DNA of 64,000 nucleotides from Propionicimonas paludicola (GTDB taxonomy: Bacteria > Actinomycetota > Actinomycetes > Propionibacteriales > Propionibacteriaceae). The notes under the pieces are model-generated. The model had not been told where the DNA came from. It saw nothing but the letters and a program-made list of their open reading frames with translations, and did not search any database. Of the stretch, positions 1 to 64,000 are shown piece by piece. How positions within the stretch are numbered: the stretch's first letter is position 1; each line of letters begins with the position of its first letter. The stretch spans positions 2,294,001-2,358,000 of the forward strand of contig NZ_PDJC01000001.1 in NCBI RefSeq assembly GCF_002563675.1, written 5' to 3'. The position numbers and the translations under genes were made by a program.

Positions 1-1005
1 ATCGTCCCGGCCGACTTCGACCCGGCAAAGCCGATCGGCTCGGGGCCGTTCGTCCTGGCCAGCAACGACCCGGGCGTGCAACTGGCCTTCACAGCCAACA
101 CCGGCTACTTCGGCGGCGCGCCGGGGGCCAGTGAGCTGGAGGTGAAGAGCTTCCCGGACTCGGCAGCAGCCGCGTCCGCGCTCACCGCGGGCCAGATCGA
201 CGTCGACGCCAGCCTCGACCCGTCCCTGGTCGACACGGTGAAGACCGCTCCCGGCTTCCAGATCTTCGACTACGCCACCAGCGGGTCGCTGACCTGGGTG
301 ATGAACACCAAGAAGAAGCCCTTCGACGACCCGGTGGTTCGGCAGGCGCTTCGGCTGGCCGTCGACCGGCAGCAGCTGATCGATCAGGTCTACAACGGCT
401 TCGGCAAGCTCGGCAACGACGTCTTCAATCCCTTCGACCCGATGTACAACTCCACTCTGGCCCAGCGGACCTATGACCCGGAGGGCGCCAAGAAGCTCCT
501 CACCGATGCCGGCTACACCCTGCCGGTGAAGGTGGAGCTGGTCGGCACCAACAACCAGCCCACCAGCGAGCGCCAGAACCAGGCGCTGGTGCAGCAGGCC
601 AAGGCCGCCGGCTTCGCGATCGACTACAAGTTCGTCGACAGCGCCACCTTCTATGGGGACGCCTACGGCACCTACCCGCTCTCGCTGAGCTACTGGGGCT
701 TCCTGGGCATCTTCGACCAGGCCGCGTTCACGATCACCAAGACCGCGCCGTACAACTCCTCGCACTGGACCAACGCCGAGTTCGACAAGCTGTACAGCCA
801 GGCCATCACGACCGTCGACGACACCAAGCGCAAGGAGTTGGTCGCCGGGATGCAGAAGATCGAGTACGACAGCGGCGCCTACATCGTCCCGCTGTTCTTG
901 AGCACCGTGGTCGGTCTCTCCGACAAGGTGACCGGAGCCCAGGCCTATCCGAACTCGGACGGCGCCTTCGGCTACAACTTCCGAATCCTCGGACTCAAGG
1001 GCTGA
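1..1005 (+). CDS. ABC transporter substrate-binding protein, SBP_bac_5 family (5' partial)
   Basis: C-terminal 334 residues of an extracytoplasmic binding protein of the DppA/OppA/NikA type. The reading frame is open from base 1, so the start and signal peptide lie before the window. The fragment opens with the family motif IGSGPFVL and contains the typical hinge stretch with DDPVVRQALRLAVDR, where the family has 'VRQAL..AIDR'. It delivers its ligand to the permeases encoded next; the stop is 9 bases before the first permease gene. Peptides, nickel or sugar-like compounds are all possible ligands and cannot be told apart from sequence. Confidence 0.9.
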   Translation: MVPADFDPAKPIGSGPFVLASNDPGVQLAFTANTGYFGGAPGASELEVKSFPDSAAAASALTAGQIDVDASLDPSLVDTVKTAPGFQIFDYATSGSLTWVMNTKKKPFDDPVVRQALRLAVDRQQLIDQVYNGFGKLGNDVFNPFDPMYNSTLAQRTYDPEGAKKLLTDAGYTLPVKVELVGTNNQPTSERQNQALVQQAKAAGFAIDYKFVDSATFYGDAYGTYPLSLSYWGFLGIFDQAAFTITKTAPYNSSHWTNAEFDKLYSQAITTVDDTKRKELVAGMQKIEYDSGAYIVPLFLSTVVGLSDKVTGAQAYPNSDGAFGYNFRILGLKG

Positions 1006-1014
1006 CTCGAGCCG

Positions 1015-1980
1015 ATGTCAGGATCTGCACAGGTGAGTACCCGTCTGGTGATCAGACGGGTACTCACCGGCGTGGCCATGCTGATCACCGTCTCGGTGCT
1101 CGTCTTCGCCGCCACCCAAGCCCTGCCCGGTGACATCGCTCGGACGATCCTGGGCCAGAATGCCACCGCCGAGCAGCTGGCCCGGCTGCGCGGCGAACTC
1201 GGCCTCGACCTGCCGGTCTGGCAGCAGTACCTGCATTGGGTGGGTGGGCTGCTCTCCGGCGACCTGGGCACCTCGCTGGCGTCAGGGACGCCGGTGGCCG
1301 AACTGCTCCGGGTGCGAGTGCTGAACTCGGCGACCGTGGTGCTGATCGCCTTGGTGATCACCCTGCCGCTGGGCTTGCTGCTCGGTCTGGCCGCCGCCCG
1401 CCGCGGCCCTCTGGATGTCGGCATCTCGGCCGCCGTGCAGACGATCCTCTCGCTGCCGGAGTTCGTGGTCGGCATCGTCCTGGTGGTCCTGTTCGGTGGC
1501 GGCCTGCTGCGCTGGCTGCCACCCACCTCACCGCTCGACCCACGCCAGCTGGCCTGGAACCAGCCGCGGCTGCTGATCCTGCCGATCGCGACCATGGTGC
1601 TGATCGCACTGCCGCATCTCGTCGAGGCCACCAAGACTCTCCTGCGCGAGGAGTTGGCCACTGACTACGTCCGATGGGCCCGGCTGAGTGGGCTGGGGGA
1701 CGTCCGGCTGCTGACCGGCTACGCGCTGCCGAATGTGCTCGGCCCGGTGGCCCAGGTGGCCGGAGTGACCGTGAACTATCTGCTCGGCGGTGTCGTGGCC
1801 GTGGAATCCGTGTTCGCCTTCCCGGGCATCGGCTCGGAGCTGGTGGCCGCGGTGGGCGCCCGCGACATCGTGGTCGTCCAGGTGATCGCGATCGGGATCG
1901 CCACCGTGTTGCTGATCACCTTCTTGATCGCTGACCTGATCGGCCTGCTCACCAATCCGAAGCTGCGGAGGTCCCGATGA
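1015..1980 (+). CDS. ABC transporter permease, DppB/OppB type
   Basis: First membrane subunit of the peptide-type importer, 321 residues, with about six hydrophobic segments. A DppB-like N-terminus is followed by a central core and the EAA loop (around SGLGDVRLLTGYALPNVLGP) that docks on the ATPase. The C-terminal VESVFAFPGIGSEL stretch is diagnostic of DppB permeases. The ATG at 1015 has no clear ribosome site; an in-frame GTG at 1033 has AGGA nine bases upstream and could be the true start. The gene overlaps the next by four bases (ATGA), so the operon is translationally coupled. Confidence 0.92.
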   Translation: MSGSAQVSTRLVIRRVLTGVAMLITVSVLVFAATQALPGDIARTILGQNATAEQLARLRGELGLDLPVWQQYLHWVGGLLSGDLGTSLASGTPVAELLRVRVLNSATVVLIALVITLPLGLLLGLAAARRGPLDVGISAAVQTILSLPEFVVGIVLVVLFGGGLLRWLPPTSPLDPRQLAWNQPRLLILPIATMVLIALPHLVEATKTLLREELATDYVRWARLSGLGDVRLLTGYALPNVLGPVAQVAGVTVNYLLGGVVAVESVFAFPGIGSELVAAVGARDIVVVQVIAIGIATVLLITFLIADLIGLLTNPKLRRSR

Positions 1981-2828
1981 GCGTGCATGCCCAGCACTCG
2001 AAGACGTCCGGTTCGGTGTGGCATTTCCTGCGCCGGGACCCGCGGTTCTGGGCCGGTGCGGTGGCTGTGGCCATCGTGGTGGTCATCGCCGTCGCAGGGC
2101 CGCTGCTGGCCCCGCACGATCCGGCCGCCTTCGTCGGCAAGCTCTACCTGCGACCGAGCGCCACCAGTTGGCTGGGCACCGATGTGCTCGGTCGGGACGT
2201 GCTGAGCCGACTGCTGGTCGGCGGACGACTGTTCCTGATCCAAGGCCTGACCGCAGCCACCTTGGGTGTGCTGGCCGGGGTCGTCCTCGGCATCCTGCTC
2301 GGGGTGACCAGGGGCACGACCGCCGCCGTCCTGCTGTTCTGCAGCGACTCGGTGATGGTGATCCCGCAGATCCTGCTGGTGCTGCTGATCCTGGCCGCTT
2401 TCGGCAGTGCGCCGCTGACTCTGACCGTCGCTGTGGCTCTGGCCCAGGTGGCCTACACCGCCCGGGTGATCTTCGCGGCCACCGGGAGAGTCACCACCGA
2501 GGACTACTACCGGGCGGCGCGCGCGGTCGGGATGGGCACCGGATCGCTGGTGCTGCGCGAAGTGCTGCCGAATGTGGCCCCGGCCGTCCTGGTCGAGTAC
2601 GGCGTTCGGCTGTCGATCAGCTTCGTCGCCCTGGCCTCGCTGAGCTACCTCGGCTTCGGCAGCGGCGATGTGGACTGGGGAGCGATGATCCACGAGAACC
2701 AGGGCGGGATCGCCCTCCAGCCATGGGCGGTGGTGGCACCGGTCCTGGTGCTGGCCGCCTTCCTGCTCGGCATGAACCTGCTGCGCGACGGCCTGGCCCG
2801 CGCCCTGGCCGCGAGGTCGGCCCGATGA
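1977..2828 (+). CDS. ABC transporter permease, DppC/OppC type
   Basis: Second membrane subunit, 283 residues. It has the DppC hallmarks: an N-terminal cytoplasmic stretch, a first membrane helix, the LGTDVLGRDVLSRLL motif, and an EAA loop around RAARAVGMGTGSLVLREVLPN. SYLGFG follows near the C-terminal helices. It should pair with the upstream DppB-type permease. The start ATG overlaps the upstream stop and the stop overlaps the downstream ATPase start, both as ATGA. Confidence 0.93.
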   Translation: MSVHAQHSKTSGSVWHFLRRDPRFWAGAVAVAIVVVIAVAGPLLAPHDPAAFVGKLYLRPSATSWLGTDVLGRDVLSRLLVGGRLFLIQGLTAATLGVLAGVVLGILLGVTRGTTAAVLLFCSDSVMVIPQILLVLLILAAFGSAPLTLTVAVALAQVAYTARVIFAATGRVTTEDYYRAARAVGMGTGSLVLREVLPNVAPAVLVEYGVRLSISFVALASLSYLGFGSGDVDWGAMIHENQGGIALQPWAVVAPVLVLAAFLLGMNLLRDGLARALAARSAR

Positions 2829-4378
2829 CCGCCCAGGTACACGGACTGAGCATCGGCGTCGGCGGCGGCGGGCCACTGATCGTGGCCGACCTGGAGCTAG
2901 AGCTGGCCGCCGGCGAGGTGGTCGGAGTGGCCGGTGAGACCGGCAGTGGCAAGACGACCCTCGGACTGGCCCTGCTCGGTCATCTGGGGCCGGGCCTGCA
3001 GCGGCGCGCCGGACAAGTGGTCTCCGCCGGGCTGGAGCTGCTCGGCCCGTCCGCCGTGTCCGGAACCCAGCTGCGCAGCGCCCGAGGACGCACCATCGCC
3101 TACGTCCCGCAGGATCCGGCCGGGGCACTGGCCCCGCATCTGCGGCTGGAGTCCGCCTTCGCTGAGTTGCACCGCGCTCACCGGATGGAGTTCTCGCCGC
3201 AGCGGCGGGCCGAGCTGTTCGAACGGGTCGGGCTGCCCAGCGACGACGCCTTTGCCCGGCGCTACCCGCACGAGCTCAGCGGTGGCCAGCAGCAACGAGT
3301 GGCGATCGCTCTGGCCTTCTGCCTGAAGCCGGCGCTGGTCGTGATGGACGAGCCGACGACCGGCCTGGACGTCACCACCAAGCTGCTGATCGCCGACTTG
3401 GCGCGCGAGCTGGCCGCCGCCGAGCAAGCTGCCGTGGTCTTCATCAGCCATGACCTACCGCTACTGTTCCGGGTCGCCCAGCGACTCGTGGTGATGCACG
3501 AGGGACGAGTGGTCGAGACCGGCACTCCCACAGCGATCCTTGAGCATGCCGAGCACCCCTACACTCAGCGGCTGCTAGCCGCCTGGCGACTGGGTGGCAG
3601 CCCCGCCCCCGCAGCGGACGGCACCCGGCAGGTCCTGAGCGTGCGCGGGCTGTCGGCCGGGTACGGGGACGTCCAGATCCTGCACGAGGTGGATCTCAGC
3701 CTCGGCGTGGGCGAATGCCTGGCCGTTGTCGGCGAGTCCGGCAGCGGCAAGACCACCACGGCCCGGGCCATCAGCGGCCTGCACGCTGAGCACAGCGGAC
3801 GGATCCTGCTCTACGGCGAGCCGCTGGCCGCCGAGGTGGGCCGGCGTGACCGGGCCCAGCGCCGGGCGATCCAGTACGTCTTCCAGAACCCGTGGGGATC
3901 GCTGAACCCGCGGCGCCGGGTAGGCGCGTCGGTGGCGATCACTGCCCAGTACCTGCGCGGGCTGAGCCGGGCGGCGGCCGAGGAACTGGCCGTGCAAACC
4001 CTGCTCGACGTCGGACTCCGCGCCGATCATGCCCAGGCGATGCCCCAGCATCTCAGCGGTGGCCAGCGGCAGCGGGCCGCGCTGGCGCGCGCCCTGGCGG
4101 CGGGGCCCGAGGTGCTGGTCTGCGACGAGGTGACCAGCTCGCTGGACGCGTCCGTCCAGGCCGACATCGTGGCCCTGCTGAAGCGGGTTCAGGCCGAACG
4201 GGGGCTGAGCATGGTGTTCATCACCCACGACCTGGCCCTGGCCGGCGAGCTGGCTCACCGGGTGGCGGTACTGAAGGACGGACGGCTGCTCGAGACCGGC
4301 CCCACCGCCGAGGTGCTCGCCCACCCGAAAGACCCCTACACCGCCGAGCTGGTCCGGGCGGCCCGACTGGCCAGCTGA
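2825..4378 (+). CDS. Fused double ATPase of a peptide-type ABC importer (DppD-DppF)
   Basis: 517 residues carrying two complete ABC nucleotide-binding domains in one chain. Domain 1 has Walker A GETGSGKT near residue 37, signature LSGGQQQR and Walker B VVMDEPTTGLD. Domain 2 has Walker A GESGSGKT near residue 303, signature LSGGQRQR and a Walker B-like VLVCDEVTSSLD. Each domain ends with the oligopeptide-type tail (HPYTQRLL, DPYTAELV). Most dipeptide importers encode the two ATPases separately, so this is a fusion of the DppD and DppF roles. The ATG at 2825 is chosen because it overlaps the upstream stop; the longer open frame behind it lies inside the permease gene. Confidence 0.93.
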   Translation: MTAQVHGLSIGVGGGGPLIVADLELELAAGEVVGVAGETGSGKTTLGLALLGHLGPGLQRRAGQVVSAGLELLGPSAVSGTQLRSARGRTIAYVPQDPAGALAPHLRLESAFAELHRAHRMEFSPQRRAELFERVGLPSDDAFARRYPHELSGGQQQRVAIALAFCLKPALVVMDEPTTGLDVTTKLLIADLARELAAAEQAAVVFISHDLPLLFRVAQRLVVMHEGRVVETGTPTAILEHAEHPYTQRLLAAWRLGGSPAPAADGTRQVLSVRGLSAGYGDVQILHEVDLSLGVGECLAVVGESGSGKTTTARAISGLHAEHSGRILLYGEPLAAEVGRRDRAQRRAIQYVFQNPWGSLNPRRRVGASVAITAQYLRGLSRAAAEELAVQTLLDVGLRADHAQAMPQHLSGGQRQRAALARALAAGPEVLVCDEVTSSLDASVQADIVALLKRVQAERGLSMVFITHDLALAGELAHRVAVLKDGRLLETGPTAEVLAHPKDPYTAELVRAARLAS

Positions 4379-4677
4379 CCCCGTCCACTCCGCTTCGCTA
4401 CCGTTCCTGCCGCCTCGCTACCGCTCCTGCCGCTTCGCTACCGCTCCTGCCGCTTCGCTACCGCTCCAGCGGTAGCGAAGCCACCCAACGGGTAGCGAAG
4501 CCCGTCCCGCCACACCCGTCCCTCCACACCCGTCCCCTCGCCGCGCTACCACTCCCTCGACGGCGCTACCCGTACACAGGTAGCACCACGACGAACGGGT
4601 AGCTCGGTCACACAGACCAGTAGCACCGTGGGCGGACGGGTAGCGCGGCGCGGACGGACGGACGGACGGAGCCAGGC
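4379..4677. other. Repeat-rich intergenic region
   Basis: 299 bases between the importer operon and convergent gcvT. It holds the 20-bp tandem array described separately, then a scatter of GGTAGC/GCTACC words in both orientations (4471, 4491, 4545, 4565, 4579, 4599, 4640). A GGAC tetranucleotide run covers 4652-4670. No gene is apparent. The inverted words may let the transcript fold at the convergent 3' ends. Confidence 0.6.
4391..4481. repeat. Four tandem 20-bp repeats ending in a perfect 14-bp hairpin
   Basis: Copies lie at 4391-4410, 4411-4430, 4431-4450 and 4451-4470, with consensus CGCTTCGCTACCGCTCCTGC and one to two differences between copies. The last copy folds with 4468-4481 into a perfect 14-bp stem (4452-4465 with 4468-4481) around CC. 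It directly follows the ABC operon stop and may act as a transcription terminator or processing signal. Confidence 0.85.
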
Positions 4678-5772
4678 TCAGCTCTCCCGGACGGCCGGAG
4701 TCACGAACGGGGGCTTGACCACGTCGAAGGGCTCGCGGCGGTTGCGGACGGCTACCTCGACCACGTCGCCGAGCTTGACCGAACGGTCCAGCAGGGCCAG
4801 TGCCACGCCCACCTGCAGAGTGGGCGAGAACGTCCCCGAGGTGATCTCGCCGACCTCGGCATCCCCGACGAAGACCACCATCTCCGGACGCGGGATGGCC
4901 CGGCCCTGAGCCTTCAGGCCGCGCAGCAGCGGACCGGACTTGGCCTCCCGCTGGGCGCGCAGCGCATCGGCACCCCAGAAGGTGGGCTTGTCCCAGCCGA
5001 CCGCCCAACCCAGGTTGGCCATCACCGGCGAAATCTCCGGGCTGAGGTCGTGGCCGTGCAGCGGGTAACCCATCTCGGTCCGCAGCGTGTCGCGGGCGCC
5101 CAGTCCACACGGAGCGATGTCGTACTCACGGCCGGCGGCCAGAACCGCATCCCAGAGCGCGCCGGCGGCCTCGGCGGGCACCACCAGCTCGTAGCCGCGC
5201 TCGCCGGTGTAGCCGGTCCGGCACACCGTCAGCGGGGTCCCGGCCCAAGAGGTGCGGACGAAGCTGAGGTACTCGTGGCCCACCGGCAGCCCCAGGGCGG
5301 CCAGAGTCTCGTCCGAGCTGGTCCCCTGGACGGCGATGATGGCGTAGTCGCGATGCTCGTTGACCACCGAGATCCCGGCCGGGGCCTGGGCGGCGATCAA
5401 CTCGACCACAGTGGTGGTGTTCGAGGCGTTCGGGATGATGAACACCTCGTCGTCGCTGATCAGGTAGCAGATCATGTCGTCGATCACGCCGCCGGACTCA
5501 TTGCACAGCAGCGTGTACTGCGCCTGTCCGGGGACGATCCGGCGCAGGTCATTGGTGATCACGGTGTTCACGAAGTCGGCCGCGCTCGGCCCGCTGACCC
5601 GCATCTTGCCCAGGTGGCTGACGTCGAAAACGCCGACCGCGGTGCGCACCGCCCGATGCTCGGCCACCACCCCGGCGTACTGCAGCGGCATCAGCCAGCC
5701 ACCGAACTCGGAGAACTTGGCGCCCAACGCCTCGTGGCGCGAGTGCAGCGGGGAAAGAATCGGGTCGGTCAT
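4678..5772 (-). CDS. gcvT: Aminomethyltransferase, glycine cleavage T protein
   Basis: 364 residues, full length for GcvT. It transfers the methylene group from the aminomethyl-lipoyl H protein to tetrahydrofolate, releasing ammonia. The N-terminus (HEALGAKFSEFGGWLMPLQY) and the folate-site motif with Asp98/Asp99 (GGVIDDMICYL) are typical, followed by the C-terminal barrel (GEITSGTFSP, VALALLD). An AGGAG ribosome site precedes the ATG. gcvH and gcvP are not in the window. In mycobacteria gcvT also sits beside a leucyl aminopeptidase gene; here an alcohol dehydrogenase gene lies between them and may be cotranscribed (37-base gap). Confidence 0.96.
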   Translation of the reverse strand: MTDPILSPLHSRHEALGAKFSEFGGWLMPLQYAGVVAEHRAVRTAVGVFDVSHLGKMRVSGPSAADFVNTVITNDLRRIVPGQAQYTLLCNESGGVIDDMICYLISDDEVFIIPNASNTTTVVELIAAQAPAGISVVNEHRDYAIIAVQGTSSDETLAALGLPVGHEYLSFVRTSWAGTPLTVCRTGYTGERGYELVVPAEAAGALWDAVLAAGREYDIAPCGLGARDTLRTEMGYPLHGHDLSPEISPVMANLGWAVGWDKPTFWGADALRAQREAKSGPLLRGLKAQGRAIPRPEMVVFVGDAEVGEITSGTFSPTLQVGVALALLDRSVKLGDVVEVAVRNRREPFDVVKPPFVTPAVRES

Positions 5773-5809
5773 ATCGGCTCCTGCCTGCGGTAGACGGACA
5801 GAAGGTTAG

Positions 5810-6934
5810 TCACAGTGCGGCGCGCAGGATTCCGATCAGGTCGGCTGGACTCGGCGGCACCGGGTTCCCCTTCGTGCTGGACGCCTTGGCGGCCGCCTCG
5901 GCGATGATCGGCAGATCGTCCTCGCCCAGGCCGTACTGGGCCAGCCCGCCGACCCCGAACAGCTCGATGGTCTCGGCGAACCACTCCAGGAAGGCGAACT
6001 CGTCCTCGGTGCCGGTCAGCAGATAGCCGACCTCGGCGTAGCGAGCCCGAGTGCGCGGGTCGGACGCCCCGATGTTGAACCGGCTGACCGGCACCATCAC
6101 TGCGGCGGTCAGCGCTCCGTGCGGAGCACCCAGGTAGCCGCCCAGCGGGCCGGCCAGGCCGTGCGCGGCGCCGAGCTTGCCGTTGGCCAGGGCCAGCCCG
6201 GACAACAGGGAACAGAGCGCCACGTCGGTGCGGGCCCCCAGGTCGTCGGGTGCCGACCAGGCCCGCCGCAGGCCGTGCCCGGCCCGGCGGATCCCCTCGC
6301 GGCAGAAGCCGTCGGTGAGCGGGTTGGCGAACGGCGAGACGAATGGCTCGATGCACTGGATCAGGGCGTCCAGGCCGGCGTGTGCGGTGACCGACTTCGG
6401 GCAGTCCAGGGTCAACCCGGGATCGACCAGGGCCACCTTCGGCAGCATCGAACTCGAGCGCAGGCTCACCTTCACTCGGTGCTCGGGGCTGGAGACCACC
6501 CCGTTGGCAGTCACCTCCGAGCCGGTGCCGGACGTGGTGGGCACCGCCACCACCGGCAGCGACTCGACGCTCAGCGGCAAGCCGCGTCCGATCACCTCGG
6601 CGTAGTCCAGCGGGTCGCCGCCGTTGGCGACCAGGGCTGCCACGATCTTGGCGGTGTCCAGGACGGCGCCGCCGCCCAGGCCGATGATCACGTCGGCGCG
6701 ATGCGCGCGGGCCGCGTCCGCCCCGGCTCGGACCACGTCCAGGCTGGGCTCTCCAGCCACGGCGAAGATCGCGGCGCCGGGCACAGTGGCCAGGACCGCG
6801 GCATGGCGATCGGGATGGCCGCCGGTGCACACCAGCGGACGGGAGCCGAGCCCGGCCACCAGCTCAGGCAGCTGGCCGACCGTCCCTGGCCCGAACACGA
6901 TCCGGGCAGCGGTCGCGAAGTTGAACGAAGTCAC
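5810..6934 (-). CDS. Iron-containing (group III) alcohol dehydrogenase
   Basis: 374 residues from a GTG at 6934. Homologous sequence begins there with SFNFATAARIVFGPGTV, so the in-frame extension to 7045 is rejected. Visible motifs are the NAD(P) site GLGGGAVLDTAK (residues 85-96) and PTTSGTGSEVT (132-142). Metal ligands visible are Asp189, His258 and His272. The position usually occupied by the second metal His (D-A-L-T-H) is Gln193 (DALIQCIE), a variant that I recall in some subfamilies. The substrate cannot be named; such enzymes interconvert short alcohols or diols and aldehydes. Confidence 0.88.
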   Translation of the reverse strand: MTSFNFATAARIVFGPGTVGQLPELVAGLGSRPLVCTGGHPDRHAAVLATVPGAAIFAVAGEPSLDVVRAGADAARAHRADVIIGLGGGAVLDTAKIVAALVANGGDPLDYAEVIGRGLPLSVESLPVVAVPTTSGTGSEVTANGVVSSPEHRVKVSLRSSSMLPKVALVDPGLTLDCPKSVTAHAGLDALIQCIEPFVSPFANPLTDGFCREGIRRAGHGLRRAWSAPDDLGARTDVALCSLLSGLALANGKLGAAHGLAGPLGGYLGAPHGALTAAVMVPVSRFNIGASDPRTRARYAEVGYLLTGTEDEFAFLEWFAETIELFGVGGLAQYGLGEDDLPIIAEAAAKASSTKGNPVPPSPADLIGILRAAL

Positions 6935-7062
6935 GGGTACATCTTGCCGCCTCAGTCCAACGGTGGCGCCGGTGAATGCCGCGATCACCGCCGGACCCTC
7001 GGCGCCGGGGCGAGCGGGGTCGACCCGCCCGGATCGGCGATGCAACTCCCGCCGGGGCGGAC

Positions 7063-7068
7063 TAGCCT
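7063..7068 (+). promoter_or_regulatory. Putative -10 box of pepA
   Basis: TAGCCT lies about 32 bases before the pepA GTG, with an AGGAAGGA ribosome site between them. No clear -35 is visible. It sits in the 166-base divergent gap between the alcohol dehydrogenase gene and pepA. Confidence 0.35.
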
Positions 7069-7100
7069 AGGTCGGGCAGGTCCATCAGGAAGGAACCACA

Positions 7101-8579
7101 GTGAGCAACGTCGCACTCCCGAGCATCACCCTGGCCACCGCGGTCGGCAAGGATCCCGGCGTGCTGGTGATCGGGCTCGCCGAGACCTCCAGCGACCAGG
7201 TGTTGATCGGGCTCCCCGACGATCTGGCCAAGGCCTACACCAAGGCGATCGGCCGAGAGTTGGGCGAGGTGGCGATCAGCCTGGGCGGCAGCAGCAAGAA
7301 CGGCAAGACCGTGCTGGTCGCCGGGCCGTCCGGGCAGCGCATCCTGGTGGTCGGCCTGGGCCCGATCGACGTCACCGCCGAGCAGGTCCGCCGGGCGGTC
7401 GGCGCAGCCGTCCGCGCCGTGGCCGGACTGGACGGCACGAACGCGGTCACCGTGAGCCTGGAGACCAGTGAGCCCGGTGTGATCAAGGGCGCGGCCGAGG
7501 GTGCCCTGCTGGGCGCCTACAGCTACCGCGACCCGTCCGGAATCTCGGCCATCACCCTGGTCAGCGCCAACCGCAAGCCCGAGGCCAAGCAGGCTCTCGA
7601 CCTGGCCGTTTCCACCGCCAAGGCGGTGGCCACCGCTCGCGAGTGGGTGAACCTGCCGGCCAACCAGCTGTACCCGGAGACCTTCGCCGAGGCGATCCGC
7701 AACCTGGCCAAGGCCAGCAAGCTCGATGTCGAGGTCTGGGACGAGCGGGCGCTGGAGAAGGACGGGATGGGCGGCATCCTGGCCGTCGGCGGCGGTTCGA
7801 ACCGCAAGCCGCGCCTGGTCAAGCTCAGCTACGCCCCGCGGGGGGCGAAGTTCCACCTGGCCCTGATCGGCAAGGGGATCACCTTCGACACCGGCGGCCT
7901 GAACCTGAAGCCGGCCGACGGCATGTACACGATGAAGTGCGACATGGCCGGTGCCGCCTCGGTGTTGGCCGCGACCGCCGCGATCGCCGAGTTGGGCCTG
8001 CGGATCAAGGTGACCGCCTGGGGTGCTCTGGCCGAGAACATGCCCTCGGGCGGCTCGTACCGTCCCTCCGATGTGATCACCATGTACAACGGGCTGACCG
8101 TCGAGAACGGCAACTCCGACGCCGAAGGCCGGATCGTGATGGCCGACGCACTGGCCAAGGCCAGTGAGGAGAAGCCGAACCTGGTCATCGACGTGGCCAC
8201 CCTCACCGGAGCCTGCATGGTGGCCCTAGGCGAGAACGTGGCCGGCCTGATGTCACGCGACGACGCCACGGCCGACCTGATCCTGGACGCGGCCGAAGCC
8301 GCCGGCGAGCTGTTCTGGCAGCTGCCGATCCCCGAGGACGCCGCCCCCAAGCTGGAGTCCAAGGTGGCCGATCTGCGCTCCACCGGCGACAAGTACGGCG
8401 GCGCCCTGACCGCGGCCGCCTTCCTGTCCCGGTTCGTGGCCGACGACCTGGCCTGGGCCCACCTGGACATCGCCGGCCCAGCGTTCAACACCGGTTCGGC
8501 GCACGACTACACCCCGGTCGGCGCCACCGGGATGAGCGTGCGCACGCTGATCGCGTTGGCGCACGCCTTGGCCAACTGA
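7101..8579 (+). CDS. pepA: Leucyl aminopeptidase, M17 family
   Basis: 492 residues, the usual length. It is a cytosolic two-metal aminopeptidase that removes N-terminal residues from peptides. The N-terminal macro-like domain covers roughly residues 1-170 and the catalytic domain the rest. Metal and catalytic residues are visible: Lys258 in GKGITFDTGGLNLKP and the signature NSDAEGR at 338-344, where the commonest form is NTDAEGR. The start is GTG with ribosome site AGGAAGGA. A flavoprotein gene begins one base after the stop, so the two are probably one transcript. Confidence 0.96.
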   Translation: MSNVALPSITLATAVGKDPGVLVIGLAETSSDQVLIGLPDDLAKAYTKAIGRELGEVAISLGGSSKNGKTVLVAGPSGQRILVVGLGPIDVTAEQVRRAVGAAVRAVAGLDGTNAVTVSLETSEPGVIKGAAEGALLGAYSYRDPSGISAITLVSANRKPEAKQALDLAVSTAKAVATAREWVNLPANQLYPETFAEAIRNLAKASKLDVEVWDERALEKDGMGGILAVGGGSNRKPRLVKLSYAPRGAKFHLALIGKGITFDTGGLNLKPADGMYTMKCDMAGAASVLAATAAIAELGLRIKVTAWGALAENMPSGGSYRPSDVITMYNGLTVENGNSDAEGRIVMADALAKASEEKPNLVIDVATLTGACMVALGENVAGLMSRDDATADLILDAAEAAGELFWQLPIPEDAAPKLESKVADLRSTGDKYGGALTAAAFLSRFVADDLAWAHLDIAGPAFNTGSAHDYTPVGATGMSVRTLIALAHALAN

Positions 8580-8580
8580 G

Positions 8581-10170
8581 ATGGCAGAACACTCCTTCGA
8601 CCTGGTCGTGGTCGGCGCGGGCGCGTCCGGCCTGTTGGCTGCGATCGCGGCCCGGCGACTGGGCCGAAACGTCCTGGTGGTCGAGGCCACCCCGCTGGCC
8701 GGTGGCAGCACTGCCGGCTCGGACGGAAAGCTGTGGCTGCCGGCCAACCCGCTGCAGGCCAAGCTGGGGGTGACCGACTCCTCGGCCGAGGCGCTGCAGT
8801 ACCTGGACGCCGTGCTGGGCGAGACCACCGAGGCCTCGACCGCCGAGCGGCGAGCCGCCTACGCGAACCTGTCGGGCAAGATCGCCCGCTGGCTGGTCTC
8901 CTCACACGTCCCGCTGGCCGTGGTGAAGACCCTGCCCGACCATCATCCCGATCTGCCCGGCGGCAAGGCCAAGGGACGAGTGCTGGCCACTCAGCCACTG
9001 GATCGGCGCACTCTGGGCGACAACGCCCAGCTGCTCGCTCCTGCTCAGCCCGAGCGCAAGGGCCCGCTGGGGATGATCCCGTCCGCGCTGCCGTTGCCGC
9101 TGCCGCGCAACACCGCCACCTCCGGCGAGGCGCTGGTCGGCAACCTGCTGCATCGCGCTCTGGCCAACGGCGTCCAGCTGTGGCTGGACGCACCGGTGAT
9201 CGGGCTGCTCGGTGACAGCGACGCCGTGACCGGCGTCCGGGTCCGGCGCACCTCCGGCGAGGTCGAGGTCGCTGCCGAGCAGGTGCTGCTGGCCAGTGGC
9301 GGCTACGAACACAGCCAGGACCTGCGCGAGGAGTACCTGCCGCTGCCCACGTCGGCGGACTGGTCGATCACCGGCGTGCCGAACGACGGCTCGCTGCTCA
9401 CGGCGGCCATCGGGCTGGGCGCGGCCACCGCGCTGCTCGAGGAAGCCTGGTGGACCCCGGTGATGCTGGCCGAGGGTCGGGCCTACCGGCTGGATTCCCA
9501 GCGCGGCAAGCCGCACTCGCTGATCGTCGATACCGCCGGGGACCGCTTCTTCGATGAGGCGACCTTCGCCCACGCGGCCGGACGGGCCTTGTACGACCGC
9601 AACCGCGGGGTGCGGGCCGTGCCGTCCTACCTGATCATGGACAACCGGCACCGCCAGGCCCACCAGCTCGGTCCGTGGCCGGCCGGAAAGACCCCGAAGC
9701 AGGCCATCGAAGCCGGCGAGATCGTCAAGGCGGCCACCCTGAACGACCTGGCCCAGGCGGTCGGCATCGACCGGGCCGGCCTGCTCGGCACCGTGGTGCG
9801 GTTCAACGGCTTCGCGGCCAAGGACGGCGATCCGGACTTCCGGCGCGGCGCGTCCACCTGGGATCTGGCACTGGGCGACCACGGCAACAAGAAGGCCACG
9901 TCGGTCGGCAAGTTGGAGAAGCAGCCGTTCTGGGCAGTGCCGGTGTACCCGGGCGATTCGGGCACCAAGGGCGGGCTGATCATCGACGCAGACTCCCGAG
10001 TTCTACGTACTGATGGCACCGCGATTTCGGGCCTCTATGCGTGCGGTGGCGCGGCGGCTTCGCTGTTCAAGTCGGCCTCGCCGGCGCCCGGCGTGGCCCT
10101 CGGCGCGGCCCTGGTCGAAGCCTTCGCAGCGGTCACCGATCAGCGGCTTGGCTTGCGCCGGGAGTTGTAG
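8581..10170 (+). CDS. FAD-dependent oxidoreductase, fumarate reductase/3-ketosteroid dehydrogenase fold
   Basis: 529 residues. An N-terminal dinucleotide fold binds FAD (VVVGAGASGLLAAIAARRLG, then VVEATPLAGGSTAGSDG). The C-terminal LYACGGAAASLFKSASPAPG closes the FAD domain as in FAD_binding_2 proteins. The family includes fumarate reductases, 3-ketosteroid dehydrogenases and many unassigned dehydrogenases; the substrate cannot be assigned here. It starts one base after pepA. Its last 31 bases overlap a convergent small gene. Confidence 0.85.
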   Translation: MAEHSFDLVVVGAGASGLLAAIAARRLGRNVLVVEATPLAGGSTAGSDGKLWLPANPLQAKLGVTDSSAEALQYLDAVLGETTEASTAERRAAYANLSGKIARWLVSSHVPLAVVKTLPDHHPDLPGGKAKGRVLATQPLDRRTLGDNAQLLAPAQPERKGPLGMIPSALPLPLPRNTATSGEALVGNLLHRALANGVQLWLDAPVIGLLGDSDAVTGVRVRRTSGEVEVAAEQVLLASGGYEHSQDLREEYLPLPTSADWSITGVPNDGSLLTAAIGLGAATALLEEAWWTPVMLAEGRAYRLDSQRGKPHSLIVDTAGDRFFDEATFAHAAGRALYDRNRGVRAVPSYLIMDNRHRQAHQLGPWPAGKTPKQAIEAGEIVKAATLNDLAQAVGIDRAGLLGTVVRFNGFAAKDGDPDFRRGASTWDLALGDHGNKKATSVGKLEKQPFWAVPVYPGDSGTKGGLIIDADSRVLRTDGTAISGLYACGGAAASLFKSASPAPGVALGAALVEAFAAVTDQRLGLRREL

Positions 10171-10460
10171 TCGCGCATCCGCTGCGGGTAGCCGATCACG
10201 CCTGCGTCGTAGGCAGGGAGCCGTAATCGAGCGGCAAATCGCCTGGCCCAGGCGACATCCGGGACGCTGCGACGGGTCCACTCACCGTCATGGGCGACCA
10301 ACAGGATGCTGGCTTTGGTCATGGTGGTGGGCTGTTCGATGAAGGCTTCGACCCCTCGTCGGGAGGCCACGAACTGCTCCAAATGGGCCATTGCGGCCTG
10401 CTCCGGACGTCCGGAACCACCGGCGGACGAGCCTCGCCGCCATTTGGGGAACCAACTCAC
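10140..10460 (-). CDS. Small conserved actinobacterial protein of unknown function
   Basis: 106 residues from GTG at 10460, opening with [11 protein letters not shown] and ending in a basic tail after [10 protein letters not shown] recall similar short proteins in actinobacteria under vague labels such as 'oxidoreductase', but I see no catalytic motif. A much longer open frame extends upstream on this strand (to 12401), but it is antisense to sucB and is not coding. The 3' end overlaps the flavoprotein gene tail to tail. Confidence 0.6.
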
Positions 10461-10538
10461 CTGGCCATTATCCCCGTCGGGATCCGGGCTAGTCTGACTT
10501 CTGCACCGTCTTGCATTGAACGCGAAGGAGCTTGCGTC

Positions 10539-12269
10539 ATGTCCACACCCGTCCCACTGCCTGCACTTGGTGAAAGCGTCACCGAAGGGACGATTTCCCG
10601 CTGGCTGAAGAAGGTTGGGGACTACGTCGAGGTGGACGAGCCGCTGGTCGAAGTCTCCACCGACAAGGTCGACACCGAGATCCCGGCCCCGGTCGCCGGC
10701 GTCCTGCTGGAAATCCTGGTTGACGAGGACGGCGTGGCCCCGGTGGGCGCCACCCTCGGCGTCATCGGCGAGGCCTCCGAGGCCGGTTCCACGCCCGCCG
10801 CTCCGGCCGCGGAACCTCCGGCTGCAGCACCTGCCGCCGAGGCTCCCGCCCCGGTCGCAGAGCCCGCTCCGGCCGCAGAGGCCCCGGCACCGGCTGCGCC
10901 GGCTCCGTCCGCTGCGCCGTCGAGCGCCGGCAGCACCGAGGTGAAGCTCCCCCAGCTGGGCGAGTCGGTCACCGAGGGCACCATCTCCCGCTGGCTGAAG
11001 GCTGTCGGCGATCAGGTCGAAGCCGACGAGCCGCTGGTCGAGGTCTCCACCGACAAGGTCGACACCGAGATCCCGGCACCGGTTTCCGGAACCCTGCTGC
11101 AGATCCTGGTCGCGGAGGACGGCGTGGCCCCGGTCGGCGCCGTGCTCGCCGTGATCGGTGCCGCCGATGCCGCTCCCGCAACTCCGGCCGCGCCTGCTCC
11201 CGCTGCGCCTGCTGCGGCACCCGTCGCTGCACCCGCTCCCACTCCGGCTGCTGCCCCCGCTCCGGCTCAGGCCGCTGCTCCGGCTGCGGCGCCCGCTGCT
11301 CCGGCAGCCTCGGCTCCGGCCCGGGCGAACGGCCCGGTCGAGGTGTACGTGACCCCCCTGGTCCGCAAGATGGCCGCAGAGGCCGGAGTCGACCTCAACG
11401 AGGTCACCGGCACCGGCGTCGGTGGACGCATCCGCAAGCAGGACATCCTGACGGCGGCCGAGGCCAAGAAGGCGGCGGCAGCCGCCGCTGCGGCTCCGAA
11501 GCCTGCAGCCCCGTCCGCTCCGGCCGCGGCCAGCCCAGACGCCGCCAAGCGTGGCACCACCGAGAAGATGACCCGGCTGCGGGCCACCATCGCCAAGCGG
11601 ATGGTCGAGTCGCTGCAGGTCTCGGCTCAGCTGACCGCCACCGTCGAGGTGGACCTCACCGTGATCTCCAAGCTGCGGGCCAAGGTGAAGGACGACTTCC
11701 GGGCTCGCGAGGGCGTCGGACTCAGCTACCTGCCGTTCATCGCCAAGGCCACCACCGAGGCGCTCAAGCAGTTCCCGAAGGTGAACGCCACCATCGACAC
11801 GGAGGCCGGCACCATCACCTACGCCGAGGCCGAGCACCTGGGCATCGCGGTGGACACCGAGAAGGGCCTGCTGGTCCCGGTGGTCGCCGATGCCGGCACC
11901 CTCTCCCTGGCCGGCCTGGCCAAGAAGATCGGTGATCTGGCGGCCCGCACCCGGGCGTCCAAGGTCACCCCGGACGAGCTGTCCGGCGGCACCTTCACGA
12001 TCACCAACTACGGCTCGGCGGGCACCCTGTTCGACACCCCGATCATCAACCAGCCGCAGGTGGCCATCCTGGGCACCGGCGCGATCGTGAAGCGTCCCAT
12101 GGTGGTCACCGATCCCGACCTGGGCGAGATCATCGCGGTCCGCGACATGATGTACCTGTCGATGTCGTATGACCACCGGCTGGTCGACGGCGCGGACGCC
12201 GCCCGCTTCCTGAGCTTCATCAAGGCCCGCCTCGAAGAGGGCGACTTCGGAGCTGAACTGGGCCTGTGA
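10539..12269 (+). CDS. sucB: Dihydrolipoyl acyltransferase (E2), 2-oxoglutarate or pyruvate dehydrogenase complex
   Basis: 576 residues. It carries two tandem lipoyl domains (about 3-80 and 132-208) with lipoylated lysines Lys43 and Lys173 in STDKVDTE. Ala/Pro-rich linkers separate them from an E1/E3-binding domain ([23 protein letters not shown]...GRIRKQDI). The C-terminal catalytic domain holds the active His546 in [18 protein letters not shown] precedes the ATG by eight bases. Actinobacteria often use one such E2 for both complexes. lipB overlaps its stop, coupling E2 synthesis to its lipoylation. Confidence 0.93.
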
Positions 12270-13003
12270 GCCTGCCTGCCCAGCCGCTGCCCGAACCGAT
12301 CGAGTTCGACTACCTCGGCCTGACCGAGGGTCGGCTGGTCGGCTATCGGGACGGCTGGGCGCGCCAGCGCGAAGTCCACGCGCAGGTCGCCGACCGGACA
12401 CTGCCGGGTCAGGTGCTGTTCGTCGAGCACGACCACGTCTTCACCGCCGGCCATCGCACGCAGCCGCATGAGCGGCCGGTGGACGGCACCGAGGTGGTCG
12501 AGGTGGATCGCGGCGGGAAGATCACCTACCACGGCCCCGGCCAGCTGGTCGGCTATCCGATCGTGCCGCTGCCGGACGGGGTGGGCGTGGTCGACTACGT
12601 CCGCCGGGTCGAGGAGGCGCTGATCCGGCTGCTGGCCGACTACGGCCTGACCACCGGACGGATCGAGGGACGCACCGGCGTCTGGCTGGCTGCGGACGGC
12701 ACGCGCCCGGAGCGCAAGATCGCCGCCATCGGCGTCCGGGTCTCCCGGCGGACCACGCTGCACGGCTTCGCGCTCAACGTCGATCCGGACCTGTCCTGGT
12801 TCGGCCGAATCGTCCCGTGTGGGATCGACGACGCCGGAGTGACGTCACTGGCTGCCGAGCTCGGCGCGGCGCCGAGCCTGACCGACGTGGCCGCGGCGGC
12901 CGAGCCTTACCTGAGCGACCTGCTCAGCTTCACCGGCTACACCCCGTCCGCTCCGCTGCTCTCCCGCCCGCAGACAGCGGTCAGCTACGGGCTTCAGCTG
13001 TGA
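12266..13003 (+). CDS. lipB: Octanoyl-[acyl-carrier-protein]:protein octanoyltransferase
   Basis: 245 residues, GTG start overlapping the sucB stop (GTGA). LipB moves octanoate from ACP to the lipoyl domains, the first step of lipoate assembly. The family motifs are all present: [17 protein letters not shown], acyl-site Lys151 in [12 protein letters not shown], and catalytic Cys185 in IVPCGIDD. In related genomes lipA normally follows directly. Here two surface-protein genes (about 5.2 kb) lie between them. Confidence 0.96.
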
Positions 13004-13317
13004 GGCCGTAGGCCCTCCTTCGTTGGTGACCGTCGCTGGGATCGGCCTCATCATCACGGTCGGGTGGCGTCGACTCGGCGAGCACGAACCCCGCTCTCGC
13101 ACGGATGGGCTGGCCTCCATCGGACGCTGTCGACCAGCCCATTCACCTTCCCTGGAAGTATCAGATCTGATTATTCAGCTGACGAATAACCTGGTGAAGT
13201 TTGCCGAGGAGGGCCCGTGGGCCGGGGCTGAGCGGGGGCGCGGCAGGGGCCGGCCGTAGGCTCCGCGCACGGGCGCAGCCCACGAGGCCGCACCCGTCGA
13301 CGGGAGGCTGTATCCAG
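13004..13317. other. Intergenic region with AT-rich palindromes before the LRR genes
   Basis: 314 bases between lipB and the first surface-protein gene, with no gene. It contains the perfect palindrome TCAGATCTGA (13161-13170), immediately followed by TTATTC...GAATAA (arms 13171-13176 and 13184-13189). This pocket is much richer in AT than its surroundings. A TAGGCT -10-like box at 13257-13262 lies about 55 bases before the LRR start. Confidence 0.55.
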
Positions 13318-15780
13318 ATGCGTTCGACCCTGCGCACACTGACCAGCGCGATGATCGCTGGTCTCCTCGCCTTTGCGACAGTCGGGACGGCTCAGGCCGA
13401 GCCGACAGCCGAGGCCACGACCACCTCCACGGCGGGATCGACCACCACAGCATCGACCACACCGGGCACCGACACCAGCCCGTCCCCCGCACCGACCAGC
13501 TCGCCGTCGGCGACTCCGTCCACGACCCCCATCGCCACGCCAACCGCCACAAGCTCGCCGATCGACAGTTCGGCTCGCCCCGTCAGGCCGGCCAGTGTGC
13601 CCAGCCGCACCAAAACCCCGATCGGGGTCCTCCACGTCGCAAACTTCTGCGGGGCCTACCCGTGGCTGTCGGAGGTGAGCGGGAGCCTGACCATCGACCT
13701 GGCGAAGCTGGATGAAGCGCAGGGCCCACTCAGCGAGCTCACCATCCAGGGCGGCGACGAGGATGGCATCGACTGCCTCAGCAACCTCACGTCCATCTCC
13801 TTCATCAATGCGCGCACCCACGTCTCCTCGATGATCATCGAGGAGTACGCGTTCCGCCAAGCCGGCACCAACACCCTGACCTCGATCACCTTCCCCGAGG
13901 GCCTAGCGAGTCTCTCTATCGGGACGGACGCGTTCGCTCAGGTCAGCGTGAGCGGCGACAACCGCCTGTCCACGGTGAAGTTCCCGAGCACCGTGATCAG
14001 CCTCCACATCGGTGCGTATGCCTTCGCCCAGACCAGCGGCGGGTCCGGTTCCACCGCGCTCACGGAGGTGACGTTTCCGGCTGGCCTGCGCGACCTGCAG
14101 CTGGGTGACTGGGCCTTCGCCCAGGATGCGGCCGGCGCCACCACGCTCAGTTCGATCACCTTCCCTGACGCACCGGACACCTTCACCCTGGGTGTCGGAG
14201 TGTTCAACCAGAGCGGAAGGAGCGGAACCAGCCTGACCGAGGTGAGCTTCCCTCGCGGTCTGACATCGCTCACCGTGCCGAGCCAGGCATTCGGCCAGCG
14301 GTCCGAGAAGGGGGCGCTCACCCTCTCATCGATCACCTTCCCCAATGGGCTGATCGCCTTGGACATCGGCTCCGGTGCCTTCAGCCAGAGCTCAGGCATG
14401 GCGGGCGCGAGCAACCCGGAGGTGCGACCCGCACTGACCAGCGTGCAGTTCCCGAACTCGATCACCGAACTGACCATCGGCGAAAACGCCTTCTTGCAGG
14501 TGGCGCACAACGCTGCCACCGCCTTGGCCAGTGTCACCTTCCCCGACCAGATGATCAGCCTTACCGTGGAGGCGTACGCCTTCTACCAGTGGAGCGATCT
14601 CGGGGCGGCCCTTTCCGACCTCACCTTCCCGACCAAGGTCAGTGGCCGAATGAAGATCGGCGACAGCGCCTTCCGGGTCCAGCTCTATGAGTCCGGTGCC
14701 ATCCCGCTGGCCAGCGTGGTGTTCCCGCGCGAGGTCGGCAACTTGGAGATCGACCAGGTCGCCTTCATGCAGAGCACCGAGGGCGCCCAGCCGGTGGGCT
14801 TGTCCGGAGTCGTCCTCCCCCAGACCGTGACGTCGCTCAGCATCGGGTACTTCGCCTTCAACGCACAAGCTCAGACGACCCACGGGCTGAGCCTGTACTT
14901 CCCGTTCTCCACGCCTCCGGCCCGCACCTGGATCCCTTTCCCCATCGACAACGGTGAACACGTCACGTGGTACTGGTTCGGCGAAGACGGCGCCGACATC
15001 GCCGACTGGACCACCATGCAGGACAACCGCGTGGGCCGGGTCGCCCCCCAGGACGATGCCGGGCCTCTCCCCCACCGCCTCGTCGGCTACCGCAGCGTCA
15101 ACATCAAGAACGTCGCCAAGCCGTACACGGTGTACGTCTACCCCGACGGAGCGAACCGGCTCGAGCCGTACCAGGATCAGGCCGACACCTACGGGGACAA
15201 CGGCACCTGGACGCTCAACCTGCCGCCAAAGGCCGGCGACGGCTTCCTCGGGTGGTGCACCACGGAGGTCACCGGAACTGCCTCCTGCGAAGGCGACCTG
15301 CACGCAACCAGCGGCAGCATGAGCCTGGATAACGTCACAACGACCCTGTGGGGGACGTGGGCCGCGGTCCCCGCTCCGACCTTCGAGGAACTGGTCCTCA
15401 CTGAGGCAACCCTCGGCCAGCCCTACGACCTGGCCATCTCCCTTTCCGGCCAGGGCCCGATCACCTGCGCACTCGACCCGGAAAGCGTCCTGCCGCCAGG
15501 GCTCACCCTCACCGAACAGTGCCACCTCATCGGAACCCCGACCGCAGCCGGCCAGTACACCTTCTCGGTAGCCGCCACCAACCAAGGCGGAACCACCACC
15601 GAAGAACTGAGCCTGCAGGTCGGATCCAACTCGACCCCGACCCCCACCCCCACGACACCCCCCGATGAACTGGCGCACACCGGCAGTGAAGGGACCGTGC
15701 CGCTCACCGGCCTGGCGCTCGTCCTGACCGTCACCGGACTCGGCCTCATCCTCGGTCGTCACCAGTTGCGCAAGCAATAG
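13318..15780 (+). CDS. BspA-like leucine-rich-repeat surface protein with LAHTG sorting signal
   Basis: 820 residues. A signal peptide (about 1-30, ending near AQA) is followed by a Ser/Thr/Pro stalk to about 100. Then come roughly ten LRR_5-type repeats with phase 'L..ITFP.gl..L.IG..AFaQ'. After them is a bacterial repeat-like segment with FLGWCTTEV and an Ig-like (putative He_PIG) domain. The end is a wall-sorting signal: LAHTG (785-789), hydrophobic helix and tail RHQLRKQ. LAxTG is the motif expected for class E sortases, so the protein is probably anchored to peptidoglycan. GGGAGG precedes the ATG. Its closest visible relative is the next gene. Confidence 0.9.
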   Translation: MRSTLRTLTSAMIAGLLAFATVGTAQAEPTAEATTTSTAGSTTTASTTPGTDTSPSPAPTSSPSATPSTTPIATPTATSSPIDSSARPVRPASVPSRTKTPIGVLHVANFCGAYPWLSEVSGSLTIDLAKLDEAQGPLSELTIQGGDEDGIDCLSNLTSISFINARTHVSSMIIEEYAFRQAGTNTLTSITFPEGLASLSIGTDAFAQVSVSGDNRLSTVKFPSTVISLHIGAYAFAQTSGGSGSTALTEVTFPAGLRDLQLGDWAFAQDAAGATTLSSITFPDAPDTFTLGVGVFNQSGRSGTSLTEVSFPRGLTSLTVPSQAFGQRSEKGALTLSSITFPNGLIALDIGSGAFSQSSGMAGASNPEVRPALTSVQFPNSITELTIGENAFLQVAHNAATALASVTFPDQMISLTVEAYAFYQWSDLGAALSDLTFPTKVSGRMKIGDSAFRVQLYESGAIPLASVVFPREVGNLEIDQVAFMQSTEGAQPVGLSGVVLPQTVTSLSIGYFAFNAQAQTTHGLSLYFPFSTPPARTWIPFPIDNGEHVTWYWFGEDGADIADWTTMQDNRVGRVAPQDDAGPLPHRLVGYRSVNIKNVAKPYTVYVYPDGANRLEPYQDQADTYGDNGTWTLNLPPKAGDGFLGWCTTEVTGTASCEGDLHATSGSMSLDNVTTTLWGTWAAVPAPTFEELVLTEATLGQPYDLAISLSGQGPITCALDPESVLPPGLTLTEQCHLIGTPTAAGQYTFSVAATNQGGTTTEELSLQVGSNSTPTPTPTTPPDELAHTGSEGTVPLTGLALVLTVTGLGLILGRHQLRKQ

Positions 15781-15842
15781 AAGCCACCCGGACGGGGCTG
15801 AATCAAACGTCGAAATTCCCCACGTCGGGGATGCGTTACCCC

Positions 15843-15848
15843 TAGTCT
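15843..15848 (+). promoter_or_regulatory. Putative -10 box of the second LRR gene
   Basis: TAGTCT lies 45 bases before the ATG at 15894, in the 113-base gap after the first LRR gene. This suggests a separate promoter. No -35 match was recognised. Confidence 0.35.
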
Positions 15849-15893
15849 TGGGCATGGTTTACCGTCCGCCATGATCCACCCCTGAGGATTCGC

Positions 15894-18092
15894 ATGATCC
15901 GTCTCGGCAACGTCGCCGCCACCCTTGCCTGTTCGTTGCTGCTGGCCACCGGCTTCGCCGCACCCGCCGTCGCAGTGGAGCCGTCCGCCCCGGCCAGCTC
16001 GGAGCCGTCCGCCCCGACTCCGATAGTGGCCGCGCCGACCGCAGATCCTTCACCAACCTCGTCTACCGAGGCGACGACAACCCCGTCCGCCGAAGCGTCG
16101 GCCAGCCCCTCCTCGAGCGCGGAGCCGGCGCCGTCCAGCACGCCGACCACGGACGTTGCGGCGGCCGCCGCCGTGTCCCCGGCCACACCCGACCCGATCT
16201 ACGTGTTCCCCGACAACTCGCTGTGCCCGGGCGATGGCAAGCTGAGTTGGGTCAGCTACGCCAGTGGCGCCATCACGATCGATCTCAGCTCCCTCACCGG
16301 CCGGACGGGCATCACGATCAACGGGTCCGCGAACGAGAACTGTCGCGCCGACATCACCAGCTTGTCCTTCACCAATCGTCCCAACTCGCTGACCGGGATC
16401 CACATCGGCGAGGAGGCCTTCCTGCAGGCGCGTGGCGGCGTCGCCAACCGGCTGACCAGCGTCCGCTTCCCCGACGGCATCACCGATCTGCAGATCGACC
16501 CCGGCGCCTTCGCACAGCAGTCAGATGTCGGCTCCAACACGCTGTCGGAGGTGGTCTTCCCGGACTCATTGGAGAGGCTGATCCTCAAGGCCGGCGCCTT
16601 CGCGCAGGAGGCCGCCGGCGGCACGGGCAACAACGCCCTGGCTTCGGTGACGCTGCGAGCCCGCACCGGCAACCTCACAGTGCAGACTTCGGCCTTCGAG
16701 CAGAGCAGTTCGGGTGGCAGCAATGCCCTGGCCCACGTCACCTTCGACCTACTGCCGTCCAATGGCACCGGAAGCGAGAACCTCGCCATCGGTGATCGCG
16801 CCTTCGCTCAGACCGCCCAGAGCGCCAACGCGCTGACCTCGATCAGCTTCCCGGCCGGCTACCCACAACTCCAGGTCGGCGACGGGGCGTTCGTGCAGAT
16901 CTCGAGCGGCGGGAGCACCTCGCTGGCCTCGGTGGACTTTGGATCGTCCCTGGAGTCGTTGAGCATTGGCATGGACTCCTTCGCCCAGCAGGCCGCCGCC
17001 AAGACGTCCCTGGCTCACCTCGACTTCAGCGACTCCATCGACCAGATCTACATCGGCGAGAACGCCTTCCGACAGGCAGGCGATCAGGGGACCAGCCTGG
17101 CCTCAGTGGCGTTCCCGAAGAGCCCGGCGATCGCGACAGTCGACATCGCCGCCTTCCAGCAGTCCAGCCAGGACGGAAACTGCACTCTGGCCGAGATCAC
17201 CTTCCCTGAGACCCTCACTGTTGGCATGGAGCTGGGCGACTCGGCATTCTTCCAGGAGGCCCCGTCCGGACACACCGCGCTCACCGAGATCGTGTTCCCC
17301 GCCACGGCCCCGGTGCTGTCCGTCGGCTCCCAGGCGTTCGCGCAGACTGGTGCCACCAACACCTTGCGGACGGTGATCTTCCCGCACTCGATTGGCCGAC
17401 TGGAGGTCCTCTGGCGTGCGTTCCTCCAGGAAGGGCCCCTCACCCTGGAACGGATCGTGTTCCCGTTCAGCTCGGCTCCTGAGGAAGGCACCTGGTTCAT
17501 CGACGGCGCGGTCGCCGAGAACGCGAACGTGGACTGGCAGTGGTTCGGTCCGGACGGCATCAACATCAACTCCTGGCCCCGAGTCACAGACAGCTCTGTT
17601 GGCAAGGCCAAGCCACTGGTGGTGAGCAGTCCGAAGGTCACCCCACAGAGCCGCGCCTTCAGCCAGGTGCTGGCCGGCTACCGCACCCTCGACCTGGCCA
17701 ACCTCGACGCAGGGACCCAGACCCGCTACGTCTACCGGGACGGACGGAGCCCCGCAGCGCCGCTGTCGCGCCAGACCGATGTGGTCGGGCCGGCGAACAC
17801 CTCGGGTGGCTGGACGACCACGCTGCCCCGCCCCAGCTGGAAGGGTCATACCTTCCAGGGCTGGTGCAGTGTTGAGCTGCAGGGCGATGCGGGCTGCTCC
17901 GGCACTCTGCACTCGGCTGGCGCGCACCTGACTCTGAGCGAGCCCAGCGCTCTGTGGGCCGTGTGGGGCGAAGCCGACGACCCGGAGGAACTGGCCAACA
18001 CCGGAGCGGAGAACACCGTCCCGCTGGCTCTGCTGGCCACAGCGCTGATCATCCTCGGCACCGGCCTGATCCTGACCAGGAGAACTGCCTGA
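15894..18092 (+). CDS. BspA-like leucine-rich-repeat surface protein with LANTG sorting signal
   Basis: 732 residues and clearly a paralogue of the preceding gene. It has a signal peptide (about 1-27), a Ser/Thr/Pro/Ala stalk to about 100, and a run of LRR_5 repeats with 'AFaQ..sgg...L..V.FP'. A GWCSVEL segment follows, then LANTG (700-704), a hydrophobic helix and TRRTA. It lacks the Ig-like domain of its neighbour. A GAGG site precedes the ATG. As with its partner, a class E sortase would be expected to anchor it; no sortase with an intact active site is encoded in this window. Confidence 0.9.
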
Positions 18093-18136
18093 TCAGCACA
18101 GTCACCTAGAGACTGGCCGCTCCGCGGCCCCTCCCG

Positions 18137-18166
18137 GACCCCGTGAGGCCGCTACCTCGCGGGGTC
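18137..18166. terminator. Hairpin between the LRR genes and lipA
   Basis: Left arm 18137-18148 pairs with 18155-18166 (12 bp including one G-U pair) around CCGCTA. It ends four bases before the lipA -10 box. It has no T tract, but its position suits termination of the surface-protein transcript and insulation of lipA. Confidence 0.5.
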
Positions 18167-18170
18167 TGGC

Positions 18171-18176
18171 TATGCT
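18171..18176 (+). promoter_or_regulatory. lipA -10 box placing transcription start at the GTG (leaderless)
   Basis: TATGCT is separated by seven bases from the GTG at 18184, so the first transcribed base should be at or next to the start codon. This favours the GTG at 18184 over the ATG at 18172, which would overlap the -10 box itself. Confidence 0.6.
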
Positions 18177-18183
18177 CAGAGCC

Positions 18184-19107
18184 GTGACCGACACCGCGCC
18201 ACGGAAACTGCTCCGCCTCGAGGTGCGCAACGCGCAGACCCCGATCGAGCGCAAGCCATCCTGGATCAAAACCACGGCCAAGATGGGTCCGGAGTACAAC
18301 GAACTGCAGCAGCTCGTCCGCGACGAGGGCCTGCACACGGTGTGCCAGGAAGCCGGCTGCCCGAACATCTTCGAATGCTGGGCCGACCGCGAAGCCACCT
18401 TCCTGATCGGCGGGGACGCCTGCACGCGGCGCTGCGACTTCTGCCAGATCGAGTCCGGCAAGCCGTCCGGCTATGACCCGGGCGAGCCGGAGCGGGTCGC
18501 CGAGTCGGTGTCCAAGATGAACCTGCGCTACGCCACGGTCACCGGCGTCTGCCGCGACGACCTCCCCGACGAGGGTGCCTGGCTGTACGCGGAGACGATT
18601 CGGGCCATCCACCGGGCCAATCCCGGCGTCGGGGTGGAGATGCTGGCTCCCGACTTCTCTGGCAAGGCCGAACTGCTGGCCCAGATCTTCGATGCCGCTC
18701 CGGAGGTGTTCGCCCACAACGTCGAGACCGTGCCCCGGGTGTTCCGGCGGATCCGTCCGGCCTTCGACTACCACCGCTCGCTGGGCGTGCTGACCGCGGC
18801 CCGTGACCGCGGGCTGGTCACCAAGTCGAACCTGATTCTGGGCATGGGCGAGACCCGCGAGGAGATCAGCCAGGCGCTGGTCGACCTGCACGAGGCCGGC
18901 ACCGACCTGATCACGATCACCCAGTACCTGCGTCCGTCGCCGCGGCACCTGCCGATCGACCGCTGGGTCACCCCGGAGGAGTTCGACGAGTTGGCCGAAG
19001 AGGCCACCGAAATTGGCTTTGTGGGCGTACTCAGCGGACCATTGGTACGTTCTTCCTACCGGGCCGGCCGTTTGTACCGTCAGGCGATGGCCGCCCGGCA
19101 GGTATAA
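18184..19107 (+). CDS. lipA: Lipoyl synthase, radical SAM
   Basis: 307 residues from the leaderless GTG at 18184. It inserts two sulfurs into octanoyl groups on E2 and GcvH. The auxiliary-cluster cysteines are Cys54, Cys59 and Cys65 ([12 protein letters not shown]). The radical-SAM cluster cysteines are Cys80, Cys84 and Cys87 (CTRRCDFC). The C-terminal RSSY serine motif that ligates the auxiliary cluster is present. It is functionally linked to lipB and sucB upstream but physically cut off from lipB by the LRR pair. DUF4191 follows, as in many actinobacteria. Confidence 0.96.
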
Positions 19108-19134
19108 GCGGTAACTATGACCCGGAGCGGATAG

Positions 19135-19896
19135 ATGGCGAGCGAGAAGGCCAAGGAACTGGCCGCCAAGCAGAAGGCTGAAGTCAAGGCGGCCAAGCTG
19201 GCGAAGAAGAACTCCACCAACCCCCGGGATTGGCCCTGGTACAAGCAGCTGTGGCAGACCTACAAGGTCACCGCGGAGGTCGATCCGAAGCTGAACTGGT
19301 ACCTGGCCGGCACCTTCGTCGGCGTCCTGCTGGTCGCCACGGTGATCGGCTTCTTCGCTCCTCCGATGTGGGTGTGGGCGCTCCTGGGCACCACCGGCGG
19401 TCTGACCGTCGACCTGTACGTGTTGACCGATCGCGCCAAGAAGGCCACCTTCGTCCGGTTCGCCGGCCAGCCCGGTTCGGCCGAGGTCGCCCTGAACCTG
19501 CTCAACTCCAAGGCCTGGAGCTACACCATCGGGATCACCGCGACCCGTCAGCTCGACCTGGTCCATCGGGTGGTCGGCCCGGCCGGCATCATCCTGATCG
19601 GCGAAGGCGCCCCGGCGCGCACCCGCCAGCTGCTGACCACCGAGGCCAAGAAGCACGAGCAGATCGCCTACGACGCCAAGGTGATCACCATCATGATGGG
19701 CGATGCCGACAACCAGGTTCCGCTGGCCAAGCTCACCGGCCACATCAAGAAGCTGCCCAAGGCGCTGTCCAAGACCCAGATCGCCGACATCACCTCACGG
19801 CTGCGGGCGCTCGATGCGGCTCGGCCCAAGGCACCGATCCCGCGCGGGCCGCTGCCGAACATGAAGGGCCTCAACCGCGCGATGCGCGGTCGCTGA
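19135..19896 (+). CDS. DUF4191 membrane protein
   Basis: 253 residues. A highly charged Lys/Ala-rich N-terminus (1-25) precedes two membrane helices (about 60-80 and 85-103, LAGTFVGVLLVATVIGFF and WVWALLGTTGGLTVDLYVL). A soluble C-terminal domain follows. This family is found next to lipA in many actinobacteria, and its function is not known. A GGAGCGG stretch precedes the ATG. The ABC-F gene starts two bases after its stop. Confidence 0.85.
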   Translation: MASEKAKELAAKQKAEVKAAKLAKKNSTNPRDWPWYKQLWQTYKVTAEVDPKLNWYLAGTFVGVLLVATVIGFFAPPMWVWALLGTTGGLTVDLYVLTDRAKKATFVRFAGQPGSAEVALNLLNSKAWSYTIGITATRQLDLVHRVVGPAGIILIGEGAPARTRQLLTTEAKKHEQIAYDAKVITIMMGDADNQVPLAKLTGHIKKLPKALSKTQIADITSRLRALDAARPKAPIPRGPLPNMKGLNRAMRGR

Positions 19897-19898
19897 GC

Positions 19899-21674
<1,776 letters not shown>

Positions 21675-21792
21675 CAGGGCGAGTTCCACACCGTCCACCC
21701 TTGCCAGAAGACACTTGGACGACAGATGCCGCTGGTCGCTCTCGCCAACACGCGCGGACGAGATTGCTCACCGTCGCACGACCTGCTACACA

Positions 21793-21808
21793 TTGCACGA
21801 ACGTGCAA
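21793..21808. promoter_or_regulatory. Perfect palindrome, putative operator of the SorC-family gene
   Basis: TTGCACGAACGTGCAA has 7-bp arms around AA. It ends immediately before the ribosome site (GGGAGG) of the regulator gene, a position suited to autorepression. The half-site TTGCACGA recurs in the RuBisCO/FBPase-like intergenic region at 24378. Confidence 0.65.
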
Positions 21809-21820
21809 GGGAGGACGGTC

Positions 21821-22777
21821 ATGAGCGAGCGCTACGAGGAGATGTACCAGGCGGCATCCCGGTACTACGTCCACGCCGAGACGATGGAGACCATCGCGCA
21901 TCATCTGAAGATCTCGCGCTCTACGGTCTCGCGACTCCTCAAGGAGGCCCGCGATACCGGACTGGTCCGGATCTCCCTGGCCGATCACCAGGGCTCGGCT
22001 TCGCCGCTGTCCACGGCCCTGGCGCAGCGCTTCGGCGTCCGCGTCCATATGGTGTCGGTGCGCGAGAACGCCAACGAAAAGGTGCGGATGGAGCGGGTGG
22101 CCCGGATGGCCGGCCAGCTGCTCACCGAGGTGGTCGAGGATCACGACGTGATCGGGGTCGCCTGGGGCGTCACCTTGTCCAACGTCGTCCGCTATCTCGG
22201 ACGCCGCCCGCTGGTCGAGGCCACGGTGGTCCAGGTGAACGGAAGCGCGAACCAGCATGACTCGGGCCTGCCCTACATCGGCGAGATCATGCAGTCCTTC
22301 GGTGACGCCTTCGACGCACGCGCCGTGCTGTTCCCGGTGCCGGCCTTCTTCGACCAGCCCGAGGCCAAGTCGGTGCTGTGGCGGGAACGGTCGATCCAGC
22401 AGGTGCTGCGGCTGCGCGACCAGGTGGACATCGCCGTCTTCGGCGTCGGCGCGCTGAAGGCGCGAGTGCCGTCCCACGTCTACTCGGCCGGGTACATGGA
22501 CCCCGCCGAGATGGAGCAGCTGCTCAGCGAGGGCGTGGTCGGCGATGTGTGTACGGTGCTGCTGCGCGAGGACGGCTCGTACGCCGACATCGCCTACAAC
22601 GAGCGGGCCACCGGTCCGACACCGGCCGAGCTGGCCAAGATTGCGCGCCGGATCTGCGTGGTCGCCGACCCGTCCCGGGCCCCGGCGCTGATCGGCGCAC
22701 TCCGGGCCGGAACCGCCACCGACCTGGTCCTGGACGACGGCACCGCGCGAGCCGTGCTGAACCGGCTGTCCCGCTAG
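21821..22777 (+). CDS. SorC/DeoR-type sugar-binding transcriptional regulator
   Basis: 318 residues. The N-terminal helix-turn-helix (about 10-50; ETMETIAHHLKISRSTVSRLL) is followed by a SorC-type effector domain (about 60-315) with VIGVAWGVTLSNVVRYL and VCTVLLREDGSYAD. Family members such as CggR and DeoR sense phosphorylated sugars. The gene faces RuBisCO tail to tail and is the only regulator in the Calvin island, where a LysR-type CbbR would be usual. I infer that it senses a Calvin-cycle sugar phosphate. A GGGAGG site six bases upstream fixes the start at ATG 21821. Confidence 0.85.
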   Translation: MSERYEEMYQAASRYYVHAETMETIAHHLKISRSTVSRLLKEARDTGLVRISLADHQGSASPLSTALAQRFGVRVHMVSVRENANEKVRMERVARMAGQLLTEVVEDHDVIGVAWGVTLSNVVRYLGRRPLVEATVVQVNGSANQHDSGLPYIGEIMQSFGDAFDARAVLFPVPAFFDQPEAKSVLWRERSIQQVLRLRDQVDIAVFGVGALKARVPSHVYSAGYMDPAEMEQLLSEGVVGDVCTVLLREDGSYADIAYNERATGPTPAELAKIARRICVVADPSRAPALIGALRAGTATDLVLDDGTARAVLNRLSR

Positions 22778-22792
22778 TCCGCAGGCTCCCCT

Positions 22793-22839
22793 CGGTCGGC
22801 GAGTCGACCCACTCGGCGACCGCCGGACCGTCCGTCCGG
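22793..22839. terminator. Paired hairpins between the convergent regulator and RuBisCO genes
   Basis: The first stem pairs 22793-22804 with 22811-22822 (one central mismatch) around CGACCC. The second pairs CCGGAC at 22823-22828 with GTCCGG at 22834-22839. They fill the 63-base gap between two stop codons and probably serve both strands. No T tract is present. Confidence 0.5.
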
Positions 22840-22840
22840 T

Positions 22841-24211
22841 TCAGAGCAGGCGGGAGCGCCAGCCCGGGTAGAGCGCGTCGGCGTCGGCCGGGAAGGACTC
22901 GAAGGCACGGGCGAACTCGCGGTGCTCGAGCGCCCACTCGATCGGATCGGCACCCGCGGCCCAGCAGTCGTGGGCCTGGCGCAGAGACCGGGCGCCGGCC
23001 GCAGGCCCGTCCAGGTGGCCGTAGCAGCCGCCTCCGGCAGTGTTGATCAGGTTGGCGTGCCCCAGGTTGGCGAAGAAGCCGGGCAGCCGCAGGGCGTTCA
23101 TCCCGCCCGAGACGATCGGGGTGGTCGGACGCATGCCGTGCCACTCCTGATGGAAGGCCGGGCCGGAGTAGCTGTCCCGCTCGATCACGTAGGCGATCGC
23201 GCGGTCGTCCCGGCCGCCCTCCATCTTTCCGTAGCCCATGGTGCCGACGTGGATCCCGGACGCCCCCTGCAAGCGGGCCATCTTGGCCAGCACATAGGCG
23301 GTGTAGCCGCGCGCAGAGCTCGGCGAGGTGATCATCCCGTGGCCGGCCCGGTGGTAGTGCAGGAACTGGTTCGGGAAGTGCCGCCGCGCCGTGGTGATCA
23401 TCCCCGGGCCACCAACGAAGCCGTCCACCAGGAACGCGACCTTGTCGGCGTCCGGCCCGAAGGCGGACAGGATGTACTCGCCGCGGGCGATCATCTCGTC
23501 ATGGTCGTCGGCGGTGATGTTGGCGCTGAACAGCTTGGCCTCTCCGGTGGCGTCCATGGCCCGCTTCATGGCGTCGTAGACCAGCGGGATGGTCTGCTTC
23601 AGCGGCGCGAACGGCTGGTTGCCCTGCGGCTCGTCGTTCTTGATGAAGTCCCCGCCCAGCCAGAAGTCGTGAGCGGCCTGTGCGAACGGCTCCGGACGCA
23701 GCCCGAGCTTCGGCTTGATGATGGTGCCGGCGATGTAGCCGCCGTCGACCACCGGACGCCCGAGCGTCCGCCACAGGTCGACGATGCCCTTGGCCGGCCC
23801 GTCGAACAGCTCAATGGCCCGCCGCGGCAGCCAGAAGTCGTACATCTTGGCGGCCTCGATGTCGCCCATCCCCTGGTTGTTGCCGATGGTCAGGGTCAGG
23901 AACGAGACGATCATCATCCGACCGTCGATGATGTTGCGGTCGAACAGCTCCAGCGGATAGGCGATCCGCAACTCCCCGGTGGCCTCGTCCGCGCGGTACA
24001 CCAGGGCGTCCACGCTGCGGGTGAAGTCATCGGTGGTGGAGACCGTCACATTTGTTCCGGTGGACGACTCCGCGGCGAAATGCGCGGCAGCCGCAACAAA
24101 TCCAATTCCCGGCTTGGGCGTCATCCGATAGGCGCACAGAATGTGCGCTCCGCCCGCCATCAACTCGTCCTCAGAGAGGTCGAGATTCACATAACGCTTC
24201 GACTGATCCAT
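22841..24211 (-). CDS. cbbM: Ribulose-1,5-bisphosphate carboxylase, form II
   Basis: 456 residues aligning from residue 1 with the Rhodospirillum rubrum form II enzyme as I recall it, so numbering is shared through the active site. Catalytic residues are intact: Glu48, Asn111, Lys166 (TIIKPKLG), carbamylated Lys191 with Asp193 and Glu194 ([14 protein letters not shown]), His287 (HYHRAGHG), loop-6 Lys329 ([10 protein letters not shown]) and Ser368 (SGGMNA). It should fix CO2 onto ribulose bisphosphate as a large-subunit dimer; no small subunit or Rca-type activase is nearby. It is transcribed away from the FBPase-like and phosphoribulokinase genes. A TAGGGC box lies eight bases before the ATG and no ribosome site is visible. 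Form II in an actinobacterium suggests transfer, most likely from a proteobacterium. Confidence 0.97.
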
Positions 24212-24493
24212 GGTGACTCGCCCTATTGCCGCAGCCCTCAGTGGACGCCGGGACGCACGCCAGCGACACAGAAGACCTAGTCAGAGGATGCTGATGAGGG
24301 GTCTCGCCAGTCTCCACCCTGCTGTTGGCGATGATGCTAATGCCCGCAACTGGCCTCGAATAGCGCCCGGACGCGGCTTGCACGATTTCGCACGCAATGC
24401 TCGATCAGCTGATGTTCTTGCTCAACGGGGCGGACCGATAGCTGATTGTGATCTTTGATCAATAGGCTGCGCGAACCAGATGAAGGAGCCGAG
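24212..24493. promoter_or_regulatory. Divergent control region of the Calvin-cycle island
   Basis: 282 bases between the RuBisCO start (minus) and the FBPase-like start (plus), and locally richer in AT than the genes. It contains TTGCACGATTTCGCACGCAA at 24378-24397: a TTGCACGA half-site identical to the regulator palindrome, facing a degenerate inverted copy (TTGCGTGC on the other strand). Near 24446-24463 there is also an imperfect TGATC inverted repeat. This is the likely site where the SorC-type protein controls both transcripts. Confidence 0.6.
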
Positions 24494-25513
24494 GTGATCA
24501 CCCTTACCCAGTACCTGCTCGGCATGCGCGAGACGGCACATGCCACGCTGATCAGCGGGCTGGCCGTCGCGGTGAAGCTGACCGCGGCCGCTGCCAGCAG
24601 AGGGCCGCTGATCCTCGATCAGACTCGGCAGCCCAGCCCGCGGGAGGTGAACCGCAGCCTGCGCCGGCTGGCCGGCCAGGTGCTGCTGGCCCAGCTGCAG
24701 GAGGCCGACCAGCTCGCCGGGATCTCCTTCGCCGGCCAGCCACAGATCCTGCCCGGCAACCCCGAAGGCCGCTACCTGCTGCTCTTCGATGCCATGCACG
24801 GAATGAGCAACCTGAACGACAACCTGCCGGTGGGCTCGGCCTTCTCGATCCTGGAGCGGCCCGAGCCGGGCCGTCCCTGCCTGATCGAGGACTTCCTGCA
24901 GCCGGGCACCCGTCAGGTCAGCGCCGGGATCGCCCTCTTCGGGCCGCGGACGATCTGCGCCCTGACCACCGGGGACGGTGTGGACGGCTTCACCCTCGAC
25001 CGCGACGTGGGCAACTTTGTGCTCACTCACCCGCACCTGCGGATCCCCGACGAGTCGGCCATGTTCGCCATCGACGCCTCCCAGGCCCCACACTGGCCGG
25101 CCGCGGTGCGCCGCTACGTCGAGGAGTGCACGCTGGGCAGCGACGGCCCGCGCAGGCAGGACTTCCACATGCGCTGGAACGCCTCGGCCGTGGTCGGCGC
25201 CTACCGGGTGCTGAACTCCGGCGGCCTGTTCCTGGCCCCGGACACCGGACGCAGCGGGCATTGGTTGGCGCCGCTACTGCACACTGCGGCCCCGCTGGCC
25301 TTCCTGGCCGAGCAGGCCGGTGGCAGCGCCAGCACCGGAACCGGTCGGGTGCTCGAGGTGTCGCCGAGCGGCCTGGACGCCCGGGTGCCGCTGTTCCTGG
25401 GCAGCAGCGACGAGGTGGCCCGACTCGAGGGCTACTTCGCCGACCATGCGCTGGGCCACGACCGGGAGTACTCCCATCCCCTGTTCCATCACCGCACTCT
25501 CTTCGCCGACTAG
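24494..25513 (+). CDS. FBPase-fold protein lacking most catalytic residues
   Basis: 339 residues of class I fructose-1,6-bisphosphatase fold, recognisable by EDFLQPGTRQVSAGIALFG, TTGDGVDGFT and PLAFLAEQAGGSASTG. The catalytic centre is altered: canonical D-P-L-D-G-S-S is DAMHGMS (Asp99 kept, second Asp is His102), S-E-E is SFA (78-80), K-L-D is S-L-R, L-Y-E is LHT (262-264), and the K-L-R substrate residues are gone. Of the usual metal ligands only Asp99 remains. Frame and fold motifs on both sides are intact, so this is not a frameshift. It may be a regulator, a scaffold or an altered enzyme. The GTG at 24494 follows AAGGAG by five bases. Phosphoribulokinase starts eight bases after its stop. 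Confidence 0.88.
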   Translation: MITLTQYLLGMRETAHATLISGLAVAVKLTAAAASRGPLILDQTRQPSPREVNRSLRRLAGQVLLAQLQEADQLAGISFAGQPQILPGNPEGRYLLLFDAMHGMSNLNDNLPVGSAFSILERPEPGRPCLIEDFLQPGTRQVSAGIALFGPRTICALTTGDGVDGFTLDRDVGNFVLTHPHLRIPDESAMFAIDASQAPHWPAAVRRYVEECTLGSDGPRRQDFHMRWNASAVVGAYRVLNSGGLFLAPDTGRSGHWLAPLLHTAAPLAFLAEQAGGSASTGTGRVLEVSPSGLDARVPLFLGSSDEVARLEGYFADHALGHDREYSHPLFHHRTLFAD

Positions 25514-25521
25514 GAGCATCG

Positions 25522-26406
25522 ATGTCCCGCAGGCATCCCGTGGTGGCGGTCACCGGCTCGTCCGGGGCCGGCACCTCCACGATCACCGACACCTTCGCCC
25601 AGATCTTCGCCCGGGAGTCGGTGTCGGCGGCGATCGTGCACGGCGACTCTTTCCATCGCTACGACCGCGAGGGAATGAAGCGCGCCCACGAGGCAGCCGC
25701 CGGACACAGCGAACTGAGCCACTTCGGGCCGGACGCGAACCTCTTCGAGGAACTCGAAGCCCTCTTCGAGGAGTACGGACGCTCCGGCTCTGGTCGGGTG
25801 CGCAACTACGTCCACGACGACGAGGAGGCTGCCGCGCTGGGCTGCCAGCCGGGCACCTTCACGCCCTGGCAGGATCTGGCACCGGGCAGTGACCTGCTCT
25901 ACTACGAGGGGCTGCACGGCGCCGTCCAGACCGAGACCGTGGACGTCGCCAGCAAGGTCGATCTGCTGATCGGGGTGGTGCCGACCATCAACCTGGAGTG
26001 GATCCAGAAGCTGCACCGCGACCGCACAAAGCGCGGCTACTCGACCGAGGCGGTCACCGACACCATCCTGCGCCGGATGCCGGACTACGTCCGCTACATC
26101 TGCCCGCAGTTCTCCAACACCCACATCAACTTCCAGCGGGTGCCGATCGTGGACACCTCGAACCCGTTCATCGCCCGCTGGATCCCCACCCCGGACGAGT
26201 CGATGGTAGTGATCCGGTTCGCCGATCCCCGCGGCTTCGACTTCCCCTACCTGCTCAGCATGATCAATGGCTCGTTCATGTCGCGGGCCAACAGCATCGT
26301 GGTGCCCGGCGGCAAGCTGGATCTGGCCATGCAACTGATCCTCACTCCGCTGATCTGGCGGCTGGTCGACACCGCCCGCAAGGAGCATTCGCTGGCCCGG
26401 GCTTGA
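25522..26406 (+). CDS. prkB: Phosphoribulokinase, proteobacterial (class I) type
   Basis: 294 residues. It phosphorylates ribulose-5-phosphate to make the RuBisCO substrate. The P-loop TGSSGAGTST (11-20), Asp42 in HGDSFHRYDRE, base Glu129 in YYEGLH, and the Lys/Arg cluster QKLHRDRTKRGY are all present. The body (VDTSNPFIARWIPT, MSRANSIVVPG) closely matches Rhodobacter PRK as I recall it. It should be active, unlike the protein encoded just upstream. A TAGGAG site overlaps the upstream stop. It ends 13 bases from the convergent chromate transporter gene. The symbol is by family; cbbP is equivalent. Confidence 0.96.
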   Translation: MSRRHPVVAVTGSSGAGTSTITDTFAQIFARESVSAAIVHGDSFHRYDREGMKRAHEAAAGHSELSHFGPDANLFEELEALFEEYGRSGSGRVRNYVHDDEEAAALGCQPGTFTPWQDLAPGSDLLYYEGLHGAVQTETVDVASKVDLLIGVVPTINLEWIQKLHRDRTKRGYSTEAVTDTILRRMPDYVRYICPQFSNTHINFQRVPIVDTSNPFIARWIPTPDESMVVIRFADPRGFDFPYLLSMINGSFMSRANSIVVPGGKLDLAMQLILTPLIWRLVDTARKEHSLARA

Positions 26407-26419
26407 ACCGGGGCCGACC

Positions 26420-27622
26420 CTAGAGCAGGACGGCGCCGGCCAGCCCGGCCAGCAGCACCACCAGCCAGGCCGGGGTGCGCCAGCTGGTCAGGGCTACGAA
26501 GCAGACAGCTGCGATGGCGAAGCTGACTCCCCCAGTGATCCCGCTGGTGAACACCGGCTGGTAGAGGGCAGCGGCCAAGATCCCAACCACGGCCGCGTTG
26601 ACCCCCATGAGAGCTGCCTGCGCGCGCGGTGCCCGGCGCAACCGGCTCCAGAACGGCAGCGCCCCGGCGATCAGCAGAGCCGACGGAAGGAAGATGGCCA
26701 CCAGCGCGATGGCCGCACCGAGCAGGCCGTTGGGCGCGGTGTTGAGCACGTAGCCCAGGAAGGCCGCGAAGGTGAACAGCGGACCGGGGACGGCCTGGGC
26801 CGCCCCATAGCCGGCCAGGAAGGTGTCGTGGCTGACCAGCCCGGGCTGGACGGTGACCGCGTCGAGCAGCGGCAGCACGACGTGGCCGCCGCCGAAGACC
26901 AGGGATCCCGACCGGTAGAAGTCGTCGAAGAGCCGCAGCACCGGGTTCCCGGTGGCCGCAGCCAGGACCGGCAACCCCACCAACAAACCGGCGAACAGCG
27001 CGAGGCTGACCACCGCGGCCGATCGGCCCAGCGGGACGTCCAGCTCGGACTCCGGAGCCGGCGCGGACGGGGTGAGCCAGACCAACCCGATCAGCCCTGC
27101 CGCCGCGATCACCACCAGCTGAGTCCAGGCCGGCGGGCTGAGCAGGACGGCGACCAGGGCCGCCACCGCGATGGCGGCCCGCTTGGCGTCCGGGGTGAGC
27201 GTCCGGGCCATGGCCAGGACGGCATTCCCGACAACTCCCACCGCGGCCGCCTTCAGGCCCAGCACCCAGCCGGCAGTGGCGGCACCACCCCACAAGTCGA
27301 GTCCGTAGCCGAAGCCGACCATCAGCAGCGCCGAGGGCAGTGTGAAGCCGAGCCAGGCGGCGACCAGACCGGGCAACCCGGCCCGCTGCAGGCCGATCCC
27401 CATCCCGACCTGGCTGGAGGCCGGTCCGGGCAGGAACTGACACAGCGCAACCAGGTCGGCGTAGGCGGTCTCGCTGAGCCAGCGGCGGCGCTCGACCAGC
27501 GCCCTACGGAAGTAACCCAGATGCGCGATCGGGCCGCCGAAGGAGGTCAGGCCCAACCCGAGGAAGACCGTGAAGACTTCGACAGCCCGTCCGAGGCGGC
27601 TTGGGCTGGTCGGCTCAGTCAC
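26420..27622 (-). CDS. chrA: Chromate transporter, ChrA (CHR) family
   Basis: 400 residues, about ten to twelve membrane segments in two homologous halves, the long-chain ChrA form. Half 1 carries SFGGPIAHLGYFRR and QFLPGPASSQ. Half 2 carries FGGGHVVLPLLD and QAVPGPLFTFAAFLG. ChrA exports chromate and usually confers resistance. GTG start, 12 bases after arsR, so probably cotranscribed from the arsR promoter. This links chromate export to an ArsR-type repressor and an arsenite methyltransferase. Confidence 0.93.
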   Translation of the reverse strand: MTEPTSPSRLGRAVEVFTVFLGLGLTSFGGPIAHLGYFRRALVERRRWLSETAYADLVALCQFLPGPASSQVGMGIGLQRAGLPGLVAAWLGFTLPSALLMVGFGYGLDLWGGAATAGWVLGLKAAAVGVVGNAVLAMARTLTPDAKRAAIAVAALVAVLLSPPAWTQLVVIAAAGLIGLVWLTPSAPAPESELDVPLGRSAAVVSLALFAGLLVGLPVLAAATGNPVLRLFDDFYRSGSLVFGGGHVVLPLLDAVTVQPGLVSHDTFLAGYGAAQAVPGPLFTFAAFLGYVLNTAPNGLLGAAIALVAIFLPSALLIAGALPFWSRLRRAPRAQAALMGVNAAVVGILAAALYQPVFTSGITGGVSFAIAAVCFVALTSWRTPAWLVVLLAGLAGAVLL

Positions 27623-27634
27623 GGCCGGTTCCGC

Positions 27635-27976
27635 TCAGGCCGGAACAGCGGCCGGCTGGAGCAGGGAGCCGAGTGCGCGCAGCGCGTCCGGAAGCACTCG
27701 GTAGTAGACCCAGGTGCCGCGACGCTCGCAGTCGACCAGGCCGGCTTCGCGCAGCACCTTCAGGTGGTGACTGATCGTGGGCCCGGAGAGCTCGAAGGAC
27801 GGGGTCAGGTCGCAGACACAGATCTCATCGTGGCCGGCGATCATCGAGGCCAGCCGTAGCCGAACCGGATCACCGAGCGCCTTGAACATCGGTGCGATCC
27901 GGGCGGCCTCCGCCTCGGTGACCGGGGCCACAGCCAGGCCGCAGCAGTCCGCGGCGAGTTCGAGGTCGAGAGCCAT
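27635..27976 (-). CDS. ArsR/SmtB-family metal(loid)-responsive repressor
   Basis: 113 residues from ATG 27976 (an in-frame start at 27994 is possible). A winged helix covers about 35-100, with recognition helix SGPTISHHLKVLREAGLV. Two cysteine sets are candidate sensor sites: Asp-Cys-Cys near residues 11-12 and CVCDL near 54-56, the second as in classical ArsR. It lies divergently from the methyltransferase gene and upstream of chrA, so it probably represses both until metalloid binds. Inverted repeats in the intergenic region are candidate operators. Confidence 0.88.
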   Translation of the reverse strand: MALDLELAADCCGLAVAPVTEAEAARIAPMFKALGDPVRLRLASMIAGHDEICVCDLTPSFELSGPTISHHLKVLREAGLVDCERRGTWVYYRVLPDALRALGSLLQPAAVPA

Positions 27977-27985
27977 GGCGTCATC

Positions 27986-28022
27986 TTGACACACGTCAAA
28001 ACAGGCTGGAAAGATCCTGTTT
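27986..28022. promoter_or_regulatory. Two inverted repeats, putative ArsR operators
   Basis: TTGAC-ACAC-GTCAA covers 27986-27999. AAACAGG at 27999-28005 pairs with CCTGTTT at 28016-28022. Both lie in the 73-base gap between arsR and the methyltransferase gene, where one repressor could control both directions. Confidence 0.6.
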
Positions 28023-28049
28023 CGATGATCATCTATTCAAGGAGGAGAA

Positions 28050-28886
28050 GTGAGCGAACAACTCGAGCTGCGTGAGGCCGTCCGTGAGCGCTACGCCGGC
28101 GCCGCTCGACAGGCCCTGCAGCTCGCCGATGGGGGCTGCTGCGGGAGTTCCAGCTATGGAGCCGGCGGCACCGACCCGATCACGGCAGGCCTGTACGAGC
28201 AGACCGCCAGCCCCTCCGAAGGCGCGCTGGCCGCCTCGCTCGGCTGCGGCAACCCGACCGCGCTGATCGAACTCGAGCCTGGCCAGCAGGTCCTCGACCT
28301 CGGTTCCGGTGGCGGCTTGGACGTCCTGCTTTCGGCCCGCCGGGTCGCTCCGGACGGGCACGCCTACGGCCTGGACATGACCGACGAGATGCTGGCCCTT
28401 GCCGAGCGGAACAAGGCCGAGTCCGGCATCACCAATGCCACCTTCATCAAGGGCACCATCGAGGACATCCCGCTGCCCGAGGCCAGCGTGGACGTGGTGA
28501 TCTCCAACTGTGTGATCAACCTGTCCACCGACAAGGACGCCGTCCTGCGCGAGGCATTCCGGGTCCTTCGTCCGGGCGGACGATTCGCCGTCTCCGACAT
28601 CGTCCTGCTGCGCCCGCTCGGGCCGGAGTGGGTATCGCTGATCGGGTTGTGGACCGGCTGCATCGCCGGCGCCCTGCTCGATGCCGACTACCTAGCCAAG
28701 CTCCGCGCCTCCGGCTTCACCAACCCCCGGATCCAGGTCACCCGGACCTACGAGCGCGACGAACTGCTCGAGATGGCCGGCACCCTGCCCGACAACAGCC
28801 TGCCGGACGGGATCAGCCCGGCCGAGGCCATCGCACAGCTCGAAGGCGCCTTCGCCAGCGCCTTCATCCGCGCCGAGAAGGCCTAG
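28050..28886 (+). CDS. arsM: Arsenite S-adenosylmethionine methyltransferase
   Basis: 278 residues. A class I SAM fold is shown by VLDLGSGGGLDVLLSA (motif I, about 81-96). The arsenic-binding cysteines conserved in ArsM are visible: Cys66 in LGCGNP, Cys154 in ISNCVINLS and Cys204 in WTGCIAGAL. A further Cys30-Cys31 pair lies in GGCCGSSSYG. It should methylate As(III) to volatile or less toxic forms. GTG start after a strong GGAGGAG site; divergent from arsR. Confidence 0.94.
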   Translation: MSEQLELREAVRERYAGAARQALQLADGGCCGSSSYGAGGTDPITAGLYEQTASPSEGALAASLGCGNPTALIELEPGQQVLDLGSGGGLDVLLSARRVAPDGHAYGLDMTDEMLALAERNKAESGITNATFIKGTIEDIPLPEASVDVVISNCVINLSTDKDAVLREAFRVLRPGGRFAVSDIVLLRPLGPEWVSLIGLWTGCIAGALLDADYLAKLRASGFTNPRIQVTRTYERDELLEMAGTLPDNSLPDGISPAEAIAQLEGAFASAFIRAEKA

Positions 28887-28919
28887 TCCAGCCCCTGCGC
28901 TGGTCCGCGATCGGCGGGC

Positions 28920-29360
28920 TCAGGCCTCGTCGGGGACCAGCGCACTGGCCACCAGCCCGAAGACCAGCCCGAGGATCGCTCCGATCACCGCGACCGTCTG
29001 CGCGTTCTGTGAGACCACGGTGAACACCTGCCAGCCCGAGCCGGGCACGGTCAGCGCCCAAATGGCGACCGCGACCGCCGACAGCACCGCTCTGGCCGGC
29101 AGCCGAGATGGCCGCTGATCCTCGGGCAGCGTCCAGCTGCCGAAGACCACCACGAACGGAGCCAGCAGGATGGCCACGATCAGCAGCCACAACTGGGGGT
29201 TGGCTACGCCGATCGCCGAGACTGCCGCGAGATAGAGGCCAAGGACATCACCGGGAATCCACTTGACCACCTTGTCCACGAAGGTCTTCAGGCCACTCGT
29301 GGTTTGACGTACGCTCCGCGTCGACTCCCGCGGAACTGCACCTAACGACCATGCACTCAT
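28920..29360 (-). CDS. Small membrane protein of unknown function
   Basis: 146 residues with four predicted helices (about 35-52, 55-75, 90-107, 120-141). A short charged N-terminus carries FVDKVVKWIPGDVLGLYLA, which looks like an amphipathic entry helix. No family recognised. AAGGGTGG precedes the ATG. It converges with arsM and is not obviously related to it. Confidence 0.7.
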   Translation of the reverse strand: MSAWSLGAVPRESTRSVRQTTSGLKTFVDKVVKWIPGDVLGLYLAAVSAIGVANPQLWLLIVAILLAPFVVVFGSWTLPEDQRPSRLPARAVLSAVAVAIWALTVPGSGWQVFTVVSQNAQTVAVIGAILGLVFGLVASALVPDEA

Positions 29361-29527
29361 AGAGTTACCACCCTTCAGCAGGACGTTGCGGTCAGCCTAA
29401 GCAGGAAGACGACCGTGCGGACCCCGTCCCAATTGCCTAGCCGACGCTCAGCCTGGACGACATTGCCCATCCCCCTGACGCAGCCCGACGGGATAGCCTG
29501 CCGATCACCACGAAGCGGGAGGTCGCT

Positions 29528-29992
29528 ATGTCCTATGTCGTCGATTTCGTGAACGTGTCCACGGTCGGCCTGGAGGCGTCCCCGGTGGCCGATGCGCTGG
29601 CCGGGCTGCGGGCCAACGAGGCCCGCTATTGGTTCAACAAGTACGGCCACACCTTCGCCACCGAGCCGGCCGCCCAGGCCGCTGACACCGTCGAGTGGGT
29701 GCATCGGGTGCTGGCCGAAGAGCGTCAGCTGGTGATCGAGTCCACACCCCTGGAAGCGACCCAGTTCGTCGCCGGCGGGCTGCGGATGGCCTACGTCTTC
29801 TACCAGTCCGGCCTGGCCATCAACGTGATGTACGCCATCGAGGACGGTGGCAAGCGAGCGGTGGGGTTCAAGCTCTCCGATGGCATGGACGTGCCGGCCG
29901 AGCTCGCCTCCCGGTTCAAGTTCGCCACCCAGAAGTCGAAGCTGGCCGGGACGATCCGGGGCTCCTTCTTCGTGATCAAGGGCCAGTACTAG
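29528..29992 (+). CDS. Hypothetical soluble protein
   Basis: 154 residues with no signal peptide or membrane helix and a mixed alpha/beta composition. I do not recognise a family. Codon use matches its neighbours, and GGGAGG precedes the ATG by about five bases, so it is probably real. The next gene starts ten bases after its stop but appears to have its own promoter. Confidence 0.7.
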   Translation: MSYVVDFVNVSTVGLEASPVADALAGLRANEARYWFNKYGHTFATEPAAQAADTVEWVHRVLAEERQLVIESTPLEATQFVAGGLRMAYVFYQSGLAINVMYAIEDGGKRAVGFKLSDGMDVPAELASRFKFATQKSKLAGTIRGSFFVIKGQY

Positions 29993-29995
29993 GCT
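29990..29995 (+). promoter_or_regulatory. -10 box for a leaderless fructosamine kinase-like gene
   Basis: TAGGCT is separated by seven bases (CCCAGCC) from the GTG at 30003. It overlaps the stop codon of the preceding gene. Confidence 0.5.
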
Positions 29996-30002
29996 CCCAG
30001 CC

Positions 30003-30755
30003 GTGACCGACGGGTACGCCAAGCAGCGCGCCGCGGCCCCGTCCGGCTTCTTCGAGGTGGAGGCGGCCGGGTTGACCTGGCTGGACGTGCCCGGCGGCGT
30101 CCCGGTGGCGAAAGTGCTCGCGGTCGGCCCCACCTCGATCACCGTCTCGCGGGTCGCCACTGTCGCGCCGAGTGCTGCGGCCGCCCGACGATTCGGCGCC
30201 CAGCTGGCCGTCACCCACAACGCCGGGGCCAGCGCTTTCGGGGTCGGCCCGGACGGCTGGAGCGGCGACGGCTTCATCGGTGACGCACCGCTCAGCCTGC
30301 GCCCGACGCGGCGCTGGGGTGAGTTCTACGCCGAGCAACGACTACTCCCCTACGCCCAGCGGGCGCATCGGCAGGGGGCGCTGGACGCGTCCGGGCTGGC
30401 CGTGATCGAAGCGCTCGCCGAGCGGCTGAGCGCCGGTGAGTTCGACGACGAGCTGCCGCCGGCTCGGCTGCACGGCGACCTGTGGGCCGGCAACGTCCTG
30501 TTCAGCGGCGACTCGGTGGTGCTGATCGATCCGGCCGCCCACGGCGGCCACCGGCTCACCGACTTGGCAATGCTGGCCCTGTTCGGGCTGCCACATCTGG
30601 CCGAGGTCTACGCGGGATACACCGACGCGTTCCCGCTGGCCGACGGTTGGACCGAGCTGATCGGGCTGCACCAACTGCATCCGCTGCTGGTGCATGCCGC
30701 CCTGTTCGGCGGCGGCTATGGCAGCCAGGCCGTCCAGGTGGCGCGGCGCTACTGA
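30003..30755 (+). CDS. Fructosamine kinase family protein
   Basis: 250 residues of protein-kinase-like (APH/FN3K) fold. The catalytic loop HGDLWAGNVLF starts at His157, and the metal-binding IDPAAHGGHRLTDLAML is characteristic of fructosamine-3-kinases. The family phosphorylates ketoamine adducts formed by glycation, leading to their breakdown. The N-terminal half is short and divergent. The leaderless GTG at 30003 is supported by a -10 box. It converges with the 3-hydroxyisobutyrate dehydrogenase-like gene. Confidence 0.85.
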   Translation: MTDGYAKQRAAAPSGFFEVEAAGLTWLDVPGGVPVAKVLAVGPTSITVSRVATVAPSAAAARRFGAQLAVTHNAGASAFGVGPDGWSGDGFIGDAPLSLRPTRRWGEFYAEQRLLPYAQRAHRQGALDASGLAVIEALAERLSAGEFDDELPPARLHGDLWAGNVLFSGDSVVLIDPAAHGGHRLTDLAMLALFGLPHLAEVYAGYTDAFPLADGWTELIGLHQLHPLLVHAALFGGGYGSQAVQVARRY

Positions 30756-30762
30756 TGCGCGG

Positions 30763-31650
30763 CTAGTCCTGGCTCGGACGCCGTCGAGCCACCTCGATGA
30801 TGGCGCTCTCGTTCAGCTCGCCCCAGCCTTCGGCAAGCAGCTCGTCCAGTCCGTCCAGGGCCACTTGGCCGAAGGGCACACCGATCCCCAGCTCGTGGGC
30901 CAGTGCGATGGCGTAGGCGGTGTCCTTCTGCCGCAGCCGTCCGGAGAAGGCGAGGTTGCTGTCGTGATCGCCGGCCACCATCCGCTGGCTGTTGCGGACC
31001 ACCTGCGGGCTGGCCGCCTGGCCCAGCGCCAGCGCCGTGGCCACTTGGGCCGGGTCCAACCCGGCCCGCTCGGCCATGGCCAGGCCTTCGGCCACTCCGG
31101 CGATCTGCACGGCCCCGATCAGGTTCACGATCAGCTTGTAGGCGGTGCCGGACCCCACCGGGCCGAAATGGAACAGGTCACTGGCCAGCGGCTTCAGCAG
31201 CGGACGAGCCAGCTCCAGGTCGGCGTCCTCGGCTCCGACCAGCAAGGTGAGGCTGCCTGACGCGGCGGCCTCCGGGAGCCCGGTGACCGGGCAGTCCAGG
31301 TAGCGCATGCCGGCGGCCGTGGCCGCCGCGCTGAGTTCGCGGACCCGGGCCGGCGACAGCGTCGAGCACTCGATCGCGAAGGTGCCGGGCTCCAGCTGTC
31401 CGGCCAGCACGCCGCCCGGACCCTCCCAGACCGCGCGAGAAGCCGCATCGTCGCTGAGCATGGCGAACACGGCAACGGCATCGGTGACCGCCTCGGCCGG
31501 AGTGGGCGCCCAGAGCGCACCCTGGTCGAGCAGCGGTTGTGCGCGCTGCGGCGTCCGGTTGGTCACCACGACCTCATGACCGGCCGCAAGCAGCCGTCCG
31601 GCCATACCCGAGCCCATCCGGCCCAGTCCGATGAATGCGATCCGGCTCAT
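30763..31650 (-). CDS. 3-Hydroxyisobutyrate dehydrogenase-like beta-hydroxyacid dehydrogenase
   Basis: 295 residues. The N-terminal Rossmann domain has IAFIGLGRMGSGMAGRLL, followed by the substrate motif DCPVTGLPEAAASGSLTLLVG and catalytic Lys in GSGTAYKLIVNLI. The C-terminal helical dimer domain completes the fold. The family reduces or oxidises 3-hydroxyisobutyrate, tartronate semialdehyde or similar acids with NAD(P); the exact substrate is not readable. On the minus strand TAGGCT lies seven bases before ATG 31650, indicating a leaderless start there rather than at 31671. Confidence 0.88.
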   Translation of the reverse strand: MSRIAFIGLGRMGSGMAGRLLAAGHEVVVTNRTPQRAQPLLDQGALWAPTPAEAVTDAVAVFAMLSDDAASRAVWEGPGGVLAGQLEPGTFAIECSTLSPARVRELSAAATAAGMRYLDCPVTGLPEAAASGSLTLLVGAEDADLELARPLLKPLASDLFHFGPVGSGTAYKLIVNLIGAVQIAGVAEGLAMAERAGLDPAQVATALALGQAASPQVVRNSQRMVAGDHDSNLAFSGRLRQKDTAYAIALAHELGIGVPFGQVALDGLDELLAEGWGELNESAIIEVARRRPSQD

Positions 31651-31677
31651 GCCGGGCAGCCTAACCCCCACACACGC

Positions 31678-31708
31678 AAAATGACCCGCCCCCGAGGGGA
31701 CGGGCCAT
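31678..31708 (-). terminator. Rho-independent terminator of the transcarboxylase operon
   Basis: On the minus strand 31708-31696 pairs with 31692-31681 around TCG (one bulge, one G-U pair). TTTT follows. It lies 16 bases after the 1.3S stop. Confidence 0.75.
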
Positions 31709-31723
31709 TCGCATGAGTCAGAC

Positions 31724-32089
31724 TCAGTCGACCTCGACCAGGCCTTCGCCGGCCTGAACCGCGGTGCCCTTCTCGACGAGAATCCGGGACACCTTGCCGT
31801 CGCGCGGCGCGGTGATCTCGGTCTCCATCTTCATGGCCTCCAGGACCAGGAGCACCGTTCCAGCGGTGATCTCCTGACCTTCCTCGACCAGGACCCGGGC
31901 CACCGAGCCGGCCAGCGGCGCGGTCACGGCGTTCGCCGAAGCGCCACTCACCGAGGCGGTGGTCGGAACGACGATCGAGCTGGTGCCCGAGCCGCCGATG
32001 ATGATCGGGCCGAGCGCCGGAGCCTCCGGCTCCTCGACCTCAACATCGATGCCGTAGGGAACTCCGTTGACAGTTACCTTGAGTTTCAT
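31724..32089 (-). CDS. Methylmalonyl-CoA carboxytransferase 1.3S subunit (biotin carboxyl carrier)
   Basis: 121 residues, matching the classical 1.3S subunit in size. An N-terminal strand ([20 protein letters not shown]) docks the 5S and 12S subunits. A Pro/Ala/Gly hinge then leads to the biotinyl domain with Lys87 in EAMKMET. Carboxybiotin shuttles CO2 from methylmalonyl-CoA (12S) to pyruvate (5S). The ATG at 32089 is chosen because it gives the known N-terminus; the upstream frame is antisense-derived. Last gene of the operon, followed by a terminator. Confidence 0.95.
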
Positions 32090-32108
32090 CTGTGATCCTT
32101 CCGCGCCG

Positions 32109-32366
32109 TCAGCGGGTGTACAGCGGGTGGTGGGAAAGCTGGGAACGCCGGGTGCTCGCCTTCCAGCCCTGAGTAGTGGTGAAGTGCGGCTGACGTCGCT
32201 TGGCACGGTGCCCCAGGTAGGCGGCCACGGCGGCGGCAATCGCCACCATGGTCTCCTCCGGGACATCCTGGCAGTGGACCTCGAGGCTCTTGATCTTGAC
32301 CTCGAGCCCCTCGATCCGGTCAGTCAGAGTCTTGACCAGATCGAGCAGTTCCTCGTTGGTGGACAT
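32109..32366 (-). CDS. Small accessory protein of the transcarboxylase operon
   Basis: 85 residues from ATG 32366; an alternative GTG at 32375 overlaps the 12S stop as GTGA. The first half is a probable coiled coil ([20 protein letters not shown]). A hydrophobic Ala-rich helix ([12 protein letters not shown]) and a basic tail follow. It sits between the 12S and 1.3S genes, where small epsilon/delta-like subunits occur in related biotin-dependent decarboxylases. I infer an assembly or stabilising role. Confidence 0.75.
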
Positions 32367-32371
32367 GCCGA

Positions 32372-33931
32372 TCACACCGGTCCCAGGCCGTGCTTCTTGG
32401 CCGGACGGAGCACGCGCTTGTTCGCCAGGTTCTCCAGAGCCATGGCCAGCGCCTTGCGGGTGTCGCCGGGATCGATGATCTCGTCGACCAGGCCGCGGGA
32501 GGCCGCCATGAACGGAGTGGCGAAGGTGTTGCGGTACTCCTCGACCAGCTCAGCGCGCCTGGCTTCGGGATCATCGGCAGCCGCGATCTCCTTGCGGAAG
32601 ACCACCGCAGCCGCACCCTCGGCACCCATCACCGCGATCTCGGCGGTCGGCCAGGCGAACACCCGGTCGGCGCCAAGGTCCTTGGCCGACATGGCCAGGT
32701 ACGAGCCGCCGTAGGCCTTGCGGAGCACCACGGTCAGCTTCGGGACAGTGGCCGCCGAGTAGGCGTACAGCATCTTGGCACCGTGGCGGATGATGCCGCC
32801 GTACTCCTGGGCGACACCGGGCAGGTAGCCGGGGACGTCGACCAGGGTGACGATCGGGATGTTGAACGCGTTCAGGAAGCGGATGAACTTGCTGCCCTTG
32901 TCGGAGGCGTTGATGTCAAGGACACCAGCCAGCGAGTTCGGCTGGTTCGCCACGATGCCGACGCTGCGTCCGTTGATCCGGGCGAAGCCCACCACGATGT
33001 TGGTGGCGTAGCCGGCCTGGACCTCCAGGAAGTCGGCGTTGTCGACGATGCGTCCGATGATGTCGCGGACGTCGTAGCCGGCCTTGCCCTCGGTGGGGAC
33101 GATGTCGCCGATCTCGGCGTCGTAGTCCAGGTTGTACTCACCCGGGACGAGCGGAGCATCCTCAGCGTTGTTCTGGGGCAGGAAGCTGATCAGCTTCTTG
33201 GCGATCAGGATGGCCTGCTCGTCATCGTCGGCCACGAAGCTGTTCACGCCGGACACCGACATGTGCGTGTCGGCGCCGCCGAGCTGATCCTGGGTGACGT
33301 CCTCACCGGTGACCTGCTTGATCACGTTCGGCCCGGTGATGAACATGTGGGCCTTGCGGGTCTGGATGATGAAGTCGGTCAGGGCCGGGGAGTAGACCGC
33401 GCCACCGGCGCAGGGGCCGGCGATGATCGAGATCTGCGGGACCACACCGGACAGCAGCACGTTGGCGTAGAACACCTGGCCGTAGCCGGACAGCGAGTCG
33501 ATGCCCTCCTGGACCCGGGCGCCGCCCGAATCGTTGAAGAAGAGGAACGGCGTGCCGTTCTCCAACGCGGACTGCATCATCGCCACAACCTTCTTGTTGT
33601 GGGTCTCGCCGGCCGAACCGCCGGCGACGGTGAAGTCCTGGCTGGCCACCCGCACCGGGCGACCCAGCACGGTGCCGCAGCCGGTGATCACGCCGTCAGC
33701 AGGCATGTCGGCGACGTCCATGCCGAAGGTGGTGGTCCGGTTCCGACGGAACAGGCCGACCTCTTCGAAGCTGTTCGGATCCAACAGGTTGTCCAGCCGC
33801 TCGCGAGCAGACATCTTGCCCTGCTCGTGCTGCTTGGCCAGCCGCGCCTCGCCGCCGCCGAGCCGGGCCTTGGCCTCAGCTTCGTGCAGCGCTTCGACGC
33901 GCTTGCTCATGGTTTCTGGCTTCTTGCTCAT
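32372..33931 (-). CDS. Methylmalonyl-CoA carboxytransferase 12S subunit
   Basis: 519 residues, the expected size of the CoA-binding 12S subunit. Two crotonase-like carboxyltransferase halves are visible: the N-terminal part with NDSGGARVQEGIDSLSGY and GPCAGGAVYSPAL, and the C-terminal part with VDVPGYLPGVAQEYGGIIRHGAK and KAYGGSYLAM. It moves the carboxyl between methylmalonyl-CoA and biotin. The start is ten bases after the 5S stop, and the operon runs 5S, 12S, small protein, 1.3S. Confidence 0.96.
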   Translation of the reverse strand: MSKKPETMSKRVEALHEAEAKARLGGGEARLAKQHEQGKMSARERLDNLLDPNSFEEVGLFRRNRTTTFGMDVADMPADGVITGCGTVLGRPVRVASQDFTVAGGSAGETHNKKVVAMMQSALENGTPFLFFNDSGGARVQEGIDSLSGYGQVFYANVLLSGVVPQISIIAGPCAGGAVYSPALTDFIIQTRKAHMFITGPNVIKQVTGEDVTQDQLGGADTHMSVSGVNSFVADDDEQAILIAKKLISFLPQNNAEDAPLVPGEYNLDYDAEIGDIVPTEGKAGYDVRDIIGRIVDNADFLEVQAGYATNIVVGFARINGRSVGIVANQPNSLAGVLDINASDKGSKFIRFLNAFNIPIVTLVDVPGYLPGVAQEYGGIIRHGAKMLYAYSAATVPKLTVVLRKAYGGSYLAMSAKDLGADRVFAWPTAEIAVMGAEGAAAVVFRKEIAAADDPEARRAELVEEYRNTFATPFMAASRGLVDEIIDPGDTRKALAMALENLANKRVLRPAKKHGLGPV

Positions 33932-33941
33932 CTGCTTCCCC

Positions 33942-35438
33942 TCACGCCATCTCTACGGTGACGCTGTGGTCGCGTCCGCCGAGGGAGACCTTGTACTTGA
34001 TCGGGCCGCGGACTGCATTGGCGGCGCCACTGGCCGCATCGGCCTCTGCCTTGAGCTGCTCGGCGGTCTTGCCGACGTTCTTCGGGCCCTCGTCACGAGT
34101 GCTGAAGAAGCCGGGGGCGACACCCGGGAACATGGCGTAGGTGAGCACGTCCTCGTCGGTGCCGTCGAAGCCCTCGAGCTTGGCGGCGTCAGCGGAGAGC
34201 TTCTCCCACTCCGGCTCCAGCAGATCGGCCGGACGCTGAGTGATCGGCTCCTTCTTGGCCTGGGCCTGAGCGATGGCGACCACCTCGGGGTTGCGCTCGC
34301 CCATGCACTCGCCGTAGTAGCCGAGCATCAGGTCGGCGAACTCGCCGGTCATCACCTTGTACTTGCCCATCAGGACGTTGAACACGGCCTGGGTGCCGAC
34401 GATCTGGCTGGACGGGGTGACCAGCGGCGGGTGTCCGGCGTCGGCCTTGACCAGCGGGACCTCCTCCATGACTTCCTTGATCCGGTCGCCTGCGCCCTGC
34501 GCCTTCAGCTGCGACTCCATGTTGGAGAGCATGCCGCCGGGGATCTGGCTGGAGAAGATGTCGGTGTCGACCAGGGTGGCCGACTCGAACGCCTTGTACT
34601 TCGGGCGGATCTTCGAGAAGTGATCGCGGATCTTGATCAGCCGGTCAGCGTCGAGGTTGGTGGTGTACTCGGTGCCTTCCAGCATCGCCACCAGGGACTC
34701 AGTCGGGTTGTGGCCCGGGCCGAGGCTCATCGAGCTGATCGCGGTGTCGACCACGTCCGCGCCGGCCTCGATCGCCTTCATCAAGGTGACCAGGGTGACG
34801 CCGGTGGTGGAGTGGCAGTGGACGTTGATCTGGACGTCCTCGCCGTAGGTCTCCTTGATGCCGCGGATGATGTCGTAGGCGGGCTGCGGCTGCAGCAGTG
34901 CGGCCATGTCCTTCAGCGCCAGCGACTGAGCACCCATGTCGAGCAGCTGGCCGGCCAGCTTCACGTAGCCCTCGACGGTGTGCAGCGGGGAGATCGTGTA
35001 GCAGATGGTTCCCTGGGCGTGCTTGCCGGTCTTCTTGACCGCAGCCATCGCACGGGCCATGTTGCGGGGGTCGTTCAGGGCATCGAAGACGCGGAACACG
35101 TCCATGCCGTTCTCGGCCGACTTCTCCACGAAACGATCGACGACACCGTCCTCGTAGTGGCGGTAGCCAAGCAGGTTCTGGCCGCGCAGCAACATCTGCA
35201 GGCGGGAGTTGGGCATCAGTTCCCGGAACGTCCTCAGACGTGCCCAGGGGTCCTCATTGAGGAATCGGATGCAGGAATCGTAGGTAGCGCCACCCCAACA
35301 TTCCACGCTCCAGTAGCCGGCTGCGTCGATGTCGGCACAGGCATCGACCATGTCCTCCATGGCCATTCGTGTGGCCATCAGGCTCTGGTGGGCGTCGCGG
35401 AGGGCTACCTCGGTAACACCAATGGTTCGCTGACTCAT
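33942..35438 (-). CDS. Methylmalonyl-CoA carboxytransferase 5S subunit
   Basis: 498 residues. A DRE-TIM-type barrel starts VTEVALRDAHQSLMATRM, where the Asp is a metal ligand. The carbamylated-Lys motif SLALKDMAALLQP is present, as are the metal histidines in NVHCHSTTGV. It transfers carboxyl from biotin to pyruvate, making oxaloacetate. The C-terminal conserved carboxylase domain ends in KYKVSLGGRDHSVTVEM. First gene of the operon; with the 12S and 1.3S subunits it forms the transcarboxylase of the propionate (Wood-Werkman) cycle. Confidence 0.96.
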   Translation of the reverse strand: MSQRTIGVTEVALRDAHQSLMATRMAMEDMVDACADIDAAGYWSVECWGGATYDSCIRFLNEDPWARLRTFRELMPNSRLQMLLRGQNLLGYRHYEDGVVDRFVEKSAENGMDVFRVFDALNDPRNMARAMAAVKKTGKHAQGTICYTISPLHTVEGYVKLAGQLLDMGAQSLALKDMAALLQPQPAYDIIRGIKETYGEDVQINVHCHSTTGVTLVTLMKAIEAGADVVDTAISSMSLGPGHNPTESLVAMLEGTEYTTNLDADRLIKIRDHFSKIRPKYKAFESATLVDTDIFSSQIPGGMLSNMESQLKAQGAGDRIKEVMEEVPLVKADAGHPPLVTPSSQIVGTQAVFNVLMGKYKVMTGEFADLMLGYYGECMGERNPEVVAIAQAQAKKEPITQRPADLLEPEWEKLSADAAKLEGFDGTDEDVLTYAMFPGVAPGFFSTRDEGPKNVGKTAEQLKAEADAASGAANAVRGPIKYKVSLGGRDHSVTVEMA

Positions 35439-35606
35439 GGGTCCATCCTCCCATCCCCACTACTACAGCTTGTCGTGGAAGCCCGATTGCGGACAGGCGT
35501 GAGACGAATGGTCTGACCTGTGAGAAAAGGGGCAGGAACACGCTGCGCAGTTGTCAGTTCGCGGACGAACCCCGTCCCCGGTTTTCCGCGGGCACTGACC
35601 CGTCCC

Positions 35607-35612
35607 TAGGCT
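35607..35612 (+). promoter_or_regulatory. -10 box for a leaderless LRR gene
   Basis: TAGGCT stands six bases before GTG 35619. No ribosome site is present, consistent with a leaderless transcript. Confidence 0.5.
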
Positions 35613-35618
35613 TCTGCT

Positions 35619-37544
35619 GTGACTCGTCCCCACCCTGCGCAGACACTGATTCGCCTTGCCATCTCGGCATCCTTAGGCCTCGCGCTGGCATTGGGCAATG
35701 TTGGCGTCAGCCACGCGTCCGATCTGGTGAACGTGCCGGACGCCACGCTCGCCGCCTGCCTGGTGACCGAGCTGGAGTCCGAAGGGATCGGAACTGAACT
35801 CACCGCCGACAACCTGGCGAAGCTGGAGTCGCTGAGCTGTACAGGAGTCAGTGACCTCACCGGAATCGGCGAACTCACCGCACTCACCAGACTCGCCCTG
35901 ACATCAGCCAACGTCGCCAACTTGGCTCCGCTGACGGGAGCATCGCGGTTGCGCAGCCTGTGGGTGACCGGGAGCCGCCAGCTGACGAGCCTCGACTCGC
36001 TGCCCTCGCTCCCCGCACTGACCGAACTGGATCTGTCACGCAACCAGATCAGCGACCTCGCCGGTCTAGCCGGACGAACCGGACTCACCAAACTCGTCCT
36101 GGACGGAAACCGAATCGACAACCTGAGTCCGCTTTCGGGGCTTGCCGGCCTAAAGAAGCTCGTCCTGAGTGGCAACCGATTCACGTCGATTACGCCACTG
36201 GCAAGTCTGACCGACGTGGAGTACCTGGTCCTCTCACTCAACTCGATCCAGGACCTTGGCCCCCTGGCTGGCCTGAGTCGACTTGCGGAACTCAGGGCAG
36301 AGAAGACCGATGTCCGAGACCTTGGCCCCCTGTCCGGACTCAGCGCGCTCAGGTACTTGCACGTGGGCTACAACCATGTTTCCGACATCTCTGCACTTGG
36401 CGGGCTGACGTCGCTGGTCACTCTGGGCGTGAGCAACAACGCGATCCACGATCTGTCGCCGGTCTTCGGGCTCCATCAGTTGCGCGTACTAGACGCTTCA
36501 GACAATGGACTCACCGCACTCGGCCCCAGAGGCGCGCTCAGCCAGCTCACCAGCGTCGGTCTGATCGGTAACCAGCTGCACTCGGTGGACGCCCTGGCCG
36601 GCGCCAGGTTGACCCTTGTCAACATCAGCGACAACCAGCTCACCAACGTCGCCGCCCTGAGCGAGGTTGCCCCCGACGCCACTGTGTACCTGTGGGACAA
36701 CAAGATCCGTGACTTCAGTGAACTGCCAGACACAGTCTCGGTCTTGGCCTACAACCAAGACCTAGGCGAACTGCCGTCGGTCGACATCAACACCCCGACC
36801 GACCTTGGCATCAGGTGGACAGACGGTTCGCCCATTTGCCCAGAGATCGACTCAACAACGGCCACCTGCAGTGCGGGCAGGGTTACCTACGCCAGCCCCG
36901 GGCTCCACCACGGTTCAGTTCGACTGACAAAACCGGACCAGATGTTCGGTCTCTCCCTCACCTTCACCCAGCGCGCAAAACCGGACGTCACCTTCACGAA
37001 GGTCCCCAAGATCGCGAAGCTGAGCGACCGAAACACAGAAGTCGGGATGTCGCTGCGCTCCGACCTCACGGGCACCTGGTCACCCACGCCGACCGAGATC
37101 GACCGTCAGTGGTACGTCAACGGAAAGCCCGGGGCCGGCGCCGATTTCCAGGGCTTTTACTACGACGTGAAGCCGTCCGATCTCGGCAAGCGGGTGAAGG
37201 TCTGCGTCACGGCGCATCGCAACGGCTACACCGACTCCCGGATCTGCTCGGCCCAGACCAAGCCGGTCCGGCTCGGGGACCTGAATGTGTGGACGGCGCC
37301 GAAGATCACCGGCACGGCCGTGGTCGGCCACACCCTCACCCTGAAGCCGGGAACCTGGACGCCCGGAACCACGCTGCACTACCGATGGCTACGCAACGGC
37401 CACCCGATCAAGGGAGCGACCGGGCGCACCTATCGGCTCACCGGCAAGGATGCGCGGGCCAAGATCGAGGTCAAGGTCACCGGAACTCAATACGGCTACC
37501 ACTCGTACTTCGTCTACACCAAGCCGGTTCGTCCGAAGCGCTGA
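35619..37544 (+). CDS. Internalin-like leucine-rich-repeat secreted protein
   Basis: 641 residues. A signal peptide (about 1-33, ending near SHA) is followed by an LRR cap and about thirteen 22-residue LRR_4 repeats with 'L..L..L.L..N.isDl.pL.gL' (about 60-360). Then come two or three Ig-like repeats (TGTWSPTPTEIDRQWYVNG, PGTWTPGTTLHYRWLRNG). No LPxTG signal or C-terminal membrane helix is present, so it is secreted or held non-covalently. The repeat type differs from the BspA-like pair at 13-18 kb. GTG start, leaderless. Confidence 0.88.
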   Translation: MTRPHPAQTLIRLAISASLGLALALGNVGVSHASDLVNVPDATLAACLVTELESEGIGTELTADNLAKLESLSCTGVSDLTGIGELTALTRLALTSANVANLAPLTGASRLRSLWVTGSRQLTSLDSLPSLPALTELDLSRNQISDLAGLAGRTGLTKLVLDGNRIDNLSPLSGLAGLKKLVLSGNRFTSITPLASLTDVEYLVLSLNSIQDLGPLAGLSRLAELRAEKTDVRDLGPLSGLSALRYLHVGYNHVSDISALGGLTSLVTLGVSNNAIHDLSPVFGLHQLRVLDASDNGLTALGPRGALSQLTSVGLIGNQLHSVDALAGARLTLVNISDNQLTNVAALSEVAPDATVYLWDNKIRDFSELPDTVSVLAYNQDLGELPSVDINTPTDLGIRWTDGSPICPEIDSTTATCSAGRVTYASPGLHHGSVRLTKPDQMFGLSLTFTQRAKPDVTFTKVPKIAKLSDRNTEVGMSLRSDLTGTWSPTPTEIDRQWYVNGKPGAGADFQGFYYDVKPSDLGKRVKVCVTAHRNGYTDSRICSAQTKPVRLGDLNVWTAPKITGTAVVGHTLTLKPGTWTPGTTLHYRWLRNGHPIKGATGRTYRLTGKDARAKIEVKVTGTQYGYHSYFVYTKPVRPKR

Positions 37545-37551
37545 CCGAACT

Positions 37552-37601
37552 CGCAGGCTGTGAGTTTTCCGGCAATGACGCCGGATAACTCACAGCCTGC
37601 G
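37552..37601. terminator. Long bidirectional hairpin terminator
   Basis: 22-base arms 37552-37573 and 37580-37601 pair with a single mismatch around AATGAC. It lies between the convergent LRR gene and the lytic transglycosylase gene and can serve both strands. Confidence 0.8.
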
Positions 37602-37673
37602 TCTGAAAAGACCGCGAGCGTGGCTGGCGGGCTTGGGGTGGCCGCGTCCATCAGGAGTTGGCCCACGCGGCGG

Positions 37674-38504
37674 TCAGCCGCCACTGACCGCCGCGTAGCT
37701 GTTGGCGACACCTGCGACCTTGTCGACGTAGGCGTCGGAGTGGTTGTACGAGTAGATCGCCGCGCGCCAGCCGGACGGGCTGCGCAGCGACCCGGACGCA
37801 CACAGGTAGCGCCCGGCAGCGAGCGCGGCATCGTCGATCTGGTTCGGGTCGGCCTTGCCGTCCCCATTGCCGTCGGCGCCCCAGCGCCGCCAGGTGGCCG
37901 GGATGAACTGCATCGGGCCGATCGCCCGATCCCAGGTGGCATCGCCGTCCCAGGCGCCCTTGTCGGAGTCGCGGATCATGCCCAGCCCGCTTCCGTTCAG
38001 GGCGGGCCCGCGAATCGGCGAGCTGGGCAGGCCGGAGTCGAGCAGTTGTCCGTCCTGGTGTTCGCCGTGGCTGGACTCGACCGCACCGATGGCGGCCAGC
38101 GTGTTCCAGGACAGCCCACAACCGGGCTGCTCCTTGGCTACGGCGATGGCGGCCGAGGCGTAGCCGGCCAAGGCTCGGGACGGAATCCCGGTAGCCGCGG
38201 CCACCCGGCCCAGCCAGGACGGATCGGGTGGGTTGCGCGGCCCGGACATGTGCACGGCAGCGGCCGGCTGCTGACTGGCGGTCGGAGCCGGCTCGTCCAC
38301 CACGACCGGGGCCGCGGGCTGCGCCGCGGCGATCTCCGGGTTCACCGCACGCGCGGACGCGTTGACGGTGAGCACCACGATCACGCCGGCGGCCGCGGCG
38401 AAGATCAGCACCACCGAGGCCATCCTGGTGGCCAGAGCGCGCCAACGCCGTCCGCCGGATCGCGGAGCGGCCGGCTCAGCCAAAGCGGCCGGTGACGTAG
38501 TCAT
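37674..38504 (-). CDS. Lytic murein transglycosylase, SLT/MltB-like
   Basis: 276 residues. An N-terminal cytoplasmic stub and a membrane anchor (about 24-47) are followed by a Pro/Ala linker. The lysozyme-like domain has catalytic Glu143 in [24 protein letters not shown] and a C-terminal [11 protein letters not shown]. It cleaves peptidoglycan glycan strands. It overlaps pstB by 29 bases and ends the long phosphate/surface operon, so it probably opens the wall for insertion of the surface proteins encoded upstream. Confidence 0.87.
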
Positions 38505-39438
38505 TGGTCCGAGAGTCCTGCGGCATGGAGAACATGGCGTCGGTGTCCCCGTGTTCGACGATCACCCCTGGCTGCCCCTGCGCGGCCAGGAAGAACGCGC
38601 ACTGCTGGGAGACTCGCTGGGCTTGCTGCATGTTGTGGGTGACGATCACGATGGTCACCTCGTTGCGCAGCTCGAGCATGGTCTCCTCGATCACCCGGGT
38701 CGAGGTGGGGTCCAGCGCCGAACACGGCTCATCCATCAGCAGGATGGCCGGCTTCACGGCCAGGGATCGGGCGATGCACAGACGCTGCTGCTGACCACCG
38801 GACAGGCCACCGCCGGGCTGCCGCAGCCGGTCCTTGACCTCATTCCACAGACCGGCCCGGGTCAGGCTGGTCTCGACCAGTTCATCGCGGTGATCGCGAT
38901 CCACCTTGACCCCGGTCAGGCTGAGCCCGGCCACCACGTTGTCGTAGATCGACATGGCCGGGAACGGGTTCGGCTTCTGGAAGACCATCCCGATCTTCTT
39001 GCGGGCGTCCACCAGCTTGTGTCGCCGGTCGTAGATGTCGTCGCCGTCGAGCAGCACCTCACCGGCCAGCGAGGCGGACGGGACCAGCTCGTGCATCCGG
39101 TTCAGGATCCGCAGGAAGGTGGACTTGCCACATCCGGACGGCCCGATCAGCGACGTGATCACCCCGGGCGGCATGTCCAGCGAGACCCGGTCGAGCACCT
39201 TGTGGTCGCCGAACCAGGCCGAGATCGAACGAGCCTCCAGCCCGGAGAGCCGGGGTGCCGCCGATGCCGTCGGTGCCGGCGTGGGGTGCTCGCCGGCACG
39301 GAACTGCACCGGCGGCACCGGGGACACCGGCTCGGCGGGTGGCGGGGTGACCGCCGCCGCCCAACTCTGCGGCTGGGGCGGCACCGGGGCGGCCGGCAGC
39401 GGCTGGGTCGGCTCAAACACCCGTTCAGGGACGCTCAT
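38476..39438 (-). CDS. pstB: Phosphate import ATP-binding protein PstB with Pro-rich N-terminal extension
   Basis: 320 residues, longer than typical PstB. A Pro/Ala-rich stretch of about 65 residues precedes the ABC domain. Motifs are Walker [10 protein letters not shown], the PstB-specific [16 protein letters not shown], signature LSGGQQQR and Walker [22 protein letters not shown]. It powers phosphate uptake with PstC and PstA from the same operon but is separated from them by eight surface-related genes. ATG 39438 is preferred; the upstream frame overlaps the sortase-like gene and is Cys-rich and non-homologous. Confidence 0.92.
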
Positions 39439-39493
39439 CGGCTCGTAGTCCTCACAATCACAGTGCGGCGGCACCAAGCCGCCTGGTTCGTGC

Positions 39494-40513
39494 TCATAAC
39501 AGGTTCGGCAGCAGTCGAATGACCTGGTCGGCCACCAGCAGGGAGCCGAGGGCCAGCACCGGAACGAAGACCACCCAGGTCCGGGCCCAGCCGAAACGTC
39601 GGTAGGCATAGACGGCAGCTACCTCGGCGACGATCAGGAACTGCAGAGCGAAGACCAACGCCCAGCTCGTGCTGAAGTCGCCGGCAAGTTCGCGGGCACT
39701 GGCCGGCAGCGAGGCGGGGGTGGTCATCCGTCCGCCGTTGGCCTGGGTGGCCGAGACCAGTTCGGCGTCCACCCGGACCACGCCCTGCGGGAAGTAGGGT
39801 CCGCCGCGGGCGGTCTCGAGCACCATCCGGGAGCGTCCGGACGCCACTGGGCCCGGTGCCGGATCGCCGGCGTAGCGCACCCCGATCACCCGGAAGAGCT
39901 GCTCACCCTGGCCGGTGACCACACTGATGGCCTCGCCCGGAGGCAGCTCCTGGAGTCTGCCGAAGGGCCCGCCGAAGGCGCTGGCTCGTCCCATGATGAC
40001 GCTGACGCCGCCCTGGCCGGGCAGTGGGGTGTCCCGGCGATGCCCGGGCCCCTTGGCCAGCACCGAAGACGTGGTCCCCTCACCGATGATCTCGTTGATC
40101 CCGAGCGCCGGAATCTGCAGCCGCGCCACCGGGGCGCCGTCGGCGAGCAGGACCCCGTCCACGTCGCCTTCGTTCACCGGAGCCGTGCCATCGGCCAGCT
40201 GGGTGACGAACAGGTCGCGGGACTGCTGCTGGGAGATCAAGTGCTGCAAGTGGCTGAACCCGACCAGGTCGATCAGGAACGCGGCCAGCAGTGCGGCCAC
40301 CAGGCCGAGGCTGGCCCGAACCAGCAGCTGGGTACGACTCAGCGGCGCGTACTGCGGCAGCTGCCGAGGCAGTCGCTTGGGCGGCCGCCGGAACCGGTCG
40401 GGAGAGCCGGGGGCATGCTGCCCGGTGGACCGCCGCGCCTGATCCTCCGGCGCCGGACGGGGTGCCTCCAGGACCGCACCGGGGGCGGCCACGGGAGCGA
40501 ACTGCTGGGTCAT
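39494..40513 (-). CDS. Sortase-fold protein lacking catalytic residues (pseudosortase)
   Basis: 339 residues. A Pro/Arg-rich cytoplasmic N-terminus, a first helix (about 62-84) and a sortase-like beta domain (about 120-255; [33 protein letters not shown]) are followed by two further C-terminal helices. The class E pattern A-G-H-R is M-G-R-A (Arg176 for His), L-T-T-C is LETA (Ala235 for Cys), and the distal Arg is missing. It cannot be a normal transpeptidase. ATG 40513 overlaps the previous stop as ATGA. A role in holding or sorting the adjacent WxL/DUF916 proteins is inference. Confidence 0.85.
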
Positions 40514-41283
40514 TCGGCCTCGACCTCGGGTGCGGGCTGTTCTGCGGCCTCGTCCGGCACCACCGGACGTCCACGCCACCAGCGCCAGCCGACGAAGCCG
40601 GCACCGCCGAGGGCAGCCAGCAAGACCACGAACCAGGGCAGGAACCAGACGACTTCTTCGCGGTGGACCGGGCTGAGGCTCTGGGTGCCGAGCCGCGGTG
40701 GCGGCGTGAAGATCATCCGAGCCGTGACCACCGTCCATTGCGCCATGCCGCTGATGGTGGTCGAGACCGTCCGGGTCTCCCCCGGCTGCAGGCTGAAGAC
40801 CCCGACTGTGGCCGGCTGGCCAACAACCTGACCGAAGACTCCGGTCACCCAGAACTGCGCGCTGGCATCGACCGGCTTGTCGAAGGCATTGCGGACGCTG
40901 AAATGGAGGTCCAGCGCGCCCGCGGCCGGGTTCAGCGACGGGGTGTAGGTCCAGCTCAGCCCGCTGACGTAGAGCAGCCCACCCAGCTCAACCTCGCCGG
41001 GGTTCGGCCCACTAGTGGGCGTCCCGGTGGCGTCTGTCCCGGCCACGGTCGGCTCAGGAGTGCCGGTGTTCGAGGACGACGTGGAAGACGTGGACGAGGG
41101 CTTCGGCGTGGACGACTTCGTCGGACTCGGCGACGGGCTGGTCGACAGGACGTCCACACTCAACCCGATGTTGTCGTCGGCAGTGGCCCTGGGGGCCAAC
41201 CCGGAGGCAGCCAGCAGCAGACTGCCGCTGAGCACCAGGCCCAGCAGGAACGGGGTCAGCCCGCGAACACGCCTGCGTCTCAC
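40510..41283 (-). CDS. Membrane-anchored surface protein, shortened DUF916-like paralogue
   Basis: 257 residues. A signal peptide (about 1-35) and a Ser/Thr/Pro stalk (about 48-90) are followed by a beta-sandwich domain (about 100-205), one membrane helix (VVWFLPWFVVLLAALGGAGFVGW) and an acidic cytosolic tail. The beta domain matches the second half of the DUF916 protein next door: 'Y...LNP..G.....F.V.N' and 'LQPGETRTVSTTISG...TARMIF' against LPGSTTTVNFEITG and TARMLL. It appears to be a partial duplicate lacking the peptidoglycan-binding half. GTG start overlapping the previous stop. Confidence 0.75.
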   Translation of the reverse strand: MRRRRVRGLTPFLLGLVLSGSLLLAASGLAPRATADDNIGLSVDVLSTSPSPSPTKSSTPKPSSTSSTSSSNTGTPEPTVAGTDATGTPTSGPNPGEVELGGLLYVSGLSWTYTPSLNPAAGALDLHFSVRNAFDKPVDASAQFWVTGVFGQVVGQPATVGVFSLQPGETRTVSTTISGMAQWTVVTARMIFTPPPRLGTQSLSPVHREEVVWFLPWFVVLLAALGGAGFVGWRWWRGRPVVPDEAAEQPAPEVEAE

Positions 41284-42440
41284 TGGGGGCCCTGCCCGTC
41301 CGGATCATCTGTGTGGGCCCACGGGCTGCCGGCGACCTCGTCGGGAAGGATCGCCCGCTGGGCGGCCAACGAGCCGGACGCCACCGCCATGGCCAGCTCC
41401 TGGGCGTCGGCCTCGGCCGCCCGGGACGCTGCCTCGGCCTCGGTGTGCGCCATCCACTCCCGGGCGTAGCGATCCTCGCGGCGGCGGCGCAGCCACAGCA
41501 CCAGCCAGAGCAGCCCGCCGACCAGCAGCACGGCCACCACCACCCACGGGATGGCCGCGATCAGCAGGTCGCGTTGGATCACCGGAAGCGGGCCGGGGTC
41601 AGGAGCGTCGCCGGAGATGCCGCCCTGCAACAGCATCCGCGCCGTGGCGTAGCCGACCTGCGGCACTCCGGTGATCTCGAAGTTCACGGTGGTGGTGCTG
41701 CCGGGCAGAATCTCGGGCAGTTCGGCGCGCGAGGGACGTCCGATGCCTGCACCGAACCAGGTGGTGGCCGACAGCGTGGTGGTGCCCTCGAGTGCCACGT
41801 TGCCGCTGTTGGTGATGGTGGCGGTGACGCTGATCGAGCCGTCCAGCGGGTTCAGGCCGGAGTGGTAGACCCCGGAGAAGCTGGTGATGGTGAGGACGGG
41901 CTGCAGGTCGCCGCCGACCCGCACGTACATCCGGTTCGCGATCCGCCGCTCCACGGTGACCTGTCCGCCGGTGACCGCAGAGGCGATGACACCCGCCGGG
42001 TGATCGCCCGGACCGGCGTCGGCGGGGATGGCGACCGTGAACGGCACCGTCTTGGACTCGCCGCGCTTCAAGGTCAGGCCGAGCTTCGGCCGTCCGTCGA
42101 AGGTGACCCAGGCGGCCGCACCCGCCTTCTTTTCGGTGCTGTCGGCCAGCGCGAAGTCGCCCTTCTCGTCGTTGTAGGCGTCCGCGGCGTAGAGGGTGAC
42201 CTCAACCCGGGTGGATCCGGTGTTGGTGACCCGCACGTGATCGGTGATGGTCTGGCCGGGCTTGGCCTGATAGGTGAACCGGCTGCGTCCGTCCGGCTTG
42301 CCCTTGTCGTTGGCCGGGGAGATCCCGATCCCGACGGTGTCCTCGGCATGTGCCACTCCGGTCGAAAGCACCAGGCCACCCAGGCCGAGTGCAACTGCTG
42401 CGATCAGGGCGCCGAGGCGGCGGAGCGGCACAGAGGTCAT
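41280..42440 (-). CDS. DUF916 (WxL-interacting, peptidoglycan-binding) surface protein
   Basis: 386 residues. A signal peptide (about 1-32, ending AHA) is followed by the DUF916-type domain (about 35-165; VGIGISPANDKGKPDGRSRFTYQ). A second beta domain (about 170-285) leads to a membrane helix (IAAIPWVVVAVLLVGGLLWLVLW) and a charged cytosolic tail. In Firmicutes such proteins bind WxL-domain proteins and peptidoglycan at the surface. The WxL-like gene lies immediately upstream. A strong hairpin in the 218-base gap separates the two. Confidence 0.82.
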   Translation of the reverse strand: MTSVPLRRLGALIAAVALGLGGLVLSTGVAHAEDTVGIGISPANDKGKPDGRSRFTYQAKPGQTITDHVRVTNTGSTRVEVTLYAADAYNDEKGDFALADSTEKKAGAAAWVTFDGRPKLGLTLKRGESKTVPFTVAIPADAGPGDHPAGVIASAVTGGQVTVERRIANRMYVRVGGDLQPVLTITSFSGVYHSGLNPLDGSISVTATITNSGNVALEGTTTLSATTWFGAGIGRPSRAELPEILPGSTTTVNFEITGVPQVGYATARMLLQGGISGDAPDPGPLPVIQRDLLIAAIPWVVVAVLLVGGLLWLVLWLRRRREDRYAREWMAHTEAEAASRAAEADAQELAMAVASGSLAAQRAILPDEVAGSPWAHTDDPDGQGPQ

Positions 42441-42535
42441 GGCTCTACCCTTTGTCCTTCACAAATCTGTTGCGTGGCGGTTATCGGTCCGCCGGGTTAA
42501 CGACGGACGAACGAACGAGACAGCCCCCGAAAGGG

Positions 42536-42587
42536 AGAGGCGGCGCGTCCGCACCCGGGGCTCAAACCCGCGTGCGGACGCGCCTCT
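42536..42587. terminator. Strong hairpin inside the phosphate/surface operon
   Basis: 42536-42554 pairs with 42572-42587 (16 pairs, three-base bulge). It lies between the WxL-like stop and the DUF916 start. On the minus strand it is followed by CCCTTT rather than a long T tract. Partial termination here would lower expression of the downstream anchoring genes relative to the binding proteins. Confidence 0.6.
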
Positions 42588-42658
42588 TCATTGATGCTGA
42601 CTCTGCGGATGTGACCGGGAACGCTGGCGAAAGACGGCCCGGCCACACCCGTCCAAGA

Positions 42659-44320
42659 TCACTTGGAGATCAGCGTCAGGGTGAGGGTGGAGGTGTAGGT
42701 GCCGGCCGGCTTGCCGCTGGGAGCGGTGAAGGTGAGGTCGGCATCGTAGGTGCTGGCACCGGAGTAGGCGCCGGCGGCCAGGGTGGCGAAGTCCCACGGG
42801 TAGCTGGCGCTGCCCGAGATCTGCTCGTCACCCAGGGTCGGAGCGGTGGCGCCGGATCCGGCCTGACCGACCGACTTGGGCTTGATACCGAGCGCGGAGG
42901 CCGCGATCGTGTCAGTGCCCTTGGCGAAGTCGGTCACGCTGGTCTGGAGCTTCCAGCCCGGCTTGGAGACCTGACGCAGGTCGGTCACCTTGAAGCTGCC
43001 CAGGGTGCCGGACACGACGGACTTGCCGTCGACGATCGCCGGGTTGGACAGGCTCACGGTGTTGCCGCTCAGGTTGGTCAGCGAGAACTCGCCATCGCTC
43101 GGGGCAACCGCGGCGGCCTCGGCGTTGATGGTCTTGCTGATCGACGGGCTGATCGCGGCGTCGGTCTTGTCGAAGGAAGCCCACGCGATGACCTCGTAGG
43201 TCGCCGGATCGACGATGGCCACCTTGTGGGAGCCCGAGGCGAGCCCGGACACGTCCGCCACAACCTTGCTATCGGCCACCGTCTGTGTGCCGAGGAAGGT
43301 CGGGGTGGAGTAGGCGAAGACGTTCACCGACTTCGAGTTGTTGGCGGCATCCACGTTCAGGGTGACCTTGTGAGTGGTTGCGTCGTAGGTCGCCGTCGCG
43401 CCGTTGCTCGAGTCGGAGTTGAGCGCACCCTCACTCGGTGCGTTCGGGACAACGGGCGGAGGCGGGGTGGTGACATCGACCGACAGATCGGACGAGGTGG
43501 ACGCCAGGAACTTGTCGGTGCCGACAGTGTTCTCGACGAACTTGGCCGAGTAGGTCTGGGTGCCGGTGGTGCCCGGGGTCACCGCGTAGGACACGGTGCC
43601 GCTGGACAGTGCCCGGGTGGCCAGCTTGCTGGTGCCCTTGTAGAACTCGACGTTGCCGGCCGGGGTCTTGCCCGAGGCGGCGACGGTCGCGGTGAGAGTC
43701 ACCGAGCCACCCAGCTCGACCGAGGACTTGTCCGCAGCCAGCGTGGTGGTGGTGGCAACATCCGTGATGACAACCGGAGCCGCCGGAGTGGCGAAGGCCC
43801 AAGTGCCAGTGCCGGCATCCACGTTGATCGTGGTGTAGTAGGCGGCCACAACGGTCGACGGACCGCTCAGGTACGCCACACCGAGACTGTAGGTGCCGCC
43901 CGCAGACACGACGCCAGCGGGACTCCCGTTGAGAAGCGAGGACGGCGTGACGTTGGGCAGCAGCACACCCTTCCCGTTGAGGTTGACGGCATCACCAAAG
44001 GCCTTCCAGCTCGCCGGTGTGCGCTCTGCGCCCACTGCCGAGAGGAAGGGGGTCGACGTGGCCGCGTCAGTGACATAAGGCAACCGGGTGACAGTGCCGG
44101 ACGTGCTGGACAGGTTGACACCCGCTGGGGTGTCCCAGTCCAGTTGAGAGTTGGCGGCGTACTGGTTGTTGTCCAGGGCGTCAACCAGGTAGACCGGGCC
44201 ATTCGAGTCGGCGGGGAAGGTGGACGGTACGGTCGCCGCATATGCGGGAACCGCTGCCCCAGCTGAGGCAATCAGGGCGGCGAGAACGCCGACACCCAGA
44301 CCGCGAAGTCTTGTGCGCAT
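42659..44320 (-). CDS. WxL-type surface protein with Ig-like repeat
   Basis: 553 residues. The signal peptide (about 1-30, AYA-ATV) precedes an N-terminal beta domain and an Ig-like repeat with TPAGNVEFYKG (about 185-290). After a middle domain, the C-terminal about 170 residues resemble a WxL domain: VSKPGWKLQTSVTDF holds the proximal W-x-L, and the end GTYTSTLTLTLISK matches the usual terminal T-L-T-W-x-L with Leu for Trp. It has no sorting signal or membrane helix, so it should be held non-covalently, probably by the DUF916 partner. The start is ATG 44320 with GAAAGG eight bases upstream. Confidence 0.75.
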   Translation of the reverse strand: MRTRLRGLGVGVLAALIASAGAAVPAYAATVPSTFPADSNGPVYLVDALDNNQYAANSQLDWDTPAGVNLSSTSGTVTRLPYVTDAATSTPFLSAVGAERTPASWKAFGDAVNLNGKGVLLPNVTPSSLLNGSPAGVVSAGGTYSLGVAYLSGPSTVVAAYYTTINVDAGTGTWAFATPAAPVVITDVATTTTLAADKSSVELGGSVTLTATVAASGKTPAGNVEFYKGTSKLATRALSSGTVSYAVTPGTTGTQTYSAKFVENTVGTDKFLASTSSDLSVDVTTPPPPVVPNAPSEGALNSDSSNGATATYDATTHKVTLNVDAANNSKSVNVFAYSTPTFLGTQTVADSKVVADVSGLASGSHKVAIVDPATYEVIAWASFDKTDAAISPSISKTINAEAAAVAPSDGEFSLTNLSGNTVSLSNPAIVDGKSVVSGTLGSFKVTDLRQVSKPGWKLQTSVTDFAKGTDTIAASALGIKPKSVGQAGSGATAPTLGDEQISGSASYPWDFATLAAGAYSGASTYDADLTFTAPSGKPAGTYTSTLTLTLISK

Positions 44321-44350
44321 GTTCAATGCCTTTCAGAGTCGGAGGAACGG

Positions 44351-45502
44351 CTACTTGGTGTTCGAGTACAGAGGAGTCGTGTCGGACACAGTGAGGAAGC
44401 CGAAGAGGCGCTTCACACCGCCGGGCGAGCTCGCCGAGGCACTCATGTTGACCAGGCTGTTGGAACGGCTGGGGTTCAGCAGGTTCGCCAAGTTGGCGTC
44501 GTACTTGGCGTTGCCCGAGGTGATGCGGGCGCGCTCGACGACAAGGTAGGTGTCACGCCCCCAGGTCGAGTCCGAGTAGTAGGTCGCGTTCGGAAGCAGT
44601 GCCCCAGTACCGGAGTCCGTGGTGAAGGCGGCAGCAGCCAGCGGGCTGCCCAACTTGACCGCACCGGACGCCGGAATGGTGCTCGGAGCCGCACCGTTGG
44701 ACTGAGCGATCCAGTTTGCCGCTGAGAACGGAACGATGTAGGCGGTCCCCGCGGGAACCGTGGTCGGGAACACCGTGGCGTCGTTCTCCGCGAGAGTCTC
44801 GTTGTTGGTGAAGACGGCAGTGCCGGGGTTGCCCGTGATCCCGAGAGCGGCCAGGAAGAAGTTGCGGGTGCCGGAGCCGCTCTGGGGCAGGTACGCCTTC
44901 ACGGTAGTGCCCGAGAGAGCCTGGTCAGAGGTCGCCGTGTAGATGGCGTTGAGCTGGGACTTGCTGAGGTTTGCGACGTGGCTCTCGTCAGCGGCGCTGC
45001 CGCCGACGTACGCGTAGGCCACGGCGTCTCGAGCGTAAGGAACCCATGCCAGGATCCCGTCCGCGACCTCGGTCTTCGGCTTGGCCGACGAACGAGCGAT
45101 GTCGACCTGGCCACCAATGGACTTGGCCGACGTCACACCATTCTGAGTGAAAGTGGTGTTGTTGATGGAGGCGAGCAGGGCAAGCACACCGTTACCCGAA
45201 CCACTCGGGCGAGGGAAGCTGACGCCGGCAGGCTTGGTCTGGATGACGCCGCCAGCGACATTGAAGCCCGGCGCAAAAGCGTCGAAGTTGCCGATGGTCC
45301 CCGCGGGGGCAACGACGCGCACACGTGCGCCCGTCACGTCCGTACCGTTGGTCAGAGCATCGACCGACGCCTGCAGCGTGTCTGAACCGACAATGGCGTA
45401 GCTGTTCGCCACCGGATCAGCGAAAGCCGGGGTCACCACAGCGACGGTCGACAGGACGATGCCTGCGGCCACGCCGAGGACCAGGGGCCTCTTGATCTTC
45501 AT
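44351..45502 (-). CDS. PstS-like secreted substrate-binding protein (third copy)
   Basis: 383 residues. A signal peptide (about 1-27, AFA-DPV) precedes a periplasmic-binding fold of the phosphate type: YAIVGSDTLQ, RPSGSGNGVLALL, VPYARDAVAYA, LSKSQLNAIYTA and QSGSGTRNFFL line the expected ligand pocket. It has no lipobox Cys, membrane helix or sorting signal, so it is released or held by partners. The start is ATG 45502 with an AAGGAAAGGA site; the frame upstream to 45712 is not homologous. The adjacent WxL-like protein may retain it at the surface. Confidence 0.82.
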   Translation of the reverse strand: MKIKRPLVLGVAAGIVLSTVAVVTPAFADPVANSYAIVGSDTLQASVDALTNGTDVTGARVRVVAPAGTIGNFDAFAPGFNVAGGVIQTKPAGVSFPRPSGSGNGVLALLASINNTTFTQNGVTSAKSIGGQVDIARSSAKPKTEVADGILAWVPYARDAVAYAYVGGSAADESHVANLSKSQLNAIYTATSDQALSGTTVKAYLPQSGSGTRNFFLAALGITGNPGTAVFTNNETLAENDATVFPTTVPAGTAYIVPFSAANWIAQSNGAAPSTIPASGAVKLGSPLAAAAFTTDSGTGALLPNATYYSDSTWGRDTYLVVERARITSGNAKYDANLANLLNPSRSNSLVNMSASASSPGGVKRLFGFLTVSDTTPLYSNTK

Positions 45503-45614
45503 GTGAGATCCTTTCCTTGCAGTACCTGGTCGTCCGCGGACGCGGCGACCCTCCGGGCGGGGGCGTTTTCCAAGGCGGCCCCCGCTCGGTTGTCTGTGGT
45601 GACGGCAGTGGCCG
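45503..45614 (-). promoter_or_regulatory. 112-base intra-operon gap with hairpin
   Basis: On the minus strand GCGGGGGC and GCCCCCGC form an eight-pair stem about 60 bases before the third PstS-like start. It may stabilise or attenuate the downstream message. Apart from the 218-base gap before the DUF916 gene, the other genes of the array are closely packed. Confidence 0.4.
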
Positions 45615-48098
45615 TCATAGCCGTCTCCGCCGGAAGCGGGACATGAATGGGACTCCGAGCACGGCCGCCAAACCCACCGCCGCGGTCGCCGGAACCACCG
45701 TGGCCGCAGCACCGAGGTTCGGGTCGGCCGGTGTGGTCGGTCCAGTCAGCTGACCGGCTTCGCTTCCGGTCGCTGTCGGGTTACTGGCGGCGGTGGTATT
45801 GGCCACGCTGGGCACCGGGTTGCCCGACGTCGCCGAGGTCGGGCTCGGCGAGGCTGTCACACTTGGGGACGGCTTTGGGAAGCCGCCAGCCTTGATGGCC
45901 GCGGCGGCAGCGAGTGCCTGCTTCTTCCACGCAGCGGGAATCGGCGCATAGCCGGCGGGCAGCTGACCATCGCCGGTCCCACGAACCTGACCGTCAGTGG
46001 CCACGGTCGAGATGAAGCGCGCATAGTCGGAACGCACTGCAGCGTCGCTCATAGCGGGATTGACCGCCGCGTACACCGGCATAGTGAGGGGGTATGCAGC
46101 AGCGGCCTTCTTGGCCGCGCTTGAGGCCGGATCGAAGCCGACCACCTGCTTCTGGGACTTCTGAACAGTCATGGCAGTCGCTGCGGCCACCAAGGACGCA
46201 TCCGTTGGCGCCACAAATCGGCCAGCGGGGTTGAGGAGGGCCGCCTGGGCGACGCGGAACTGGCTCGCGGCGGCAGTATCGGTGAGGCCGATCACGGCCT
46301 GAAGTCCGACGAGGGCGCGTCCACTTTGGCCGTACTTGGGCGGTTGCGCCATGGGGTCCCAGGAGCCAAGCTCCTGCGGATCTCCCGTCAGCACCCGGTA
46401 CGCACCGATCTCCAGGCTTGACGTGTATGGACGCCAGCTCACGAGGTTGATGGTGTCGGCGTACCTGTTACTCGCGGTGCCCTTGAACTCAGCCGGATCT
46501 GCCTTGGGAAACTCCTGGCTCGGCAGGCCCAGCGCGACGCCGGTGGGGTTGATCTTGGCATTGATCGAGTAATAGGGGTTCACCTTCATCCCCCACGGAT
46601 CTGGCGCACCGTTGAGAAAGGCTCTCGCATCAGCGTCGGCGAGGATGTAGCTCCATACCGCCCGAGCTGCATCAGAACGCCCCAGCGGGACGAGAGCGTC
46701 GGCGACGCCCACCCCGGTGATGTTCATGTACCGCCACTCGGGGTCATTGATTGCCAGGAAGTCCGGGTCGAAAGTGATATCGCGGACATTGGAAACGTGG
46801 GATATATCTGCCCCACGTGGCAGAGCCTCGGAGTAGGAGGCGGTCAACAACTTGGCCAAGAGTCGGGGGGTGAGCTTCAGCGAGGTGAAGGCTTGGCGCT
46901 CTTTTGCCAACTCCTCATCTGGGACGGGGTCTCCAATGGCTCTGCTCTTCCGGTCGATGGCGAACGCCACCGAGATGCCGGTAAGTGCAACTGGCGCGTA
47001 CGCGAGCGAGTCGGTTGCACCTTCCGCCGACAGAGCACGCGATGTGAGAGCAAGAGGTGCTGTCGCGGTGCCATTCGCAGCGAGCGCCGCGTCAGACTCT
47101 GACCCAGTCAACAGCGAGTAGATGGCACCACCGGAGGCGTTGCACAACTTGGGCTGCCACTGCCCCATTGCGGCTGACACCAACTCGCTGCCCGAGAGCT
47201 GACGCTCGGCCGCCCCAATCGCGCAGGAGACACCAGCTGGCTTGAAGCCGAGCCGAATCGCTATGTGATGCTTCCAGGTCTCCCAGAAGAGTCCCGACTT
47301 GGTTATAGCCGTCAACCCTGCATCGGCCGTCCCGCGCGGAAGGACGACCAGCCAGCACGACGCACCCCCGGAGGTGCCATCCGGGGCCACCACTCTCGCC
47401 CCGCAGCCGAGGCCAGGGGACTGCTGAGCCGTCTGCACCTCAAAGCTGATCGAGCCAGCACCGTCCGCACCGGAGCCTGCCCAAGACACCTCATTTGTGG
47501 TGTAGCGGGTGAAAAACTCGTTGTTGTCCAGGTCGGGCGCATTCGGAACCTTCTTCCCGTCGACGACGCTCGCCACCGTCACTCCAGTGGCTGAGCGGAA
47601 CGGGATCGCCGTCATGGTCGGGTCGAAGTACTCGGCGCCAACTGCGGTGTACTGGGCATCCTCGGCTGCGGGCACCGACTGCGAGGGACGGTTCGACCAA
47701 CGCATATCCCCGGGAAGATTGAGTCCGCCGTACTGGCAGGTGGTCCGATCAGGGCGAGTTCCATTGCTTCCGGGCTCATCCCCCCAGCACTGCATGACCT
47801 GGAGGAAGTTCGCGCCGCCGGTCTGCTGGTTCGGCACCGTCGACTGCTTGCCGCCGGTCCAACTCACGGTGATGCCCTGCTGGATCAGATCCTGGGTCTG
47901 AGAGACGGTGACCGACAGATCAGGGAACGGTGAGTTCGCGGCGTCCGGGTCGTAGTCGGCGGCGCGGACGGTCTTGGCCGAACTGGCCACACCGTCGGCA
48001 CGGGCCTGGGTGGCGGCCAGCGGCGTCCCGGACAGGCTCAGCATGACCAGGATCAGCAGGGCGACCGCCAGCGGACGGCGCAGCGTGCGACTAGACAC
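45615..48098 (-). CDS. Large PstS-like binding protein with C-terminal membrane anchor
   Basis: 827 residues. A signal peptide (about 1-35) leads to a long N-terminal extension (about 40-270) with Cys pairs and many Trp and Tyr residues. A binding-protein region (about 300-690; LAYAPVALTGISVAFAID, LTPRLLAKLLTASY) follows. A Ser/Pro/Thr stalk, a C-terminal helix and FRRRRL end the protein. The region between 350 and 650 resembles the PstS fold but is expanded. It is likely membrane-tethered with its binding domain beyond the wall. GTG start overlapping the preceding gene by eight bases. Confidence 0.78.
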   Translation of the reverse strand: MSSRTLRRPLAVALLILVMLSLSGTPLAATQARADGVASSAKTVRAADYDPDAANSPFPDLSVTVSQTQDLIQQGITVSWTGGKQSTVPNQQTGGANFLQVMQCWGDEPGSNGTRPDRTTCQYGGLNLPGDMRWSNRPSQSVPAAEDAQYTAVGAEYFDPTMTAIPFRSATGVTVASVVDGKKVPNAPDLDNNEFFTRYTTNEVSWAGSGADGAGSISFEVQTAQQSPGLGCGARVVAPDGTSGGASCWLVVLPRGTADAGLTAITKSGLFWETWKHHIAIRLGFKPAGVSCAIGAAERQLSGSELVSAAMGQWQPKLCNASGGAIYSLLTGSESDAALAANGTATAPLALTSRALSAEGATDSLAYAPVALTGISVAFAIDRKSRAIGDPVPDEELAKERQAFTSLKLTPRLLAKLLTASYSEALPRGADISHVSNVRDITFDPDFLAINDPEWRYMNITGVGVADALVPLGRSDAARAVWSYILADADARAFLNGAPDPWGMKVNPYYSINAKINPTGVALGLPSQEFPKADPAEFKGTASNRYADTINLVSWRPYTSSLEIGAYRVLTGDPQELGSWDPMAQPPKYGQSGRALVGLQAVIGLTDTAAASQFRVAQAALLNPAGRFVAPTDASLVAAATAMTVQKSQKQVVGFDPASSAAKKAAAAYPLTMPVYAAVNPAMSDAAVRSDYARFISTVATDGQVRGTGDGQLPAGYAPIPAAWKKQALAAAAAIKAGGFPKPSPSVTASPSPTSATSGNPVPSVANTTAASNPTATGSEAGQLTGPTTPADPNLGAAATVVPATAAVGLAAVLGVPFMSRFRRRRL

Positions 48099-49704
48099 CC
48101 TCGCCCCCGGTCTTCAGCCACTGGCCGACCAGCGGCGGAACCACCACGGCAGCTACAAGGAACAGCGCGGCCGCCAGCATCAGGCCTTGTGAAGCGCCCA
48201 TCCCCTGGTCCGGAAGAGTGAACGGCTTAGAGACCGCCCCATCGCCGCCACCAGAGCCGCCAACCAGGTTGCCGTTCTCGTCGTACGTCGGTACTTCCCC
48301 ACCGGTCGAGCCGCCGCCGGTACCGGTGCCGGCTCCCGTGCTCGCCCCGCTGGTCGGATTGTTCGAGGGGTTGTTGCCCTGGTTCGAGGTCGGGGTGGAC
48401 GTGCTCGCACCGCCGGTGCCGATGGTGCACTGGGTCGGCCCCTTCTTGTCACAGTCGGCCGGGTAGGGCGCGGTCAGGGCCAGCTGGTTCTTCGAGGGCG
48501 AGTCGCCGGCCTTGAAGGTCGGGTTGTTGCAGCTGCCGGTGTCGACGCCCTTGCCGCCGGAGCCGGGGATCAGCTTGATCTGCTCCGAGCCGGCCATCAC
48601 CAGGTTCATCGGCAGCGGCGAGTAGCCCAGCGTCCCGGCCTGCTGCTGACCCTCGCACAGCACGTAGCGCATGAAGGCGGCCAGCGTGTTGCCCTTGTTG
48701 GTGTTGAAGATGCCGGCCACTTGGGTCGGCACGATCGCATACGAGTAGCTCGACAGCGGGTAGGCCCGGCGGTCGGTGGCGTTGTAGACCCCGTCCAGAA
48801 TCTGGGTGAGGTAGTTGTCCGAGGACTTGTCGGTGTTGATCCTGGCCTGCATCAGGGCCACGGCCACCGAGGAGGCCGTCGGCTCGACGTAATAGCCGGA
48901 CTTGTTAAGCAGCTTCACCACCGGGAAGCCCGCCTTCTTGGCGTAGGAGTACTCGACATAGGTGATCGCACCCTCGCCGTAGTTCTGCGAGACGTAGCCG
49001 GCCACCCCATCAGAGCCCTTCTGGGCCTTGGAGTTGCCGAAGCTCGGGAACTGCGAGGTCATCCCGGTCTTCCAGATCGAGGGGTACTGCTTGGACATCC
49101 ACAAGGTGAACTGGGCCGAGGTTCCAGAGCCGTCCGAGCGGATCACCGGGACGATGTTCTTGGCCGGCATGGCCAGCCCGGGGTTGTCGGCCTGGATGGC
49201 GGCGTCGTTCCACTTGCTGATCGCGCCGGTGAAGATCTTGGCGACCGTGTCGCCGGACAGCCGCAGGTTGGTGACCCGCTTGCCGCCGATCTTCAGGTTG
49301 TACATGAAGCTGGTGCCACCGGCCACGATCGGCATGTAGGCATAGCCGTGAGTCGGCTTCTCCGGTGCCGAACCGTCCTCCGGCTTGGCCTGGAACGGGA
49401 TCTCCGAGATCGCGAAGTCCACGGTGCCGTCGATGAAGTCCCGGCGTCCCGAGCTGGAGCCGATCCCGGAGTAGTTGACCGTCATCGCGTAGTTCTTGGA
49501 GACATTGGCCCGCCACTGGTCCAGAGCGTTCTGCGACCACGTCGATCCCGACCCGGTGATCGGGTAGTACGCGGCCGCCACAGCCTCAGTGGCCGACCAG
49601 GGCAGAGCCAGGCCCAGGGCGAGCGAAGCCGCTGCGGCGGCGACCAGCCGTCGCCGCAAGCTCGCCGACCTGGTCATGCGCTGACTGCTCCGGACCGACC
49701 TCAT
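48091..49704 (-). CDS. pstS: Phosphate-binding protein PstS with Gly/Ser stalk and C-terminal membrane anchor
   Basis: 537 residues. A signal peptide (about 1-44) is followed by the PstS fold: ITGSGSTWSQNALDQW, VNYSGIGSSSGRRDF, DFAISEIPF, and VIRSDGSGTSAQFTLWM, which supply the phosphate-binding loops. A Ser/Thr/Gly-rich stalk (about 425-495) then leads to a C-terminal helix. Usual actinobacterial PstS proteins are lipoproteins. Here there is no lipobox Cys and the helix replaces it, so the protein is anchored by its tail. ATG overlaps the pstA stop as ATGA. Confidence 0.9.
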   Translation of the reverse strand: MRSVRSSQRMTRSASLRRRLVAAAAASLALGLALPWSATEAVAAAYYPITGSGSTWSQNALDQWRANVSKNYAMTVNYSGIGSSSGRRDFIDGTVDFAISEIPFQAKPEDGSAPEKPTHGYAYMPIVAGGTSFMYNLKIGGKRVTNLRLSGDTVAKIFTGAISKWNDAAIQADNPGLAMPAKNIVPVIRSDGSGTSAQFTLWMSKQYPSIWKTGMTSQFPSFGNSKAQKGSDGVAGYVSQNYGEGAITYVEYSYAKKAGFPVVKLLNKSGYYVEPTASSVAVALMQARINTDKSSDNYLTQILDGVYNATDRRAYPLSSYSYAIVPTQVAGIFNTNKGNTLAAFMRYVLCEGQQQAGTLGYSPLPMNLVMAGSEQIKLIPGSGGKGVDTGSCNNPTFKAGDSPSKNQLALTAPYPADCDKKGPTQCTIGTGGASTSTPTSNQGNNPSNNPTSGASTGAGTGTGGGSTGGEVPTYDENGNLVGGSGGGDGAVSKPFTLPDQGMGASQGLMLAAALFLVAAVVVPPLVGQWLKTGGEGV

Positions 49705-50948
49705 GCCTGCTCCTCACTGCTCGGGCTCATCGGCCCACTGGGCGCCGCCGGTCGTCCGACCGGATGACGGCGCAGCTCAAAACGCTTCAGGTCGCGCAGC
49801 GAGGCTGCCCGAGCGGCCAGTTGCTGCCGCTCGGACAGCTCGCCGGGGGCACGTCCGCCAAGTGCCCGGGCCAGCAAGAAGAGGGTCAGCACCAGCAGCA
49901 GCAGAACCGCCGCGGTGCCGAAGCCGCGGGCCACCATGTTCGGCTCAGGCGAGCGGACGAAGTCGAAGACCTGCAAGGGCAGCGAGATCATCGGACCGGC
50001 CAGCGGATTGGCGTTCATCGCGGCCGTGATCCCGGAGGTGAGCAGGACGGGGCTGGTCTCGCCGATGCCGCGCGCGGTACCCAGGATCACCGAGGTGACC
50101 AGGCCGGACCGTGCCGTCGGCAACACCACCTGCCAGACCGTCTGCCAGCGCGAGGAGCCCAGCGCGTAGGACGCCTCCCGCAGGTTCTGGGGGACCAACC
50201 GCAGCACCACGTCGGCCGAGCGGATCACGATCGGCAGCATCATCACGGTGATCGCGATACCGGCGGCCAGCCCGGAGCGCTCATGGGTGATCGCCTGGAT
50301 CACAGCGGCGTAGACGAACAGACCGGCCACGATCGAGGGCAGGGCCGTCATTGCGTCCGAGATGGTCCGGACGAAGCGGGCGAACCTCCCGCCAACCTCG
50401 TTGAGGAAGACGGCCGTGCCGATCCCCAGCGGAATGGTGATCGCCAGCGCGATCGAGATCTGGATCAGGGTGCCGACGATGGCGTGCAGGATGCCGCCGA
50501 CCTCCAGCCCGGCCAGCGGGCCGGCGAACTCCATGGTTTGGGTGAACAGGTTCAGGTGGCCGAGCGCGTCCGTGCCCCGCCACAGGGTGTAGATCACGAT
50601 GAACACCAACGCCGTGAACAGCAGCGTCCCGGCCGCGCTGAACAAGGTGGTGATCAGCCGGTCCTTGACCTCCTCGATGTCGGAGTGCAGCCAGATCAGC
50701 AGCATGTACAGCCCGAGGAAGGCCAAGAAGGCCACGATCGTCCAACCGATCGCACCGCTGAGCGGGGCGAACCACCCGAACAGCAAAGTGGCCAGGGCCA
50801 CCCCGGCGGCCAGGGCGCCGACCAAGTCGAAGCGCTGGGCCGCGGTGAAGCCGTGCACCTTGCGGCGGGGGCCGTCAGCCTCGGCCTTGGTGCCGGGCAG
50901 GCTGGTTCGGACGCTGGGCAGCACCTCGGTGCGGAAGATGTCAGCCAT
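49701..50948 (-). CDS. pstA: Phosphate ABC transporter permease PstA
   Basis: 415 residues, longer than the usual about 300, with an extra N-terminal two-helix segment and a charged C-terminal tail. The permease core has an EAA loop (LREASYALGSSRWQTVWQVVLPTARSG split around residues 250-280) and ARGIGETSPVLLTSG, typical of PstA. It pairs with PstC, from which it is separated by an eight-base overlap. Confidence 0.93.
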   Translation of the reverse strand: MADIFRTEVLPSVRTSLPGTKAEADGPRRKVHGFTAAQRFDLVGALAAGVALATLLFGWFAPLSGAIGWTIVAFLAFLGLYMLLIWLHSDIEEVKDRLITTLFSAAGTLLFTALVFIVIYTLWRGTDALGHLNLFTQTMEFAGPLAGLEVGGILHAIVGTLIQISIALAITIPLGIGTAVFLNEVGGRFARFVRTISDAMTALPSIVAGLFVYAAVIQAITHERSGLAAGIAITVMMLPIVIRSADVVLRLVPQNLREASYALGSSRWQTVWQVVLPTARSGLVTSVILGTARGIGETSPVLLTSGITAAMNANPLAGPMISLPLQVFDFVRSPEPNMVARGFGTAAVLLLLVLTLFLLARALGGRAPGELSERQQLAARAASLRDLKRFELRRHPVGRPAAPSGPMSPSSEEQA

Positions 50949-52035
50949 CGCTCTGCGCTCCTGAACGCGACCGCGCCACCACGGAGGAGGCGGTGAAGTT
51001 GATGATCAAGGTGAGCAGGAACAGCACCAGGCCGGCCGCCATCAGCGCAGACAGGCCGAACTCGCTGGCCTCGCCATAGCGCAATGCGATCAGTGCTGAG
51101 ACTGAGTTCGTCCCGGTCTTCAGCAGCTGCCAGTTGATGGTGAAGACCGGCGAAATGATCATGTAGACGGCGATCGTCTCGCCCAGTGCCCGGCCCAGGC
51201 CGAGCATGGTGCCGCCGATGACCCCGCCCTTGCCGAACGGCAGCACCACCGAGCGGATCATCCCCCACCGGGTCGCACCGAGCGCGTAGGCGCCCTCGCG
51301 TTCACCGATCGGCGCCCGGGTGAAGGCTTCGCGCATGATCGAGGTCTGGGTGGGGACGACCATCAGGCCGACCACGATCCCGGCGATGAAAGCCGAGGAG
51401 GTGAAGGCGCTGGCGTCGGTGGCCTGCGCTCCGGACGCATCGGTGACCGCGAAGATCGGGATCCAGCCCAGCCACACCGAGATCCACTGTGAGACCGGGA
51501 TGATCGCCGCCTGCAGGAAGTAGACCCCCCACAGCCCGAAGACGATGCTGGGCACGGCCGCCATCAGGTCGACCAGCGAGACCAGAGTGGCCCGCAGCCG
51601 GCCGGTGACCACCTCGGACAGCAGCATGGCCGTCCCCAGCGACAGCGGGAGACTCACGGTCAGAGCGATCAGGGCGATGGCGACCGTCCCGAACAGGACC
51701 GCGGCGACGCCGAAGGTTCCGGTTTCCGGAGACCAGGCCTGGGTGTAGAGGAAGGCGAAGCCGGTGGACCGCAGCGCATCGCTGGCCCGCAGGGTCAGGA
51801 ACACCCCGACCGCAAGCATGATCCCGACGGTGATGATTCCGGAGGCGAAAGCGGTGCGACGGAAGATCTGATCGGCCAGCACCTCCCGGCCGTCCAAGCG
51901 ACGCTTGGTCTCGACCCCGGCCGGCTCCGAGTTGGATGCCGGAAGCCAGGTCGCGACCGCTGCCGATCCACCGGCTTCGATCGTCGCCACCTGCCGGATC
52001 GCGGCACGCCAGCCGCCAATCTCCGCGCCGATCAC
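50941..52035 (-). CDS. pstC: Phosphate ABC transporter permease PstC
   Basis: 364 residues from GTG 52035 (GGGGGA upstream; the start is uncertain because the first 60 residues are not conserved). Six membrane helices, the motif ATLVSLVDLMAAVPSIVFGLWG, the EAA loop REGAYALGATRWGMIRSVVLP and LGRALGETIAVYM identify PstC. It is the first gene of the eleven-gene minus-strand array. The divergent region upstream contains PHO-box-like repeats. Confidence 0.9.
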   Translation of the reverse strand: MIGAEIGGWRAAIRQVATIEAGGSAAVATWLPASNSEPAGVETKRRLDGREVLADQIFRRTAFASGIITVGIMLAVGVFLTLRASDALRSTGFAFLYTQAWSPETGTFGVAAVLFGTVAIALIALTVSLPLSLGTAMLLSEVVTGRLRATLVSLVDLMAAVPSIVFGLWGVYFLQAAIIPVSQWISVWLGWIPIFAVTDASGAQATDASAFTSSAFIAGIVVGLMVVPTQTSIMREAFTRAPIGEREGAYALGATRWGMIRSVVLPFGKGGVIGGTMLGLGRALGETIAVYMIISPVFTINWQLLKTGTNSVSALIALRYGEASEFGLSALMAAGLVLFLLTLIINFTASSVVARSRSGAQSDG

Positions 52036-52249
52036 TTCTGGAGTCCCCCATTCAGCAGCTCGGTGATTGGCCGAGCCGATGGCAGCCTGACATGAGAGCC
52101 GGGAGCGGGGCCGAGCGGGCTGTCGGGGCGAAGGTGGACGCCAAGTAGGACGAAGATGAACAGCATTCGAAGCCATCCATACAGGTCTTGCGCCGCGCCG
52201 ATTCAGCCCACTAACCTGCGCGACCCACACCCACCGCTGCCCTGAAAGC

Positions 52250-52282
52250 GCTCAGCAGATCCTCAGCACGTGGTCCCTCGTG
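52250..52282 (+). promoter_or_regulatory. PHO-box-like direct repeats, set B
   Basis: GCTCAGC (52250) and CCTCAGC (52261) are spaced exactly 11 bp apart, with a weaker third unit GGTCCCT at 52272. This is the set nearer to pstC. Confidence 0.5.
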
Positions 52283-52357
52283 ATTGGGACCCGATGTGCG
52301 CGAATTCGTCCGGGTGGATGGGGTGGCCTGAGGCCCTCCTGAGAGTCGTTCCACAGG

Positions 52358-52401
52358 ACCCACCGAGTGCTCACCATCGCGTCACCTTGCGTTCAGCTTG
52401 A
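52358..52401 (+). promoter_or_regulatory. PHO-box-like direct repeats, set A
   Basis: ACCCACC (52358), GCTCACC (52369), CGTCACC (52380) and GTTCAGC (52391) follow one another at exactly 11-bp steps. The Streptomyces PhoP box is built from 11-nt units with core GTTCACC, so this is a good candidate for PhoP control of the divergent pst operon and/or the regulator. Confidence 0.65.
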
Positions 52402-52481
52402 CCCGAGAAGCTCTGCGCTGGGCAGGGATGCTCCCGCCCGGACGCAACCGTGTCCGGATGTTCAGCACCCACGGAGGTGGC

Positions 52482-53171
52482 ATGGTTCGGCTCTTGGTCG
52501 TCGACGCCAACCGCGCTGACCGGCGGCTGATCCGGCACCAACTCAGTGGTGTGGACGGAGTCGCGGTCGTCGCCGAGTCGGCGAGTTACCCGGATGCGGT
52601 GCGGATCGCCCGCGCCGAGCGCGTCGATCTGGTGCTCCTTGATCTGCAGCCGCAGCGACCCGAAGGCTTCGCGGCGATCCGGGCGATCACGTCCGGGGAC
52701 GCGGCGGTGCCGGTCCTGGTGCTCAGCGATCACTCCGAACGTGAGCAGGTGGCCAATGCCCTGGACTGTGGCGCGATCGGCTACCTGGTGCGCCGACACG
52801 ATCTGCCCAACCTCGGCCCGGCGATCCGCAGCGCGGCCAAGGGCCACGCGGTGGTCTCCAGCCGGGTGGTGACCAAGGTGGTGCGCGAGTTCGTCCGCCG
52901 CGGTCGGCAGCTGCGTCCGGACGGGGTCGGGCCGGCCGGCGAGACGGTGCTCTCCCCCGCCGAGCTGGCGGTGGTCTCGCACCTGAGCGGCGGCTTCACC
53001 ACCAACGAGGAGATCGCCACTCAGCTGAGCATCAGCGTGAACACGGTCCGGGCCCAGATCGCCCAGAGCCTGCGCAAGACCGGGACGGCCAATCGGACCG
53101 CCTTGGCCCTGTGGGGGCTGCGCAACGGGCTGGATCGCCGACTCGAGACCGGCGGCAAGCCGGCCGCCTGA
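52482..53171 (+). CDS. Response regulator with LuxR-type DNA-binding domain
   Basis: 229 residues. The receiver domain (1-120) has phospho-acceptor Asp54 (LVLLDLQP) and only one acidic-pocket Asp (VVDAN). The usual switch Lys appears as Arg in GYLVRRHDL. A LuxR-type helix-turn-helix (about 150-210; LSPAELAVVSHLSGGFTTNEEIATQLSISVNTV) follows. No histidine kinase is beside it. It diverges from pstC and shares the repeat-bearing promoter, so it may regulate the surface operon. GGAGGTGG sets the start at ATG 52482. Confidence 0.87.
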   Translation: MVRLLVVDANRADRRLIRHQLSGVDGVAVVAESASYPDAVRIARAERVDLVLLDLQPQRPEGFAAIRAITSGDAAVPVLVLSDHSEREQVANALDCGAIGYLVRRHDLPNLGPAIRSAAKGHAVVSSRVVTKVVREFVRRGRQLRPDGVGPAGETVLSPAELAVVSHLSGGFTTNEEIATQLSISVNTVRAQIAQSLRKTGTANRTALALWGLRNGLDRRLETGGKPAA

Positions 53172-53185
53172 GCCCGGGCGGACGG

Positions 53186-54307
53186 CTAGGCGCTGGTCCG
53201 GATCTTCGGCAGCCGCTTGGCCATCTCGGCCTCGAACAGGCCGCGGACCGCGGCCGCGTCGAAATGCCCGTCCAGCATCGGCAGCGCCTTCGTCTGCGCC
53301 TGCCGGCACACGGCCAGCCAGGCCTGGCCCATGGCCAAGGTGAACGACGAAGCCACCGAAGCATTGATCACCCCGCCCGCGATGCTGCCGGCGCCCGGCA
53401 GGAACTTCAGTAGACCGGCCGCCGCAGCTCGTCCGGCTGCCGTGGCGGCCGAGGTGGACGCCACCGCCAGCAGCGCCGACTTGTCCAGACCCAGCCCGTG
53501 CAACTGAGCGATCTTGGCCATCATGGACAGCTGGATCGGCACCAGGATGGCCGCCGACGAGAACGGGATCGGCACCGCGGCTGCGGCAGCGGCCGCGGTC
53601 ACGGCAGCGGCGATCGCCGCTTTCGATCGGCCGGCTTTGAGCCCCAGATCGATCTCTTGCGCGGCGATGAGGGCACCCTGGACCGCGTCCGGAGTGAGCT
53701 GAAAGGTGCCCTGCAGGAGCTCCATCAAGCCGTAGGCCGGCTGACCGGTGAACTGGTCCCTCATCGCGTAGGTCAGGAACGGACGTCCGCCGTAGATCGG
53801 CAGCTCGCGGGACTCGATGTGGTGGGCCAGCTCGACCGCATCGGGGTGGAACTGGCCATCGCGCATCGGCACCTGGGTGAGCACGCAGATCACCGGCAGG
53901 CCGAGGTCGTCCAGGGTCTTGATGAAACGCTCCTCGGCCTCCTCGAAGCGCCGGTCCATGCCGCGTACGCAGTACCAGGCCAGGTGGATCTGCTCGTCGA
54001 TCGGCTTGCGGCGGCTGTCCTTGACCAGAGTGGTGAGCTCCTTGATCAGGGCATCGTCATCGCGTCCGATCTCGAGGCCATGGCTGTCCAGGACGCCGAG
54101 GCTGCCCCGGGAGTCCAGGTAGAGATGCGAGCCCACAGTGACCGGCGCACCGATCCCGGTGGCGGCCACCGGGGCCCCGAAAATGGCGTTGATCAAGGTC
54201 GACTTGCCGACTCCGGTCTTGCCGAAGACGGCGATGTTGACCCGGCCCAGTTCGGCGGCCTGCTTCTCGAACTCGGCCCGAAAAGACTCGGTGAACCACT
54301 GCGTCAT
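53186..54307 (-). CDS. GTPase with hydrophobic C-terminal (DUF697-like) domain
   Basis: 373 residues. The N-terminal G domain has G1 GKTGVGKST (29-37), G3-like LDSHGLE (canonical D-x-x-G replaced by D-S-H-G) and G4-like LTQVPMRD, in which the usual N/T-K-x-D is degenerate. The C-terminal half is Ala-rich and hydrophobic (about 230-330), resembling DUF697 membrane-associated GTPases. The role is unknown. TAGGCT lies seven bases before ATG 54307, indicating a leaderless start. Confidence 0.82.
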   Translation of the reverse strand: MTQWFTESFRAEFEKQAAELGRVNIAVFGKTGVGKSTLINAIFGAPVAATGIGAPVTVGSHLYLDSRGSLGVLDSHGLEIGRDDDALIKELTTLVKDSRRKPIDEQIHLAWYCVRGMDRRFEEAEERFIKTLDDLGLPVICVLTQVPMRDGQFHPDAVELAHHIESRELPIYGGRPFLTYAMRDQFTGQPAYGLMELLQGTFQLTPDAVQGALIAAQEIDLGLKAGRSKAAIAAAVTAAAAAAAVPIPFSSAAILVPIQLSMMAKIAQLHGLGLDKSALLAVASTSAATAAGRAAAAGLLKFLPGAGSIAGGVINASVASSFTLAMGQAWLAVCRQAQTKALPMLDGHFDAAAVRGLFEAEMAKRLPKIRTSA

Positions 54308-54483
54308 GGCGTCGAGCCTAGGCAACCGACCATTGCCGGACGATGGGGTGGCCCCCTGGGCGTCCCCCGGCCCGCCCCCGGCCGCCTCAGATAGTGACCA
54401 TCGCTACGAATCGCGCAGTGCCGGATCTACGCTTGCCGGGTTTGCCCACGGACGCAGCGCCGCGTCACCATCACGGAGAGCCG

Positions 54484-56010
54484 ATGAGCCTGTTACGCAC
54501 CAAGTCGATCGAACAGTCGATCGCCGACACCGATGAGCCGGAGTACCAGCTCAAGCGGTCACTGTCTGCCCTGGATTTGACCGTGTTCGGGGTCGGTGTC
54601 GTGATCGGCGCCGGCATCTTCACCCTCACCGGACGAGCTGCCCACAGCGTCGCCGGACCGGCCATCGTGATCAGCTTCGTGATCGCCGCTCTGGCCTGCG
54701 CCCTGGCGGCCATGTGTTATGCGGAATTCGCATCGACGGTGCCGGTGTCCGGCTCGGCCTACACCTTCTCCTACGCCTCGCTGGGCGAGATCTTCGCCTG
54801 GATCATCGGCTGGGACCTGATCCTGGAGATGTTCCTGGGTGCGTCCGTGGTGGCCCAGGGCTGGAGCGCCTACTTCAGCGCCTTCCTCGGCAAGCTCGGC
54901 ATCACACTGCCCGCCGCCATCAGCTACGGCGGTGTGGTGGATCTGCCGGCCATCCTGCTGGTGCTGATCCTGGGCGTGCTGGTCACCGTCGGGATCAAGG
55001 AGTCGCTGCGGGTCAACCTGGTCCTGGTCGGACTGAAGCTGTTCATCGTCTTGTTCGTGATCATCGCCGGCATCTTCTTCATCAACCCGGCCAACTACTC
55101 CCCGTTCATCCCCGAGGCCGTTCCGAGTGCGGCGGCCGACGCCAGCAAGTGGCTGATGCAGCCGCTGCTGCAGTTCATCACCGGGGCGGCTCCGTCCAAC
55201 TTCGGGATCGGCGGCATCCTTTCCGGTGCCGCGCTGGTCTTCTTCGCCTACATCGGCTTCGACGTGGTGGCCACCACCGCCGAGGAGACCAAGAACCCGC
55301 AGCGGGACCTGCCGATCGGCATCATCGCGTCTCTGATCATCTGCACCGTGCTCTACGGCGCCGTGGCGCTGGTCGTGACCGGCATGGTGCCCTACGACAA
55401 GCTCGACCCGTCCGCGGCGCTGGCCAATGCCTTCGCCTATCACGGGCAGGCCTGGATGGCGACTCTGATCGCCGCCGGTGCCGTGGCCGGCCTGACCACC
55501 GTGGTGCTGACCCTGATGATCGGCGCCACCCGACTGATCTTCGCCATGTCCCGGGACGCGCTGCTGCCCATGGGACTGGCCAAGGTGCACCCCAAGTACC
55601 GCACCCCCTGGCTGATCACCATCATCGTCACTGCGGTGGTGGCGGTCGTCGCCGGGTTCACCCCGGTCGGCGTGCTCGAGGAGATGGTGAACATCGGCAC
55701 GCTGTCAGCATTCGTACTGGTGTCGATCGGAGTGATCCTGCTGCGCCACAAGCGTCCCGATCTGCCGCGCGCCTTCCGGGTGCCGTGGGTGCCGGTGCTG
55801 CCGATCGCGTCCGCGCTGATCTGTGGCTACCTGATGATCAACCTCTCGGTGGAGACCTGGCTGCGCTTCGTGGTCTGGCTGGCGATCGGCTTCGTCATCT
55901 ATTTCGCCTACTCACACCGCAACTCGCGGCTGGCCACCGGGGCTCCTATCCACCCCGATATCGCCGCCGCCATGGAGTCTGGCGTCGTCCGCCCGGACGA
56001 CCTGCGCTGA
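54484..56010 (+). CDS. Amino acid permease, APC superfamily (cationic amino acid type)
   Basis: 508 residues with twelve or more membrane segments. The N-terminal helix 1 motif [15 protein letters not shown] and the [25 protein letters not shown] signature (around residues 258-280) belong to the cationic amino acid transporter branch. It probably imports an amino acid in symport with protons; the substrate is not readable. The start is ATG 54484, since the upstream frame contains no homologous sequence. Confidence 0.9.
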
Positions 56011-56188
56011 CCCCAGCCAGCGGGTTGGGCCGGGACCGATAGCCCGGACAGCCTCCTGAACTTGGGTCGGACGTACCCTCTCCTCCTCGAGGGTCGTCCG
56101 GCCCAAACGTCTTTCTGTTCTCGGTCCGCCCGGACGAGCGGACGGGCCGCCGGACGCACCCGCGGAGAGGCTGCGGCGACCGGACCGG

Positions 56189-56194
56189 TAGACT
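56189..56194 (+). promoter_or_regulatory. Putative -10 box of typA
   Basis: TAGACT lies 33 bases before the typA ATG. A GGAG ribosome site lies between them (near 56217). Confidence 0.4.
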
Positions 56195-56226
56195 GGGCAG
56201 GTTCCCGCTTCAGACCGGAGTCCCGC

Positions 56227-58089
<1,863 letters not shown>

Positions 58090-58102
58090 CCTAGACCGAC
58101 GC

Positions 58103-58160
58103 AGGACGGTTCGGCTTCGTCTCGCTTCACCAGAAGCGCGACGAGACCGGGCCGTCCTTC
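58103..58160 (+). terminator. Terminator of typA
   Basis: AGGACGG (58103-58109) pairs with CCGTCCT (58152-58158), enclosing a second stem CTCG...CGAG. A pyrimidine tract follows. Confidence 0.6.
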
Positions 58161-58356
58161 TGTCTTCCCACGCGTCACGGGGACGGTTCCTGCAACTCAC
58201 GCTGATCAGCGCCGGACGGTGATGGAGCCGTCCCCCAGGCTGGGCAGCGGTCAGAACCCGGTCAATCGGCCGGAGCCGCGATGTCGGGGGTGGTGAGCGG
58301 CTCGTGGCGCTGCCGACTCCCCTAGACTCGGGCCAACATCACCCCCGGGAGCGTTC

Positions 58357-59331
58357 ATGACCTTCCCCACCGGCTGGGACGGGCCGAAGTACTTCGCCGC
58401 CCAGCTGGCGCCCGAGCCGGTCCGGACGGACTGGTCGCCACCCACCGGTGAACCGGGAATCGTCCAACCGCATCCACTGAGCTTCGGCGACATCCTGGGT
58501 GGCGTCTTCCGCGCCGTCCGCTACGCCCCGGGGACGATGTTCGGCCTGACCTTGATCCTCACTCTGGTCGCCCAGCTGCTCGGCATGGGCGTGGGCTACC
58601 TGCTCAGCCAGCAGTACGGAGTCAGCCTGCTGCCCGGCGACGAAGCCGACGGCGACCTGGCCATGCTGTCCTGGTCGTGGGTGGCCGGAACGGTGGCCAC
58701 CGCCTTCGCCGAGATGGTGATCGGCATCGGGCTGACCTGGGCCACCTTCCAGGCGGTCCGGGCCAAGAAGGCCGCTCCACTCGCTGCGGCCCGCCAGATC
58801 GCCGCCCGGTTCTGGCCGACGGTCGGCCTGTATGCCCTGCCCCTGCTCGCCGGAGGCGCGGTCATCGCCGCGGTTGCCGTGCTGATAGCGCCGCTGGCCG
58901 CCAAGGATCAGCCCTGGGTCTGGATCCCGGTGGGCATCGGCGGCGGCTTCGCGGCCGCCTGCCTGGCCGTCCGGCTGCTGCTGGCACCCTGCGTGATCGC
59001 CATCGAGAACCGCGGCCCGATCGCCGCCATCCGGCGAAGCTGGGCGCTGACCCGCGGCCAGTTCTGGCGGATCGTCGGCATCTACCTGGCCACCACCATC
59101 CTGATCTCGCTGGCCACCAACATGCTCTCCACCGTGTTCCTGTTCGTCGGCAGCGTGATCACCGCAGCCAATGCCGGCATCGGCGCGACCGTGATGCTGA
59201 GCTCATCAACGATCACCGTGGCGGTGTTCAGCCTCCCGCTGACCAGCGCCCTGGTCACCCTGCTCTACGTGGACGCCCGGTTCCGCACCGAGGCCTTCGA
59301 CCTAGAGCTCAGCGAGGAGCTGTTCGGATGA
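58357..59331 (+). CDS. Membrane protein, glycerophosphodiesterase-membrane-domain-like
   Basis: 324 residues. A soluble N-terminus (1-45) is followed by about six helices, with the motif AIRRSWALTRGQFWRIVGIYL typical of the integral-membrane domain found in this gene cluster across actinobacteria. Function unknown. TAGACT at 58324 is a probable -10 box and GGGAGCG lies before the ATG. It overlaps the DUF4129 gene (ATGA). Confidence 0.82.
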   Translation: MTFPTGWDGPKYFAAQLAPEPVRTDWSPPTGEPGIVQPHPLSFGDILGGVFRAVRYAPGTMFGLTLILTLVAQLLGMGVGYLLSQQYGVSLLPGDEADGDLAMLSWSWVAGTVATAFAEMVIGIGLTWATFQAVRAKKAAPLAAARQIAARFWPTVGLYALPLLAGGAVIAAVAVLIAPLAAKDQPWVWIPVGIGGGFAAACLAVRLLLAPCVIAIENRGPIAAIRRSWALTRGQFWRIVGIYLATTILISLATNMLSTVFLFVGSVITAANAGIGATVMLSSSTITVAVFSLPLTSALVTLLYVDARFRTEAFDLELSEELFG

Positions 59332-59984
59332 GCCCACCGCTGACCCCGAGCGCGGACGAAGCCCGGCGCCTGCTCGCCGATGAGCTGAGCAAGCCGATCT
59401 ATCTGGACGCCCGCAACTGGCTGATGGAGCAGCTGCGCAAGCTGCTCGACTGGCTGCAGGGGTCATCGGATCCGACCGTGTCCACCTCACCGCTGAGCGG
59501 TGGACAGGGGCTGTGGATCGGCTTCGGGACGGCGGCCGTCCTGGTCGTGGTGATCTGGGCGCTGATGGGCCCGCTGCGCGCCGAACGCCGCCGCTCCCGG
59601 GAGCTGTTCGACGAGGAGGAGCTGAGCGCCGCGGACCTGCGCGCGAAGGCGTCCGCGCTGGCCGCGAACGGTGAGTGGGGACAGGCGATCGTGGAGCACT
59701 TCCGGGCCATGATCCGGTCACTGAGCGAGCGGGTGATCATCGAGGAGTTCGCCGGCATGACCGCGGACGAGGCCAGCACGCTGGCCGCGGTTCGGCTGCC
59801 GTCGCTGGCCGAGCAGCTCGCTCAGGCCGCGCGCGATTTCGACGCCGTGGCCTACGGCGACCAGCCCGGCACGGCTGAGCAGTACCAGCAGCTGGTGGAT
59901 CTCGATGCCGAGGTGGCTGCCGCCACGCCCGTCCTGCCCCAGCGGGAGAGCCAGGCCGCGGTGAGCGTGGAGGTCGGCCAATGA
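59328..59984 (+). CDS. DUF4129 domain protein
   Basis: 218 residues with one membrane helix (about 65-83, LWIGFGTAAVLVVVIWALMG). The DUF4129 cytosolic domain (about 100-205) has AIVEHFRAMIRSLSERVIIEEFAGMTADE. It is a standard member of the MoxR/DUF58 membrane cluster, whose precise role is unknown. Start ATG 59328 overlaps the upstream stop, and its stop overlaps the DUF4350 gene. Confidence 0.88.
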   Translation: MSPPLTPSADEARRLLADELSKPIYLDARNWLMEQLRKLLDWLQGSSDPTVSTSPLSGGQGLWIGFGTAAVLVVVIWALMGPLRAERRRSRELFDEEELSAADLRAKASALAANGEWGQAIVEHFRAMIRSLSERVIIEEFAGMTADEASTLAAVRLPSLAEQLAQAARDFDAVAYGDQPGTAEQYQQLVDLDAEVAAATPVLPQRESQAAVSVEVGQ

Positions 59985-61117
59985 CCGGCCGCCGCTGGTT
60001 GATCGTGTTCGGCGTGGCACTGGCGCTGTTCGCAGGGCTGATCGCGATCTCGGTGATGCTGCCGCCCAACCCGGATCGGCTTCCGAACTCGATCTCCAAC
60101 CCGGGACCCAATGGCGACATGGCGCTGGCCCAAGTGCTGGGCAGCCAGGGCGTCCAGGTGCATCAAGTGACCAGCCTGGACGAGGCCGCGCAGGCCGCGG
60201 CCGGATCGACCCTGGCGATCACCCTCACCCAGGAGTTGTCCGAGCAGGCTCTCTCTCGGCTGCGCACAGTCGATGCCGATCTGGTCATCATCTACGCCGC
60301 CGAGGACCCGATCGAGGCCGTGGCCGAACTGAGCGACGGCAAGATCGGCACCACCTACTGGTGGTCCGAGGACGAGCCGCGAGCGGGCTGCACCGATCCG
60401 GACGCCCTGGCCGCGAAACAGATCACCACCTCTGACCAGGGCCTGTACGCGATCGGCCAGCAGGTCAGCCTGTGCTTCCTGGACGAGGTCGGGAACGGCC
60501 TCTACGCCCAGGTGGACGTCCCTGGCCATCGGGTCACCGTGATCGCCGGCACCCGCTGGCTGCGCAACGACACCATCACCCAGGTCGGCAATGCCGCACT
60601 GGCCCTGCGGGCGCTGGGTCGGCACTCCCAGCTGACCTGGTACCTGCCCGGCCCGGAGGTGCTGCTCACCGACACAGCCGGGGACGAGCTCGACCCGTCC
60701 GCGCTGCTCCCGCCCTGGTTCGGGCCGGTGAGCGCGCTGTTCGGGCTGGCGCTGGCCGCAGCCGCCGCCTGGCGCGGACGCCGCTTCGGCCCGCTGGTCG
60801 CTGAACGGCTGCCGGTGGCCATGCCGGCCTCCGAGGTGTCCTCCGGCCTGGGCCGGCTCTACCGCCAGGCCGGCGCTCGCAGCCACTCGACCGCCGCCCT
60901 GCGGGCCGCCAGCCTGCACCGGCTCGGGGCCCGGCTCGGCCTGCCACCTGCGGCAAGCGCGGAGCTGGTCATCGAGCGACTGTCCCGGGCCAGCGGCGAG
61001 GATCCGCAGCTGATCCGGACGCTCTACTACGGCACTTTCCCGCACACCGACTCCGAACTGGTGGCCCTGGCCACCCAACTGTCCGACCTAGAAGCAAAGG
61101 TGACCAGCCATGAGTGA
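59981..61117 (+). CDS. DUF4350 domain protein
   Basis: 378 residues. An N-terminal helix (about 5-27) precedes an extracellular domain (28-240) with a Cys pair (GCTDPD, LCFLDE). A second helix (about 245-262) and a cytosolic tail with RLYRQAGARSHSTAALRAASLHRLG complete the protein. It is a usual partner of MoxR and DUF58 in actinobacteria. It overlaps moxR by eight bases. Confidence 0.87.
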   Translation: MTGRRWLIVFGVALALFAGLIAISVMLPPNPDRLPNSISNPGPNGDMALAQVLGSQGVQVHQVTSLDEAAQAAAGSTLAITLTQELSEQALSRLRTVDADLVIIYAAEDPIEAVAELSDGKIGTTYWWSEDEPRAGCTDPDALAAKQITTSDQGLYAIGQQVSLCFLDEVGNGLYAQVDVPGHRVTVIAGTRWLRNDTITQVGNAALALRALGRHSQLTWYLPGPEVLLTDTAGDELDPSALLPPWFGPVSALFGLALAAAAAWRGRRFGPLVAERLPVAMPASEVSSGLGRLYRQAGARSHSTAALRAASLHRLGARLGLPPAASAELVIERLSRASGEDPQLIRTLYYGTFPHTDSELVALATQLSDLEAKVTSHE

Positions 61118-62093
61118 TCAGCCGTTCGCACCCCCACCGGCCCTGAACCCGGCCCAGGATGCGCTGACTCGGGTCCGCGACGAGGTGGGCAAGGCGGTGG
61201 TCGGCCAGAACGGCGCGGTCACCGGGCTCCTGGTGGGGCTGCTGGTCGGCGGCCATGTGCTGCTCGAAGGCGTCCCGGGCGTGGCCAAAACGCTGCTGGT
61301 CCGCTCGCTGGCGGCCAGCCTCGAGCTGAGCACCAAGCGGGTTCAGTTCACCCCCGACCTGATGCCCGGTGACGTCACCGGCTCGCTGATCTACGACAGC
61401 CAGGCCGCCCGCTTCGACTTCCGTCCCGGGCCGGTGTTCACCAACCTGCTGCTCGCCGACGAGATCAACCGGACGCCACCGAAGACCCAGGCCGCGCTGC
61501 TGGAGGCCATGGAAGAGCGTCAGGTCAGCGTGGACGGAACCCCGCGGCCGCTGCCGGATCCATTCATGGTGATCGCCACCCAGAACCCGGTCGAGTACGA
61601 AGGCACCTATCCGCTGCCCGAGGCCCAGCTGGATCGGTTCCTGCTCAAGCTGACCCTGCCGCTGCCGCCCCGGGACGACGAGTTGCAGGTGCTGCGCCGG
61701 CATGCGGCCGGCTTCGACCCCCGCGACCTGGCCGGTGCCGGACTGAGGGCGGTCGCCGGAGCGTCCGATCTGGTGGCGGCCAGGGCTCAGGTGGCCACGG
61801 TCCGAGTGGACGAGCAGGTGCTGGCCTATGTGGTCGATCTGTGTCGGGCCACCCGCTCGGCGCCCTCGGTCTCGCTCGGCGCGTCCCCGCGCGGGGCCAC
61901 CGCACTGCTGAAGACCGCCCGGGCCTGGGCCTGGCTGAGCGGACGCGACTTCGTCACTCCCGACGATGTGAAGGCCATGGCGCCGGCCACCCTGGCCCAC
62001 CGGCTGGCGATCCGCACCGAAGCCCAGCTGGACGGCACGACGCCGGCCGGCGTGCTGCAGAACGTGCTGGCCTCGCTGCCGGTGCCGCGCTGA
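61110..62093 (+). CDS. moxR: MoxR-family AAA+ ATPase
   Basis: 327 residues. Walker A-like GVPGVAKT (about 54-61), Walker B LLADEINRTPPKTQAALLEAMEE, sensor I ATQNPVEYEGTYPLPEAQLDRF and a C-terminal lid with SLGASPRGATALLKTARAWA. MoxR proteins are chaperones that help activate von Willebrand-domain partners, here most likely the DUF58 protein encoded ten bases downstream. Confidence 0.94.
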   Translation: MSDQPFAPPPALNPAQDALTRVRDEVGKAVVGQNGAVTGLLVGLLVGGHVLLEGVPGVAKTLLVRSLAASLELSTKRVQFTPDLMPGDVTGSLIYDSQAARFDFRPGPVFTNLLLADEINRTPPKTQAALLEAMEERQVSVDGTPRPLPDPFMVIATQNPVEYEGTYPLPEAQLDRFLLKLTLPLPPRDDELQVLRRHAAGFDPRDLAGAGLRAVAGASDLVAARAQVATVRVDEQVLAYVVDLCRATRSAPSVSLGASPRGATALLKTARAWAWLSGRDFVTPDDVKAMAPATLAHRLAIRTEAQLDGTTPAGVLQNVLASLPVPR

Positions 62094-62103
62094 GCGAGGG
62101 CCG

Positions 62104-63411
62104 ATGACAATCTCGGGACGGGTCCCGCTGCTGCTCCTGGTCGGAATCATCCCCGTGGTGGTCTGGCCGGTGCCGCTGGCGGTGCTCGGCTGGGCGCTCC
62201 TGGTCGCCGGGCTGACCGGGCTCGACCTGGCGCTGGCGCTCGCCCCGCAACGACTGCTTGTGAGCCGCGACCTGCCGGCCAGCGTCCGGCTCAGTCAGCC
62301 GGCCATCTCCCGACTGACCGTGACCAACGCGGCGTCGCGGACGGCCCGGTTCCAGCTGCGCGACGCCTGGCCACCCAGCACCCAGCCGGCCGCCGAGCGT
62401 CCGCGACTGGTGTTGCAGGGCGGCGAATCACTGCGCCAGAGCACTCGGCTGCTGCCGACCCGGCGCGGCGACGTGGCCGCCGGCGGCGTGACCGTCCGCT
62501 CCTTCGGCCCGCTGGGCCTGGCCGCCCGGCAGCGGACCATCGAGCTTCCCGGCGTGCTGCGAGTGCTCCCCGAGTTCCGCTCGCGCAGCCAGCTGCCCTA
62601 CCGGCTGGCCCGGCTCCGCGAACTGGACGGGCAGGCGTCGGTGCATGTGCGTGGCCAGGGCACCGAGTTCGATTCACTGCGTGAGTACGCGTTGGGCGAC
62701 GACGTCCGCTCGATCGACTGGCGGGCCTCAGCCCGGGCCACCAAGACCATGGTGCGCACCTGGCGTCCGGAGCGGGACCGGCACATCCTGATCGTCCTGG
62801 ACACCTCGCGGTGGGCGGCCGGACGGCTGTCCGGCGGCACCGGCAGCGACCAGACCCGGCTCGAGGCCGGCATCGAGACCTGCCTGCTGATGGCCGCCCT
62901 CGGGGCCGCCTCCGGCGATCGGATGAGCCTGCTGGTGGCCGATCAGGAGGTGCGGCTGCGACTGCCCGGCACCGGGCGGGGTTCGGTGCTGGCCTCCTTC
63001 GCCGACGGGCTCAGCCAGGTCGAGCCGGTCCTCGGCGAGCCGGATTGGACGCTGATCGCCGGGCAGGTGACCCAGCTGTGTCGGCAGCGCAGCCTGGTGA
63101 TCCTGGTCACCGGCCTCGATCCGGCGCTGTATGCCGACGGCGTCGGCACTGTGCTGGCCGGGCTCAGCCAGGCCCATCAGGTGTTGATCGCCCACGTCAC
63201 CGATCCGGGCACCACGGTCGGGGCCGCCGCCCCGCAGAATGCCACCCAGGCCTACGATGCGGCCGCCGGCAGCCGGCTCTGGCTGGGCACTCAGGCGCTG
63301 GCCCAGCGGGTCGGACGGCTGGGCGTAGATGTGGTCCAGGCCGGCCCGGACGCGCTGGCGCCGGCCGTCTGCGATCGCTATCTGGCCTTGAAGGCTGCCG
63401 GACGGCTGTAG
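62104..63411 (+). CDS. DUF58 domain protein
   Basis: 435 residues. Two N-terminal helices (about 8-45), a beta domain (50-180) and the DUF58/vWA region with the diagnostic EFDSLREYALGDDVRSIDWRASART-type segment (around 200-225), then ILIVLDTSRWAAGRL carrying the metal-site DxS-like motif. It is the presumed MoxR client. It is the last gene of the plus-strand cluster and ends five bases from the convergent SpoIIM gene. Confidence 0.92.
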   Translation: MTISGRVPLLLLVGIIPVVVWPVPLAVLGWALLVAGLTGLDLALALAPQRLLVSRDLPASVRLSQPAISRLTVTNAASRTARFQLRDAWPPSTQPAAERPRLVLQGGESLRQSTRLLPTRRGDVAAGGVTVRSFGPLGLAARQRTIELPGVLRVLPEFRSRSQLPYRLARLRELDGQASVHVRGQGTEFDSLREYALGDDVRSIDWRASARATKTMVRTWRPERDRHILIVLDTSRWAAGRLSGGTGSDQTRLEAGIETCLLMAALGAASGDRMSLLVADQEVRLRLPGTGRGSVLASFADGLSQVEPVLGEPDWTLIAGQVTQLCRQRSLVILVTGLDPALYADGVGTVLAGLSQAHQVLIAHVTDPGTTVGAAAPQNATQAYDAAAGSRLWLGTQALAQRVGRLGVDVVQAGPDALAPAVCDRYLALKAAGRL

Positions 63412-63415
63412 CGAA

Positions 63416-64000
63416 TCAGCCGGCCACAGGGATCAGGCTGGCCTGCTCCTCGGCGTTCAGCCCCGGGTCGGTGCCGATCCGCACGGCCCGTCGGCCCAGG
63501 CCGAAGACGACAACCCAGAAGCCTACAAAGGCCAGTCCGCCGATCCCGATCTTCAACCATGGATCCAGCTGGGAGCCGGTGACGAAGCCTTCGATCAGAC
63601 CGCTGATGAACAAGGCGATGGTGAGGGCGACCACCACCACGATGGTGGTGCGGCCCTCCTCGGCCAGACTCTGTCGCCGGGTCCGGTGTCCGGGGACCAG
63701 CCAGGCCCAGGCCAGCCGCATCCCGGCCGCGCCGGCCACGAACACACAGCTGAGCTCCAACAGGCCGTGCGGCAGGATCAGCGACCAGAACACCCAGTCG
63801 GCATTCTGCACGTGCATCACCGCACCCATCACCCCTACGTTGAGCGCATTGTCGAACATGACCTTGGCCGGATAGATGCCGGTGATCCCGGTGGCCACGC
63901 ACAGTGCCGCCACGAAGGCGTTGTTCGTCCACACCATCGCGGAGAAGCTCGCGCTGGGGTACTCCGAGTAGTAGGACGCGAAGGCGCTCTCGGCGATCTC
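63416..64000 (-). CDS. SpoIIM-family membrane protein (5' partial)
   Basis: At least 194 residues; the frame is open to the window edge, where the family motif SYYSEYPSASFSAMVWTNNA is read, so the start lies beyond base 64000. About four membrane helices follow. Proteins of this family (stage II sporulation M-like) occur next to MoxR/DUF58 clusters in non-sporulating actinobacteria with unknown function. Confidence 0.88.
   Translation of the reverse strand, partial: EIAESAFASYYSEYPSASFSAMVWTNNAFVAALCVATGITGIYPAKVMFDNALNVGVMGAVMHVQNADWVFWSLILPHGLLELSCVFVAGAAGMRLAWAWLVPGHRTRRQSLAEEGRTTIVVVVALTIALFISGLIEGFVTGSQLDPWLKIGIGGLAFVGFWVVVFGLGRRAVRIGTDPGLNAEEQASLIPVAG

Follow-up and report, generated by a model that had tools for sequence, protein, structure and literature searches.

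Between the genes for a form II RuBisCO and a phosphoribulokinase (PRK), the window (the whole 64,000-nucleotide stretch of Propionicimonas paludicola DNA analysed here) encodes a protein that resembles class I FBPase. Control of the Calvin cycle is classically exerted at FBPase and PRK, among other steps. The first-pass annotation of the sequence had described this protein as a pseudo-FBPase that was probably repurposed. The locus raises the question of whether the protein can still be an FBPase and, if it cannot, what keeps the gene in a carbon-fixation operon.

The window protein has the FBPase fold and an altered catalytic site

We found that the frame of the FBPase-like gene is open without a stop over its full length and is preceded by a likely ribosome-binding site (Table 1). 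The protein scores above the cut-offs of both Pfam FBPase domains (N-terminal, 86.2 bits against 34.8; C-terminal, 101.9 bits against 27) and its closest solved structure is a class 1 FBPase (2.7e-55). Membership in the class I FBPase fold family and the intact frame, both claimed in the first-pass annotation, are therefore confirmed. The best of the eight NCBIfam FBPase models that matched gave 255.7 bits against an enzyme cut-off of 349, and the protein fell below the cut-off of all eight; since it scores below the cut-off, these models would not name it. A promoter and terminator scan found no site, and a repeat search of the intergenic region found two short direct repeats and no inverted repeat.

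Table 1. Features of the FBPase-like locus, in positions of the window
Feature	Position	Strand	Remarks
SorC/DeoR-type regulator with sugar-binding domain	21701..22777	+	above the cut-off of PF04198 but not that of NCBIfam DeoR
Form II RuBisCO large subunit	22841..24211	-	divergent; 853.6 bits (cut-off 489)
Likely ribosome-binding site AAGGAG	24483..24488	+	5 nt upstream of the pseudo-FBPase GTG
Pseudo-FBPase (degenerate CbbF)	24494..25513	+	339 aa, GTG start
Codon 57, Arg replacing E. coli Asp66 (pig Asp74)	24662..24664	+	Arg in 12 of 12 members
Codons 80-81, Ala-Gly replacing metal/catalytic Glu-Glu (E. coli 89-90, pig 97-98)	24731..24736	+	
Codons 99-103, D-A-M-H-G replacing D-P-L-D-G	24788..24802	+	
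Codons 257-264, W-L-A-P-L-L-H-T replacing G-[KR]-L-R-L-L-Y-E	25262..25285	+	
Phosphoribulokinase, intact frame	25522..26406	+	starts 8 nt past the pseudo-FBPase stop (TAGGAGCATCGATG)

The catalytic site was read residue by residue from an alignment to E. coli Fbp together with 27 more canonical FBPases of class I, using what we take to be the correspondence between pig and E. coli FBPase numbering. The metal sites of the porcine enzyme were reportedly studied by mutagenesis by Chen et al. in 1993. Lys274 and Tyr264 of FBPase are substrate groups. According to excerpts of two reports on mammalian FBPase, metal 1 is bound by Asp118, Asp121 and Glu280, metal 2 by Glu97 and Asp118, and metal 3 by Glu97, while Asp74 and Glu98 handle the catalytic waters and Arg276 contacts the metaphosphate (PMC3785478, PMC5639204).

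Aligned with E. coli Fbp, the window protein has R57 for D66, A80 for E89, G81 for E90, D99 for D110, H102 for D113, A248 for Y259, L258 for K269, P260 for R271 and T264 for E275. Of the four metal ligands, Glu97, Asp118, Asp121 and Glu280, the protein therefore keeps one (A80, D99, H102 and T264), and Asp74, Glu98, Arg276, Tyr264 and Lys274 read R57, G81, P260, A248 and L258; neither set is that of the enzyme. The equivalent of pig Tyr279 is His, and R227 (pig Arg243) and the Gly122 equivalent are retained. By this alignment all catalytic carboxylates but one are altered, and the window protein can hardly be an FBPase.

Most of what had been read from the sequence at first pass held up, including DAMHG in place of DPLDG, LHT in place of LYE and the loss of the substrate residues of the K-L-R stretch (K269 and R271). 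The reading of the SEE motif as SFA was right about the loss and one residue off in register, since S88-E89-E90 of E. coli aligns with F79-A80-G81. The metal site is indeed dismantled, and to the changes listed then has to be added the replacement of the pig Asp74 equivalent by Arg, which had been missed.

The same altered site is fixed in relatives from three genera

We found matches to the window protein in 32 of the 198 genomes of its family. In twelve genomes, the window's own included, the copy is full-length and has its site dismantled, and a thirteenth (G016) has a C-terminal piece of the altered form at a contig end. Six of these 13 genomes belong to genus g1, four to g4 and three to g7. 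A contig scan with the window protein alone returned one relative, the G001 record. Outside the family no match at the identity seen within the clade (58% and up) was found in samples of 391 genomes from the order and 394 from the class, where residues were read in G267, G360 and nine class-level loci. Matches were also present in 225 plasmid records, all below 60% identity. Among the papers listed by searches of the open-access literature, none described a comparable inactive FBPase.

In all 12 full-length members pig Asp74 is replaced by Arg, Glu98 by Gly, Asp121 by His and Arg276 by Pro (Asp66Arg, Glu90Gly, Asp113His and Arg271Pro in E. coli numbering), Glu97 is Ala or Ser, and Glu280 is Asn (eight members) or Thr (four). 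The Tyr264 equivalent is Ala, Val or Ile across the clade. The Asp118 equivalent is Glu in 10 of the 12 and Asp in two, so the earlier statement that only Asp99 remains is true of the window and its nearest relative and not of the other 10. Arg57 and His102 occur in every member and His263 in 11, G007 having Tyr at this position; the Gly122 and Arg243 equivalents are kept in all 12 and Asn212 in 10. The conserved catalytic motifs are absent from every full-length member, which is what a pseudoenzyme should show. Decay or a sequencing artefact was considered as a cause and rejected, because the same replacements are fixed in all 12 full-length members, which come from different assemblies.

We compared the fate of active-site and other columns among 72 columns that are near-invariant in canonical FBPases (27 or 28 of 28), counting a column as lost when it is kept in no more than two of the 12 members. 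Of the 14 active-site columns 10 were lost, compared with 11 of the remaining 58 (Fisher p = 3e-4), with an active-site set of our own choice and with the pig Asp118 column, mostly Glu here, scored as lost. Since the active-site columns are lost preferentially, the loss of the active site is not chance decay. We sought migrated metal ligands among the near-invariant residues of the clade, where the sole new acidic residue is E121 (11 of 12). The caveat in the first-pass annotation that equivalent ligands might lie elsewhere in the fold thus finds no support at the level of sequence. AMP sensing as in the mammalian enzyme was also considered. Of the mammalian AMP site the Thr27-Thr31 stretch is not kept, although the Lys112-Tyr113 positions are Arg-Tyr in 12 of 12 members; 11 of the 12 have Glu at the position of E. 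coli R132, which we take to correspond to Arg140, a residue in contact with AMP in the pig enzyme.

The altered protein is encoded directly before an intact PRK

The window gene does lie, as annotated, between two intact Calvin-cycle genes: PRK has an ATG start and scores 490.5 bits against a cut-off of 362, and the form II RuBisCO clears its own cut-off (Table 1). Form II RuBisCO and PRK flank the pseudo-FBPase in all 12 full-length loci, so that the 11 full-length relatives provide the homologues with DAMHG-like changes in the same neighbourhood that the first-pass annotation had thought worth looking for. RuBisCO is divergent from the pseudo-FBPase in five of the 12 and co-directional in seven, and the G016 RuBisCO sits on another contig end. 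The order of pseudo-FBPase and PRK is constant, with 8-29 nt between the stop codon and PRK in 13 of 13 loci. In the loci read, the canonical CbbF of the family also adjoins PRK, and its RuBisCO, where one is in reach, is form I or a more distant form II. Since adjacency to PRK is usual for canonical CbbF too, it does not by itself show that PRK is the partner of the altered protein.

The RuBisCO proteins of the 13 genomes are 82-100% identical to that of the window. For the remaining long form II matches in the family identity lies at 76-81%, with G151 an exception at 84%. According to excerpts of one report, Propionicimonas and Propionicicella are among the few Actinomycetota that have RuBisCO of form IA or II and not IE (PMC12999727).

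We also asked how far PRK itself has changed. As a comparison we used 17 PRKs from other loci, 16 beside a canonical CbbF and one from G151; 111 of the 121 columns invariant among them are also invariant in all 13 clade PRKs. Only two columns differ in at least 10 of the 13 clade members, and they lie beside GDSFH and YEGLHG, which we take to be PRK catalytic motifs. The Glu just before GDSFH is His or Arg in 13 of 13 clade members and in none of the 17 others, and the Phe before YEGLHG is Tyr in all 13. These changes are consistent with co-adaptation of PRK and the pseudo-FBPase. An involvement of PRK in signalling is described for Rhodobacter sphaeroides in an excerpt of one report (PMC4806589).

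Several other features of these loci were observed. The true start of the regulator at 21701..22777 probably lies inside the frame. Downstream of PRK, at 26420-28886 of the window, a methyltransferase gene (28050-28886) lies near genes for an ArsR-type regulator and a chromate transporter; as a guess, the methyltransferase might act in arsenite methylation. Genes that by appearance encode a putative transcarboxylase are also found in the window. In the draft genome G007 the dead form occurs together with a canonical CbbF (L056 and L039); a separate PRK accompanies each of them, and the two would make a natural test pair.

The pseudo-FBPase is under purifying selection

For the pseudo-FBPase we obtained dN/dS values of 0.161 (window and G001), 0.123 and 0.117 in three close pairs and 0.19-0.46 in four longer pairs, which indicates purifying selection. 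In the same close pairs PRK gave 0.061, 0.066 and 0.057, about half as much, and RuBisCO gave 0.077, 0.123 and 0.023, below or equal to the pseudo-FBPase. Constraint on the pseudo-FBPase is thus weaker than on its neighbours, as its higher dN/dS and the values of the longer pairs indicate. No internal stop was found in any of the 13 frames, one of which is a fragment.

The 12 full-length members form one clade (support 100/100). Its stem measures 1.23 changes per site in a tree of 35 proteins, counting the clade's side of the midpoint root, and 1.39 in a tree of 45. The stem of the PRKs from the 13 loci is 0.11 changes per site (support 88/83, and 92/90 in a second PRK tree). The sharpest pattern in these comparisons is that the FBPase-like protein appears to have changed radically once and then held, while its operon partners stayed normal. 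Together with the shared replacements and the conserved synteny, the purifying selection argues for the repurposing that was proposed at first pass.

A pyrophosphate-type phosphofructokinase may perform the FBPase step

In the window's own genome, a single contig of 3.26 Mb with 98.5% completeness, neither GlpX nor a second class I FBPase was matched. Likewise, no other class I FBPase and no GlpX was found in 11 of the 13 genomes with the altered form, in a search that covered these two classes. Of the other two, G007 encodes a canonical CbbF along with a partial GlpX frame, and G016 a canonical CbbF. This absence is provisional, because several of the 13 genomes are incomplete drafts, and it is not special to them, since at least 138 of the 198 family genomes show neither class I nor GlpX; GlpX was found in 28 of the 198.

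We found four PF00365 matches in three genes of the own genome. One of these genes (L060) carries GGDD and PKTIDND, which we take to be the motifs of a pyrophosphate-type phosphofructokinase (PPi-PFK). A protein like L060 is encoded in 12 of the 13 genomes at 64-100% identity, its PPi type being assigned by these presumed motifs. In G019, which has the altered form and a 9% contaminated assembly, the PPi-PFK query gave weak matches to PFK paralogues only. The combination of a PPi-type PFK with an absent or dead FBPase is that of the PPi-PFK variant of the Calvin cycle, insofar as the presumed motifs define the PFK type and the search covered class I and GlpX. As part of one report describes, FBPase and SBPase are presumably both replaced by PPi-PFK in Calvin-cycle symbionts (PMC4287430).

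An 874-aa frame (L057/L059, G000:C1:2566855-2568852) has two tandem PFK domains, the first with GGDG and the second with GGWD, and one of the two may be dead.

Eroded CbbF beside PRK occurs elsewhere

As far as can be read from these loci, erosion of CbbF beside PRK is recurrent. In G151 (L064, 8962-9987) a CbbF on a long branch adjoins PRK and has Glu97 replaced by Asp, Glu98 by Lys, Arg276 by Leu and Tyr279 by Pro. In G113 (L066, 2-403) a fragment at a contig end, also on a long branch, has Ala-Gly for Glu97-Glu98 and reads DPLDA.

A further case is genus g70 of another family, where the G741 protein has matches in 105 of 148 genomes. We read residues in 21 loci (from L085, L086 and L091-L110), made up of the 20 with the best scores and G515. 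All 21 read RVSLLYG (Arg276 to Ser, Glu280 to Gly), and by a simple pattern match 18 of the 21 have SEQ for SEE. Like the window protein, the g70 CbbF is encoded before PRK and has lost catalytic groups (Arg276Ser, Glu280Gly and mostly Glu98Gln); it differs in keeping DPLDG and Glu97. The gene order in G741 and G515 is RuBisCO-FBPase-PRK, and in G741 the RuBisCO is form I and is adjoined by an AAA protein, presumably CbbX. The dN/dS of g70 CbbF is 0.06-0.14 in four pairs. GlpX is present in G741 and G515, the two g70 genomes checked. Five of the 105 genomes have a second copy at 52-55% identity, outside the 21 loci read, so active copies may exist in this genus. A shared origin of the g70 CbbF and the window's clade was also considered: the FBPase tree places g70 beside the window's clade (89/84) but the PRK tree does not, and the grouping is possibly due to long branches. 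Unlike the window protein, the G741 CbbF still scores as an FBPase (458.5 bits against the NCBIfam cut-off of 349). Since this milder g70 form passes as an FBPase by the family model, gene lists can mislead when autotrophy is predicted from them.

These cases raise the tentative possibility that CbbF has a non-catalytic, regulatory role directed at PRK that predates these bacteria, and that catalysis is shed, with only this role retained, where another enzyme takes over FBP hydrolysis (PPi-PFK in the window's clade, GlpX in g70). Dead or dying CbbF lineages beside PRK would then arise repeatedly, with the window's clade the most advanced. From such an old role one would expect repeated loss of CbbF catalysis. 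Loss would also follow from redundancy by itself, which would not, however, account for long-term conservation of the dead form.

What the pseudo-FBPase may do

The explanation that we favour, at somewhat better than even odds, is that the window protein is a dead class I FBPase whose ancestor was the CbbF encoded in a cbbF-cbbP (FBPase-PRK) operon, and that it was remodelled into a non-catalytic subunit with PRK as its most likely partner. In these Propionibacteriaceae-like bacteria a reversible PPi-PFK could dephosphorylate FBP, and perhaps SBP, and would so do the job of FBPase; CbbF would therefore no longer have had to catalyse. Having shed catalysis, with FBPase activity presumably nil, it would have been retained as a regulatory or structural partner of the PRK translated directly after it. 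The remodelled pocket (R57, D/E99, H102, R227 and N229) would perhaps bind and sense an anionic metabolite. This explanation draws on the lost carboxylates and their fixed replacements, the constant synteny, the purifying selection, the intact PRK and the PPi-type PFK in 12 of 13 genomes. As part of one paper describes, pseudoenzymes regulate allosterically, serve as scaffolds or act as competitors (PMC10211241). A hetero-oligomer with an active FBPase was also considered and is disfavoured for 11 of the 13 genomes, in which searches for class I and GlpX found no such partner.

It is unlikely, in our estimate, that the remodelled pocket (here R57, D/E99, H102, H263, N/T264, N229 and W257) instead catalyses a different sugar-phosphate reaction, perhaps metal-independent or with a single metal. 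The replacements are fixed, not random, and reactive residues (His102, His263 and Arg57) are among them; pseudoenzymes can also catalyse with migrated residues, as the same paper states in part (PMC10211241). However, E121 alone does not make a new set of conserved carboxylates, the Arg276 to Pro change and the loss of Tyr264 remove phosphate-site groups, and the G007 member has Tyr in place of His263. We would also give a low probability to a protein that stands alone or acts on the form II RuBisCO as a sugar-phosphate sensor, assembly partner or chaperone, and is not a PRK partner. That the clade tracks a single form II group speaks for this, but the orientation of RuBisCO varies where the order and close spacing of pseudo-FBPase and PRK are constant, and G151 has the 84% identical RuBisCO without the clade's form of CbbF.

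Residual activity is less probable still. A weak FBPase or SBPase with a rearranged metal site would fit the kept fold, the Gly122, Arg243 and Asn212 equivalents and the lack of another class I or GlpX enzyme in 11 of 13 genomes; yet the ligands Glu97, Asp121 and Glu280 and the water-handling Asp74 and Glu98 are lost in all 12, and PPi-PFK offers an alternative route. Least probable of all, to the point of being remote, is a slow pseudogene or relaxed-selection relic that has no function. The dN/dS above that of PRK and mostly above that of RuBisCO, the long stem and an apparently vanished need for catalysis would agree with a relic, whereas the absence of internal stops, the dN/dS of 0.12-0.16 in the close pairs, the invariance of the new residues across three genera and the close spacing to PRK would not.

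Set beside known systems, the window protein shares with class I FBPase/CbbF (PF00316 and PF18913; NF006779) the fold family, length, domain order, position before PRK, a PLFxxRxLF-like C-terminal tail and, away from the active site, most of the near-invariant core; it differs by the altered carboxylates and by the loss of the Arg276 and Tyr264 equivalents. The trypanosomatid prozyme and deoxyhypusine synthase paralogue are said to be catalytically dead paralogues that activate enzymes, and like them the window protein would be a dead descendant of a pathway enzyme retained in the same pathway. In contrast to those cases, 11 of the 13 genomes showed no active parent enzyme, and the partner would therefore be a different enzyme (PRK or RuBisCO) and not its own paralogue. 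The likeness to the symbiont Calvin cycle is that the FBPase and SBPase steps may be taken over by PPi-PFK; the difference is that FBPase genes are reported absent there, in the available part of that report, whereas in the window's clade the gene was kept and rebuilt (PMC4287430).

If the favoured explanation is true, a non-enzyme FBPase in a carbon-fixation operon would provide a clean handle on the non-catalytic role of CbbF. It would also represent a second outcome of the PPi-PFK Calvin cycle, in which the FBPase gene is rebuilt rather than lost.
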